Positions 1 to 64,000 of a stretch of DNA of 64,000 nucleotides are shown one piece after another. The stretch comes from Aotearoamyces nothofagi (Eukaryota > Ascomycota > Leotiomycetes > Leotiales > Tympanidaceae). The number at the start of each line of letters is the position of its first letter. The first letter of the stretch is position 1. The notes under the pieces are model-generated. The model was not told where the DNA came from, did no database searches, and saw only the letters and a program-made list of their open reading frames with translations. The stretch covers positions 806,001-870,000 of the forward strand of contig JADDTR010000007.1 of assembly GCA_015345905.1 (NCBI GenBank). Direction: 5' to 3'. A program made the position numbers and the translations under genes.

Positions 1-269
1 TACCCTACACAGATACCCTAGAGACTGGAAACGGACGGCACGCCCTTTAGCGAGCCACACCGACAATTGTGCTGTGCTCGGCTTGTCCTCGTCCTTGCAC
101 TTGTCCCAGTGCAGGGCTAAATATCTTTGTCATCCTCCCGCGCAGCCTGTGCAGAAGCATCAACAACTTCCGGCGATCGATCTAATCTAATCATCCTGCT
201 CTCGTTCCTGAGCTAATCCCGTGCGGCTGCCCCTAAGATATATCCCTGAGAGACGTGACACTTTCGGCC

Positions 270-1482
270 ATGGCTGATCAGCAAAAACAAGCTCCCGCAG
301 AGGCAGACGCCCCAAAGCCGGTTTCTGAAGCCACGCCTGTGGTAGCAGCACCGACGACGGCGGAAGAGCCCACGACGGCCACAGAAGCAGCAGCTGTCCC
401 GCCTCCAGCAGCTGTCGACGCAGCCCCTGATGCAGACGCAACTCCCGCCACAGCTCCTGCGACCGACGAGCCAAAGCCGGTCGCAGAACCAGCGCATGCT
501 CCAGTCCAGCCCGAGGTTAAAACAGAGCAGCCTGCGAAATCCGCACTTTCGACGTTCTTCGCTGCGCTGCCAGCTATCATCAAGCAAGCAGAGCACCAGG
601 AGATGTGGGGGATCGAGCTCTCGGATGAGAGCCACGTTCCCACCACCATCGTCCTCGAGAAGTTCCTTCGCGCCAACACCCACGACGTGGCCAAGGCACA
701 GGCCCAGCTGACCCAGGCTCTGACCTGGCGCAAACGTGTGCAGCCGCTGAAAGTCCTCGAGAGCGCCGAGTTCGACAGGTCCAAGTTCGGCGACCTGGGA
801 TTCGTCACCACGTATCACGGCACCAAGGGCAAGGAGGTCGTCACGTGGAACATCTACGGCGCCGTCAAGGACAACAAGGCCACCTTTGGCAACCTCGAGG
901 AGTATGACAGCCCATCCGTCACGCGCGCATGGGATTTCAATAACTGACTCGTGCCTCTTGTAGATTCATCAGATGGCGCGCTGCGCTCATGGAGCTTTCC
1001 ATCAAAGAACTTGATCTTGCGTCGGCCACGGTCAAGATCCCTGAGAATGGTCCCGATCCCTACCGCATGGTTCAGGTACACGACTACCTCAACGTGAGCT
1101 TCCTCCGCATGGACCCCGCCGTGCGTGTCGCCTCGAAAGAAACCGTCCAGACCTTCAGCGTCGCCTACCCCGAGCTCCTCAAGGACAAGTTCTTCGTCAA
1201 CGTCCCGCTCATCATGTCGTAAGTTTTGCCTCCCCCCCTCCGCATCCCCTCCTATCCCATCTTTGAAGCCGCCCCCCCCCTTACAAAAACTCCAGGTGGG
1301 TCTTCGCCGCCCTGAAAGTCTTCCTGAGCCCCGCAACAGTCAAGAAGTTCCACCCCCTGGGCTACGGCGCCAACCTCGCCGCCGAACTCCCCGACTTCGG
1401 CGATCAGCTCCCCGCTGCATATGGTGGCAAGGGCGAGGATATCAAGTCGCACGGCCTCACGGTCAAATACGTCGGTGCTTAG
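270..1482 (+). CDS. sfh5: Sec14-like phosphatidylinositol transfer protein (CRAL-TRIO), SFH5 type
   Basis: Three exons, 270-901, 964-1218 and 1296-1482, give 357 residues. The ATG at 270 is the first in frame. The first junction restores the motif FIRWRAALMELS and the second restores LIMSWVFAALKVFL, both typical of Sfh5. The first ~95 residues are Ala/Pro/Thr-rich low complexity, followed by a CRAL-TRIO N-terminal helical segment (LEKFLRANTHDVAKAQ) and the lipid-binding fold. Family knowledge: non-classical Sec14 homologues move phosphatidylinositol between membranes at the ER and plasma membrane; some Sfh5 proteins also bind heme. Both introns are short (62 and 77 bp); the second carries a C-rich run. 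The Pro/Ala extension is longer than in yeast, as is usual in filamentous fungi. The identification is firm; the in vivo ligand cannot be read from the sequence. Confidence 0.9.
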
Positions 1483-2428
1483 CTGGTCTGTACGAGTACC
1501 CCCCGTCACCCGCGTCCACGCCAGCATTCAGACCAAATCTTCTCCCTTTTTAAAAAAAAAATCCGTCCTCATTTATTGGTTGGCGCAGGCCTACCTTTCC
1601 TTCCCTCCCTGTTTTTGGGGGGTTGTCGTTGTCGTCGTTTTGCAAATCAGAAGCTACAATATATCCCCTCGCTCGATTAGATCTGTTTTAATAGTGTTTT
1701 TTTTTTAATATCTATATAATTAGAATCTGATCTTACCGGTCCGATTAAATACCCCCCTTCTATCCGTGCATGCAAAACTTTCACCCGCGAATCTGTGACG
1801 CACACCTCAGCCTTCCCCGCCAGCGCAACCCGTCCCCGCCACGTGATCCTCCATACTCTTGGGGGGAAAATACCGCGTTGCAGGCTCGTCACTCCGACAC
1901 GACATACCTCGCGACTTCGGCTGCTGAGATGGACGTGCAGAGTCGGAATCGACACGTCTCGTATGCGCATCTTGTCGGTGAACGCCGAGATCGATCGACG
2001 GGGGCGCGGGAATCAGATCACGTGATTCGAGACATCGTGCAGCCCCAGAGGTGAGGGAAGCTCGAATCGTCTCGTACTCATGTGGAGCTCCAAAGAGGAG
2101 GCGTGCATGTCCTCAGGTGGTCGCGTGGTATTATTAGATATAGACAAAGCGCAATGCTCAGATGCCATGTTTCTTTACGACAGAGTATCATTGATTATTT
2201 ACAATGCAAGATGGGTATGCTATTTATATATTGCAGGCATCAGGGTATATGCATGCATCATAAGTGAGATCGATCATCGTCGTGCTATGAAGAAAAAAGA
2301 AAGAGCTCTCTAAATGCCTCCCAAAAAATAAAAATTCAAGTTTATATATATGCCTGCCGTATATGTCGTAGATTGCGTTGCCGTTTCGTCATGATAATTA
2401 CCCTCCAATACTGAGCTTCCGGAATCCT
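1483..2428. other. Convergent intergenic region with palindromic E-box
   Basis: Lies between the 3' ends of sfh5 and the RBR ligase gene. It holds T-rich and A-rich runs (about 1550-1562 and 1697-1707), probably 3' UTR sequence. A perfect 10-bp palindrome ATCACGTGAT lies at 2017-2026, and another CACGTG near 1840. These are bHLH-type sites, but no promoter is expected between two convergent genes. No convincing coding frame was seen. Confidence 0.4.
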
Positions 2429-4771
2429 TCACATTGATAAGACGCCCTCGGCAGGTTCCTCGCCGGGTTGCACATGCGTCCGCCAGGCGTTGACCCTTCC
2501 GCTACCTCTGCCAGCGCCACCCAGTCCCGCGAGGACGGATGGCCGCGGTGCTGCTGTGGGGACAGTTGCGGTCCTCCGAGCTTGTGCCCTTCTCTGTGCT
2601 GCTGCTGCTGCTGCTGCTGGAGCATGTCGAGCTGCTTCAGCGGCATAGTCTGTCCTTGTCCTTCGTGGTAAGACTCGTTCTTCGGGTCGTGTCGTGGGGG
2701 CAGCGTTGTATTGTTCTGCTCGGGTATCGCGTTGCCGCAAGGGAGGTGCTGGGTTTGCCACGGGTAGCGGGGGAGGCATGCCTCGGTCTCTGTTGACATT
2801 CATGATATAGTTCGCTGCAGCATGTGCAGGATTTTGTTGAAAGTTAAGGGCATTTGGGATAGGACGATAATAGGTTTCGTTCATAAAGTGATTGTTGGCG
2901 TTGCCGAGGCCCTGTATTTCTCCTATTCCACCATTATAATCATCATCCAGATCAATTGCTTGTAGCCGCCGCGCAAGACCTTCATCCAGGAACTCCTGTC
3001 TCCTTCGGGCATCAAGCTCTTCATTATAAGCTCTAGGTCTTGGGGGTAACCGCAGCAGTGGCTGGGGAATAGCTACTCGACCGACTGCTATTGGTACTTG
3101 CATGTGGCCGAGGCGGTCATTTTCCACAGCTTCGTAATTGAACCATGGACAATTGCAAGTCTTCCATTTCAACCCACAGATCATACAGAACTCAGCGGTA
3201 CAGCGGCTAGAGAGGTTGTCAGCTTATTAAAGAGACGGTAAAACGTTGCAACTCACCATGTCATATGATTACAGCCCTCCTTCAGTTCAACCATGGTTCT
3301 ACAGCTGAAGCACCTTTGCCACCCGGCTTCTTTAGCAGCCTCAAGAATTCGATTTGTTTCTTCATCTTTTGGACAATCTTTACTGCCATGCCATTTACCA
3401 TTACATAGACAGCAAACTTTGGTCTTACATCTGCTACACTTCCCAAACTTCTTGCCACCTTCATGATGTATGTTAGAGGGCTTGATCCATTCGCCGCACC
3501 TTCGAGCCGGACAATAAATCCTATTCTTTGTAGTATATTCTTGAAACTTCTTATTCCATAATTTCTTGAAGGGAATATCGAAGAGTTTGTCAACATGCTT
3601 CACAGGTATATGCTCGGATGTACAACACTTTGGAGGCATATGTTGAGGATCGTTGACAGAGAGTCTGAATATACGCTTTAAACAAGAATGACACATTCGA
3701 TGGCCACACTTCAGTTTGGCAGACTTGGCGTGAGGTATATCATCCGATAGGCAAGTCAAGCATTCGACACTATGATCATTAGTTCACTCCTGTTAGAGCT
3801 AGGGTGATGGTCTCACAGTCTCGGTGGCTCACGATGTTTTGGAGCTGGCGCAAACAGGCCAAGGAAAGTCCCACGCTTGTTTGGGGTGTTCGTGTTCGTG
3901 GTTGAAGGTTCGTAAAGAGATTTAGTAGGAGGGTGAGAGCTACTGGTCGTATTTCTTCTTCTTAATTGTGGCTTAGTATCCGTACGTATATCTCGAGGTG
4001 AGAATGTTCTAGCAAAATATCATAATTAGCTTGCGATTTGCATAACGAAGTGGTTTATAGCCAGTACCTCTTCAGTATGTCTAAAGGTTCGATAGAGCTC
4101 CTACGAGATGACGAGGTTTTACTGCGGTGTATAGATCTGACAGAAGCTTTGGAGTCGTCATTGTGGATTTTGCCATCGTTAACGACTGAGCGTGTGTGCG
4201 AGCTATGTCCGGAGGTTCTTGGTTTGTCGGCTCTAGTGTATATGTCCTTAACTCGCCTTTTATGAGGCTTCGGTTTCGATTCGACATCTTCAGATATGAC
4301 CGACATTGGCAGATCCTTGTCCTCTATATCAGAGGCATCATCATCTCGACCTACGGTTCTCGTCTCCGATATCCTGGTATAGGGTGGCCGTGTTTTAGGT
4401 GGGCCATAAACGTATTCCGGCGCATCATCGCCGTCTTTCGAGCTCGGCTTTCGCCGTCGATGAGGTTTAACCTCTGTGTGTGATCGGTGTGTTGAGTGCT
4501 TCCTGTGCTTATTTCTTGACGCAGGTCTTGAAGTAGGCTGATTTGATCGCAAAACGGAGGTAGAGGGCATCCTTCGAGCGGGCACAATCCTGTGTATATT
4601 TTTACTGCCGGTGTAAAGATCTGCTCTAATGCTGCGCAATTCTTCCTGCGTCGGCCTTTGCGGCACTTCTATATCGCCACAGAATTTGTCAGGTGCGCCA
4701 TCTAACCCAATCTCTGCTCGTCGACGTCTCCTCTCTCTGCGCCCCGGATCAGGTTCGTCTGGATTCGCCAT
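2429..4771 (-). CDS. RBR-type (RING1-IBR-RING2) E3 ubiquitin ligase, Ariadne-like
   Basis: Four exons, 4771-4068, 4008-3817, 3769-3257 and 3206-2429, give 728 residues. The N-terminal ~300 residues are charged, Arg/Ser-rich and probably disordered. RING1 starts at the VECLTCLSDD motif, restored across the second junction. The Cys-rich IBR follows (YCPARRCGEWI, CSRCKTKVCCLC), then RING2 (CFSCRTMVELKEGCNHMTC, with RCTAEFCMICG after it). Family knowledge: RBR ligases form a thioester on the RING2 cysteine after the His-Met pair before passing ubiquitin to substrate. That cysteine would be Cys470, and its codon is split by the 3207-3256 intron. The C-terminal ~220 residues are Arg/Pro/Ala-rich with a poly-Ala and Gln tract. 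Substrate unknown. The class is sure; the exact orthologue is not. Confidence 0.88.
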
Positions 4772-5824
4772 TTCCCAAGCCCGATAGCCTCAACTTTCGG
4801 GCAGTTCCAGCATAGTTGGGACAGCGAAGACTGCCTTCGAACTATTCGACGGTAGGACTTGGGTAGGCCAACTGTTCACATGCGATAGGATAGGAGGTGC
4901 AGGAAGTGCTGTGGTGAATCGCACCAAGGGTCGAAATGTGCATATGCAATGCAGCAGTTGCGGAATAAGGCAAGCGACGTGTCGGCCGATGCTACTCTGT
5001 ACAAAGGGTTTATTCCTGCCTTTGACAGCTCTGGTGCAATTCTTAGGGTTGAAAATAAATCCACAGAGGGCAAACAATAGAGCTCGCTCGAGCGCTAAAT
5101 GTCATGCTCACCGCTTTGATTTGGCGGGGGACGGCCCGCAGGGATTCCGGCGAATCCTTAGACCGGATTTATAGGGGTCGATCGATGGATGTTCACGAGT
5201 TGGATGCGCTGTCCCATGTTCGCCTCATCCCAAGAATTCGAGGCAAGCGAACTAAGCAACTTTAACTAATCATAGCACTGCAACTTGATAGCTATATCAC
5301 AACTACAACTTCGGCTGAATTTCTCAAAATTGGCATAGATATAGAGCTGCTTCTACTAAATCTTCTATGAAAGTTTCGAGAATTAGCCCGCTCATGCCGT
5401 ACTTTGCTGTCAAAAACATGCATATCTTTAGTGTTCACAAGGATGTGTTCAATCTCGAAAGTAGCCTCGATTTCTCCGCATCGGTGCCATTGCACACAAT
5501 CAGCACATGTGCAAGGATAAATATCACTTTATATCGATAGGCAGTCACAGACTAGATTGTGTACACAGGAGGTTCAATGCATTCGTCAATAGTTCGTAAT
5601 TGCTCCTTATGGAGCACTGTTACTCGGATACTGAGCCATGCGATCTCGCCTTTGTCAGTTCTATGATACAAAGAGCAGGACACGACCGAAGAACGAACAT
5701 GCCATCATTCCTGAATCCATATCGCCCAAGCCAACCATCTGTATGCTGATCGTCAAAATCTTAGCACTCTTCTTCCCTCCTTAACGCCAGGCAACCTAGC
5801 CAGTAAATTCGCTGCAGCAATCCA
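4772..5824. other. Intergenic region upstream of the RBR ligase gene
   Basis: Lies between the start of the RBR gene and the stop codon of psy2. It should hold the RBR promoter and the psy2 3' UTR. Open frames here are short, lack recognisable motifs and have no plausible splice partners. Nothing else was identified. Confidence 0.4.
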
Positions 5825-8787
5825 TCAATTACCATCTTCGCCTCCAGAATTGCCTTCACCGCCACTCTTGATGGCTGGCGAGAGACTAATTGCGATTTTC
5901 TTGGGCGTCGTCCCTCCACCGCTTTCACGCGTATTGAAATTCTTCTTGCGTCTAAGAACGTTTGAAGTGTTGGAAGAAACGGAAGTGGTAGTGCTAGTTG
6001 AGTTCCGACGCTTGTGTTGCTGCTGTGAGAGTTTTCCAAGTTCATCCTCTTCATCCTCTTCTCTTCGCCGCTTCTCCGACAATCGCTCAGGTGGCGCCGG
6101 CGCTGTTGAATCACTTAAAGTGACACTTTTATCGATCGGCTTCACACCTTCCACATCTGGTGCTTTACTATTAGGTAGAATGCCTGTAGAGACATCGGCA
6201 TCCATATTCTCACCCTCCTCATCTGACGGGTAGTCAACTAGTGGTTTCGACAAGGGCGAAGCGCCGTTCATAGAAGCCTGACTAGACGGAGACTTCGCAG
6301 GAGCCTCGTCCTCATCGTCTGACGTATTGAAGTATTCTTCTTCGGCTGCATCCAAGTCCTTAACACCTTGCCACCTGCGACCACCGCTAACCTGTGACCT
6401 GCCTGGGGTATCCTCTTCCGTATCAAGGAAAGAAGTATCGATGGAAGCAGTGTAGCCTCGAGTTTGATCATACCTAAGGATTAAGTTGCTGAATGTGTCC
6501 ACGTAGACAATGTCCTTAATCTTGTCGCGATAGTTCTCAACCAAATGATTGACCAAAACCTTTACATTCTCTCGTCTGATAAATTCGAAAAATTCCAAGC
6601 ACGCAGAGTTCAGTAAATTATCTCTTGGCATAGTTTCGTAGACAATATTAAGGATAGGTTCAAACAGATGCTCTTGCATCATCTGTTGATTGTAAAACTC
6701 GTCTTGTAGGCTGACTAGATTACGGAAGAACTTCAAAGCCGCTGAACATGTTAGTAAAGATAGTATCGCGCAACTTTAAAAACTTACTTAATTTCAAATG
6801 CTTCTCTGGGCACGTCAAAAGTTGAGCGATTCGTTGACCTAGATTCTCGGCCAGTACGAAGTACTTGCTTCGGTGCTGATGTTGTCGAATGAAGAAGCAG
6901 AGTATTTCAATAAGATGAACGAACAGAGATACCTGCTGGACTGTGAAACTCATGTCCTTGCGCTCCTTTAGATCTACTAATGGTTTAAAAAGTCTCTTGG
7001 CCGACTGCTCGTAAAAGTTGACCAGGAACAGCTCTTGTTGAGGGTCGGCTTGAGGTCGCATCCTGCTAGCAAATTCACCACTAGCTTTGGCCAATCCATC
7101 TAGAGGCCCAGCTTGTGAACCTGGATCAAGAAGAACCTTGATCGCATCTGCAATCTGAGCCTTAACTCCTAGATCAACCTCAACTAGAAGAAGATCAATA
7201 AGAGAGTCGGTGAGAGGTGTTTGCTTTTCGTTGATTTGCCGAAAGATTGTCTGGCGTATCATCTGGGGGTCATGGTCGATCATAGATACCAGGACGTCCG
7301 TAGCACCAACGCGAACACCAACATCGCTGTGTCGCAAGGCAAAGTTGATGACGGATAAGAGGCCATGGCTCAGAAAATTGTTATATAATTGTTGCCGCGC
7401 TGGCGCCTGTAGGTTCTTTGCAATAGCACAGCATTGCTGGATGAACAGAACAGCGTCCTTCTTGCGTTTCTGATCTAGCTCTCGCGGTCCAAATATACCA
7501 AATAGCTCCTTCAAAAACGCTGCATTTGTCTGCAGATGTTGAACAATGTCGACCTGGTTGAAGAAGATTAAAGAATTAAGTATGGAGAACGTAGGATCAT
7601 CCAGGATCCGGGCCAAGACGACGTCCTTTAGATACTGGAGACGGTAGGTGTGATGAATCTTCTTCCGCACCTGTTCGTCATCAATACGGACAACCTCCTT
7701 GTATCTCGACTCGTCGGATAGCCATTGTCGATGATTGGCCTTGTGACTTGGAAAGTCTGGGTCATATTCCAGCGCTCCCACAACTCCTAAAATCACCTCA
7801 TCCGTCATGGCATATTCGATTATAGAGTTATCGTTGAGCAGTATCATAGTCTTCATTATGTTGCACAGCCGGTGAAGATCACCTAGGCTCTCCAAGTCTT
7901 CTGCCATCTCGACAAGAGGCGTGAGTTTCGGTATGTAGTCCTCGCTTAGTATGAATTTTGTCAACGCATCTCGACCCGACTGTGTATTTCCCAACGACCG
8001 CATCTGGTCTTCTATTTCTTTCAGGTTTCCGAGTTCGGGAGTGGGGAGGGAAACCGGGTTCTGAAATGGATCGATCGGGATATCATCAGACAGGGCATCT
8101 TCTATTACTTAAGTAGTGATCAGCATCGTTTATCCAGACTTTTCAGAAGCCCGAAAGGTTTCCGGCACAGCCCAATTGCGGTGACTAACCTGGTCCATTT
8201 GCAAGTAAATGTTGCTGAACTGTATGAACGAACTTCCTAAACAACAAAGCACTGTCAGCTGTTTCACGTTGAATAGCAATGCCAGAGATAAAAGAATAGA
8301 GTAGCATACCATATGGCTGCGCAGCCCTCAGCTTCTTGGAAGCTGAGGGCCATATCGACACCGTTCATTGGTTCTGTCCATACTATAAGGGTGTCTGCAG
8401 AAAACTATCAGCCAGCGCTTGTACATGCACTGTGGTCGTACGTACCTTGTTGCTTTTGGAATCCATCCTCCTTGCAAATCCTGGTCTCTAAAAGTAACCT
8501 GTCTGCTGGCCCTTCCTCTGCCTCTACAATAATGCGCGGCTCTTCGCGAACGCCATCGCCCTGCGTCACGTACATGTTAGCAAACTGTCCGCCCAAATAG
8601 CGTTGCATGTTGCGAAATCTCTGTTTGGTATGATTTGTCGCAGAGGGAAGCTGGGATAGGGAGTCCTTACGGAGACAATTGTTGCGGTGCAAAAACCCGT
8701 GCCCCGATCATACCAGTCATTGTTGCGCAACTCGTAAACCTTCACTCTCTTCTTCTCGCTCGGCGGATTAGGCACCGCTTGTGCCAT
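5825..8787 (-). CDS. psy2: Protein phosphatase 4 regulatory subunit 3 (Psy2/SMEK)
   Basis: Six exons, 8787-8671, 8560-8446, 8394-8310, 8236-8190, 8101-6788 and 6741-5825, give 864 residues. Joins rebuild the SMEK N-terminal PH-like (EVH1) domain: KKRVKVYELRNNDWYDRGTG, then EEPRIIVEAEE, TLIVWTEPMNG and CAAIWKFVHTVQQHLL. The large fifth exon is the SMEK helical-repeat domain. The last ~200 residues are acidic and Ser-rich, with a KRRN-type basic patch near the end that may be a nuclear signal. Family knowledge: Psy2 joins Pph3 and Psy4 in PP4, which dephosphorylates gamma-H2AX and Rad53 after DNA damage. I start at the ATG at 8787; an in-frame ATG at 8910 would add 41 residues that do not look like the family. 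Confidence 0.93.
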
Positions 8788-11493
8788 TATCAGAGGTTGT
8801 AGTTCGCCCTCGGCAGGCTCAGGCAAGTAGCTCAGAATGCCCGATGACAAATCGAGATGCTGCTGGAGGGAAAGCTGCGTCTGAGTCGAAAGAATAGTTG
8901 AAGACGCCACGATGCTGCCTCGGTTGGGAACTTGCGCGCGGATCGCTGTCGCGCAGGCCGTCTATGCAAGCATCGATTTCGAGTGTAAAGGCATGCGCTC
9001 GGGTGTGCGAGATCTTCAGTGGTAGCTGGATGGTCGAAGAAAACCCCGCGGTTTGTTGTTAGTATGAAGTAGGTAGCGTGACGTTGGTCTAGGTGAAGGC
9101 GACGATCCAAGCATGAGGCTCAGGCTCGCTAAGCAAAATTAAGGTTGGGAGACGCGCTTGCTGTGGGTGAAACCGGGATGGAGATGGTAAATCCAGTCCA
9201 GCGGTTAATTCACGTCTTGCTGCTGCTATTTTTGCATTCGCCGAGGTACATGACTGCCATCATCTTACGTTAAGCCATCTATCCGATACGTCACTATTGA
9301 GAAGAAGCGAAATGCATCTTTTTTCGGTGGGTTTTACCGAGGCTGGCAGGCACTTGCGTCATGAAACATTCCTCAAGACGCGAGACCGCTCCAATGTGGA
9401 ATTGAACGTAATCTTCAAGATAAGGCCAGGTCCCGCCATCAAGTTTCCAGGTCTATATCGCGGCTATAATATACTCCGGAAGCCATTACCGAACATCCAT
9501 CGACGCGTGAAACTCCGCATTGTAGTGTTGTATATGTGATAGTCACGTAGCCAATGTGCAACACGTTGATTTGTTGCGACCCGGCGACTTGGTACTAGAT
9601 AAATGCTTTATTAAATTCTAGGAGTGTCGCGGCCCTTAAATACCAACTATAGTCTCTAGCTTTGGACTACTGAGAACTGAGGTGGCCGAGTGCTTTCCCA
9701 CTTCTCAATGTTAACTTCGTGTGACAGGTAGGATCGTCTCCTCAAAGAACTCAAACGTACTTCCTTCGGGTGATTGTTTCTCGGATTTCAGGGTCCGACC
9801 ACTGCAGAGATTCATTTGAGGAGACAGCAATACTGAAGAATCTGATAGGGAGTCCTCTTTTACACTTTTACAATGTACCACTTCGTCACTTCCAAGAAGT
9901 AGCAGCTAAAACGGGAATAATCCAACATGAGCTAAACGATGAAATCAATCGTATTTGCATGGTTCAAATGACGACAGTCAGAAATCCTCACTGAGACTTT
10001 CATATACCTCCAGTGTGGCTGAACCTAGTTCACTCAGCAGCAGGATTGCAAACCAAGGTAACGGGGCTGCCTTCTTGCAACGGTACGATGAATAATATAT
10101 TGTTATTGCTAGCTGTTAGATCCGTGGATTGGAAATACTTGAATTCCTTCACTGATGAAACCTTTGCCCCTTCATCAAATTAGCTGCTTCTCAAAGAGTG
10201 ATGCCATCTTTGCCTTTTCCCTCATTACTTCGAGCATATTTCGCAAAAAATATCCTCAAGCTTCTGCGGCAAGAGCCTTCCTTCGTTATCATACGTGCCG
10301 GAATCACTACCATGCCGATACCTTGTAGATTCTTTTAGTGCATATTCTGAAGAAAGGATTCGGCAAACGGCCTGTAAGGGTTAGAACTTGGATAGTTAAA
10401 GCTGAGATGGATGATGAGAAGGGCGATGAGTAGAAACAAGACGTTGAATCCAAGGGTATGAAGGCCACGGTAGGTGTCGAGAGTGGCCATGGCGCCGCCG
10501 CGTGAAGCCGCTGAGCAGTAAGCCATGAGCCGGGACCGAGCCGATCGGCTGTTTCAAAGGCCTACAGCATATCGGAAGATTTTCAAGGCAGAGCTAGCGG
10601 AAGCGAGGGTGTGTCGAGACCATACCTAGGCTGTTAGGCAAGGTATCAGCTATACTGATATAGAACTCTAGATATCCTCTACAAATGCACCGTGGCCGAT
10701 GTAACCATTGCAGAGCCTGGCTATCAAGACTGTTTCTTGGAAGTATAGCGGATATGATCGCTTGTCTGGGTAGTGCAATATGGATCGGGTTGAGCAAAGT
10801 CAAGGTTTCTTGGCGTAAGTCTCCGGGCGGTAGGTACAGTACGTACAGTGCAGAGGCGTGTTGTGTTATTAGTGGCGATGGAAAATGCGTTTATTTCCAA
10901 TACGCACGTCAGGACACAATAGCGATAGTTGCTCTAGTAGCCTTCTCTGCTTTCGTAACAGAGAGAGTAAGAAGGCTCTTAGTGAGAAGGGGGCCAGGGT
11001 GATGGAAAGATACCTAGGTAAGAACCCCAGTAGTAGACATATGAAAGCAAGACAAACAACATTACCTGAGAAACGAATTCTCGAATCGCCGTGTTCGGGC
11101 CTGCTTGCGGAATAAGAATCAGTCTGGGAGGCACGAGCAGCACGGCCAAGATGACATCTGGAAAATAATAATGTGAAGCGCTGATTCGTAATATGCAGCC
11201 TCCGAAGAACTTTGTTTGCTAAGTCCCGTCGGCCAACTCCGGCTGCCGTTCAGAGCCAGCGGCGGCATGGCACCTCGCACGCGACCCTGGCCCGACATGC
11301 AAAATCGCCCTGGAATTTTATCTTCATTGCGGGGAATAGTAGTACAAAGGCGACAGGGTCCCACCCTGGCCCTGTTCCTCCTGCTTGAATCTCGTCAACG
11401 TCCTGCACAAATTTTATCGAATCTCCCAACTGATATTGCGGTTCAATTGAGCTCAGTACCTACATTATTACCGGCTTCTTCTAGAAGCGGCGA
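8788..11493. other. Long gene-poor intergenic region
   Basis: About 2.7 kb between divergent psy2 and the MFS transporter gene. No family-recognisable coding sequence was found. The only frame with protein-like character is a 63-codon minus-strand ORF at 10335-10526, listed separately. A tRNA A-box-like string near 9683 was examined and rejected. Confidence 0.4.
10335..10526 (-). CDS. Possible 63-residue single-pass membrane microprotein
   Basis: An uninterrupted ATG-to-stop frame encodes a short basic/polar N-terminus (MAYCSAASRGGAMATLDTYR), one strongly hydrophobic stretch of about 18 residues (LGFNVLFLLIALLIIHLSF) and a polar tail with NPYRPF. Topology would suit a tail-anchored or inner-membrane peptide. 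A pyrimidine-rich CTAACCCTTACAG string inside the frame could be a splice acceptor, so this could also be one exon of a longer or decayed gene. There is no family match that I recognise and no neighbour in an operon-like arrangement. Chance occurrence is quite possible. Confidence 0.22.
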   Translation of the reverse strand: MAYCSAASRGGAMATLDTYRGLHTLGFNVLFLLIALLIIHLSFNYPSSNPYRPFAESFLQNMH

Positions 11494-13021
11494 ATGCGAG
11501 GAGAGTCACAACGGGAGGCAGCCCCAGAACATCCATCATTCTCCCCTTCCTGCGATTCCAGCATTCAACCAGAGACTCCTAGCGAAGCTGGCCAGGATGA
11601 TCTAGAGAAAATAATCACTTTCCACTATCCAAGCTCTCACCCCGAGACTCCTAGCGAAATCGGCCAGAATGACCTAGAGAAAAAAATCACTGCCGGCACT
11701 ATTGTCGGTGGGAACATAAATGCGATCGACGACTATGGCGTAGCCACCTTTCCTGAAGGTGGTCGTAGGGCCTGGATTGTTGTCTTTGGCAGCTGGTGTG
11801 GCTTTATGGTCTCACTGGGAATCGCCAACTCGATAGGCTCCTTCCAGACCTACATTGCAGACAACCAGTTGAAGGACTATGATGAAGGGACAGTAGGATG
11901 GATCTTCAGTATATATGCCTTCCTGGCATTCTTCGGTGGCATCTACGTTGGGCCTATTTTTGACAAGTATGGTCCGCGGTGGCTGGTGGCGGCCGGTAGC
12001 TGCTGTATGATAGCAAGTATGATGCTTCTCGGTGTTTGCACTCGTAAGTAAATTATCCCTCATTCCTTTAATTTGGCTTCCACTTTCGCAAATGACTAAC
12101 TCCATCGCTCCAGAGTACTGGCACTTTATTGTCGTCTTCGGAATTATAGGTGGGATTGGTACTGCCCTCCTGTTCACCCCATCTGTCGCAGCCATCGGGC
12201 ATTACTTCTACGAACGCCGTGGAAATGCTACAGGAATAGGAGAAACGGGTGGTGCAGTGGGAGGGATCATATTTCCTATGATACTCCAGCAACTGATACC
12301 CAAAATTGGATTCGCATGGACTACTAGGGTCATTGGCTTTCTATTCATATTCCTATGCTTTTTTGCAAATCTCTGCATCCGATCCCGCCTTCCACCTGCT
12401 AAAAACGCCAGCGCAAACCCTGATTTCCGTATCCTAAAGGATGCAAAATTCTCCATCACCATTGCAGCAATCTTCTTGATGGAGTGGGCGCTTTTCGTCC
12501 CGATGAGCTATATTGCAAGCTATGCGTTGCATGAGGGATTTTCGGAGTCATTCTCCTACCAGATCCTCCCCATCCTCAATGCTGGTTCTGTCTTCGGGCG
12601 GTGGCTGCCGGGCTATTTTGCTGATCATATAGGACGCTACAACGCTGCCATGCTGGCTGTACTTGTCACCATTATCAGCGTGTTCGCCATCTGGCTTCCT
12701 GCTGGCAACACCACAGCCGGCATTGTTGTGTTTGCTGTCCTATTTGGTTTTGGGAGCGGAAGCAATATCTCTCTGACACCTGTGTGTATTGGACAATTAT
12801 GCAAAACAGAGAATTACGGCAGGTATTATGCTACTTGCTTCACCATTGTCAGTTTTGGTTGTCTTACTGGTATTCCAATTGCCGGTAATATTGTCCTCAG
12901 CAATGGTGGCAGCTACTGGGGACTGATTGTCTTTGTTGGAGTTTCTTATGTTGGCGCTCTTGCAGCTTTCGCTTGTGTGAGAGTACTTAGTGTTGGGTGG
13001 AAACTCAGTGCCAAGTATTGA
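11494..13021 (+). CDS. MFS transporter, monocarboxylate-permease-like (SLC16/MCH family)
   Basis: Two exons, 11494-12043 and 12114-13021, give 485 residues. The N-terminal ~95 residues are hydrophilic and contain two copies of a 24-residue unit ([14 protein letters not shown], then [14 protein letters not shown]). The membrane domain starts at [20 protein letters not shown], a typical MCT opening. Further family signs are [32 protein letters not shown] and [20 protein letters not shown] in the first half, and [15 protein letters not shown] after the central loop. About 12 hydrophobic helices are visible. Family knowledge: fungal MCH proteins are H+-linked or facilitative permeases, for example riboflavin uptake by Mch5; most have unknown substrates. 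The substrate cannot be assigned here. The sequence just upstream contains no obvious cluster partner, so this looks like a stand-alone gene. Confidence 0.85.
11572..11690 (+). repeat. In-frame 72-bp tandem duplication in transporter N-terminus
   Basis: GAGACTCCTAGCGAA begins at 11572 and recurs at 11644, a 72-bp period. Most flanking bases also match (GGCCAGGATGATCTAGAG against GGCCAGAATGACCTAGAG). The unit adds 24 residues to the cytosolic tail without breaking the frame. The few differences between copies suggest a fairly recent duplication. Confidence 0.8.
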
Positions 13022-13645
13022 GTGAGATGGTTATGTAGCTTCAAGAGTATTGTGAACATATACTGTTACTTGATACTGGCAATGCTCTTTTGGCTGCATA
13101 AATATGGCTTGCTCAGCACCACAAAAGATACTCGATGAATGAGGAAGAGAGATGAATCGTGGCCGTAGTTGCCGGACTCTTTTAGGGGGTTTTGGCAAGA
13201 AATGAAGGATGGTGTGCCTACATTATTTTGGCTTTGCTTATAGTTCGTATTTAATCGCTGTTACATTTCAGAACCACTCTCCTCAAATGATATAAATTTC
13301 TTGGTATACAACAGCAATCACTATTCAATATAGGTATAGCGACTAAACGAATGTAGTCACGAACAGAGCACCTTGCAAAAGCCGTGACATTCCTGAACAG
13401 TACCAGTGTGTATTGACATCTACCTAATAAACACTAATGTCATCGTTTTCATGCTAAGAGAAGCATACATGATACATCCGATCCAGTTTTGTTTCTTCTA
13501 TGTGGCCCCTTCTCTTAATGTCCCACGAGAACTTAAAATTGCAACATTGTTTACTTCCACCCTTTCTTCTGTAAGTTACATGATTGACAACTGATGTGAG
13601 ATCGAAAACGTAGTCTAGTGTTGCTACTACACTTCTAGAGGTGTG
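13022..13645. other. Convergent intergenic region
   Basis: 3' flanks of the MFS transporter and the 2EXR-type gene. AT-rich, with no convincing ORF, hairpin or repeat. Confidence 0.4.
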
Positions 13646-14584
13646 CTAAACGATTAGTTCCCAACAGCTCTCATCGAACTTGGCATTGTCAAATACCAGC
13701 TTGTTGACCTGTTCGCCTTTGGTCCAAATGGGAGTATCATCGACAGCCACATCACCTTGGAAAGAGGACTGTAGCTCATTCACGAATTGCACAGCGTGAT
13801 GCTCGATTTCCTCCTTGCTGCCAAGTTTCTTTATCAAGGCTTGTCGCGTTTTCCGGGATGTATGGTAGCATTGAGCAGGACCTCCATTGACGGCGAGTCT
13901 AAGTTTGAGGGGTACGCGTGCGCTAAATTTACAGAGGCCTCTAACTTGTAGAATAGCTTTTTTCTCGCTACCGGCTCTTATGATGTTAACAATGGATGGG
14001 TCCAAGATGGTGAGTTGCTTCAAACTGTCACCGAACGGGGGGTCCTGCAGGAGCTGAGGCAAGCAGCTTAGTACTTCAGGATGATATAAATCGTTGATGC
14101 AGATCTGGATCTCTAGGCGCTGGATTGGTGGTAGGATATGGTTTTGGACGTCCTTGATAAACCAGGACGTCCACTTCATGTCTCCAGCGGAGAAGGTGTT
14201 CTTTGAAAAGAGAATCTCCCGAGCTTCGTCATGGGTCTGGTGGCAGGCATAGAGCAGGGCCAAAGAGACTGGTGCATTTTCGAAATCGCATAATGGTCTA
14301 TGCAAAGGCTTATCGGCATTCTCTACAAAGAGAGCATAGCGATCGTAGAAGCTGGTTGGTCCTGGGATTGCTTTAAGGGCTATGCGTCCAGTCGGAGAGA
14401 AGTACCAGAAATAGATCTGATCTCGGATCTCTCTTGATAAATCGAGAAGCGAAATCGGCGCTTGATTCCCCATGGCTGGGTAAGATAAACTCTTGGTCGC
14501 ATTGTTCGATGCAGACGGTTTCTCTGGCTTTGAAGTGCCGTTTGCCCACATCTTGGAAGCCAGCTTCAATGGTAGACACGGCAT
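13646..14584 (-). CDS. 2EXR/F-box-like domain protein of unknown function
   Basis: Single exon, 312 residues. After a ~40-residue polar leader comes ISLLDLSREIRDQIYFWYF, the hallmark opening of the fungal 2EXR family (F-box-like, LP-x-EIR-x-IY), followed by the usual FENAPVSLALLYACHQTHDE segment where leaf-like repeats end in a conserved C-x-Q-x2-x-EA motif. These proteins are greatly expanded in Pezizomycotina and mostly uncharacterised; some resemble F-box adaptors but a link to SCF ligases is not established. A second, shorter family member lies at 35112-35885. There is no intron, and the start is the first in-frame ATG. Function is not inferable beyond possible protein binding. Confidence 0.75.
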   Translation of the reverse strand: MPCLPLKLASKMWANGTSKPEKPSASNNATKSLSYPAMGNQAPISLLDLSREIRDQIYFWYFSPTGRIALKAIPGPTSFYDRYALFVENADKPLHRPLCDFENAPVSLALLYACHQTHDEAREILFSKNTFSAGDMKWTSWFIKDVQNHILPPIQRLEIQICINDLYHPEVLSCLPQLLQDPPFGDSLKQLTILDPSIVNIIRAGSEKKAILQVRGLCKFSARVPLKLRLAVNGGPAQCYHTSRKTRQALIKKLGSKEEIEHHAVQFVNELQSSFQGDVAVDDTPIWTKGEQVNKLVFDNAKFDESCWELIV

Positions 14585-15058
14585 TGTTGCTGATACTGTG
14601 AGAGAAGAAGAAAAGGTAGGTAGAGGTGTATTTAAGGACGGCTCAAGACCCTAAATTAGAGTATTCCATTGTGAGTCAATTTTTACGTGAAGTATGCAGC
14701 CAAGCCATCGCCATGAGTTAAATATCGAGAGGCAAAATAAGTGGCAAGGCTGAGTTTCCGCCTTGCGAACTGGCAGCCTTGCAGCGCTCGGGCCAAGCGC
14801 CACATTACAGTAATTGAACACGTTCCTGCAACGCGAGGCGCCGAGAGTTTAAGACTGGCCTGGTAGCCCAACTTCTGCAAACTTACCCAAGACAAGTTTT
14901 TCTCTAGACTTACTTACTGCTTTAGAGACCTTATAATACCTTGGTTAAATATTTGCCCGCTCAATTGAACTTGTTCGACCGCCAATGCACTAGGAATCGC
15001 GGCCTATCAAACCTCAGGGGGTCAGCCTGGCAGCGCTTCTTTTGCCCCAGAATACAAA
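14585..15058. other. Divergent promoter region of the 2EXR gene and alg5
   Basis: 474 bp between divergent starts. It should contain both promoters. No recognisable site stands out. Confidence 0.4.
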
Positions 15059-16419
15059 ATGGCAAGCCTGCTAGAGATACCGACAGAAGTGGCCTCGTTA
15101 TTATATTCCACTGTCAAAGAGGTCCCATTGCCTCTTCTGGCTTTACTCTTAGTAACATTGGTGCTTACACTTGTCGCGTTTGTATGGATATTAGCCTGAC
15201 CTTACATCCTTCCTCCAGGTATCTAACATTATAGCAGGTGTATCTTACCCTCTTCATTCTCGCCCCGATCCCACGACCGCCCTATGCTTCAGAAAGAACA
15301 TATATAACTACCACACCATCGGGTGATACATCATCTCCAATCATACTCCCGTGCTGGCACGACGCATGGCTGAAGCATCGCGAGTTAACGGAGAAGGCGG
15401 GCGATTTCACAGACAAAGATACGGGCGACATAGAAGATGCAGAAGTGGTAGTCAGTGTCGTCATTCCGGCTTACAACGAGGAACAACGATTGGAGATTAT
15501 GCTGGAGGAGGCAGTTGCATATCTAGACGCTGAATACGGGCGACCACCGAAGAGCAGCGCATCAGAAAAACACAATGGACATACAACTGGCGCTCATAAC
15601 GCAAATCAATCGGCTCAAAAGCGGGGGACTGATAGTACTGAAAAATCTTCTGGGCCAAAGGGATACGAGATTATTTTGGTTAACGATGGAAGCGAGGACA
15701 AGACAGTCGAAGTTGCACTCCGGTTCTCAAAGAAATACGAATTACACGATGTCATGAGAGTCGTAACACTGAAGGAGAATAGAGGTAAAGGAGGTGCGGT
15801 TACACATGGATTCCGCCACGTCCGGGGCGAGTATGCTATATTTGCAGATGCAGATGGAGCAAGCAGATTCAGCGACTTGGGGAAACTTATAGAGGGATGT
15901 CAAGAAGTGCATGATGGTCCTGGGAGAGGTGTTGCAGTTGGAAGCCGAGCACATCTCGTGGGCAGCGAAGCCGTTGTTAAGGTATGCTAAAGTTCCCCCC
16001 GCTCTAAGCTGGCTGGCATGCCGAGGACTGACCCATTTTTGCAGCGGTCTGTGCTACGTAATACGCTGATGCACTCCTTCCATGTCCTCTTACGACTCCT
16101 CACACCACCTGCCACGTCTCGCATCCGCGACACCCAGTGCGGCTTCAAGCTCTTCTCTCGGGCCTCCCTCCCACACATAGTGCCGTATATGCATGCCGAA
16201 GGCTGGATCTTCGACGTCGAGATGTTGATGTTGGCGGAAAGTGCTCCGCCTGCAGAAGTCGGCCGTAAGGGCCCTGGAATAAAGGTTGCAGAGGTGCAAA
16301 TTGGATGGCAGGAGGTGGGCGGTAGTAAGCTGAATGTTATGTGGGATAGTCTCGGCATGGCTTGGGGTTTAACATTGTTAAGAGCGAGTTGGGCTTTGGG
16401 AGTTTATAGACGGCGGTGA
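15059..16419 (+). CDS. alg5: Dolichyl-phosphate beta-glucosyltransferase (Alg5)
   Basis: Three exons, 15059-15181, 15238-15981 and 16045-16419, give 413 residues. The short first exon encodes a signal-anchor helix (PLPLLALLLVTLVLTLVAF) that continues after the junction as VYLTLFILAPIPRPP. The GT2 catalytic domain has VVIPAYNEEQRLEIML, EIILVNDGSEDKT, LKENRGKGGAVTHGF and the metal-binding DADGASRF. Later motifs RDTQCGFKLFSR and GWIFDVEMLMLAE are typical of Alg5. Function (family knowledge): transfers glucose from UDP-glucose to dolichyl phosphate on the cytosolic ER face, making the donor for the last steps of N-glycan precursor assembly. A ~40-residue polar low-complexity insert lies between the first beta-alpha unit and EIILVNDGS; it is probably a surface loop. 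Confidence 0.94.
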
Positions 16420-16879
16420 GGTAACAAAATGGGCAATACTTGGTCGACTACTAAGGGGTACTGTACAAACGCGTACTATGAATTGAATTACAGCCATCAT
16501 GTACTGGCAGCGTTTTATTTATTACCTCGTCCCCATTTCATGTATGTAGATTATAAAAGTCATTGGCTAGAACTACCAGATTGATGAAATCTGAGAACAG
16601 TGAAGTACACGCGAATATTTGCATCGGGTTTACAGAAACAATTATTATTATATATTAGACTGAGTGGTCCATTTGTTTATACATATTCTAACGTAGCTGA
16701 TTCTCTACACGCACCTAAGTATCTTATAATGCAATGATTGGGAGGGATATGGGGCTCAAATGCCCCCGCCGGTGGCTGGCTATCCCTCAACCTAGTTTGT
16801 ACTGGATCCCCTTAAGAGCGGATTTTGACAGAGAACCGCCAATTTTTGGTAATTATTTAAATCTGCAATGGTCCTTTTA
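16420..16879. other. Convergent intergenic region
   Basis: 3' flanks of alg5 and erg1; AT-rich. Nothing else recognised. Confidence 0.4.
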
Positions 16880-18376
16880 TCATGTCATCAACTCCATATA
16901 GATGAATGGAAAGATAACGATGCAAGCCTTCCAGAACACCATAATTGACAGCAGCAGAGCATACGGCAGCTTCCATATGCCCGAACCACCATTAACGGTC
17001 TTTGTAATGATAATCTGCATGCTCAGGAAAGCTACAGCAAAGAAGTGGTAGAACAGCACAAGAGGTTGTCTAATGATGCCTGCAAGTAGACCGGCCGGGC
17101 CATCAATGCAATTTCCGCCACGTTGGAAGTACTGGAAGCAACCCAATTGCAGGGCTTTCAGCTGATTATCGTCAGCCGCAAAGAGCGAGTAGAGGGCCAT
17201 AGAAAGAATATTGATAATCGAAGAGACGCCCTTGCGCTTCCAATGGAATTTCCACATAGCATTTTTTACCAACTTCGTATCGGCAAGGCTTGGTACTTTT
17301 TCGGGACTTAGAAGGCTTGCCACTAGCACGACGTCGTTGAACGCTACTGTCATGCCACCTCCCGTGAGTGGATGACGCATGTTCATTGCATCCCCCAAGA
17401 GTATCATACCTGGCACTTGTTGGGTCGATGGAGGTAGATATGTGTTCGGCATGCTTCTAAGTTTGCCCTCCTGTACGGCAATTGCGAAGCTGGGCTGGGT
17501 TTTTAGTGGCAATGAGGGGAGAACCACGTTCTTGAGATAAGATTTGATGCCTCCCGCGGCGACTGAGGCAGCCGGGAGGTTTTCAGGTATGTCAATAAGA
17601 GCTCGAGTCTCGTGAGTACCAATCTGATAAAGAAGCACTGGCGGGGAGTCGCTGAGTATAACAGTTCCATGATTAGGAGCTGGTAAAGGGCAGTCGATAA
17701 GTTCGAGAGCATAGAATTTACTCTTGACCACTGGAATTTTGTCGATATACTGTTTCCTGAAAGTGGATGCATATCCATCAGCAACAACTGTAAGGTCCCC
17801 GAAGTAGAAATCTTTGTCCTTTTCACCAGTTGACGGATTCAACGTGATAGATTCAACCCCGAGAATCTGTGGGCTAAATTCCGAGCGAATCGTTGAAGTG
17901 ACGGTTGTTTCGATAATTGTGATGTTGGGTTGGCCAGCGCATGCTTCTCGAAGTCGACGAATAAAGCGTCCATGATGAAAGCATCTACCTTCCGGTCTCG
18001 TGCTCTTCTCATTCGGAAATGCCTTTGTACCTCCGTTTGCTGCAAAGCCGGCGTTCTCAGGGTATGGAATCTTGACCTCCTGCCCGTAATAGAAGACATC
18101 GTAACCCTTGCAGGATACAGCGTCGATCTCATCCATACAGTCTGCCAATCCTATCTTCTCAAGTGAAGCAACGCCCCCAGGCTGGAGGAGCTCGCCAATT
18201 ATACGATCAGGTTCCTTCATCCATCTTTCAAGGAGGAGAACGCTTCGACCTTGCTTGGCGAATGCAAATGCAAGTGAACACCCAACCACGCCAGCACCTA
18301 CAATAACAACATCGGCCTCATGGTGTAGTCGGCGACGCTGCTCGTGAGCATCCTCGGAGAAAGAAATGGATGGCAT
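16880..18376 (-). CDS. erg1: Squalene epoxidase (squalene monooxygenase)
   Basis: Single exon, 498 residues, within the family's usual length. The FAD-binding GxGxxG lies at residues ~22-33 (DVVIVGAGVVGCS). It is followed by GELLQPGG, the second FAD motif around VVADGYASTFRKQ, and GDAMNMRHPLTGGGMTVAFN, all diagnostic of Erg1. Two hydrophobic C-terminal helices fit ER/lipid-droplet anchoring. Function (family knowledge): converts squalene to 2,3-oxidosqualene with O2 and NADPH, the first oxygen-requiring step of ergosterol synthesis and the target of allylamine antifungals. A CACGTG E-box lies 379 bp upstream of the start (18755-18760). Sterol genes in related fungi are often under SREBP-type bHLH control, but the link here is inference. 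Confidence 0.95.
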   Translation of the reverse strand: MPSISFSEDAHEQRRRLHHEADVVIVGAGVVGCSLAFAFAKQGRSVLLLERWMKEPDRIIGELLQPGGVASLEKIGLADCMDEIDAVSCKGYDVFYYGQEVKIPYPENAGFAANGGTKAFPNEKSTRPEGRCFHHGRFIRRLREACAGQPNITIIETTVTSTIRSEFSPQILGVESITLNPSTGEKDKDFYFGDLTVVADGYASTFRKQYIDKIPVVKSKFYALELIDCPLPAPNHGTVILSDSPPVLLYQIGTHETRALIDIPENLPAASVAAGGIKSYLKNVVLPSLPLKTQPSFAIAVQEGKLRSMPNTYLPPSTQQVPGMILLGDAMNMRHPLTGGGMTVAFNDVVLVASLLSPEKVPSLADTKLVKNAMWKFHWKRKGVSSIINILSMALYSLFAADDNQLKALQLGCFQYFQRGGNCIDGPAGLLAGIIRQPLVLFYHFFAVAFLSMQIIITKTVNGGSGIWKLPYALLLSIMVFWKACIVIFPFIYMELMT

Positions 18377-18912
18377 ATGGATTCCGTAGATTTAGAGAGC
18401 GTAGATACTGCGAGAAAAGACAATTATTGAGCAATGCGAGGCAGCCTTTCGTGCCCTTTGCTCTAATTCGGGAGGATTGTTGAGGAGAAACGAGATTGAG
18501 CTTTCAGGATTGCAAGAATGGCATATTAGATTATTCTTGAGGATGGAGTTAAAAAAAATGGAAGGCCAAGAGGCAATGAGGCGATGTCCGGCAACACGTT
18601 GCTTTGAGGCTGTCAATGTTACGATTTTCACATGGCGTGAGTGCCGTGTCAATCGGGGCGCTAAAACGCTAAGGAAATTAAGTTTCAGAACGTTCCTTGC
18701 ATGCACCGCCCCAAGCTGGTGCGATTAGAAATGACGGGGTCATAAGTGGTTTAACACGTGACATTTAATCATGACGTTCGAGAGTCGAGTCTGAGTCTCT
18801 ATACCAGATGCATTAAGTTGTGAAATAGCGTAATACTTCATTGCTAGTAAATGAGCGTACAAGTATGTGTACAGGTATATATACATCTATTAATCTATCT
18901 ATAAAATGCCCA
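18377..18912. other. Upstream region of erg1 / 3' flank of PPR gene
   Basis: Holds the erg1 promoter. One CACGTG at 18755-18760 is visible. No other feature is supported. Confidence 0.4.
18755..18760. promoter_or_regulatory. E-box candidate upstream of erg1
   Basis: CACGTG inside AACACGTGACAT, 379 bp 5' of the erg1 start codon. Such a core can bind bHLH factors including SREBP-like regulators. A single 6-bp core is weak evidence on its own. Confidence 0.25.
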
Positions 18913-21900
18913 TCACCCTGCGGCCACACCCAAAAGTTGTGGCTTCACTCCGAGTCCCCTATAGCATGGCTCTTCCTTTAGGGCATCCCAGGACGAGGAC
19001 TTTTGGTCTGCGGTACGAACGGCACTCGGGTTATCAGCCATATCTGATTTCGTGCAGACTTCCGACGGGCTCTTCAGGATCTTCTGTGTGTAGCCCGGCG
19101 TCAGCACTGCTTTCAACCTGGGGGGGTTCTCATTCGCGCGTGCCATACGAGCAGTTTCCATGATGTCCAAAGTCTTTGTTTCCGCTTCATTTCGTGCCAC
19201 ATTATTTTCTGATCGCCGAACTAGAACCAGTTGCAGACTCCGATCCAATAATCGACACCGCTGTGCCGCGTCGTAGTTGCCCGGATAAAGTTCACACGCC
19301 TTGCGCGCAGATTTCAGGGAATCTTTGACCAGCTTCTTGAAGCGTGCATCCGGCATAATATCGTTTTTAGATAGAGTTTTCATCACCCATTCTATGCCCT
19401 TATAGTCGCGCAAGCCTAGGTAGGCTTTGAAAAGAACAGTTAGGCTAACAAGGTCAACCGATCTAAGCGGGACACCATTGTTGATCGAAAGTGCTTTCCA
19501 GAGATCGACAGCTCGTCGGTGATGGCCCCGTGCAGTGAGGGTAGAGGCTGCCTTTGTTGCCACATTCAATGGTATTCGAAGTCCCCGCCTCTCGAGAGCA
19601 ACCAAAGTACGATGAACCAGAGACTCAACGCTATCAGCCTCATCGTGGAGCTTTTCTATCTGAAGTAGAAATAATGGAGTCATGGCAAGCTGAATATCAT
19701 AGCCACGAGATCTAGCCTCATATATTATATCAACTGTTGAAATAATGTCAGCATCATCCGTTGATTGGATGGATGCTTCCACTGCAAGAGCGACTGTTTC
19801 CGGCGCAACGTGCAAACTCCCCTTCACCGCCCATTTATAGATTCTTAAAGCCTTCAACGGTGTGCCTTTTGCAATCGCATCCTTCATTTTCAGGTGTGTA
19901 TTATATCTGTCAACAGGTTCAGGTTGAATTGAATGTTGAAGAGGCTTCAATTTGGAAAGAAGTCTCCCGGTGACATCAGGGTCACCGTTAGCAGCTGCAA
20001 CTGCAGCGCCACGCAGGATACTTAAGGTCCGTTGGTTAACCATGTCACCATCACACGCGTTCACCTTTTGACAAAGTCGCAAAAGGTCTGGAAATTTCAT
20101 ATTCCACTTGTCTCGACAGCTAGACAATATGATGTTGAAGGTAACCAAGTTGATATCAAGGCCGTATTGTTGCACGTATTGAATCCACTTGGGAATACAG
20201 TCAAACTCTCCTGCGTTCGCATATACGCCGATCATAATGTTTGATATGTATGCATTTGGCAACACTCCAAATTTATCGATGAAGAAGCGTACGAATTGCT
20301 CCGTTTCGTAGACATCGTGAGAGTTTGCAAAAAGCTTAAGAATTGGAGTAAAAACTTCACCAAGGTCTGCTTGGAATTCCTTTCCGATGCCTATCAAGGT
20401 CTCAAACTCCGTTTTGACACCGTGCCAATCGTTCCTCATAGCCTTAGCTAGGGCGAAGTGGCCACGCGTGCGAACATCTGGTACACCGGTGCCCTTGGCG
20501 ATCACCAGTTTGTCGAGGTATTGTTGCGCTTGGAGTTCGTTACCAGCTTCGATGCAGAACTGAATTATGGCGCTATACATAGCTTGTGGATGGCTTGTAT
20601 ATCCAAACAAAGGCTCCAGCCTATCGAAGAGAGCTTGTGTGCTTGACATATCATGCGCTATTCTCCAGTGCGCACCAAGGATTTTAAGGAGCCATGTAGT
20701 TGAAGTCAATAGTTCTCCAGCGCGGGCCATCTCAGTAGCCAAGCAGACGACCTCCTCAGCTTTGTCAAACATTTTCAGTTCAAGAGCTGATTCAACCACT
20801 GCACTACCAACTTCGTAGAATTCAGCTTGGAGAGGGCGTGTCTTAATATAAATCTTTTCGAAGTGTCTCAGGACATTTTTGTGAAGCCCTTGGCCGTAGT
20901 TTGCCAATATGAGATAATTCGCACAAACCACAGGTTGGTCCCCACGAGATGCTGCAACACGGAAAAAGATAGCATCTGCTAGGTCGTATGATTTTGCCAG
21001 GAGAGTAGCTAAACACAATTTCTCACCGAGTGTATCCATCTGGGGTGATTGTATCAAGGGTTTATCGCGGGTTTTAGTCAAGAACATGGTTGCAGCTTCC
21101 TTCAGCTTCTCAAGACTCCTGGTGTTGTCGACTTCCTTCAGCTGCACAATTTTCGTAATATCGTTCTCAAAAATGAACCCACTAGCTTCGAGTAGCCTTT
21201 CTATGACGATCGGCGCGTTGAGGGAATAGAAAAATTCCTCGTCTACGGGGCCCAAGCTGAAGATCTTCTTCAAGACTGGAATAAACGCCTCTAATCGCCC
21301 ATTACTAATGCATTTGTCCGAGAGTTTGGAACAAACTTCGAATAAAGACCTCTCCGGGTATTTCGTTTGATGATCGGCCTCGAAAGTCTCGAAGAATCTA
21401 GCAATTGTAGCATCAATAATATCATGGCTATCTCCTTGATTAAGTATATTCTTCATGTCGTATGCCAGTTTCCCTTGACGATTCATGGCCCTGCCAATCT
21501 TGTTTTCTGCCGGCTCGAGGATTGGGGTTTTGATGGCTTTAAGAGGAGGTATTCGCAATGGTCGAATCCAGGATGCCAGCTTCTTTTCCTTTGGCAAAAC
21601 CTCAGATTTGCGAATTTGTCGAGCTTCCACAGTCAATTGACTATACTCCCTAGGCTTCGACACTTGTTCGGGTTTCCCAGGTTCTCCAGTATGGACTCGG
21701 CGGTTGATGTTAATGTCTGGTGGTCGATCACTCCATTTCAATTCCACCGTCCTAGGTTTCTTGCCTCCTTTCCAAGCTCCATAATCTCCATAGCTCATGA
21801 CCTGCTCGTCAAAGGAGGTACCGACTAACGAGCCTCCGCTATGGTAATTCCTTGATTTCTTGATCCGCCTCCCATTCTCGCGGACTTCCCGTGCAGAATG

Positions 21901-22026
21901 TATACGTCGTCGACGATCCTCTGTTATAAAACCTGCCCCAATTGCGACAGTGCAGGATGTCCCAAACGCAATCCGTCGGAGGGCACGCAATGCACCCTCA
22001 GAGGGTACAGGAAGATCAGAAATCAT
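18913..22026 (-). CDS. Large PPR-like (helical repeat) protein, probably mitochondrial
   Basis: Single exon, 1037 residues. The N-terminal ~100 residues are Arg/Ser-rich with few acids (RRIAFGTSCTVAIGAGF, RRRIHSAREVRENGRR), compatible with a mitochondrial presequence. Beyond residue ~250 the protein is almost wholly helical and built of ~35-residue helix pairs resembling pentatricopeptide repeats, for example VPDVRTRGHFALAKAMRND, LPNAYISNIMIGVYANAGEF and INLVTFNIILSSC. Family knowledge: fungal PPR proteins bind organellar RNA and control mitochondrial mRNA maturation or translation. Which transcript this one binds cannot be told. The C-terminal ~100 residues look disordered. The repeat class is likely but degenerate, as is normal in fungi. 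Confidence 0.72.
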   Translation of the reverse strand: MISDLPVPSEGALRALRRIAFGTSCTVAIGAGFITEDRRRRIHSAREVRENGRRIKKSRNYHSGGSLVGTSFDEQVMSYGDYGAWKGGKKPRTVELKWSDRPPDININRRVHTGEPGKPEQVSKPREYSQLTVEARQIRKSEVLPKEKKLASWIRPLRIPPLKAIKTPILEPAENKIGRAMNRQGKLAYDMKNILNQGDSHDIIDATIARFFETFEADHQTKYPERSLFEVCSKLSDKCISNGRLEAFIPVLKKIFSLGPVDEEFFYSLNAPIVIERLLEASGFIFENDITKIVQLKEVDNTRSLEKLKEAATMFLTKTRDKPLIQSPQMDTLGEKLCLATLLAKSYDLADAIFFRVAASRGDQPVVCANYLILANYGQGLHKNVLRHFEKIYIKTRPLQAEFYEVGSAVVESALELKMFDKAEEVVCLATEMARAGELLTSTTWLLKILGAHWRIAHDMSSTQALFDRLEPLFGYTSHPQAMYSAIIQFCIEAGNELQAQQYLDKLVIAKGTGVPDVRTRGHFALAKAMRNDWHGVKTEFETLIGIGKEFQADLGEVFTPILKLFANSHDVYETEQFVRFFIDKFGVLPNAYISNIMIGVYANAGEFDCIPKWIQYVQQYGLDINLVTFNIILSSCRDKWNMKFPDLLRLCQKVNACDGDMVNQRTLSILRGAAVAAANGDPDVTGRLLSKLKPLQHSIQPEPVDRYNTHLKMKDAIAKGTPLKALRIYKWAVKGSLHVAPETVALAVEASIQSTDDADIISTVDIIYEARSRGYDIQLAMTPLFLLQIEKLHDEADSVESLVHRTLVALERRGLRIPLNVATKAASTLTARGHHRRAVDLWKALSINNGVPLRSVDLVSLTVLFKAYLGLRDYKGIEWVMKTLSKNDIMPDARFKKLVKDSLKSARKACELYPGNYDAAQRCRLLDRSLQLVLVRRSENNVARNEAETKTLDIMETARMARANENPPRLKAVLTPGYTQKILKSPSEVCTKSDMADNPSAVRTADQKSSSWDALKEEPCYRGLGVKPQLLGVAAG

Positions 22027-23537
22027 GCTGTAGAGAGCTTCGCCATTTCATCACTAGCAACAATGACATAGAATATGTAGAGGCGTCGTCGATAATCGTG
22101 TGTCGGCTCGTACGATTGGATTTTAGTTGCTACGGTGGCCGCTCGAGGACCGGTCCGCATATCGGATGCCGGATGTAATGGCAAGCCGAGGTACCGTACT
22201 ATATGGTATCCCTTTTCATTCTCCCCATCGTCAGATATCAAGCGTAACAGTGTTCATGTCATTTATTTCCGAATTTTCCGGATCATTATATTTTAATATA
22301 GATATCTATATATTGGTTATTAGAATCATAATTGGTTATTAGTAGTCTAATTTACCCAAACTTTAAGTGACAAGAAAAAAGTTTTAAAATCACAGCTTCG
22401 TCATTATTGAAATAATTTATCAATTATAACCCATTATTCTAACAATGTTTACGGAATGTGTGGTAGCAAGCTACAACCCGTAGGTTGCTAAGCCTACAAC
22501 CAAGGAAGCCTTAAGACACCTTATTTTGATAGAAAAAAGACATAGAAGCCAGAGTAGTTTCTTATTTCCCATCATTTATAGACGTCAAATATAAAATAAA
22601 CACGTTGAAAGGAACAAGGAACTTGGAAGGGTATGTATCAAAGGTAACTAGGATTCGGAATCTAAGATCCATTCCTTCTACATGCCCAACAATATGTTCA
22701 AACAAATGGTTCGAAAAGTATTGGAGAACTCATTAGGCCCGAACTAAAGATTCTGAAGTAGAAGTGGACAAAGACAGATGTTGGTATAAGGCTGCAACAT
22801 GACGTCCACTATGATTAGCACGGGTACGCTCCACCACTGCAGTAGCAGTCCAAAGGAAGGCCACTGAAGAGTGTTTGTTTTCTTGTTACCTACCGAGTAC
22901 CTGCAGCTAAGGTAGTGCTGAGTGCTGGGTACTATTGTAAGAAGCTATCATGTGGCGAAAATAATTTAGATAAGTACTCTAGAAAGAACCCCTCAAAACA
23001 TGGGCACTTTAATGCATCTTTCATGTTGATTTTTGCTTAAATTCAGTAGCCATGATCTAGAAAATCAATCATTGCATCCTCACGAGGAAACAAGCAAGGC
23101 TCGATTATAAATACCCCAATGGCTCTGGGCCTAGCCTTCTTATAATGTCATTTTTAGAGGATAAATTACAGTATACTTACTGGTCTTATATACGATCTAA
23201 GACCCCTAGTCCTTTTTGTCACTAGGTCTTTTTAGCTATTTGCTCTATTTTCTAGACTTTAGTCGTTCATTAAGGCCCCATGATACTCCATGAGCGGAAA
23301 CCTACCTAGCTCTCCTACAATTACGCTGCATTAGCGTCATGTAGTTTTAAAACCAAGCTGTTTCTAACATATCGCGTGCAAAAGTGAAGATCTATAGCAT
23401 TATTGTTACAGTCTATCAACACTAACCATGGCCAATCCAAACACCACCCAATGCAAATTCTGTGAGTCCCAGATACCTCTCCCTTAAAAATACAGATCCT
23501 GTTTGTGACACATGTACCAATTCCAACGCCCACCTAT
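22027..23537. other. AT-rich spacer with short direct and inverted repeats
   Basis: 1.5 kb between the start of the PPR gene and the stop of mme1. It is distinctly AT-rich, especially 22255-22440, with no long ORF. ATTGGTTATTAG occurs at 22312-22323 and again at 22331-22342. A dense set of overlapping inverted repeats lies at 22464-22501. TA-rich texture could reflect an old mutated repeat, but no transposon family can be named. Confidence 0.45.
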
Positions 23538-24906
23538 CTACCACTCTTCGTCTTCAGTCACCGAGAGAATTTCAAGCTTCTTTAAAATAGTCTGATACAA
23601 GAATAGCATGCATCCGCTCTGTACGCTTGTCCACACAAATCTAGGCCCAACACCACGAAACCACCCTGCTATTCCCTCTGTCTTGTAAATAAGCTTCAGA
23701 CCGGTAAGCACGGATGAAGTGTCTAAATTGATAGATCCTGGTCGCGGTGTATGCGTTGAAGGGGAAGAAGTTGAGATAGCACGTTTTTGTTGTTTGAGGG
23801 GTAAAGAAGGCATCGGTGATGTCGGCACATGGCTACCCTTAACTGAAGGAGGCAAACACTTATGCGTTGGTGTTGGTTTTACGGATTGATCTGATGTGGG
23901 ATTCACTTGTGTCTGGATTCGTGTTTTTACCACGTCAAGAGGACAGGTTAGCACCCCTGCCAGACCACCGGCTGATGCACCTGTAATAAGCTCCAATGGA
24001 AGGCCAATATCTCTACTCTGCTTCCACTTCCGTGCCCAGGTCTGGCCTTGTTCATAGAAAGTGAACTGTAAGGCGGAAAAGGGGAGATCTCGAAATATCG
24101 TTGCCTTGTAACCATAGAACAAAGCAGAGAAGCCTTCTTGCCGAATAATAGTGCGAATAGCATCAGTTGTCGACCGGTAATTGTAACCGGAGTGGAAAAA
24201 CGGGTTGTTGTAGCGACCTTGGAGTTGTAGGCGGGTTTTGAGAACCTCGGAAGGAACGTATATGAATGATGCCGCAAGGTCTGCGAGGAAACCTGGTAAA
24301 ATAGCATGTTAGTATCTGACTTATGCATTTGAATTCCTATTACATACCACTTGTGAGGTATGCTAACTGAGCGTTCATTCCCGCGTCTATCATGTGCCTC
24401 TTGCTATATTCATACGTGCCAAAAAATATGACTGTCCCCGGAAATGACCCTAGAAGAGCCGGAAGCCAACCGCCGTATAATCCTCGCCGGATACCTTCCT
24501 GCTTAAATATTGTACTATAAGACGAGGACATGGAAGTGTACTTGGGCGGGATGTTCGGATCTCCTTGTTGGCGTGTTTTGACTGTGTCCAAAGAATGCAT
24601 CAGCAAGTCTCCAGTAGTACCTCCTATACCCCCAGCTATCATAGCCTGTGAAAGTAAGTAAATGTCCGGGGATGAATGGGACATGGTAACCGTTCTTACA
24701 TGCATGTATGGCGGTCTCTCCTCCTCAAACTCTTCCTGTGCCCTCGCATTCGGTATTGCTGCTCTTTTGATTGACTCCATGTTTGCGAGTTCAATCCTCT
24801 CATCGCGAATGCCATCATCTACGAAGTTAACCTTCTCGTGCAGGTCTTTTCCATGAGTTGTGGAAGATCCGGAGAACAAGTTGGCAACACGAGAGGCCAG
24901 GGACAT
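23538..24906 (-). CDS. mme1: Mitochondrial carrier protein, Mme1 (YMR166C) type
   Basis: Three exons, 24906-24700, 24645-24348 and 24292-23538, give 419 residues. Joins rebuild PPYMHAMIAGGIGG and AYLTSGFLADLAASFIYVPSEV. Three SLC25 repeats are present with their PX[DE]XX[KR] signatures: HSLDTVKTRQQ, VPSEVLKTRLQLQ and CPLDVVKTRIQTQ. The companion motifs YGGWLPALLGSFPG, YGYKATIFRDLPFSALQF and FRGVGPRFVWTSVQS follow closely the yeast carrier YMR166C (Mme1), reported to export Mg2+ from mitochondria. An ~85-residue polar insert lies before the sixth helix pair, and the first ~70 residues are a hydrophilic leader. Six membrane helices are expected in the inner membrane. The carrier class is certain; the substrate follows from similarity only. 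Confidence 0.87.
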
Positions 24907-25554
24907 GGCCCTTCCTCAGCGCCCCGAAGATTTCGTCTTCAGGTACGCGCGATCGAATTGCCCGAAGGTATAGAAATATTGCTGCTAGAACGTGTTGAAT
25001 TGCGTTAACCTTTTCCAATGCTTCCAAATACCTGAAATCCTATATCACGCTAGCCGAGCCGTACATCGCAATCGTAAGGCTGTCAGGCACAGAGCCTCGT
25101 GACGAGGCATGAGGCAGAAGGCAGAGAGATTTGATTTGGGCTCTAAAACCATTTCCAGTTTGATATAACGGAGACTAAATTTATGCATATAGTTCTGTAG
25201 ACTAGTAGGACATCCCAATCATCAGATATTATGCGTTATTCTGTGGAACTCTTGCCTCCACCTTCCCATACCTTTCAGGGCTTCACCTCACCATCTTGAG
25301 GGAGTCAACCTTGAGGTATATCCTCAAGACCACAGCACACCAGGTTTACTACGGACGGAGTGCGGGCTTTGGACCCTTTAGCGTCGATGTTTTGCTGCCG
25401 TCCAAGCTTTCTCTATAACTGCAATTAGCATAAATAGAGCCTTCGGAACGACCATGACTCTCTCACGAGAGCTTGACCAAACCACAGTCATGTCACCACC
25501 AGGATATCTAACTATAGAAATGTGACTAACATATCAATTTCTTTTTGTCATCCT
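24907..25554. other. Intergenic region
   Basis: Upstream region of mme1 and 3' flank of imp2. No coding frame or motif was identified. Confidence 0.4.
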
Positions 25555-26210
25555 TCAATTCCACTCTACCATGTCATGTCTTTGGCCCTTTATGACCCTC
25601 GTCTTACCCTTAAACTCCCACCAGTGCACCGAACCGAAACTGCTCCAGGGCCATAGCACATGGGTAATTCTTCCTGTAACCAAGCTCTTCGAGATAGGTC
25701 CATAAGTGTTGCTGTCCAAGCTCTTCTGTCCGCCATCGCCCTCAACCCATAAGTGCCCTGGGGGTACTTGAGCAATAGGGTGGGGGAATGGCTTTCGTGT
25801 GAAGACTTTATCACCTTCGAGAGCTATAACACGTTTTACCACTTGAACATTTGGGTGAAGAGGACTCCTATATTTCCAAACACTTAGTGAGGATGCATCA
25901 TTAGAGAGTAAGATGCAATGGCGGGGTAGACAGACCAGAATGTCACAATCATTCCCCTTTTCAAGCCTTCCGTTGGTTTCCATTTGAAATTCCAGCACGC
26001 ATCCTGTTTTAGACTTCGATCAATATCAGGGTTTAGGTATGGATACATCGATGCACCATAGATCCAACAGACTTCGCCGACATGGGAATTGAAAAATATT
26101 AAAGCGGGTAGCCAGGTAATGAGTCCAAAAAGATGGTACGCCGTATGGCGAGCAAATGGCTGATAAGTGCGCATACGATTGAAAATTGGTGCGATGCGAC
26201 CGAACGCCAT
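25555..26210 (-). CDS. imp2: Mitochondrial inner membrane protease subunit 2
   Basis: Two exons, 26210-25936 and 25867-25555, give 195 residues. The junction restores GMIVTFWSPLHPN ahead of the catalytic lysine segment QVVKRVIALEGD. An N-terminal transmembrane helix (LFGLITWLPALIFFN) precedes the catalytic serine motif GASMYPYLNPD (Ser54). Lys103 in VVKRV is the general base, and SLDSNTYGP is the conserved C-terminal S26 box. Function (family knowledge): type I signal-peptidase-like subunit of the IMP complex, which faces the intermembrane space and removes sorting signals from proteins such as cytochrome c1. The intron donor GTCTGT is a weaker match than that of neighbouring introns. The 195-residue length suits Imp2. 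Confidence 0.9.
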
Positions 26211-26602
26211 TCTGGTCGTGGTGTTGGGGTCTAATATGTACAGTTTCTGTATTCTGTATGAGGCAAAATTGCTTGTTTAATATTTTGAAGTTCGGCTACA
26301 TCGCAGCCTTGCGTGACGATCCCCAGCCTGCACATGAAATATCATCAAATAATAGTCAACGATTTGGCCTATAACCAATAGCCATTTAAACATAACCTGT
26401 TACATAGAAATCGCAAGAGAGTAATATTGCACTTCAATAATAGAGCATTAAAATGACACTGAATTCATCATGTCGTGCTGTACCATACGCTCGTAGCTAA
26501 AGCTAAAGCTACAGCCCTATGCTAAGCTCCTGCAATGCAGACCGGCTATAATTCCCCAAATTTTGGAACCAGAAAGCTTTTGATGACCTTCTAAATGACC
26601 CT
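26211..26602. other. Intergenic region
   Basis: imp2 upstream and eIF2-alpha 3' flank. AT-rich; nothing recognised. Confidence 0.4.
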
Positions 26603-27711
26603 TTACTGTAGCTCTACAGCGTTTTCATCACTCTCGCTCATGCTCTCATCACCGCTAACTTCCTCATTCTCTCTAGCCCTCTTCTCCATCAATGCTTGCA
26701 GCTCTGCATCATCATTTTCGGTAACTGCCTTTGGCTCCATCTTGACCACACAGCTTCCTCCAGCGGCTTCGATATTTTTTCGTATGTCAACAATAGCAGC
26801 CTCCAAAACAGCTATACCGAGGTGCTTTTCCAGGCATGTGCTTGTGAGGACGTATAGAGGCGGCGAGACGAGCTTAACCTTGACCTGGTTGTCAGGAGTG
26901 TTTCTAGCTTCTGCTGTCCGAAGCGCTGTCTTTACTGCATCAATACCCTCATAGCCAAAACAGGTGACTTCCACATCTGCGCGAACTTTTGTTGGCTGAG
27001 GTGTGAGGCGTTTTCCGATATATGACTTGAGCTCGGCAGCCACAGCTTCGTTAGAAAATGTAACGTCGGCCCACACATCGGGGTTTCTATACTTAGGTCA
27101 GATACAATTACTAGCCAGCAGTGTGCCCAAGACTTACGTGATTGAGAGCTTGAAAGCATCTACAGCATGCCCGTATTTCTTGTTCAATGGCCATCCAATC
27201 TGCTCATACAGCTCCTCAATAGGAACCTGTACCTTTTCTGCTACATGTCGTAGGATCGAATGCACCATCTTGCTCTTATTGAATCGCTCTTCACATTTGA
27301 CGATATCTTCTGGTGAAACTCTTCGCTTGGAAAGATCGATATAACCTGAGGGGAATTTTGTCAACTCTGGCATATACGTGAGGAAAATCAGTCGCATGAT
27401 TATTCTACCCACCTTTCTCTTTGTCAACTCTAAGTACCACAACAACTTCATTACGTCCAACTCGAATGAGCTTTTGTATACTTCTGATACGACGTCTTGA
27501 CAGTTCGGAAAGAAGGATCATGCCGTCAATGTTGTCGTATTCGAGAAGCTTCACATAGGCACCCATCTCTGCGATCTGAAGAGGAAGCATAAGCAATCTA
27601 AAAAGTCAAATTGCTTACATACTATTCACTCACCTGTTTCACGTTCACCATGACAAAGCTGTCAATCTCTGGGTACTTCTCCTCATAGAAGCGGCAATTT
27701 GTTAACGACAT
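26603..27711 (-). CDS. sui2: Translation initiation factor eIF2, alpha subunit
   Basis: Four exons, 27711-27634, 27575-27413, 27345-27138 and 27086-26603, give 310 residues, the usual family length. The S1/OB domain carries [20 protein letters not shown], then [19 protein letters not shown] with the regulatory serine (Ser51 of the mature protein, codon 52). Junctions restore [13 protein letters not shown] and [12 protein letters not shown]. The helical domain and alpha/beta C-domain follow, ending in an acidic tail. Function (family knowledge): part of the eIF2 ternary complex that delivers initiator Met-tRNA. Phosphorylation of the loop serine by Gcn2 blocks eIF2B and starts the amino-acid starvation response. 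All key residues are intact. Confidence 0.97.
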
Positions 27712-28130
27712 ATTGATAGTTGTACTGCGACGTTGCGCAAACTTCTAAAGATCGACTGTGTGCGCGAATTGACGTTTGAGTCCGACAAGTATGCTCGGAA
27801 TATGACGCTGTCTTTCGTTGTCTCTTTCGTGGTCGATGCGAAGGGCTATATGCTTTAGTTCGTGACTCGTGATTTAAATTCAGAATTTCGATCCCGTACC
27901 GCCGCATCGTAGTGGGGGATCTCTTAGCGTCTTTCGGTAAGTTCCGCCACAACTTCAAAGCTCGCTTGTGCAATTTCTACCAAAACTCACATTCTCCATG
28001 TCTGGGCGTTCATTCCAACTCTGGAAATAAGTCTTCTCTTCTTTCAATTACGTCCTCCTGACGGTACTGCTAGACTCAGTAATTGTCAGTACGACAATGG
28101 ACAGCTTTGATATTAGACTGATACGCTGAG
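27712..28130. other. Divergent promoter of eIF2-alpha and nte1
   Basis: 419 bp between the divergent start codons; must hold both promoters. No specific site is supported. Confidence 0.4.
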
Positions 28131-31100
28131 ATGGCGGTCAGCGTCTCCAATTCCCTGGAGCAGTCCCTCACTTCGCTCGCAGAAACCCTATCCTCCATCG
28201 AGCCTCTGTCAACAAGCCCTGCGAGCTCAACAGGTATCGTTGCCAACAATGTCTCTAATATCTCCGGCGTTGCAACAGCGCTGGCGGGCGACTCGGCTCC
28301 CGGTACCTTACTTGGCCTTTTAGGAAGATTAATACTTTTCTTACTAAAGCTTATACCACGGGTTCTCTATTGGATAATCACCTTCACGACAATGATTTTA
28401 CCATCATGGCTCTTCGTGCTCTTTTCTACAAGCTTGACATTCACTCTGAATGTAACTACATTGTAAGATGCTTTTCTATTTGGGCTATGCTATTTTGCTG
28501 ATACTCCGTCTTGTAGAATGTTAATTCTGGCCATGTTTGCAGCAACTTTGGGCTGGTTTGTTCGGTATCGATACCTGAATATGTATGCTCGACTGCCTCC
28601 CGAGCCGCAGCGCAAGGAACCGCAGGTAGAACTCTTCCCTGATACTCAGGAAGAGGGCACTAAGTCCGGGCTGTCCAACTACCTGGACGAATTTTTAAGT
28701 GCTATAAAAGTTTTCGGGTATCTGGAGAGGCCCGTCTTTCATGAATTGACGCGAACTATGCAGACCCGGAAGCTCATCTCAGGCGAAACATTGAATCTTG
28801 AAGAGGAGAAGGGTTTCTGTCTCGTAGTCGATGGCTTAGTCGAGATATTTGTAAAATCTGCTCGTAAGACACGACGCTCGGACCTAGACAGGTATTATGA
28901 GGAAAGCGAAGGAGACGACTCCTCTAGTGACGGGGAAGGACGCCAGGGTAGCGGGCAACAAGGCTACCAACTCCTCACTGAGGTCAAAAATGGGGCTCCA
29001 ATGTCTTCGCTCTTCTCGATTCTAGCTCTATTCACGGAAGACGTCAAGCTGCGTCATAGTGACGACGACGATCTTGAATTGAGCACTTCAAGTTCAGGTT
29101 TCAACCGCCGGGGATTTCCTTCTGGTGGCCCACAGGGCTATGATGCGGACCCTTCTTTTCCGACCAGCCCCATATACGGAAGCCCACACCTATCTGAAGA
29201 GCCTTTCATCCGCCATGTGCGTTCTCCCTCGCTCGCTGGATCCTCGAGTCTGCCAAAAGTACCACCAATGTCCCTGGATGCCCCTACTCCCATTAGAAGC
29301 CAACGTCCCAAGCCAAGGAGAACAAAAACAAGCTCTGTCCATCCTGATGTCGTCGCAAGGGCAACGGTTGATACCACGATTGCTGTCATTCCAGCTAGCG
29401 CATTCCGTCGCTTGACTAGAGTGTATCCTAAGGCGACGGCACATATTGTGCAAGTCATCTTGACAAGGCTTCAGAGAGTGACGCTTGCAACTGGCCACTC
29501 CTATCTTGGCCTTACTAGCGAGGTACTTCGAACGGAAAAGCACATGAATAAGTATACAACATATGAACTTCCTAACTTCCTTCGTGGAGATGCACTTGAG
29601 CGCCTTAAAGAAAAATTCATGCGCGAGAGGGAACGAATCGGTCCGGAAGAAGGCAGTAAAGGAATCGCTTTGCACAATTCCAATGCTGGCCGTAGGCGTC
29701 GTTCTAGTGCAAGTCTTCGTAAGGAAGCAACGTTGCATGCTCTTTCGAGCAAAATCCCACCGCCATCGTCTGATAGGGATGCTATGGTTGGACAAAGCGG
29801 TGCGAGTCCGAGTCCTGGCGATCTCCTGACTAATATCCAAATGTCTCGCTATGCAGGTCGAAGGACCTCACCCGGTATGACTCCGGGTCCATCTCTTGGT
29901 AACCCTTGGCAAGGTCCAGAAGTTTGGCAACATGATGCACAGAGCCCTCTGGCTCAGAGATCATTCAATCCGTTCTCTAGTCCGACACCCCACCAACAAT
30001 TACATCACCAGGAATCGTTGGATGAGGACAGTATATTTCGGGGCTCTATTCTAGAGTGTATTTTCAAAGCTATAGGCCTCACAAATACCAAAAACGCCTT
30101 ACGCATGTCAGATTCAGTTGAAGCATCTCCGCGCCTTGTTTCATATGATCAACGTCGGCAGAAAGCGGTCTTCACCAACGCATTTGGCTTCATCGACCCG
30201 TATGAAGGCTCGGCTGATGGCGATACGGATTCAGTCACATCTAGTAGCATAAGTGCTACTGGCACCCCAAGTACGCAAGGTTTGACAGCTGAGCTGAAGG
30301 ATGATATGGAAATTGTCTTTTTCCCTAAAGGATCAGTTCTCGTTGAGCAAGGGGAACGAAATCCCGGTCTTTACTACGTAGTTGATGGTTTCCTTGAGGT
30401 TAGCGTTGCTGTTGATGAAAAAAATAGTGCGGCGTCTCTTGGCAAAGTACAGCGGACGACAACCTCTTTTAAACAAGGCGTTGACGAGCACCTCCTGGGC
30501 CCTGTTTCTCGAACAACGACTGGATCATCTCGGGCCTCTGGACCTGGGGTTTCATCTACCAGTGCTGATCCTAAGAAACGCAAACACATTAAGCGTAAGA
30601 TATTGTCACTCATCAAGCCCGGAGGAATTGCCGGATATATTGGGACTATATCATCGTACCGTTCCTTCATAGATGTCGTTGCTAAAACAGATGTCTATGT
30701 TGGCTTCCTTCCAAGGTCCTCCTTGGAGAGAATAGTCGACAAATATCCTGTCGTATTGCTCACTATGGCAAAACGCCTAACAAGTCTTCTCCCTAGACTT
30801 ATTCTCCACATTGACTTTGCTTTAGAATGGGTACAGGTCAATGCTGGCCAGGTCATTTATCACCAAGGAGATGAGAGTGACGCCATCTACATTGTGCTCA
30901 ATGGCCGTCTACGTGCTATGGTAGGCAGTGCTGATACTGAGATAAAGGTAGTCGGCGAATATGGCCAGGGAGAAAGTGTTGGCGAACTCGAAGTCATGAC
31001 TGAGTCCGCCCGACCAGCCACTCTCCATGCTATTCGGGATACTGAGCTTGCAAAGTTTCCCAAGACCCTCTTCAATAGTCTCGCACAAGAACATCCTGGC

Positions 31101-33010
31101 ATAACCATTAAGATCTCAAAGATTATTGCGTCAAGAATGAGAGCTTTGATTGACGACCCGGTTTTTCTACCGGGTCAGGAGAATAAGACAACGGCCGCCA
31201 CTAACAAAAAGGTGTCCTCCACTGTTAACCTACGCACAGTTGCAATAGTACCTGTTACAGCGGGTGTCCCGGTAGTTGAGTTTGGAAGTCGGTTGATGAA
31301 TGCTTTAACTCAAATTGGGGCTACAAATGGAGTGACTTCATTGAACCAGACGGCAATCTTAAACCACTTGGGTAGACATGCATTTAGCCGAATGGGTAAA
31401 TTGAAGCTCTCCCAATACTTGGCTGATCTAGAGGAGAAGTATGGGTTGGTTTTGTACATCGCAGGTACGTAAGCTTCTCCTTCAAGCCCCCCCCAACCAG
31501 TAGAATGATGAGACATTTTTAACCCAGAGGTCTCGATGAAGACTAAAACTTAACAACTCTAATTTTTTCCTGACTACGATATATCCACTTACCATTTTTG
31601 TCGTTTCATGCAATGCCATTACAATTGCTGACCATCATGATCTTAGATACCAACGTCAACTCTCCATGGACTCAAACATGCATAAGCCAAGCAGATTGCA
31701 TTTTGCTTGTTGGGTTAGCTGAAGGGTCACCTGCTATCGGCGAGTACGAACGCTTCATGCTCGGCATGAAAACAACCGCTAGAAAGGAGCTCGTCCTTCT
31801 ACACGCTGACAGATTTTCTCCGCCAGGCTTGACTCGGGCATGGCTTCGAAATCGTGTATGGATTAATGGTGGCCACCATCACGTTCAAATGTCCTTCAGG
31901 ACGAGCTCGGTTCCAGTACATCCTCAGACTCGGCGCTTCGGGACTGCATTGAAGCAACGGGTTCAAGTGCTTCAAGCGGAAATCCAGAAATACACTTCAC
32001 GCAAGGTGCGGCAGACCCCATTATACTCCGCGGATACCCCCTTCAAAGGCGATTTCCACAGGATTGCCAGACGACTGTGCGGGAAATCTATCGGTCTTGT
32101 TCTTGGTGGCGGTGGAGCTCGTGGCATTACCCAAGTTGGTATCATCAGAGCTCTCGAAGAAGCGGGCATTCCGATCGACATAGTTGGAGGAACATCTATT
32201 GGCTCCTTCATTGGAGCTCTATATGCCCGAGATGCCGATGTCGTCCCCATGTATGGCCGTGCAAAGAAATTTGCAGGCCGCATGGCAAGTATGTGGCGCT
32301 TTGCCTTGGACCTCACTTACCCATCAGCTTCATACACTACTGGTCATGAATTCAACCGTGGCATATTCAAGACATTTGGTGATTCGCAAATTGAAGACTT
32401 TTGGCTGGAGTTCTATTGTAATACAACGAACATCAGCAAGAGTAGATCTGAGATCCATACTAGTGGCTATGCATGGCGCTATGTTCGTGCTTCAATGTCA
32501 CTGGCGGGTCTGCTGCCCCCCCTGTGCGACGAGGGTAGCCTCTTACTAGATGGTGGATATGTCGATAACTTGACGGTATCTCACATGAAGTCCCTCGGGG
32601 CAGATGTTATTTTTGCCATTGACGTTGGATCAATTGATGACGACACACCGCAAAGCTTTGGCGATTCATTATCGGGATTTTGGGCTGCCGCCAATCGTTG
32701 GAACCCATTCTCATCATATCCAAATCCGCCAACATTGTCCGAAATACAAGCTAGACTTGCCTACGTTTCTAGCGTCGATGCTCTTGAAAGAGCTAAAGCA
32801 ACACCTGGCTGCCTATATATGCGACCCCCAGTTGATGCCTATGCGACCTTGGACTTTGGCAAGTTTGATGAAATCTATCAAGCGGGATATAAGTATGGGC
32901 AAGAGTTTCTTGCTGATATGCGGGAAAAGGGTATCTTGCCTTTGATGGACGAGACAGAAGAAAAGAAGGCTCTACGGAGGACGATGGCCCCTCGTAGAGC
33001 AAGTATATAG
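28131..33010 (+). CDS. nte1: Lysophospholipase NTE1 (patatin-type phosphatidylcholine B hydrolase)
   Basis: Three exons, 28131-28462, 28517-31464 and 31647-33010, give 1547 residues, as expected for fungal Nte1. The N-terminus has two or three hydrophobic helices ([20 protein letters not shown], and [15 protein letters not shown] after the first junction). Three cyclic-nucleotide-binding-like domains follow, recognisable at [30 protein letters not shown] and [14 protein letters not shown]. The patatin domain has the oxyanion loop GGGGARG, the nucleophile motif GTSIG (Ser near residue 1276) and the catalytic DGG (near 1394). Function (family knowledge): ER-membrane enzyme that deacylates phosphatidylcholine to glycerophosphocholine. 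A ~200-residue Ser/Arg/Pro-rich linker lies between the first and second CNB domains. The second intron is unusually long (182 bp) and holds a snoRNA. Confidence 0.96.
31500..31577 (+). ncRNA. Intronic box C/D snoRNA, predicted 18S rRNA 2'-O-methylation guide
   Basis: Inside the 182-bp nte1 intron (31465-31646). Seen directly: a perfect C box ATGATGA at 31505-31511 and a perfect D box CTGA at 31570-31573. A 4-bp terminal stem, GTAG (31500-31503) with CTAC (31574-31577), closes them. Degenerate inner boxes may be CAGA (D', 31525-31528) and CGATGA (C', 31534-31539). The 14 nt just 5' of the D box, ACTCTAATTTTTTC (31556-31569), are perfectly complementary to GAAAAAATTAGAGT. I know that string as a near-universal segment of eukaryotic 18S rRNA. 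By the D+5 rule the target is an adenosine in the A-run. From memory this fits yeast Am796, guided by snR53. The 78-nt size is typical of the class. Confidence 0.78.
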
Positions 33011-33104
33011 AATGGGTATTTAACGGTCCTGTAAGCATTTTCTAAATGCATTGTGAAAGGCGTACATGTAGTATTTTGGCGCATGGGGATACCCGATCGT
33101 GTAG

Positions 33105-33154
33105 ATCAATGACAATCAATTATTATCAATGACTATCAATGACTATCAATGACT
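33105..33154 (+). repeat. 10-bp tandem repeat, five units
   Basis: Five head-to-tail units of ATCAATGACT; the last three are identical and the first two are diverged (ATCAATGACA, ATCAATTATT). It lies about 95 bp after the nte1 stop codon, so probably in its 3' UTR. Confidence 0.85.
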
Positions 33155-33265
33155 CTGGGTTTTATTTGCTTATTTTTCTGCTCCGTGTGATCTCTCACCA
33201 CCTTTCGCTGTCCAAATAGTGGTGATAAGATAGTGAATAGTGAAATCGAGTAATGGACTGGACTC

Positions 33266-33298
33266 GCGGCTCGAACCCCGGAGCATGCCGCGAGCCGC
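33266..33298. promoter_or_regulatory. GC-rich inverted repeat upstream of guanine deaminase gene
   Basis: GCGGCTCG (33266-33273) and CGAGCCGC (33291-33298) form a perfect 8-bp inverted repeat with a 17-nt spacer, about 240 bp before the start codon. CGG/CCG half-sites could bind a Zn2Cys6 factor. It does not fit the UaY purine-regulator consensus (TCGG-N6-CCGA) exactly, so the regulator is unknown. Confidence 0.4.
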
Positions 33299-33536
33299 CG
33301 GTAATACTTACCATTAGCGGCTAAGACTGTTTTACACGATTCAATTGGCCAATGATAAGAGAATATTGGAGATGTCACAAAATGCAAACGAGGAAGGCTC
33401 CCCAAGTCAACAGCACGGGCTGTCGTTGTTGTATTATAAGTTTATTGTATGTGCGTGAACTGGTATAAATACTCAGTTGGTCTATTGGATACAAGAGCTG
33501 GCCAGGAACAACATCGGATTCCAAAGCGGCAGCATC

Positions 33537-34997
33537 ATGTCTAACAACAGCCAGAGAACGGTCTACCTGGGCACGTTCGTCCATAGCGAAAGCCTGGAAG
33601 TGCTGGAAATTCTCCATGATACAGCTGTCTTTGTAGAGGGTGATGGCAGGATTGTAGCGATTGAGAAGGACGTGGACGAGAGCTCTGTAGAAACATACTT
33701 TTCCCGGCTGGGATGGAGTGCCGATGACACTACTATCAGGCCAAGTAAAGGAGAGCAGTTCTTCTTCCCTGGATTCATAGGTATTGCCATCACTCTTCCC
33801 GCTCAAGGATATTATTATTTCCGCAAAGCAATTTGCTAAGACTATTTAGATACACATATCCACGCCAGCCAATATCCGAACGCTGGCATTTTTGGAAAGT
33901 CCACTCTTCTAGACTGGTTGGAAACATATACCTTCCCTCTAGAAGCTTCCCTTTCATCGGCATCAAAGGCAAAGAGAGTCTATTCCCGCTGCATTTCCAG
34001 AACTCTCTCTCACGGTACTACAACGGCAGCTTACTATGCTACTATCTCTGTTCCCAGCACAAATCTATTAGCTGATTTGTGTCTCGCGGCCGGCCAGCGA
34101 GCCTTCATTGGAAGATGTTGCATGGACAGTTTAGCCCCGGACTACTACCGGGACGAGAGTGCACAATCTTCGATCGAAGATACTATCAAGACTATTGAGC
34201 ATATCAAGTCTATTGACCCAAATTATGATATTGTCTCTCCAATTATCACTCCACGTTTTGCACCATCTTGCACATCACCACTGTTGCACGGTCTCGGAGC
34301 TCTGCAAAAGGAAACTGGCCTCCCTGTTCAGACGCACATCTCGGAGAACCACAATGAGATTAAGCTTGTCAAAGAGCTATTTCCTAAGTATGAGCATTAC
34401 GCTGATGTGTATGATAAACATGGTCTTCTGGGGTCCCGAACCATCCTTGCGCATGCTGTACACTTATCAGACTCAGAACGTGATGTTATCAAAGCTCGAG
34501 AGTCAAAGATAAGTCACTGCCCTGCCAGCAATAGTGCCATTACAAGTGGAGCAGCTAGAGTGCGATGGCTTCTCGATGCCGGTATTGTTGTCGGCCTAGG
34601 AACTGACATTAGTGGTGGATACTCGCCAAGTATCCTGGAAGCAGTGCGTCAGGCACTACTAGTGAGTCGACATGTGGCCATGGGACCTGAGGGAGATGCA
34701 GCGAAATTGAGTGTGGAGGAGGTTTTATATCTCGGAACCAGAGGCGGAGCAAAGGTTGTTGGACTAGAAGACAAGGTTGGTGGGTTCGAGGTGGGAATGG
34801 AGTGGGATGCCCAGTTGATCGGCCTGGATGCAGTGTCTGAGGATGGAAATTTAGGAGAAACAGATTATGGACCGGTAGATATTTTTGGATGGGAGACTTG
34901 GGATAATAAGGTTGCGAAGTGGGTATTCAATGGTAATGATAGGAATACACTTGCGGTTTGGGTAAAGGGACGACTGGTACATGAAAGGAAAGCCTGA
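33537..34997 (+). CDS. gud1: Guanine deaminase
   Basis: Two exons, 33537-33780 and 33850-34997, give 463 residues. The junction creates FIDTHIHASQYPN, the metal-binding H-x-H motif (His84, His86) of the amidohydrolase fold. Other motifs are QTHISENHNEI, the His-bearing LAHAVHLSDSE, SHCPASN and GLGTDISGGYSPS with the catalytic Asp. Function (family knowledge): Zn-dependent hydrolysis of guanine to xanthine and ammonia in purine salvage and breakdown. The ATG at 33537 gives MSNNSQRTVYLGTFVHS, which matches typical starts. An in-frame non-ATG extension upstream is not needed. The length is normal and all key residues are present. Confidence 0.94.
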
Positions 34998-35111
34998 TTT
35001 GTATTATTAAAGATAGAACTCTTTAGCTTGGATACCTAGCGCCACGATAGACAAAAAGCCTGGATATCTCATTCTGAAAGACATCCTATCTGCATAAGCA
35101 ACATATGCATA

Positions 35112-35885
35112 TCATGTTTCATGCGCAGCCTCAATATTATACATCAACCCCCAAGCTTGACAAAAACGCCTTTCTAAAGCATCGGAAGTCCTACGGTGCT
35201 CTGACATATTATGCCACCTTCTCATAAACCCCCCAACGACCTCTACCGTCCTGACTACCTTTCCGAGAGGTCCCCAGCCTGCGGCGACGGAATTCATGAG
35301 AATGTCTACGAGTTCGACATCCCATCTAGCATCATACATAAAACTGGATCCGAAGGATATCGGTGTCTCGCGACCTTCAGATCGATGCACAACAAGCTTC
35401 AGCTCTCTCAGCTGGCCCTTCCTCGCCCTGGACGCGAGCATACTCAACGCAGCTCTGTGCGATGTCTTCGTATTCGTAATCGAGGGGTGGATATCTAATT
35501 GCACGCGCTCAATCAGGCGGCTCTGTGTCTGGCCCATGTGTTTGAGCGTTGCAATCGCGTCATCTGCGCTCCGGAAGCAGAGCACATTGTGCTTCCAGAC
35601 TTTATGTCGCGTCTCGGTGTAGATCTGCCGGCATGTTCGCGGGAGGCCTATCGCTAGTGGGGCCGTGAGTGAAGGTAAGTTGTAGGTAGATACGTCGAAG
35701 GAGGCATTGCAAGGGACAAGTTCAAGCTGGACCCGGAATCTAGGAGGCGATTTGGATGAAGGTCGTAGTCGAAGAAGCTGCCGTTTGTGAAGGCGCGGCG
35801 CGATATGGCCACAGGGGGAGGTGAGAGCGTAGTCGTAGATTAGATCGCGAATTTCTCGTGGGAGATCGAGGAAGAGCGTGGGCAT
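35112..35885 (-). CDS. 2EXR/F-box-like domain protein of unknown function
   Basis: Single exon, 257 residues. It opens at once with MPTLFLDLPREIRDLIYDYAL, the 2EXR signature, and continues with APLAIGLPRTCRQIYTET, the second conserved element (hydrophobic-C-x-Q-I-x2-E). It is basic and Leu/Arg-rich, with no signal peptide or membrane helix. It belongs to the same family as the gene at 13646-14584, but the two are too different to be a recent duplicate. Function unknown; a protein-binding role like that of F-box proteins is only conjecture. It lies 114 bp after the convergent guanine deaminase gene. Confidence 0.72.
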   Translation of the reverse strand: MPTLFLDLPREIRDLIYDYALTSPCGHIAPRLHKRQLLRLRPSSKSPPRFRVQLELVPCNASFDVSTYNLPSLTAPLAIGLPRTCRQIYTETRHKVWKHNVLCFRSADDAIATLKHMGQTQSRLIERVQLDIHPSITNTKTSHRAALSMLASRARKGQLRELKLVVHRSEGRETPISFGSSFMYDARWDVELVDILMNSVAAGWGPLGKVVRTVEVVGGFMRRWHNMSEHRRTSDALERRFCQAWGLMYNIEAAHET

Positions 35886-36149
35886 GACGAGCCTAGTTCT
35901 GATGGGAAAGGGCTGCGAGGCCTTGGCCAGCGTGGGTGGAGTTATAGACTTTCAAGGTGTCGTTGGGGGCCGTACCTGCGTTAGCGCCAACCGCCCACTT
36001 TGGAGCATTGAGGATCTTAACGAGATTTAGAATACGGGCTTTAGCTATAGATAGGAGGTAGTAGTATACATCATACATTGAATCCCATTGCAAGACATGG
36101 TTACATATTATTGGCCATACTTGTCAGTATTTAATTTGCATCTATGAAG

Positions 36150-38368
36150 CTACGTCTTCCGCCTCTTCTTTTTTTGCAAAGTTTCTATCGTATGTTCGGC
36201 GAGCTCTGCCTCATGAGCCTCCTCCAGCAATTGGCCCTCGGCAGCTTCATCAGTCTCTTCATCCTCTCCTTCATCGGCCCTCGAGGGTTCTACCTCACTG
36301 TCACTATCACTCATGCCGTCATCATCAACAAGGTCCATGCTTCCCTCACTGTCAAAACCCTCAAACTCATCATCTTCGTCTTCCTTAACATCATCTTGGT
36401 CAGCCATCGATGTGTCTGCCACCGATTCACCATCATCCCTCTTCCTCTTCTTACCCATCTCTCCAAGTCGGCCCTCTTTACCCTCGATCCCCTTCACTTC
36501 AGCACCCTCAAGGAGAGGCGGTGGCGTGTACCATGGAATCTTGCCCCGCAAGAAGTCATTTAGTACCATCTTCGCAACACCATCCACATCAGGCTCACCA
36601 CCGTGAAGTAGTCTCCCAGCCTTTCTTGCTAGAAGCTCCAAGAACTCGATGTGATCCTTGTAGCCCTTCAGCTGGTAGGTACGCTCAATATGCTGCGGCT
36701 TTGTCTTGGCCAGTACGGCTGGGATATATTGTTCCGGGTTCTCAACATTCTCAACACGGACAACGCCACGAAGAAGAATGTCTTGTGGAGTGTCTGTGGT
36801 ACTTGGGGGAACCACACCGGGACAATCGATCAGATAAATTCGTTTCATGAGTGTGATGTATTGCCACACTTTTGTCTCTCCTGGAATAGGTGCGACTGTG
36901 CACACCTTTTTCTTTCGTAGTGTGTTGATGATTGATGATTTGCCGGTATTGGGATACCCAATAAACCCGACGGAGACCTGTTTTCTATCGGAATGTAGAG
37001 ATGAGAATTGGCGTAGGAGACTGATGAGAGAACCTTTCCCGAAGGAATTAGTTATGGAGGCGTGGAACGCGAGAGTTGGGTAATCTTTTGAGAGGTATCG
37101 TACCCAAGCGGCCTATGGAAAGTTAGTCATTGCATGAGAAATAACTATGCAAGATTGTATGAATCATTACTAAGAAAGCTGCCACAAGCCACCATAAGAG
37201 TGGAAGCAGCCTTCAACTCAAACGAAACATGCCCAAACTCTTTGCGACAGACTCTCCAAGACGGCGAGCTGTCTACTCAACATCAGAGATGAAGAGCGGC
37301 GAGAATGAGGTCGATCTACCAAAGTTGTAACAGACGGCCTTCCATTAGGAAGAGCAAGAAATGCAGAAGGTGCCTTGACTTAACGATGGAATGTAGGGAC
37401 TAAAGGAAATGGAATATAGTAAAAGAGAAAATACATACAGCTACGCCAGTGGGAACTAAATCGCACTTGTTCAGGACAAAGATCAAATGTTTATGGGGCG
37501 CTTCTTCCTTGATGTATTTCTCAACAGTTCGGCATCGCGTACCAAGAGGATCTCGTGCATCTAGAACGTGTATTACCACGTCTGATGAATCGATAACCTT
37601 GTACAACTCATTCCAAATTCGCTTGCTTTGACCTTTGTTGAAGATGGCTTCTCTAGCGCTCGTGACGTAACCATCGTCAATTGCAGCGGCCTCTCCAATC
37701 GCCTCTTCAGGTCCTGAATTACCACTTAGAAGTTTGACTTGCTCAAGACGATCAAGGTAGGTGTCATGACTCTTGATACTGTCGTCAGCTAGGTCCTCAA
37801 GGGAACTGACACCAAGCTTGACTCTTTTTCGTTGTGCTTTTGGTCCAAAGATGTCACCGAAAGGTGATGTCTCGATGGCCATCTTCGCTTGATGTTGCTT
37901 AATACCATTTTTTCCCTCACCGTCTCTGATCAAGCTCATAGGCAGCTTATTAGTTTTCAAGAGTACAGTGTATGGGTCTGCAGCCCTCTCTGCCATAGCC
38001 TCTCGGAAAGAAGTAAGAGCATCTTGCCCAATGACTCGCGAGTTGGTGAACCATTTCCTGTTCGGCTCGATTCGTGCATTTGGGACTTCTCTGCCCTGGA
38101 AAGACGCAGTTTGGGTAACTTTTCCAGCAGCGTTATGTCGCGTCTTTCCATCCTTGAACATGTTTAAGGTCTTGACCTTCTTGGCAGAGCTGGTGCCTAT
38201 AATCAGCCATCATTCTATCTGAAGCTGAAGCTAATCGCTGTTTTTCAGCGTGTGAAGATTTCGAACATACCGATAAAAATTCTCGCCTTTAACCTTGACG
38301 TTGGCCATGCCATCGCCAACTTTACCCTGCCTGACCTTCCTGGTCGCTTCTTTCTTTGCTTGACCCAT
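36150..38368 (-). CDS. nog2: Nucleolar GTP-binding protein 2 (Nog2/Nug2)
   Basis: Three exons, 38368-38271, 38189-37439 and 37112-36150, give 603 residues. Joins rebuild [17 protein letters not shown] and [19 protein letters not shown]. The GTPase is circularly permuted as expected for the YlqF/YawG group: the G4 motif NKCD (LNKCDLVPT) comes first, then G1 [10 protein letters not shown]2-region [12 protein letters not shown] and G3 DCPG. The C-terminus is acidic with a final KKKRRK basic patch. Function (family knowledge): assembly GTPase bound to pre-60S particles in nucleus and nucleolus, released before export factor Nmd3 joins. The start ATG lies 211 bp from the divergent mS26 gene. The 326-bp second intron is much longer than the first (81 bp). 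Confidence 0.95.
37113..37438 (-). ncRNA. Long nog2 intron, candidate host of an H/ACA snoRNA (snR191-like)
   Basis: The interval given is the whole 326-bp intron; the RNA's own ends are uncertain. On the transcribed strand AAGGCTGC (plus 37206-37213) pairs with GCAGCTTT (37175-37182). Inside it, CCAC pairs with GTGG around a 7-nt loop. A possible lower stem TGAGT/ATTCA follows, and directly after it an ACA (plus 37156-37158), the order expected for the 3' hairpin of an H/ACA RNA. I could not place the H box or the pockets with confidence. Family knowledge: in Saccharomyces the NOG2 intron hosts snR191, an H/ACA RNA guiding two pseudouridines in 25S rRNA. Conservation of this host is the main argument. 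Confidence 0.45.
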
Positions 38369-38579
38369 GATCGTAGTCAGAGCGCACTGCGCTGATGTTG
38401 ACTTTGAAAATTGTGGAAGTGGTGGTTGAAGAAGAAATCCGCACCCGAAATCACAAAAGTTTATCGAAAAAGTTACTGTGGCTGAAGCCGTCAAGCCACA
38501 CCGCGCTAGCATGTACCGACCTTCCGACCTCTGAACATTTCGACACCGGACCTGATCTCAGAGGTTAATATAATATACA
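38369..38579. promoter_or_regulatory. Short bidirectional promoter, nog2 / mS26
   Basis: 211 bp separate the divergent start codons of a cytosolic 60S assembly factor and a probable mitoribosomal protein, so both must share control sequence. No specific factor site was identified. Confidence 0.5.
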
Positions 38580-39500
38580 ATGCCTCCCCCATTGCACAGG
38601 AGCTCATTGGGCTGCCTGGCTAGATGCAAGCCATCTAAAGCCTGCACATTTTCTATTCGAGCATTTAGCAGCACATCTTGCTCTCGAAAAATCGGCCCAG
38701 AATCACCCAAATTCATCGAAATCCCCCTTCCACCTCAACGCTATGCCACTCCATATCGCGACATCAAAGGCACACTCCCCCCACCTCGAAATCTCTTCCC
38801 TAACCGTGCCGGCGACAAGACCTCGCCCGAATATCTCGCCAGTGCGACTCCCGAGCCAACAGCCCATCACCAAATCTCGGAGGCTCCAACTGAGTACATC
38901 GCCTGGAAGCGCCGCATGGCCGCTACTCGCCGGCAGAATCTGCGTGAAGGTCTCGTGGAGCTTCATCAAAGAAAGCTGCGTAGCGATCGCATCGTGGCAA
39001 CTCGCAGTGCGGTGAAGCGAGAAAACCGGGAGAGAAGATTCAATGCTCCTCCACGGGAAGATGAGCGCCTCACCTCCCCTACGATCACAGAGGCTACGCG
39101 GAAGCTTCAGATCGGGGTAGTGCCAGATCCCGAGCGTTCTACTCGCCTTGCTGTAGCAGCCCAGCATGTTCAAGCTAAGGCTCATGCGCTAGAAGAAGAA
39201 AGAAAGGATGCATTGCATACCCTATATATGCATGCGAGAAGCTTCATTACCACAGAGGCACAGCTCGATGCAGAGATCGAAAGAGCGTTTACTGAAAGAC
39301 CGTTCGACCATATTCCTGGCAAAGAACACGCTCTTAACATCTGGGATGCTGAGGGTGCGCCGCCAACGGTGCAGGATATGTTGAGTTCCATCAATAATAC
39401 CCAGAGAACGGCCGTGCACTACCATCAGAAACCAGCAGCATTGACAGGAAAGAGGATGGCAATAATTGCGGAGGAGTTGACAGGAGGCAAGATGGACTAG
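38580..39500 (+). CDS. Probable mitochondrial small-subunit ribosomal protein mS26 (Pet123-like)
   Basis: Single exon, 306 residues. The first ~40 residues are Arg/Ser/Cys-rich without acids (LARCKPSKACTFSIRAFSS), a clear mitochondrial presequence with an FSSTS-type cleavage region. A central very basic helical stretch follows (YIAWKRRMAATRRQNLREGL, LVELHQRKLRSDR, KRENRERRFNAPPRED). This composition and the KRR...RRQ...REG pattern suit mS26/Pet123 of the mitochondrial 37S subunit, but I assign it from pattern memory. A different mitoribosomal or mitochondrial RNA-binding protein is possible. Divergent from nog2 over 211 bp. Confidence 0.6.
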   Translation: MPPPLHRSSLGCLARCKPSKACTFSIRAFSSTSCSRKIGPESPKFIEIPLPPQRYATPYRDIKGTLPPPRNLFPNRAGDKTSPEYLASATPEPTAHHQISEAPTEYIAWKRRMAATRRQNLREGLVELHQRKLRSDRIVATRSAVKRENRERRFNAPPREDERLTSPTITEATRKLQIGVVPDPERSTRLAVAAQHVQAKAHALEEERKDALHTLYMHARSFITTEAQLDAEIERAFTERPFDHIPGKEHALNIWDAEGAPPTVQDMLSSINNTQRTAVHYHQKPAALTGKRMAIIAEELTGGKMD

Positions 39501-39773
39501 GTCGCAAAAGATGGTAGCTGGTGGCAGAATTATGTATGAATATTTTTAAATGCATGTATGTGGTGCATCCCTTCAGGTATTGTACATCAGAGATACTAAA
39601 TGGATGTATTTACGATGTATTTACCATCAAACATGAATTACATTTCGTGTTTATACAGCAGAAGTGTATTCCAACAACAAATGCCTCGACCGTATAGGTC
39701 TCTATGCTAACGATGCCAGACTAAAATAAAGGAGTCTCAATCTGATCTCCTTTTCAGTTTCTACTAATGCATC

Positions 39774-42700
39774 CTAGCGTTTCTCCACAAGTAAAAAATG
39801 CATAGCACTGTAAGCTAAGATAACGAAGACAAGTGCAAAAGTACCAAGCTTAATGACATCGTCCCAAAGAGCTAGGTTGTTGAACCCGAAAGAACTCAAA
39901 ATAGTGGCTCCCGGTATAGTAATATCTAAGCCATACTTCTTGTCACTAAGAGTCAAATACGTGACCTCATTGACAATAAGTGACTCGAACCCATAATGAA
40001 AGATTGAAAGTGATTGCAACCATAATGCAGCGTCTGGTATAGCATCGTGGTTTAGCAAAAGACCTGCAAACAACAGGCTGAAAAGCATGACCAAGCTTCC
40101 AACTAGATTGGCTACGCCGAGATCTTTACAAACAATGCCGATAAAGAGGCAAATGGCGGCCGCTGCTAGATTGAAGAGGACTAGAATTAAGACGAATTTG
40201 AAAAAATGTTCCACATCAGGGACCAAGCCAGTCATTGGGTATACAATAGCACCCGTGATGAGCGGCGGAATAATTCGTAGAGGAACAACGTCGAAAATGA
40301 CCTTAGCGACGAAGTACGTGATTGGCGAATAGTAGCCGTTGGCTCGCTCCCTAACAAACAACAACCGTTCAGATGAGAAGACCGTTAAGCTCGTAAGCGT
40401 GCTGAATCCAAATAGTGCAAGCAAGAAGAAAAAAAGGCCTAAGCGGTTCTGGAATCCTGGAATGTCGTCTGTGAGTCCATAGAATAAGAACCCCGACAGA
40501 ACCGCAACAAGAATAGCTACAGCATAATGCATGAGCATTAGCATAGGGTTCCGGTACAGATTTCGCCACGTCCGTTGTGATAATATAATAAATTGCCGGA
40601 GATATCCAACTCGTGCATATCCGCGGCCCATTGCACTTAACGAGCTGGCATCACTAGCTTGGCCATTTGCAGTTCCGTTGGCGTTTTGGGCACTTGCTAC
40701 AGCAGCCTGGACATCTTCATGTACGTTGGCTGCAATCTCTGATTGGGCATATGCAATCACAAGAGCGTCAAGTTCTGAGCCACCTGCTACAGCTGGTGGC
40801 GGATCATCGAGATCATCTAACATATGCGATGGTGCGTGGTTCCCTTCCTGTTGTTGTAGCTTTAACCATTCTCGTTTAGATGGAGTTTCGTGCTCAGGTG
40901 GCACATCGGAGGAACCAGATCCAGGCGTCTCTGTACCACTCTTCTTCCGCGTAAAAAGCTCTCTGTCCTGTCGTCTCTTAACCGAATCTCGGCGGTTTCC
41001 CTTGGGTCGTAGAAGTGACTCAGTAGCACTGCCAACAGTACTCTCATCTATGCTTCTCCCAGAAATACTTGCTATTGACTTGACAGCCCTGGTGCTACTA
41101 GGGCCGATACTTCTATTTCCATGGCCTAGCGAGTCTCCGTCGTCTTCAATTGGACTACTGGGTATTCCAGCGTGCATAGTTAGATCTACCAGGTAATCGG
41201 CGATATTGAAACCGGGTGGACAGGAGTAACCTAATTGGTCAAAGTATTGCTGACATTGTGAGAACTCTCCAGAATAAACGGTCTTTCCCTTCGCAAGGAG
41301 AACTAGCTGATCGAACAGCGCTACAATATTCGATCTAGGTTGATGAATAGTAAAGATGACTGTTCGTTTGTAGGTTTTTGCCAAGGTGACTAGGCATTCG
41401 ATGACGTTGAAGGCATTATATGCATCGAGCCCGCTCGTAGGCTCATCGAGGAACAGAATGCTGGGGCTCGTTACTAACTCGCACGCAATACCAACTCGTC
41501 GCTTTTCGCCCCCTGAAATACCACGCCCATTCCCTTCCTCAGACCCAATCAACGAGTCTTTGATCGAGGAGATACCAAGCTGCTTTTCGACTTCATAGAC
41601 CCTTTGTTCTTTGACAGCTCTGCCCATAGTGCGAGGCAAGCGTAGTAAAGCACTCGTTAAGATCGTCTCATGCACAGTCAAAGTCGGAAGCATGGTATCT
41701 TCTTGGTCAACGAATCCAACAACATTCTTGTAGTCGTTGTCGTTGATCTTTTCACCGTTGACATAGAAATTGCCTTCTACTGTACCACGCTTGTTCTTTC
41801 GTGCGAGTATGTCGAGAAAGGTTGTCTTTCCAGCTCCAGAAGCGCCCATAATGGCCATAATTTGGCCAGGGTGTGCTACGCCTTGAATTCCGGCGAGGAT
41901 ATGTTTGCTATTAAGGCTATAAGAGACACTGTCAAAATAAAGAGACGCTGGCTTATGATCTGTCATGAGTTTGAAGCTTTCGTCATCTGAGTCGTCGAGA
42001 TGGATAGGACCGTATATAAGCTTCCGGCGGGATAGGTACCAAACCATGAATAGGACGAAAAGCACAAATAGAGAGGTGATAGCAATTACCCCAGCGATTA
42101 AAGGTGTGTTTATCCTCTTTATAGGTCTTTCGAATCCTGGAACTTCAGTCTCATACAGACATTCACCGGACTGGCAAGTAAGTGTGATACTCCTATCACC
42201 AAACATCTGCTGAATCAGATCGTCCATCTGTGGCTCCTTAAAAGCACAAGAGTTCACACCACCCTCCAATTGCAGGCATTCAAATGTTGCAGGACCTTTA
42301 ATTTCCTCGTCCAGAAAATCTGTGATATCGACCGAGCCATTTTCGCCACACAGCATTCGGTCAGGAATACATTGGCATTTAATGTTCTCGCATCTGTAGT
42401 TGGTGCTATTTTGGTCGTATGTATTATCGGCACTGGACTTGCAATCATCGAGACTGCAAAAGAAGGACTCGCGCTGTTGAACCCAGACTACATCTCATCA
42501 GCATACAATCTTGAGTTCAAAATGGTGTACCTACATTGGAAGTCGCAGGTCATGTTGCCGTCATTTTTGCATGTAAAGGTGACTTGGGGGACCTTCTCCT
42601 CCAACAAGTCCCTAATCTTTCTATTCGTAACATCGCACATCTGAAAGTTTTCCTTGACCACCTCTCCATTCTGATAACAAACGCCACCCGTATTTTCTGG

Positions 42701-43201
42701 CATTAAAGCATTACAAGCTTTGTTGGATTCGCAGACATTGCAGTTTATACCAGACCAGCCAGGCTTACAGTTGCAGGTATCGCCTGTTCGCATTGGTCGG
42801 TCTACGCCATCTGCTAGAGATCCGCATACTGCATTTATTAGCTATATCCAATACTAAGAGAGGGAGTATTTGTACCTGGCTGTAGACAGTCCTCGCCCCC
42901 GAAACCGGCAGGGCAGGCGCATTTCCCATCGTATTGTTTACAATCGGCATATTGGCCACAGCTGAACGCTGGTAAAAGGCAGTTAAAGCTAAATGGCGGT
43001 AAGTATCATATGTGATTGCGCTCCGGCTGCGTAGCAATGGAAGGTCACAGCTTACCACGGGGGGCAGTTATCTGGCCTATCATCCATCAACGCCAGCTGC
43101 GCCTTTAGCATGTCCACAGATGTATAATTCTGGAACCCGAACGCCCTCCATGATATCGACAGCGTAGCAGCGACTGTCGTCACTAGTCGTAGGCCTCGCA
43201 T
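39774..43201 (-). CDS. adp1: ABC transporter, ABCG half-type with EGF-like ectodomain (Adp1)
   Basis: Four exons, 43201-43056, 42988-42876, 42828-42535 and 42487-39774, give 1088 residues. The start encodes a signal peptide ([18 protein letters not shown]), followed by a Cys-rich luminal or extracellular region with EGF-like patterns ([32 protein letters not shown]). Junctions restore [27 protein letters not shown] and [15 protein letters not shown]. One membrane helix ([20 protein letters not shown]) precedes the ATPase: Walker [10 protein letters not shown], signature SGGEKRR, Walker [14 protein letters not shown] long polar linker (~200 residues) leads to six C-terminal helices (ABC2 domain). 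Family knowledge: homologous to yeast Adp1, whose substrate is unknown. Confidence 0.93.
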
Positions 43202-43779
43202 CTGGTCTTAAGTGTTGATACTCCGCAATTCCAGATCCGGAGATATAAGCACAAGTCTTCCGGATAAGAGCTCTAGCCACCAGACAGAGATGTCTTGAGG
43301 GTATGGAATTGTCACGACTGAGCTGGAAATGTTCGATCCAGAATGGGACAATGCGACAACGTACTAGGCAGCGAAAAGGCCAGATGGGACCAAATAAGGG
43401 CAAAATGTAGATGGCGGGTCGGAGTTGTCATTTAGTTCTGTCTGATGATGCACAGTCCTCGACGCCTGAGGTATTAGCGAGCCGCTTCTCCACACTTGGA
43501 GGCGGAAGCGGTTAGGCTTCTTGTGGTCTACAAGGCTCACCACCATGAGCTTTACATAAGTTCGGTTTTCGATGCCTACAGAGTCTTCCTCGTAACGAAC
43601 TTGCCTTCATCCTACTCTATTACTAAATAGAAGTTATATTAAAAGGTCAGATGTGATGCTTCCTCTATCAAGGCTATTTGAGCATGTGCTGATCCTATTC
43701 TAGTCTCCCGCTAACCCGTAGCCTCATCGAGAAGGCTGCAACCTACCTCGGTTCAGGCTGAAGCTATAACCTCGTTAAA
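43202..43779. other. Divergent promoter region of adp1 and the aminotransferase gene
   Basis: 578 bp between the divergent starts. A 60-codon minus frame upstream of adp1 ends before its start and looks spurious. No sites assigned. Confidence 0.4.
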
Positions 43780-45036
43780 ATGGTCAAAATCCTCCCATTT
43801 GAGGTGGAAGAGGTATTTTCTCATGTCAAAGAACTTGTATACCATAAACTTACCATTTAATAGTGGATGGATAAATATGAAACAACTCCAAATGTCTTGA
43901 ACATCGCCGAGACTTGTGCAGCGTCCATATCAATAGATGATCTTGTTGGCTTGTGTGAAGATAAGAATGTTGAAGGACCTTTGAACACTTCAACGAAGCT
44001 TACTTATGGTACGATACGCGGGTCATCTGACCTTCGGGGTAGACTAGCTTCATTGTACTCTGCAAGGATTGGGTCTCCTCTCCCTCCAGACAATATTCTG
44101 GTGACACCAGGGGCCATTGCAGCAAACTTCCTAGTCTTCTATACGCTATTGGGCCCAGGAGATCATGTAATATGCGTATATCCTACCTATCAGCAATTGT
44201 ATTCTGTGCCGGAGAGTCTTGGTGCAGATGTCACACTTTGGAAGCTGAAAAGGGAGAAGAAGTATGTGCCAGATCTTGCAGAACTTGAAGGGTTGGTTAA
44301 GGACAACACAAAAATGATCATTATCAACAACCCGAATAATCCAACCGGGGCGACAATCCCGAAGTCCATTATGCAAAGCATCATCGACTTCGCTCGAGAA
44401 AGGGGTATCATAGTCTTCTCAGACGAGGTTTATAGGCCACTATTCACTGGAATCTCGCCAGTAGATGCCGATTTTCCCCCTTCCATGGTATCAATGGGAT
44501 ATGAGAGAACTATTGTCACAGGATCAATGTCAAAAGCGTATGCTCTAGCTGGCATACGAGTCGGCTGGATCGCATCGCGGGACCGTTCTATCATCGAGGC
44601 AATCGCTAGCGCCCGAGATTATACAACTATCTCTGTATCCCAACTTGATGATCGCGTTGCAAGCTATGCACTGTCAAGCTCGGTAATCCATGCTCTGCTC
44701 GGCCGGAATATCAAACTTGCAAAGGCGAACTTGGCACTACTAGATGCATTCGTGAGTGAACATAGTTCAGTGTGTTCTTGGGTGAAGCCTAATGCTGGGA
44801 CCACTGCTTTCATTTTATTTGAGAAGGGAAGAGACCCAGTCGACGATGTCCAACTTTGCTTGGATTTGTTGGACAAGGAGAAGGTCATGGTGTTGCCTGG
44901 TTCAAAGTGTTTCGGCCATGAAAAAGGATATTCTTTCAAAGGTTATGTACGCTTTGGATATGTATGCGAGACAGGTGTTTTGAAGGAGGGCCTTGAAAGA
45001 TTAGGGAAGTACATTCGAGAAGAGCTAGTTCGGTAG
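43780..45036 (+). CDS. PLP-dependent class I/II aminotransferase of unknown substrate
   Basis: Two exons, a 33-bp first exon 43780-43812 and 43864-45036, give 401 residues. The tiny exon encodes MVKILPFEVEE and splices to WMDKYETTPNVLNIAETC, a common start of this fungal subfamily. Fold-type I marks are complete: NNPNNPTG (residues 166-173), SDEVYRP with the cofactor-binding Asp198, and GSMSKAYALAGIRVGW with Lys235 for the Schiff base. It resembles the group around capreomycidine-synthase-like and other amino-acid beta/gamma-eliminating aminotransferases rather than a housekeeping enzyme, but the reaction cannot be fixed. No biosynthetic cluster genes flank it. The catalytic apparatus appears intact. 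Confidence 0.86.
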
Positions 45037-47075
45037 CCCTTGCTATTGCCAATAAAGCCAATATCAAAAGTGCAAACAACAAGCGAACCCTTCAAGCGCA
45101 ACCACGTTAAACATACCGTCTCTTGCAATTTGCCAAGCGAAACAAGAATAGAACCAAAAGAAGAAAAAAAGGGGAAAAAAGGAAAGCAAAAGACTCACCA
45201 GGTTCGAATTGAAACCTGGATACAGAAAATCCGAAGATTTTACTTAGATATTTCTTCCACCACCCAAAGCTCGCCTACTATGATTGCAGTCGTCTGATGT
45301 TGTCGAAGCCTTTAGTCCATCTCTTTTAACAGCTTGCTCTGAGTGCAGGCCTCTCTTCCTACCACCGCCACTGTCCCATGTTGTTAAAGTGTTTTTTGCT
45401 ATTTAGCTATATAAGGTAGGCATACTTGACACGGGGTTGGCATAAGGCTGTGATTAACTACGGTTTACTGTGATTGGACAGTTGAAGCGCCTCAGCGACA
45501 AGGATAGAAATATACGAGATGGTACCGTGAACGCCGGCTCAGACGGCTTTTGCTATTTCGAGAGCCTACCTCTTAAGATAATACAATACAGGTAAATGGC
45601 AATCGGGTGTTCTCTCGGTTGAATGAAATCTTGAAATTATGATACTTCAACAAACAGAGCGGGGAAGATGGCGATCAAAGGCAACACGAGTTATTTAAGT
45701 GGCTTCACGAATCACACATTCTGATTTTATATCATAGAATTCTTGCTATTGGCAAAGTCAACATGTAAATACAGATACCTCACTGCGGCAATCACCGCAA
45801 GACCGAGTTTATAAAATAGTTCAGTCATGTGCATAGTATCCAAGTTGTGCTTACACCAGTGCCTACCTGCCTCAATGGCAAGGCAGCAGTCAACGGAGAC
45901 ACGCTTCCTGCCGTATCTCGCACAAGGAGCATGTTTCTTTCCATGGAAAGAATGAGGCCATTGGAGCTTCAGGCAAGCTCGCGAGGCCAGATACGAGATG
46001 CTGGGCTGGAAATGGGCCTCAAGACCCAGATCGGCAACTGGGTTCCCCGCGTTTCCTCGTAACCAGCCACCACAGATATACGAGGTGCACTTCTGCTGCA
46101 CTCAACCAGTGGGATCGCCACACTGGCACGACTGGGTAACCACACCACACAACTGGCAAGAGACTTCACCACTTCCTTGAGGAAAATACGAATTGCCTCT
46201 ACAAAGCCCTTCGTCGGGACCGAAGCTACCCTCAACTGAATTGCCACGACGTCTCGGCTACCAAATCGGCGTGTGCCAGGCTAGAGATCAGAGGGCATCT
46301 TCTGTTTGACAGCTTCCTGCATACGAGGAGAGCCGATTGACTTCGTGGCTGCACTGGAAAGCAACTCTAGAGGCGCATCCAGGCATGGCTGTCTGTGGCG
46401 TGGCAGGCCATGTCGTCGCGGTACACTTGCTGCGTCGATTAAGCTCGCCCAGCAATCGCCATGACGACTACTGGAAGGGGCTAGAACTGACTCAAAAATA
46501 GATGCACAGGGCAGTGTACCAGAGGATACTCCTTCATGGCTTCACCTCGCCTGTTCTTTTACTTGCACAGTAAGAACGATCTCTGTTCGATCAAAATAAG
46601 CATCTCTTTAGTCATAGCTACTTAAGTGCCTAGGTTTCTACGCCATGGCCCCGCCTTCCCCTGATGACGATTGCTTGTCTTGGAGCTCAATGAGAATCAT
46701 AGAGGTAATCGGGCAGGCTGGCCGGACCATAAATGACATATCGTCATTAACTCACAATGCAACTACCTCCTACCTTATTCTACCTGCCTCCGACATACCC
46801 GGCCATCATCATTATTGTGCGACCTAAGGCACATCTGATGACCTTCCTGCCAGGCAGGGTCGGTTTGAAGGAGGCCACTATGACGATAAGTCTTTCTCTT
46901 TGTGATAGCTCAGCCTTTAGGCTCCGTATATTCTCGTATCGATGCTGGGCATGATCTAGTCTGCTGTATATAAAGAAACTCTGTTGACCCGCTCAGAACC
47001 CTCTCGTCAACATTCTCAATCACGACTATCACTTCATTCAGAGCTCTTCTAAATTCTATATAAAATTAAGTCGTC
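45037..47075. other. Two-kb intergenic region without a confident gene
   Basis: The first ~250 bp include an A-rich run and a small inverted repeat, CCAGGTT / AACCTGG (45198-45219). Between about 45830 and 46480 the base composition is richer in G+C and several overlapping open frames occur on both strands (45829-46062 +, 45727-46101 -, 45969-46247 -). None shows a domain or clean splice sites. This could be a decayed gene or a non-coding transcript. The last 100 bp are the 5' leader of the But2-domain gene. Confidence 0.35.
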
Positions 47076-48087
47076 ATGAAATCATTCGTTGCAATCCTTG
47101 CCTATGCCGCTGGCTCCAATGCTCTCATTGCTCAGCGATCATTGCCTTGCTGCTTCGGTCTTTCAGCTTACGGTGCAGTGACAGGTACTGTTGGTCAGCT
47201 TTCAGACGGCCAGAACAGAGTCAATGGCCCTCTAAGTCCAGCAACCTACTGTATTACGGATGACAGCATTACCGATGCAAACGGCCGCGGCTGTATCTTG
47301 ACTCGTAAGCTACCCCGTGCAGTTAATGATCCAACGGGACTACTTACACACAAAAGCGCCAACTACACAATTTCAGTGCGACGAGGGCGCGGCTCCCACT
47401 GCAGGGTTTTCCATCGGCTCTGATGGCACAGTCTCATATCAAGGCAGCACTACCTTTTACGAGTGCCAAACCGGCGACAATGGCGAAGCCAACATCTATA
47501 CGACTCCAGGAGGCACGAATTGCGGTGAAATTACACTCATAGCTGACAGCTGCTTCGCTCCCGCTCCAACTCCAGCCCCTGCCCCATCACCTACACCAAA
47601 GACCTGCCCGGCAGATTTGAGCGGCGACTACGAATACCCACATCTTATTATTCCCGTGGACTCATCCAATCCTTCTACCGCAGCAGGTACTAGCTACTTT
47701 GGCACAGTTTCGAGCACTGTCTCCTCAATCTTCAACTTTGACATCCCAACATCCGACTCTGGCAAGACTTGCTCTCTTGTTTTCCTCTTCCCCACTCAGG
47801 ACCAACTCGAGACCTCATCTTTTACATTCTCCGGAAATGGAGCCATTGATTTCGCCAAGCTTACCGGCGTTGCATCCTCTAGCACAACTGCATCTAATGC
47901 TCCAGGTATTGAGCAGGATTATGGTGCTATTACCGTCAGCCCTGGAAACAGCTATACGATTGCAACATTCGAATGCCCTGCTAACACGGCTATCGCGTTT
48001 GAGCTAAAGGCAAGTGGAGACACGTCGCTGAACTTCTTCCAGGATTACAACCCAAGCCCAATTGGTCTTTTTGTCACTATATGTTAA
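47076..48087 (+). CDS. Secreted protein with But2-type C-terminal domain
   Basis: Two exons, 47076-47304 and 47357-48087, give 319 residues. The N-terminus is a signal peptide (MKSFVAILAYAAGSNALIA). The acceptor CAAAAG at 47356, rather than the TTTCAG about 30 bp later, keeps frame and restores GCILTPPTTQFQCDEG, the usual segment in this family. A short Cys-rich domain is followed by an AP-rich linker (APAPTPAPAPSPTPKTC) and a C-terminal domain with EYPHLIIPVDSSNP, SIFNFDIP and CSLVFLFPTQDQ. That pattern is the But2/ubiquitin-3-binding-protein-like family, common among ascomycete cell-wall and secreted proteins. Function unknown; probably wall-associated. It stands alone in a sparse region. 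Confidence 0.8.
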
Positions 48088-49682
48088 AATGAAATTGATG
48101 GCAGGCATTAGTGTTGATGAGTTATGATGAAAATACACTCCTTGAGAAAAGCATAGCATGGTTTAATGATAATGTATTCTTTTTACAAATTGGTAGGTTC
48201 TTACTGGATAGCAAAAAAAAAAGTCCTTGAAATCAAAGCATGGCTGGTCGTGATTGCATAAAATGTTCCATCAGTTCATAGTAGAAATATCACATTCGTT
48301 TGTAGAGTCGTGGACCCCCATACACCGTTCTACAGTACCTAGTTAGCGCTAAAATAAATTCTAGTTCGGCTAAGAGATGCCTTTGACTCAACACCGATCG
48401 ATCTATAACTAACATCATATTACTCTGCTTGTCCGACAACTCAACTCCAAACTTTCAAAAACCTACGCGTTCAGCAAAGTCTAATTTCTGATAGCAGGCT
48501 TGTGATCGGCAAATATGAAACATTCGACAAGAATTATAGTTATGGATTAAATTCTGTCGGTAGATCGATGCACAATGGATAATAAGATGATTTACTGTCT
48601 TGGCACATTGTATGGATACCCTTGCTATTTACTTTCACTGATGCTAAATATTCTTAGAGAAGATCCAAGTTCCAACAAAACACTGTCAGCGCTGTTGATC
48701 TGGAAATTTAGTGATACTAAATCTTTTCTCGACAGTTCCAACCTTCCAACAACTGAACAAGTAATCGGTGGCGGGAAATAATTCGGTAAGAAACTCATCG
48801 GTGGTTAAGAAGACAACGACAGCAAGATGTACCGGTGCAAATTAAAAGTCTATCAAACTTATCAATAGGAGATATAAAATATCCATGGAGAAGCAGAAGC
48901 AGATACTTGATATTTACCTATCGGAAACCAGAGTTGTCGGAATTCCTTTTCTCAGCAATCAACAAACACGCACATTGAAATTTCTGCTCCTGCTCCTACT
49001 CCTTAGCAAATAAATAATAACTGAAAGGCCGTTGTTAGAAACTGTTGAAAGGAAACTAGACTTGGGTCTATAAGAATACTTTTGCCATATCAGCAGGAAT
49101 GGTGAGTGGTACCTATTCTATTACAATCCAAATTCCAAACGCACTTTCCAATGACTGACAATCTGGACTTCTCGATTCATTTTAGACTATCTTGAATACC
49201 GAGAAAAGAAGCCGGAAATCGGCTTTAGCCTTAAAACACCCGTCAGTTACTGACAACAGAAAAGATATTGGTCTCTCGGCTTTTCGACTGCTGGATAAGA
49301 AAAGGAAATGGTAGATTTGGAACAACTCTTGATTTTACAGAATCATCCATCAATAATCGACAGGTGCCTTTCCTCTATTCTTGGTCTCTGAGCCTGCACC
49401 AAGGTTATAATAAACTAAATTCTAAAATTTGAGTAGCAATATATAAAAAACGCCAATCTCAATCGCCGGCAAGTAGTACTCGAGCTCAAGCTTCGCTCTT
49501 GCTCTCGCTAATCGGATTCGAGCAAGACCCATTAGGCAAGAGACTATATAAGGGGCTTCCTCCCTCCAACTTTTTCTTCTCCAACCATCCACCATCTCCT
49601 CCAGAGAACACTTCCTCAGTAACAGGAGTGTCTCTGCCAGCGACAAACCCAATAACAACGACAAACTTGCTATCAACGACAA
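48088..49682. other. AT-rich intergenic region
   Basis: About 1.6 kb without a convincing frame; the longest is a 68-codon ORF at 48575-48781 with no motif. An A-run lies near 48211-48222. It probably holds the 3' end of the But2 gene and the promoter of the SET gene. Confidence 0.4.
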
Positions 49683-50031
49683 GCATTCAAAATGCAGACA
49701 CCCGTCGTCCTCGCGGACGACTTCTCAACGTGGTATTCTGGCAAACGCTGGATTTGGAAACCGGTAGGCCTCTTGCTCTTCTCACCATACTCGTCGCCTT
49801 TGCTTTCTCCCATATTTTGTGCTATTCCTTCCTGCTTTCGATTCGTTAACCTCTTGGTTACTGAACCGACTTCTCACTGGTACCGAACTGCATATTTCCT
49901 ACCATACTTTCACAAATACCCCTTACTACTGCTCATCCTTCGCATCCAATGTCTCCAATTCTTACATTTTTTTCTTATATATATATATATATCCCCTAGC
50001 TGACTTGTGATAGACGACGAGGCTGCCTTCA

Positions 50032-50789
50032 ATGGCGAGCACAGTACTAAGTGCGTCTCAGGACAATAGCGGCGACAATTCGGCTGGTGACAACGGTGTG
50101 AATGGAAACCATTGCACTACCAACGAGCTATCTGGAGCTGCCCCCTCTCAACTTTCTCCACCCACCCTCATCAACACCCCAGCCATCCAATCTTCATCCC
50201 TCCCTAATATCCCCACTCCCTTCTCTCATCTCTTCAGCATTGAACTATCTCCTAAGGGTGGCTACGGCTGCTTTGCGCTAGTCGATATCCCAATTGGCAC
50301 TAAAATCCTCCACGAGCAACCGCTTTTCCAATCGGATCTAGCCAATGTTGGCGGAGAGTTTGAGAAACTTACTGCGGAGGAGAAGAGTTTGTTTTGGGGG
50401 CTGCATAGTTACGATGCTATCGAGCCAGATGACGGGGTTCTAGCACGGTTTCTGACAAATCGGTATGTAGCCATCTCTAGCATGTTGATAAATCCAAAAC
50501 GCCATCCTCTAACGCTACAGTTAGGTTCGTGACGTCTCGTTCCCTCTGCGGCATCTTCCTCATCGCTAGTCGCTTCAACCATTCCTGCAAACCTATTTGC
50601 CAATACGGTTTCAGCGACTCTGAACAAGAGCTGCAGGTTTGGACCACCGAAGAGGTGATGAAGGGAGAGGAGATCACAATTCGGTATGCAAAATGGCCGT
50701 TATATTTGGCTATGAACTATGGGTTTTTGTGTAATTGTGGATTCTGTGAGGGGCCAGTTCCAACGACCTTGACATGGAAAAAGTGGTAG
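50032..50789 (+). CDS. Small SET-domain protein (putative lysine methyltransferase)
   Basis: Two exons, 50032-50462 and 50525-50789, give 231 residues. After a ~65-residue Ser/Asn/Pro-rich leader, the SET fold starts at SPKGGYGCFALVDIPIGTKIL. The junction restores LTNRFVTSRSLCGIF. Catalytic elements follow: RFNHSCKPICQYGF (the RxxNHSC pseudoknot motif), EEVMKGEEITIRYA and a short post-SET CNCGFC. The usual NHSC-x-PN reads NHSC-K-PI here. An alternative start is possible at 49692 (MQTPVVLADDFSTWYS), with donor GTAGGC at 49762 and acceptor GATAG at 50014. It would join in frame and add ~30 residues. The substrate may be a histone or another protein and is not inferable. Closest to short fungal SET proteins rather than MYND-type ones. 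Confidence 0.78.
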
Positions 50790-51345
50790 GGGAAAGGAGA
50801 GGACAACGGAAAAAAATTCATCTACTATGCTGGAGATTAGGTCGAGAGATCCTAAGACTCATTGGCTACAGATGATGGATAATCGGTGGCTTCGGGATAG
50901 GGGTGGGTGTACTTGTACATTAGAAATAGAGATAAGAGAGATAGAAAATTAATACGTCAGAGTGGCATCCTTAATTCATTCTTCTCTGTTAAGTTAGTCG
51001 TCATGAATAAATAGGCCCACGAAGAAAAGATTCTGGTGAACACATACTATACACTATGATCATAATACCATTAAGAGACTGCCATTTAATCATCGCTGCT
51101 CATGATAAATTAATATGACTTATATCTCTACGGCTTTGCCAAGAATTTGGCAAAAGAGAAAACTTAAGAACCTCTTGCTTGGGATGGTACCTAAGAACAT
51201 AGATACAGCCACCTAAACCAGACAGGACAAAAAAGGGCATCAATTTTAGACTGCAAACCACGCAGCACTCTCTCTGCAACGGCAACGACTCTGTACAGAA
51301 GAGCAGTGGCAGACGTCAATGAAAGCAGCAATCAATTCCACGCCT
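50790..51345. other. Convergent intergenic region
   Basis: 3' flanks of the SET gene and the minus-strand hypothetical gene. No feature was recognised. Confidence 0.4.
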
Positions 51346-52088
51346 CTATGCTCTGACAAAGCCTCTCCGGCTGCCCAATATCTTCCCAAGCAAGATCCGT
51401 GAAGGTCCACCGCCACCACTACATCCAGCCTCGCCATCAGCTTCTATTCTCGTGCGCTACGATTGTAGAAAAAGGATGAGAGATGGGTATTTGGGATTGA
51501 GAGTTGGGATGATGTGACGTAGAGGAGGAAGTGAAGGGGAGGCAGACAAAGGGAAGTAAACAAAGGGAAACATACACTCGGAACATAACCCTCCTCAGCA
51601 ATCGTGTCTGCATTTTCGCGCCCATAAAGCATCATCAGCAGTATGCGTTTGCCGTGAATCGTAAGCCTGACGTTTCCCGTGCGAACCCCCTTCTTCCGCC
51701 TCTCAACTCGGGGAGTGGATCGGTCCAACACCTCGAGGAGATCATTGGTGCATAAAGCGCCTGCCTCGATGGCTGATTTGAGATCTCGCTTCAGATCCTG
51801 CAGGCCTTCGGGGAGTCTTGATGGCGGATTGTAGATCTGGGAAGAATTCTCTAGGGCTGCCTGGGTCTTGTCTTTGGGAGTATCATCATCTGGAGCCTTT
51901 GCAGAGGAGGCTTGGGATAGAGGGGGTTTGGAGGAAGGAGGGGATGTTGGAACCGTCACGGCTGCGAGATTGCGCATGTTGCCGAGAGGAGCGGTGTTTT
52001 GACCGTCGTCGTTTTCGATGGAGGTGTTGTTGGGGTCGAGGTAGGCAAATGTCATTCCAGCGGGGAGAAGGGGCCATGGAGGACGCAT
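51346..52088 (-). CDS. Hypothetical protein, disordered N-terminus with charged helical centre
   Basis: Proposed exons 52088-51576 and 51456-51346 join in phase 0 (donor GTATGT, acceptor CGTAG) and give 207 residues. The first ~90 residues are Pro/Ser/Thr-rich. A likely structured part follows: LPEGLQDLKRDLKSAIEAG, DLLEVLDRSTPRVERRKKG and LTIHGKRILLMMLYGREN. After the junction the sequence is RTRIEADGEAGCSGGGG. I recognise no family. The ATG at 52088 is chosen because the frame upstream, to 52376, is compositionally odd and includes a run coding for Pro/Phe opposite a G-rich tract. The second exon is weakly supported. Function unknown. Confidence 0.45.
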
Positions 52089-52570
52089 TTGTAAGGATTT
52101 CGATAGGGGCTTACGATAAGGTGAGTTGATTATCTTAGATGTAAAGTGCACCCTTCTGTTGGCTAGATAAAAGTGCGAATAAAATGGAGGTTTGGTGGGA
52201 AGGATGCTGTAATTATAAATTTCATTTCGGAGGAAGAGTTGGCAAATGTGTAAATGGTACATTGACTGAAAAAAGCGAACTTGTGGGGGGGGGGAGGGGG
52301 GGGGGAAGAGAGGAGGAGGAGTTACTAGCGAAGAATTATAGTTTCGTTGAATCATAGTATTATTGATGACTTTCAACGAAAATAGTCATAAATTGCGATT
52401 TAATTAACTGAACCTACGGCCCAGTTTACACGCTCTCGACTGTAGCCGCTACAAACCCCCGATTCTCCTATATTTCCCTCAACCTTCCCTCCACCCTCAG
52501 TATCTCGTGCTAAGTTGCTCACTTGATTGAGCACACTAACAAACCTAATAGCCACCCGTACGTCTTCATA
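52089..52570. other. Divergent intergenic region with G-rich tract
   Basis: Between the divergent starts of two hypothetical genes. A G10-A-G10 tract lies at 52285-52305, followed by a purine-only GAAGAGAGGAGGAGGAG stretch. It could form a quadruplex or triplex, or be prone to slippage. Confidence 0.6.
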
Positions 52571-52885
52571 ATGGCTGCTAAGAACGCCATGAACGCCATG
52601 AACGGCCATATTCATGTCCCAGTGAACCCTCTGAATGAAGCTCGCATATTCATCCACTCCGCTATCCATATAATTCCCTGGCCCCAATTCCAACAGGAAG
52701 CAGCAATGATGGTCCAGCAGGGAATCATAAGCCCCCAGCTTGCAGCGCGCTTGAGGTGGTTTCTGAGGGGGCCGCTGAGACATGTGTCGATGGGAGGGGA
52801 ACTACATGCTGGAGATTATGTCATGGCGGCTAGGGTGCTGGAGGATGTAGGGGATGCTGTGTTTGGGGAGTTGAAGAATGGATAG
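52571..52885 (+). CDS. Small hypothetical protein (104 residues)
   Basis: A single open frame starts at ATG 52571 (MAAKNAMNAMNGHIHVPVNP) and ends at 52885. The protein has an amphipathic, mostly helical look: ARIFIHSAIHIIPWPQFQQE, GIISPQLAARLRWFL and GDYVMAARVLEDVGDAVFG. No motif or family is recognised. An in-frame ATG 48 bp upstream is possible. The overlapping minus-strand frame (52400-52783) is less protein-like. Support comes only from composition and the uninterrupted frame, so it may be a chance ORF. Confidence 0.4.
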   Translation: MAAKNAMNAMNGHIHVPVNPLNEARIFIHSAIHIIPWPQFQQEAAMMVQQGIISPQLAARLRWFLRGPLRHVSMGGELHAGDYVMAARVLEDVGDAVFGELKNG

Positions 52886-53450
52886 TGGTGAGAGGATATG
52901 GTGAATTGCCGATTGCATGATAGGGAACAGGAACAGAGCTAAGATGATTGGAACTGTAGAATAAATGGTTGAGCAGTCAGCAACTTTATCGAAGAGTTTT
53001 CTATAGCTCTACTCTTTCTCTCTTATTTAGGGGTAGGATAAACAGGAGATCTAGGATGGAACTTGCCTAAAACAGAACAGAGATTTGAAAAAGGAGAGAT
53101 GGTAAAAGGAGAGATAGTAAAAGGAAGGGACACCCACGGTGCAGTATGATAAGAAGCCAGACTTTATTGTTTCTCCAAATATGGAAGATACTCGTTATCC
53201 TTCAACTCACTCTTTCTTCACACATCATTTCATGCATTTTGCCTTCTCGTTCAACACATGCTTCCAAGAACTATTCAAGCCAAGAGTTACATTACGAATC
53301 AGGATTGCTAATCTCCAACTGGGAGGATCAACTAGGAGAAGCATTACTACTCTTTTCGACTTGGAGTCCGAAATCTGAGTTCCAGAAGCTGGAGTTCGGA
53401 ACTTGGCCGCCATCGTGGCCCCTTCATTGCGTTTGCAAAACTCCTGGGCG
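52886..53450. other. Intergenic region
   Basis: Short frames only. A small direct repeat GGAGAGATGGTAAAAGGAGAGATAGTAAAAGG-like pattern near 53092-53125 (two ~16-bp units) was noted. Nothing else. Confidence 0.35.
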
Positions 53451-54234
53451 ATGACGGAGGATACTACAATCACGAATGAGGACACAGGACCAGACAGTAC
53501 GGTACAAATATCTGTCGAGCAGTTCCATGCATATCATATTACTCGAAGGTTTTATAACAATTGTAGTCTTAATACCTCAGAAGACATTCCTTTTTCGGAG
53601 CTCTGGAAGGTTCTTCGTTTCTGGGCGGACCCAATGCGTGGCTGGGCTGGGCGCCTATCAATAGATGTGGCTCTTGCACGAAAGTATGGCATTATCGCAT
53701 ACAACGAGGACCTGAGTGTTGAGATCGACTTCATACTGGAAAGCCTGGTTCCTAAATTGGTGGTCAACAATGGACGAGATACCGCATATTGGAGAGGTTA
53801 TTGCATACCTCTCGACGAGGATGTTTTCCGTCAGATGTATGCTGTACTATGGCAGATACAATGTATAATATATGGACCATGTAAGCGCCACCCTTCCCGT
53901 TCATCCGAGAATAATAGCAGAGATACCTTGAACCAAAGGAGGTTCCTGTCAGAATGAACTAAACATCTCTGACTCCTCACTAGATGGCTTGACTCCTGTG
54001 TAGATCTTGCGGGATACACTGGCATTGGGCCGTAGGCCTGGGCCCGAAACTCTAGAGGTAGTAAGAACGCGTTTAAACGAGATACAAAATCCCAATGACG
54101 AAGATGGAGCAGCTCTTGATGCTAGGGAGCAAGAAGCGTTGGCACGTGGAAGAATGATGGTACAACAAGTTCCCAGTTCGGCATGGATTGCCAGAACGCC
54201 GGGAACAGGAGTAATTCATCGGGGCATTCAATAG
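53451..54234 (+). CDS. Hypothetical protein, exon structure uncertain
   Basis: Two coding-looking stretches are seen. The first starts at ATG 53451 (MTEDTTITNEDTGPDST) and holds a compact-looking domain, for example ELWKVLRFWADPMRGWAGRL, DVALARKYGIIAYNEDL and VFRQMYAVLWQIQ, up to a donor GTAAGC at 53881. The second is a charged segment that ends in SSAWIARTPGTG. The most obvious acceptor (TGTAG at 54003) breaks frame. An acceptor GAGGTAG at 54061 keeps frame and joins to RTRLNEIQNPNDEDGAAL. The intron would then be about 180 bp. The alternatives are a truncated first-exon protein or a decayed gene. No family recognised. Confidence 0.35.
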
Positions 54235-54237
54235 GAT

Positions 54238-54559
54238 AAACCGTTTATCGTCTCATTTGTCGACTAGCTCTGACGGTTGTCTGGGTCCTGGAGTTGGGTA
54301 CAAGACTCAGCTCTCGAATAGCGCTTCCATCTTGTATTGCCACTTTTGTGGTAATATTTGAAGCTGTTTTGCTATACTGTATTTCGTTCCACCTTTTGTT
54401 CATGCTTAGGGTATGAAATAGAACCTTCTGCTACCCCAGTAGGAGTCAAAGCTCACGAATGCTAGACTTCTCAGGTTCGTCCAGGAGTAGCATTTGAAAA
54501 TATCCATTAACGCCCGCAATGCGACTGTGCACATATAATACATATATCGTTCTGTCCAC
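54238..54559. other. Convergent intergenic region
   Basis: 3' flanks of the hypothetical gene and the uS8m gene. Nothing recognised. Confidence 0.4.
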
Positions 54560-55048
54560 TTATAATACCCTACACAATAGCATTCCACCAACCTTTCGTT
54601 CAACACATTCTCTCGACTCAAGAACGCCTTTGTCGGTACTAACGAATAAGCATTCTCCGGGTTTCGTCAACCCTCTGACATAATTCGCATCTCTTCCTCT
54701 AACCAACTTTCCCAACCCTTCAACATCCATCCATATCCTCTTTGTAGGCTTGCTAACCATGCTCATCTTGCTGAGCACCGGCTCATTATTCCAGTACTTC
54801 AACCCTAGCCATAGCCTCCTACTGGCAATATTCTCTTGTGTGACCGGCTCCGGTACATATGTTGATAATGAATCAAGAGGTGGGGGTGTGAGACCACCGC
54901 GGGTAACGGATTGAAGGAATCCAGAGGATTGGAGGGCGAGCGTGAGGGTCAGGATCATGTTCGTGGAGGGCACGGAAGTTAGGCCCAGCCGGGCTTTGGA
55001 TGCATTTTGGAGATGAGAGCAGACATGCGAGAGATTGACGAGAGACAT
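54560..55048 (-). CDS. mrps8: Mitochondrial small-subunit ribosomal protein uS8 (MRPS8)
   Basis: Single exon, 162 residues, the usual length. MSLVNLSHVCSHLQNASKAR is the standard uS8m opening, with helix 1 contacting rRNA. Then come ILTLTLALQSSGFLQSVTRG and KYWNNEPVLSKMSMVSKPTK, and the C-terminal uS8 motif YVRGLTKPGECLFVSTDKGVLESREC, where the S-T-x-x-G-V-x-x region is diagnostic of uS8. Function (family knowledge): primary binder of the central domain of mitochondrial small-subunit rRNA. As usual for mitoribosomal uS8, no cleavable presequence is evident. Identification is firm. Confidence 0.92.
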   Translation of the reverse strand: MSLVNLSHVCSHLQNASKARLGLTSVPSTNMILTLTLALQSSGFLQSVTRGGLTPPPLDSLSTYVPEPVTQENIASRRLWLGLKYWNNEPVLSKMSMVSKPTKRIWMDVEGLGKLVRGRDANYVRGLTKPGECLFVSTDKGVLESRECVERKVGGMLLCRVL

Positions 55049-55616
55049 AACGGCGGTTGAAGCTCTCGTTGATATATTCAGGGCCCGCGCGGGCGCAGCT
55101 ATTGACCTGGACCAGTAGTTCGACTATCGAAAGGTCGTCTACTGTTGATAGTGAGCTTGCTAGGCCGTTGTAAGCTTTCTAAAGGAAAGAGGAACAAACC
55201 CTGAAGTGTCCGCGAGCTACAATAGACCGTTGATAATTATTGGGTAACTTCAATTGCTCTTTAGGACTGTCTGTACAAATACTCGGATCGTGCAGATAAT
55301 CACGAAATAATTCGGAGGCCAAATGCCGGCCTAAGGCACAATATATCCATAGCCGCCGATTGGGTCCCGATCATGCATGTTAACCGCCGAGCTCACCCAT
55401 GCTCACCTGCAAGGTCAAGTAATAGTGAGTCGCATTTCTATTTCTATCTTCTCTTTGTCTCTTCTTCTCCTCTCCTCTTCTTCTCTGATATCTTCGGTAT
55501 TCTTTCTTCGGTTCTGGTTTTGTGGTTTGCTCTTTTGTAAGAAGCGTTTTGCTTCTCTCTCATTCTCACTGCGCTGCGCTGCACGTGCTGATTGCTTACT
55601 CTCTTGCTTGCCCCTC
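55049..55616. other. Divergent promoter region, uS8m and plus-strand gene
   Basis: 568 bp between the divergent starts. A strongly pyrimidine-rich leader (CT tracts, about 55435-55560) precedes the plus-strand start, as often seen in fungal promoters and 5' UTRs. No other site was assigned. Confidence 0.45.
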
Positions 55617-57148
55617 ATGGCTGCGCAATATGGCGAAGACCTTGTGGTAACGATGTGAGAATGCGCCTGTCTGAGCTGGCGCTGTCAGTGCTCGCTAATC
55701 ATTCAATCGCAGCTTCGCAGATGTTCATTACTTCTATGGACCACCTACTGCGAAGCCTCCGCATCATAGGTTTGATAAAGGCTCCTATGTGTATCTCTTC
55801 GAGAGTGCATCCCAGAGACGAGCTAGGATCCAGATCGCAAACAAGGCTGGCACTCCAGATCAGGATGCATTTGATGGCTGTTTGTGTTGCCGCTTCATTT
55901 GCTCGAAGAATATGAATTAATTCATAGTTAGTCCTCGGCAAGTCTCGTATTGAATATTCCTACAAGCATTCGACATTGGTCACTGTGACCGTGGATGCAA
56001 TCCAAAATAGCAGCAGAAGTACTCCTTCACCGACAAATACAGATGAATGGCGGCTAGCCACGTTCGATCCTCATAACGAGAACAAGTACTTATACAAGCT
56101 CCATACTCTTGATATCTACTTTTGGACAAAGGAAGATGCACTGTCATTTGTCAATGCTGCTAGACGGATTATCCCACAAAACCAGGTTATCATCTTGGAT
56201 GAACCTTCAACACCAGCATCACATGCCGAGGAAATGAGCCCAGTTGTTCAGCAATTGGAAAATATAGCTATTTCTGACCCGTCCTATCAAGACGGGCGAA
56301 CTCGAGATTCTAAAGGTACATCGTCATTTCAAGAGCCCCGAGCAGCACCTGTCTCCCAGTCAGAAGAGAAACCGGCAAGTTTCACGCCTTTGGCCTATAA
56401 CCCGGCCGCTCCAGCTGCACCAGAGACTATCCGTCATAGAGAGAAGACCCCGCCGCCTGAAGATGGTGCACCAAACCCTCTAGTTGCAGCCGCATTTAAT
56501 GACCAAGGACAGCAATTTGCCCCAGGGTACCAACCTCATACAGGCCAGTTCCCTTCCGCTTTAACTTCTCCTCAAGGAAGCTATTTCCCTGGGCCTCCTC
56601 AAAATACTCAAGGGATGTATGCCAGCTCTCCAGGTCTTCCTCCACCTCCTCCCAAGCCAAGCCCTGGTGGGTTTTCGCAAACACAACAAGGCTTTACCCC
56701 ACATTATGCTCAGCAGCAAACCCAGTTCGCCAATTATCCCGGATCGCCTGGCTTTCAACAACCTCTACAGTCCCCTGGTTTCCAGCAGCCATTACAGTCA
56801 CCAGGATTTCAGCAGCCACTGCAATCTCCAGGCTTCCAACCAGGGCTCCAGTCACCAGGTTTTGCACCACCCCCACAACAAGGGCAATTAGGACCGCCAC
56901 CGCCATCTTCCGCTCCGGCTCCAGCAGGTGGCTTTTCCGGATATACCTATTCTCCAGCTCATGCACAAACAACACCATTGGCAAAAGATTACAGCATTCA
57001 TCAGCAAGTATATCGGCCGACTGAAGGAGAGGCAGTTATCAAGAACAAACCATTGAAACAGCCCACCGGAAAATTTGAGGAGAACGCAGCAAGACTGGAG
57101 AAGGGGGTAACTGGATTTTTGAAGAAGTTTGAGAAGAAGTATGGATAG
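55617..57148 (+). CDS. Conserved uncharacterised protein, structured N-domain with Pro/Gln repeat linker
   Basis: Three exons, 55617-55654, 55713-55879 and 55932-57148, give 473 residues. The first junction joins MAAQYGEDLVVTI to FADVHYFYGPPTAKPPHHRF; the second joins DAFDGF to LGKSRIEYSYKHSTLV. The first ~150 residues form a well-folded, conserved-looking domain ending at DIYFWTKEDALSFVNAARRI. The middle is low-complexity Pro/Gln/Ser/Gly with a repeated nine-residue unit SPGFQQPLQ. The C-terminus is a basic amphipathic helix, KFEENAARLEKGVTGFLKKF. I recall similar fungal proteins annotated loosely as RNA-recognition-motif containing, but I see no RNP motif and assign no function. The first two exons are short, but the combined frame is exact. 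Confidence 0.75.
56748..56868 (+). repeat. 27-bp coding minisatellite (SPGFQQPLQ)
   Basis: Three near-perfect and two diverged in-frame copies encode SPGFQQPLQ, then SPGFQPGLQ and SPGFAPP. Third-codon positions vary between copies (CTACAGTCCCCTGG, TTACAGTCACCAGG, CTGCAATCTCCAGG), so the array is not brand new and the peptide is being preserved. Confidence 0.8.
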
Positions 57149-57910
57149 TAGTGCGACAGCTAGCTGTCCGTGAGCTCCTTTATAATGACACAGAAGCACG
57201 TGATATGAGACAATGAAGTACAGTCAGATATTTCGTAACGAGGGTTGGCATGGAGGTTAAGTGCTTATTAGGGACCTCCCATGAATTATCAATATAGGAC
57301 TAAGGAATATATGTACTACCTATGCCGTGACTCGTTTTTATAAAAGAGCAATTAGACGTAAGAGTCCGCGTTTGGTTGTTGAGAGCGCTGAACTAATTCA
57401 AGGAGTTGCATAACTACGATAGCTATACTCAAGACTCCTATAACATATCACATCGACGAGTCAACTGGCGAAATGTGGCTTACTTGTTCTACAGTCTCAA
57501 GTCGCTGAATTCTTTATTTGGGTGCAGCCCTTGCATTTGCGCAATATTGCTGCAGTCAAGGCTAAGATAGATAACCGGGCCTTTGCACCTCCGTTGCGCT
57601 GCGGTGCGTCTGTCATGCGTAAGCCCGTCAGAAGCCCGTCAGTCTCCCGTCATCCCAGCCTCAGTCGCCCGCCTCAACTGTGCGCAACTTACGCTCTTTT
57701 AATACAACTCCTATCCACGTTAATTCTCTACAACGTAATTGTCTAGCCCAAGCATATTCTCGTCGGCGCAGTCTGCGATATCCGTTGCGGCTGTATACTA
57801 GCATTCACCATTGTTTATGGCCTGCGAGATATTGTTGATGGTAATAGGGTACCACTTATAAAGAGCAAAAAGCACCCTCACTCCAGACACATTCCACAAT
57901 TACTGCCACT
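57149..57910. other. Intergenic region
   Basis: Downstream of one plus-strand gene and upstream of the next. Contains an 11-bp tandem pair AAGCCCGTCAG at 57621-57642. No other feature. Confidence 0.4.
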
Positions 57911-59372
57911 ATGCGTTTGCCATTGACACGACTAGTGACTCGACAGAATGACCAGCATGATGACATGTCCGATGGCAATAACAAGTCGAACAGCTCTTCC
58001 GTTGTCACAATTGTATGTCCTCCAGTCTGCCAGACACTGAACTCTAATTGGGACTACAAGTAGCTTTTTACTAACAATTACTTTATAGGTCACCGTTGTG
58101 GTTGTAGTCACTATCAGCATTTCTATTATAGGGTTTCTCACCATTAGAAAACTCCGCCAAAGACACAGCAACCCAAAATACATACCGACATCCTTCCTGA
58201 AGCGATGGTGGACCAGCTCTCCCCAAAAGACTAGGAATCGCAACAATGAACATCTCGAACCTATATCTGAAGCTTCTGATGGCCGACTCACACAAACATC
58301 AGCCTCGTCTGGCACCGCTGCAGGTGGTTCGCGGCAAGCGGACGGCGCAGCGGGCGTCGATAGAAACACATCTGTTCGATCCGTCATGACACTTCCCGCA
58401 TATAACCCGAAACCCGGCGAGACCGAGCAAGTACTTGGCCGGGAGGGCGAACGAGGTGGTATCGACACAGTTTTGCAATTCCCAGATATTGCTGAGGCGG
58501 CTGAGGAGGAACGGCGGGAAGAAGAAATGGAGGCATTGTACCAAGTCCGGGTTGCTCGGCGGACTGAGATCTCCGACAGGGAGGAGAGGAGGAGGCTCCG
58601 AAGAGAAGCTAGAGAGCGGAATGATATTGTTGCGATGCGGGAGTTGCGAACTCAAGATCGCGAGCAAGAAAGAGCTTCAAGTGGTGCGGCTGCTACAACT
58701 GGACAAGGAAATTTAGAAACCCTGCGGGCAGAACATGCGCGGATACGTGAAAGACAGAGAGCTGTAAGCTCGGTGAGCTACGGAGACTTGGGTGTCGCAA
58801 GACATGACGGAACGAGGATACGGGCGAATAGCGAAGAGAGCGAACGGCCTTTACTTGGGGATGCTGCATCTATTGGGGCATTTAGTCACCATCAAAGAGA
58901 ACGAAGTGTCAGCAGTGTGCTCAGTATTGATACGATGAATAGTGATCTTCCGTCACATGGCCTCACCCACTCCAGGACAAATTCAAGGGCAGAGAGCCCG
59001 CTAGCAAGATCTAGTGGACAGGGGCAGATGAGCAGCCCTGAGCTCATCGACGCTGAAAGGGACCTGTCTGACGAGAATCCTCCCCCAGAAAGTCCTCCAG
59101 AATATGAGAATATAACTTTGGAGGATGGTCTTGAAGCACCCCCCGATTATACTAGTCCTATAGAGGTCAGAGAAGACCTTCCCGCCGAAGCGGATGAGCT
59201 AAGAGATTCTACAACCGATCTTGGTGATGGCCCAGCCAGAGACACAAGATCGTCAACTCGAGGAGTGACTGGTATTCCACGGCTTCCTAGTTTAAGACTT
59301 GGAAGCTTGCCAACTATAGTTGTTGATTCTAGCTCTCCAGTAGTCCGACGGCAGTCCGAGGAGAGGGAGTGA
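57911..59372 (+). CDS. Single-pass membrane protein with PPxY motifs, possible Rsp5 adaptor
   Basis: Two exons, 57911-58012 and 58089-59372, give 461 residues. A 30-residue polar N-terminus is followed by one membrane helix formed across the junction (VVTIVTVVVVVTISISIIGF) and a basic stop-transfer (IRKLRQRHSNPKY). The long C-terminal region is cytosolic and charged, with a coiled-coil-like Glu/Arg stretch (EERREEEMEALYQVRVARR, DREERRRLRREARERND). PPEY lies at 370-373 and PPDY at 385-388, and LPAY occurs earlier. Family knowledge: membrane proteins with PPxY motifs recruit Nedd4/Rsp5 WW domains for ubiquitin-dependent sorting. The adaptor role is inference; conservation of the motifs was not tested. 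Confidence 0.72.
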
Positions 59373-60150
59373 TAGCCTATGATATGAGCTCAGAGCAATC
59401 AATAACTTCTAAGACATAAGTTAACTAAAATCTCGTTCGAAATAGTGGGCGAAGTGGTATTATATGTATATATAGTATGAGTTAGGATTCGAAATGATTA
59501 TATGGGAAGCACCTGCTTGGATAGCACAACATAAGATAATACCCGGAGAAATGCGAGCATGGCGTTCTTCGGTGGCACAGCTAGCATCTTGTATCAATAG
59601 ATCAGTATAGAAACTATTTTCAAAACACACGTCACAGAGAGCTACTATTAAGGTAGTCGAGGAACCTAAAGGCACGTTATAATGTGATTGTTAATAATAC
59701 AATAGCATTGTTAAGATACGAGATGTCCTTTGTGGCAGCGACAACGAGCATAAAGCAAGCTGTTTGTCCTGGTGATTGTCTCTGAAAGCGCTTTATTAGA
59801 TAACGAAGGGGATATATCAGAAATAATGAGCAATGATAGTAGAATAACTTAGAGTGATTCGTAAAAGAGTCATATCATATTTAGAACAGGCCTAAGACCT
59901 CGTGTTGGCAGCATTAATGGGTTGGATTAAGGTTATATGGTCACTAAAACTTCATATCAAAGTCTATACTACTATTTTCGTACTCGATAGCAGTTACAAC
60001 TCCTAACTTGAAAACTTGAAAGTTGACAGCTGATTTTATGACCCCTTTCGCCTATAATATGCATTATCGCTCAACGATACTTTTGGTTCCATCTTCGCAT
60101 ACACTCAGCTTCAAATATTAATACAGGCCTGTTCCGCAACTTAGCTTCCA
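59373..60150. other. Convergent AT-rich intergenic region
   Basis: 3' flanks of the PPxY protein gene and the disordered-protein gene. Short frames only; nothing recognised. Confidence 0.4.
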
Positions 60151-62349
60151 CTACGCCGAGCCCGACAGGTAGATGTGTGACAGACCACCAGAAGCCGCAG
60201 TACTCTGGCTTAGTTTTGCAGCCTCATCTGGTTTCGCAATTTCCTCGGGCTTCCCAGGTTTATCAGATATAACTTCTTCTGAAACTGCAGGAGGTACGGT
60301 TGCATATTTCTCTGGCTTTTCCTCTGGCTTTGCATCTGACTTTTGATCCGCCTTCTTATCCGCTAGCTCTTCTACTATAGTTTGAGGCTTGTCCTGCTCT
60401 TCTGATGAAGAGGCTGGCTCAACAATACTACCAGGACATGGTCTTGAGACGGTGTTATTGGTGGGCAATGGTGGCTCCTCGCTTGCTGGAAGTTGCCCCC
60501 CTTCAGTAGTACCAGTAGAGACACTTCCGCGCCTATCTGTAAAGGCCAACATCTTAACGCCTTCTGGTTTTCCCACTAACTCCGTGAGTGGAGTTGCTGT
60601 AGCGGTAGGAGTAGTATTTTCTTGGTCTTCCCGTTTCGCGGTAGTAAGTTTTGACGGCTTAGAGGACAAAGCCGCAGTTGGTACAACGGTTTTGGGTTCA
60701 ACAACCTTCAGCTCTTCATTCTTTGCAGCCTTTGGGTGCACTGGAGTCTTCTTCGAAGACGGGCTGCCATGAGACTCTTCATGGAGCTTATGATGAGTAG
60801 GTCCATCTCTAGTAACGGGTCGTGAAGCTGGTTTCGATTTAGGCGGCGTCGAAACCTTGTCGTGAATCTTTGAAGCCGAAGCTGTGGTTGGCCGCATCAT
60901 ACGAGCTAGGAAACCTTCATCAGCAGGAGCTGACTGCTTCGAGAGACTCTGCCTTGACGGCTGCTTCTTGATTGATGCACTGGGTGGTCGTCCCACAGCA
61001 GGCCGATCGTGCCTAATACTCGATGGTTTGCGTTGTAGGCTAGTCTTTGGCGCCAAACTTGCACGACTAGGGGACCGAGATGTTGCTGTGTTTGCTTGGT
61101 TGTGCATGCTACTGGATGGAGTGAGTGAGGGGTGGCTTGGTGCAGCAGCATCCGAACTGGTTTTTGACAGTGATGAAGCCGTTGGTGCAGTGAGTGAATC
61201 TCGCAATTTGGCAGGTCGAGTAGGCGACTTCGGTCTTGGCTTGTAGAAGGCATGAGACGGTGAAATATTTGGAGATTTCTTCGTGGCGGCAGTGCCAGTA
61301 GACGACGATGTTGACGGACGAAGGTTGGGCTTAGATACCTCAGCGGAGGAGGTTTGTGGTTTGCTAGGCTTTGGCTCTGCTGGCTTTCTCTGGTCTTTGA
61401 TAGCAGTCTTCGCAGGCGCTGGTTTCGATGCCTTTCCTAAAGTTGTGTGTGTCCTGCCAGGGGTCAGCGGAGTTTTAGGTGTTGCTGGCGATTTGGTAGA
61501 CTTCATAGGCGCCTTGGTAGCTGTTGTTGGCTTTGTTGTAGATATAGATGTAGGTCTGGTAGAAGCCTTTGGAGTTGATTTTGCTACGTTTTTTCTTGGA
61601 GATGGTGTTTTAACCTTTCCATTGCCACCTAATATTTCTCCCGATCTATCGTGCCCATTCAATGCCTCCCCACCGCTGACTACGTCCTTGCTCGTCATGT
61701 CACTTGGGAGAAGCTTAGTACTGGGCTCCTTGACCGATGTGGGTTTGTTGGGATTTCCAGTCCGGTTCAATTCTGCTAGAATAGCTTCCTGTATGCCTTC
61801 GCCATTCTTGAAGCCTAGTCTGTTTTCCAATCCAACGGGTGGCGTCTCAATCGCAAACTCTGGTATTGTCTCCGCAACGAGAATGCTGTTTTTTCTTGCT
61901 TGGAATTCAGTAGCTATAGCGTTCTTTCGTTCTGCAGTGTCTATTGGATTGTCCTCTTCGTCGATACTAAAGCTGGATCTTCGTTTTGACATGCTGGCGC
62001 CACTATCTTCTTTCTTCAGGCCCCAGAGAGTTCCAGATTGCCCACTGCGTTCGACCGTTACGAAGCTTGTCCGAACTTTTGAGAGAGGTCGAGGTGACGC
62101 GCCGTTACTACCTCCACCTATGCCAGAAAAATCAGCCTTGTTACATCAGATCCACGAAGGGTATATAGGTGTTGTGGCTGGGAAATTGGAAAGAGCTTGC
62201 GGTGTGCTTGTTTCCGGATACGCACCTATTGAACCTGCAGGTGAGCGACCGCGATCTGGAGGCGACGTTGATGATTCTTCTTTGTTCTGTTCAAACATGG
62301 CGCGTAGATTCCGTACTCCTCCACTGGAGGACTGTCCCTGACTAGACAT
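60151..62349 (-). CDS. Long Ser/Thr/Pro/Lys-rich disordered protein with conserved N-terminus
   Basis: Two exons, 62349-62226 and 62117-60151, give 696 residues. The N-terminus is SSGGVRNLRAMFEQNKEES; the junction joins GSI to GGGSNGASPRPLSKVRTSFV, followed by VERSGQSGTLWGLKKEDSG and SKRRSSFSIDEED. This N-terminal block is conserved across Pezizomycotina in my memory, sometimes called mucin-like. The rest is a basic Ser/Thr/Pro/Ala/Lys tract (RPTSISTTKPTTATKAP and similar) that becomes acidic in the last ~150 residues. There is no signal peptide, so 'mucin' is misleading; an intracellular scaffold or cytoskeletal regulator is more plausible. Many SP/TP sites suggest phospho-control. Function unknown. 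Confidence 0.78.
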
Positions 62350-62917
62350 TGCGGTAGACTTCAGACTAGATCAAATAGAGCACGCAAACAAAGTATAATC
62401 CTCAAAGGAATGCCCGCCCAATAACTGCGAACAAGTCCACTCCAATGTTCAAAATATGTCGGATTGGCCGTCGCAGATATCTAATGACTGTTTGTAGTTT
62501 TCACTCAACGCCCGATGTCTCAGTGAGGAGCTCGGGGAAATTGACAAATCGAACAAGCAAACGAGCTGGTACGACGCGCCAGATCAGATCAACACGTAAA
62601 TGACGCAGGGACCTGTGCAATTGCGGTGAGGACTACAACGGAACTTATGTGAACAGATAGCCAAAATGTCAAGTATTCCGGCATAATTATTCGTTCATGG
62701 TATACCCTGTGTCTCGAATTTAATCACGGTCAGTTATGCACATGGTTCACCCCTAGTGGGGTCTACAGGATTGTGGTCCAATGTCCTCCTCAAGAAAGGG
62801 GTTTCAAAACGCGCAGGGCGTGCCGAAGCTACCTCGCGTATAACTGCCAACGTTGTCGCAAAGGTCAAAAATATTTCCAGCCTCGACCGGTATCGCAGCA
62901 ACTTCACAACTCCAACC
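62350..62917. other. Divergent promoter region with an in-frame lys12 leader
   Basis: Between the disordered-protein gene and lys12. The 162 bp just before the lys12 ATG form an open frame continuous with it, described under findings. No other feature. Confidence 0.4.

Positions 62918-64000
<1,083 letters not shown>

Follow-up and report, generated by a model that had tools for sequence, protein, structure and literature searches.

A putative double-guide box C/D snoRNA encoded within an intron of an nte1-type gene, and its predicted target sites at A619 and A755 of 18S rRNA

Introduction

The question raised by this locus is whether the intron of an nte1-type gene encodes a box C/D snoRNA and, if so, which nucleotides of the 18S rRNA would be its targets. 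C/D snoRNAs are released from the spliced intron, and methylation is carried out by fibrillarin. According to the D/D'+5 rule, as it is given in PMC2780460, methylation falls on the rRNA nucleotide that, in the duplex with the C/D RNA, lies opposite the fifth base from box D or D'. An earlier note, made from the letters of the DNA, had proposed an intronic box C/D snoRNA with one 14-nt guide against a conserved segment of the 18S rRNA, and had assigned this guide to the yeast site Am796. Here the locus was analyzed within the window, which is the whole 64-kb stretch of DNA.

Results

A Pfam search of the window identified an nte1-type gene with cyclic-nucleotide-binding, NTE P-loop-like and patatin domains. 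Its parts are given below; the open frame extends back to position 28467, which does not imply a mapped start of the gene.

28467..31464, forward strand (+): nte1-type coding sequence before the intron, with cNMP-binding and the first part of NTE_Ploop
31465..31646, forward strand (+): 182-bp intron that hosts the candidate snoRNA, placed by splice sites, frame and the split of NTE_Ploop
31647..33010, forward strand (+): downstream coding stretch of the nte1-type gene, with the rest of NTE_Ploop and the patatin domain, to the open-frame stop

The borders of the intron read CAG/GTACGT...CTTAG/AT. In the Pfam NTE_Ploop model, the exon before the intron ends at position 77 and the exon after it starts at position 78, and this continuity supports the intron and both of its ends. 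Splice sites, frame and domain split agree on the 182-bp intron that had been described in the nte1-type gene. The candidate snoRNA begins 35 nt into the intron, and 69 nt separate its end from the 3' splice site. Since 45 of the 55 C/D snoRNAs tabled for N. crassa are intron-encoded (PMC2780460), this location is ordinary in kind. The suggested coupling of gene and snoRNA holds as shared transcription and nothing more, and to judge from the same count it is usual for C/D snoRNAs of a filamentous fungus.

Within the intron, the elements of a box C/D snoRNA were identified as follows.

31500..31577, forward strand (+): putative box C/D snoRNA, ~78 nt, with boxes, stem and guide; Rfam Afu_298 aligned over 31501-31575
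31500..31503, forward strand (+): 5' arm of the closing stem, GTAG, from the sequence
31505..31511, forward strand (+): box C, ATGATGA, perfect match
31516..31523, forward strand (+): D' guide, TTTTTAAC, 8/8 pairs with 18S 616-623, D'+5 = A619
31525..31528, forward strand (+): box D', CAGA, a single change compared with CTGA
31536..31542, forward strand (+): box C', ATGAAGA, a single change compared with RTGATGA, aligned to UGAAGA in the Afu_298 consensus
31556..31569, forward strand (+): D guide, ACTCTAATTTTTTC, 14/14 pairs with 18S 751-764, D+5 = A755
31570..31573, forward strand (+): box D, CTGA, perfect match
31574..31577, forward strand (+): 3' arm of the closing stem, CTAC, from the sequence

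Both boxes that mark the class near its ends, box C (RUGAUGA) and box D (CUGA), are perfect at 31500-31577, and the terminal stem joining them, GTAG/CTAC, is present and short (4 bp). The antisense elements of C/D snoRNAs span 10-21 bp upstream of box D or D' (PMC2780460); the D guide falls within this range with 14 of 14 pairs, and the D' guide with 8 bp lies below it. Boxes C and D, the stem and the 14-nt guide touching box D were all found in the sequence as the earlier note had claimed. When the snoRNA was folded alone, its stability did not exceed that of shuffled sequences (180 of 200 folded at least as well; z 1.28), and the closing stem was absent from this predicted fold. Folding of the whole nte1 intron likewise gave no support (z 0.23). 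C/D RNAs often fold poorly by themselves.

As a reference for the guides, genome contigs were scanned with a 26-base 18S pattern, which resulted in six records that all (6/6) matched Rfam SSU_rRNA_eukarya. One of them, L006, holds a complete 1800-nt 18S gene and was used for numbering. Its letters fit all 18 ribose-methylated 18S sites of the yeast table in PMC5199042, and its positions are therefore read as yeast numbers. The guides were compared with the 18S genes of these records. All six (L001-L006) are bacterial genome records, e.g., Planomonospora parontospora BMQD01000062.1 and Brenneria sp. 4F2, and since eukaryotic 18S rRNA genes were found in them, they seem to hold eukaryotic contamination. 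The same 18S pattern gave no match in a scan of viral contigs. As the six genes were picked by a pattern that contains the target of the D guide, conservation of this target cannot be demonstrated from them. Independently of the scan, the segment is carried by a primer for cloned yeast rDNA (PMC9176245) and by the Rfam SSU consensus, where some of its letters are lower case, i.e., less conserved.

The D' guide TTTTTAAC had been overlooked in the first reading. It forms 8 of 8 pairs with 18S 616-623, and with CAGA as box D' its fifth base faces A619; the target GTTAAAAAG is present in 6/6 of the 18S genes. The duplex is weak, as it is only 8 bp long and AU-rich, and a C stands opposite A615 in all six genes. 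When the snoRNA interior was shuffled with its single-base composition kept, an equal D' guide for any of the 18 sites was obtained in 168 of 200000 cases. In yeast, A619 is methylated by snR47, with four measurements in the table of PMC5199042 ranging from 85 to 100%. It corresponds to human Am668, which is guided by U36, and plant U36 acts likewise (PMC3511168, PMC5199042), while the Dictyostelium equivalent is guided by CD25 according to PMC8817022. The D' guide probably directs 2'-O-methylation of A619, the site shared with U36 and snR47.

For the D guide ACTCTAATTTTTTC, the 18S match given in the earlier note holds on real 18S genes: 14 of 14 bases pair with L006 18S 751-764, which places A755 opposite the fifth base counted from box D. 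This nucleotide lies four bases from U759, a pseudouridine in yeast. The yeast table in PMC5199042 does not include A755 among its 18 ribose-methylated 18S sites, so modification of A755 is a prediction. Among the 55 C/D snoRNAs in the N. crassa table of PMC2780460, a list that its authors call not exhaustive, no guide is given for 18S A616 or A752, to which A619 and A755 correspond if the 3-base offset of Am793, Am538 and Um575 is applied. The planarian Am755 (PMC11649923) and the Dictyostelium Am796 (PMC8817022) are named there in planarian and Dictyostelium numbering, and no equivalence with yeast 755 is drawn from them. The D guide may well direct 2'-O-methylation of A755, with somewhat less confidence than is placed in A619.

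The locus was then compared with Rfam. A search with C/D family models, a check named in the earlier note, gave a divided result: Afu_298 (RF01507) was the best model over the intron and aligned end to end at 31501-31575, but its 36.6 bits are below the gathering cut-off of 40. The locus is therefore described as Afu_298-like and is not filed as an Rfam member; at its own cut-off, Rfam misses the snoRNA gene at 31500-31577. The E-value was 0.0019 over 501 bases and 0.24 over the 64-kb window, in which Afu_298 was the only C/D family at E up to 1. The second model by bit score was SNORD36 (RF00049) with 20.9 bits, below its cut-off of 30, followed by GlsR10, which scored 18.2 bits, aligned only in part, at the C box, and had a lower E-value than SNORD36, and by snR56 with 16.7 bits.

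The Afu_298 consensus is directed at A755 and A619 as well, through duplexes of 15 and 9 bp, respectively, and shares the D' guide core UUUUUAAC and the D guide core CUCUAAUUUUUU with the locus. True homology is argued most strongly by this agreement of both guides and both sites with the family consensus, even though the score is below the cut-off. The two differ in length (75 nt matched compared with 93 model positions), in box D' (CAGA here, CUGA in Afu_298) and in box D (CUGA here, aUGA in Afu_298). Beside box D, a C in the window pairs with G751, whereas the Afu_298 consensus has a G. Rfam gives no clan for Afu_298, and a search by name for Afu_298 or RF01507 in the literature collection used found no paper. 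Like SNORD36/U36 and yeast snR47, the locus targets 18S A619, here by 8 bp at D'+5. Unlike it, U36 and snR47 are both also listed with a large-subunit site (PMC3511168); the other guide here matches 18S at A755. The most likely identity of the locus is that of a diverged homologue of Afu_298 from Aspergillus fumigatus, and it is probably a diverged Afu_298-type, U36/snR47-like double guide.

Searches for relatives were made in several ways. A C/D pattern scan of viral contigs gave 16 loci, and TTTTTAAC stood between the boxes in none of the 16, which were taken as unrelated. A stricter two-guide pattern had no matches, and the downstream exon used as a protein pattern matched four stretches with no relative among them. 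In three of the six genomes with 18S contamination, Afu_298 exceeded the cut-off in 0/3 and gave weak matches in 2/3, compared with 9/14 control genomes.

The window holds a further snoRNA, the H/ACA snoRNA snR191 at 37391-37153 (-), with 46.3 bits at a cut-off of 46 (Rfam). It is flanked by coding sequence for NGP1NT (37403-38209, -) and MMR_HSR1 (36153-37112, -), i.e., NOG2, and the intron around it runs from about 37438 to 37113 (-), GTATGT...CATAG, with ends set by eye. The best PDB chain for the NOG2 exon at 37403-38209 (-) was 8pv1_Cd (349 bits), followed by 3jct_m (269 bits). The former is from Chaetomium thermophilum and the latter from yeast, an order that would fit a filamentous ascomycete. 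The association of snR191 with a NOG2 intron is known, and the intron position is retained in 72% of fungi species according to PMC8476143. A match to the HDV-F-prausnitzii ribozyme model at 33266-33334 (+), with 26.9 bits compared with a cut-off of 44 and an E-value of 0.69, is probably due to chance.

Alternative explanations

It is conceivable, though rather unlikely, that the methylating guide is the one at D', for A619, and that the D guide binds 18S 751-764 without leading to a modification there, for example to assist folding at expansion segment 6; this overlaps with the preferred reading of a double guide. That A755 is missing from the yeast list is in its favor, as is the occurrence of the segment in the expansion segment 6 fragments of the snR30 study, snR30 itself binding expansion segment 6 (PMC9176245). 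Against it, the D guide forms the longer of the two duplexes, abuts a perfect box D and is kept in the Afu_298 consensus, all as for a methylation guide.

An improbable alternative is that the locus is a decaying copy of an Afu_298-type snoRNA with a working copy elsewhere in the genome. This would fit the sub-threshold Rfam score and the CAGA box D' with its one adjoining mismatch. However, box C, box D, the stem and the D guide are intact, and the C-G751 pair beside box D is made here where the Afu_298 consensus has a G.

A chance resemblance in an AT-rich intron is very unlikely. The window contains, on both strands, 16 starts of 12-mers antisense to 18S, three of which come from the D guide itself. 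Nevertheless, among 30000 dinucleotide shuffles of the intron, not one had both the C..D frame and, next to box D, a 12-mer antisense to 18S; taken singly, any 14-mer antisense to 18S was found in 59, the C..D frame in 180 and a D-adjacent 12-mer in 14. Furthermore, 100 simulated 64-kb windows yielded 114 candidate rows, in which the C box had at most one mismatch, the stem a length of 3 or 4 and the guide one of 9-12. In no row did a perfect C box occur together with a guide longer than 9 nt, and none reached 14, so that no candidate was equal to the real one. The real window gave the locus at 31500-31577 alone. These tests were run against a single rRNA gene, the 18S gene of L006. Both guides also agree with Afu_298. 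Chance was rejected on the shuffles and the simulated windows.

The identification of the target as yeast Am796, served by snR53 in yeast (PMC5199042), was proposed in the earlier note, with nothing further in its favor, and is virtually devoid of probability: by the numbering verified at 18/18 yeast sites, the A of Am796 sits inside ATTAGCATGG (793-802), whereas the guide pairs at 751-764 and its D+5 nucleotide, A755, lies 41 bases upstream, which rules this identity out. Among the 15 snoRNA/18S duplexes with at least 8 contiguous pairs and at most two G-U pairs, none involved ATTAGCATGG. In table 1 of PMC2780460, the N. crassa equivalent 18S-Am793 is covered by CD11, which also guides U6-Am47. 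Both snR53 and CD11, which is intronic in N. crassa, resemble the locus as C/D snoRNAs for an 18S adenosine, but their target is a different segment.

Discussion

The analysis provides strong sequence evidence for a snoRNA gene in the intron. Boxes, stem and 18S pairing support what was first proposed, namely that the nte1-type gene carries a box C/D snoRNA in its intron and that this RNA has a 14-nt guide to 18S. Leaving both methylations aside, 31500-31577 is very probably an intron-encoded double-guide box C/D snoRNA with the two guides described. Boxes, stem, both guide matches and the intron were read directly from the sequence; RNA production, trimming, protein binding and methylation are inferred from them. 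The snoRNA would be trimmed out of the spliced nte1 intron and would associate with fibrillarin and the other standard C/D proteins, after which the D' guide would direct 2'-O-methylation of 18S A619 and the D guide that of A755.

Compared with the first reading, the site was corrected, a second guide was added, and an Afu_298-type RNA was linked to A619 and A755. The position in nte1 and the guide targets may already be in print, and the finding changes no principle. The chances are about even that A755 carries a ribose methylation in this filamentous-fungal group and lacks it in yeast, at expansion segment 6 and guided by the same RNA as the old, widely shared A619 site. With this locus, the shared A619 site would gain a likely guide in an apparently filamentous fungus; the N. 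crassa table in PMC2780460 lists none. It would also link the Rfam family Afu_298 to U36/snR47 function, and it predicts a methylation at A755 that can be tested.
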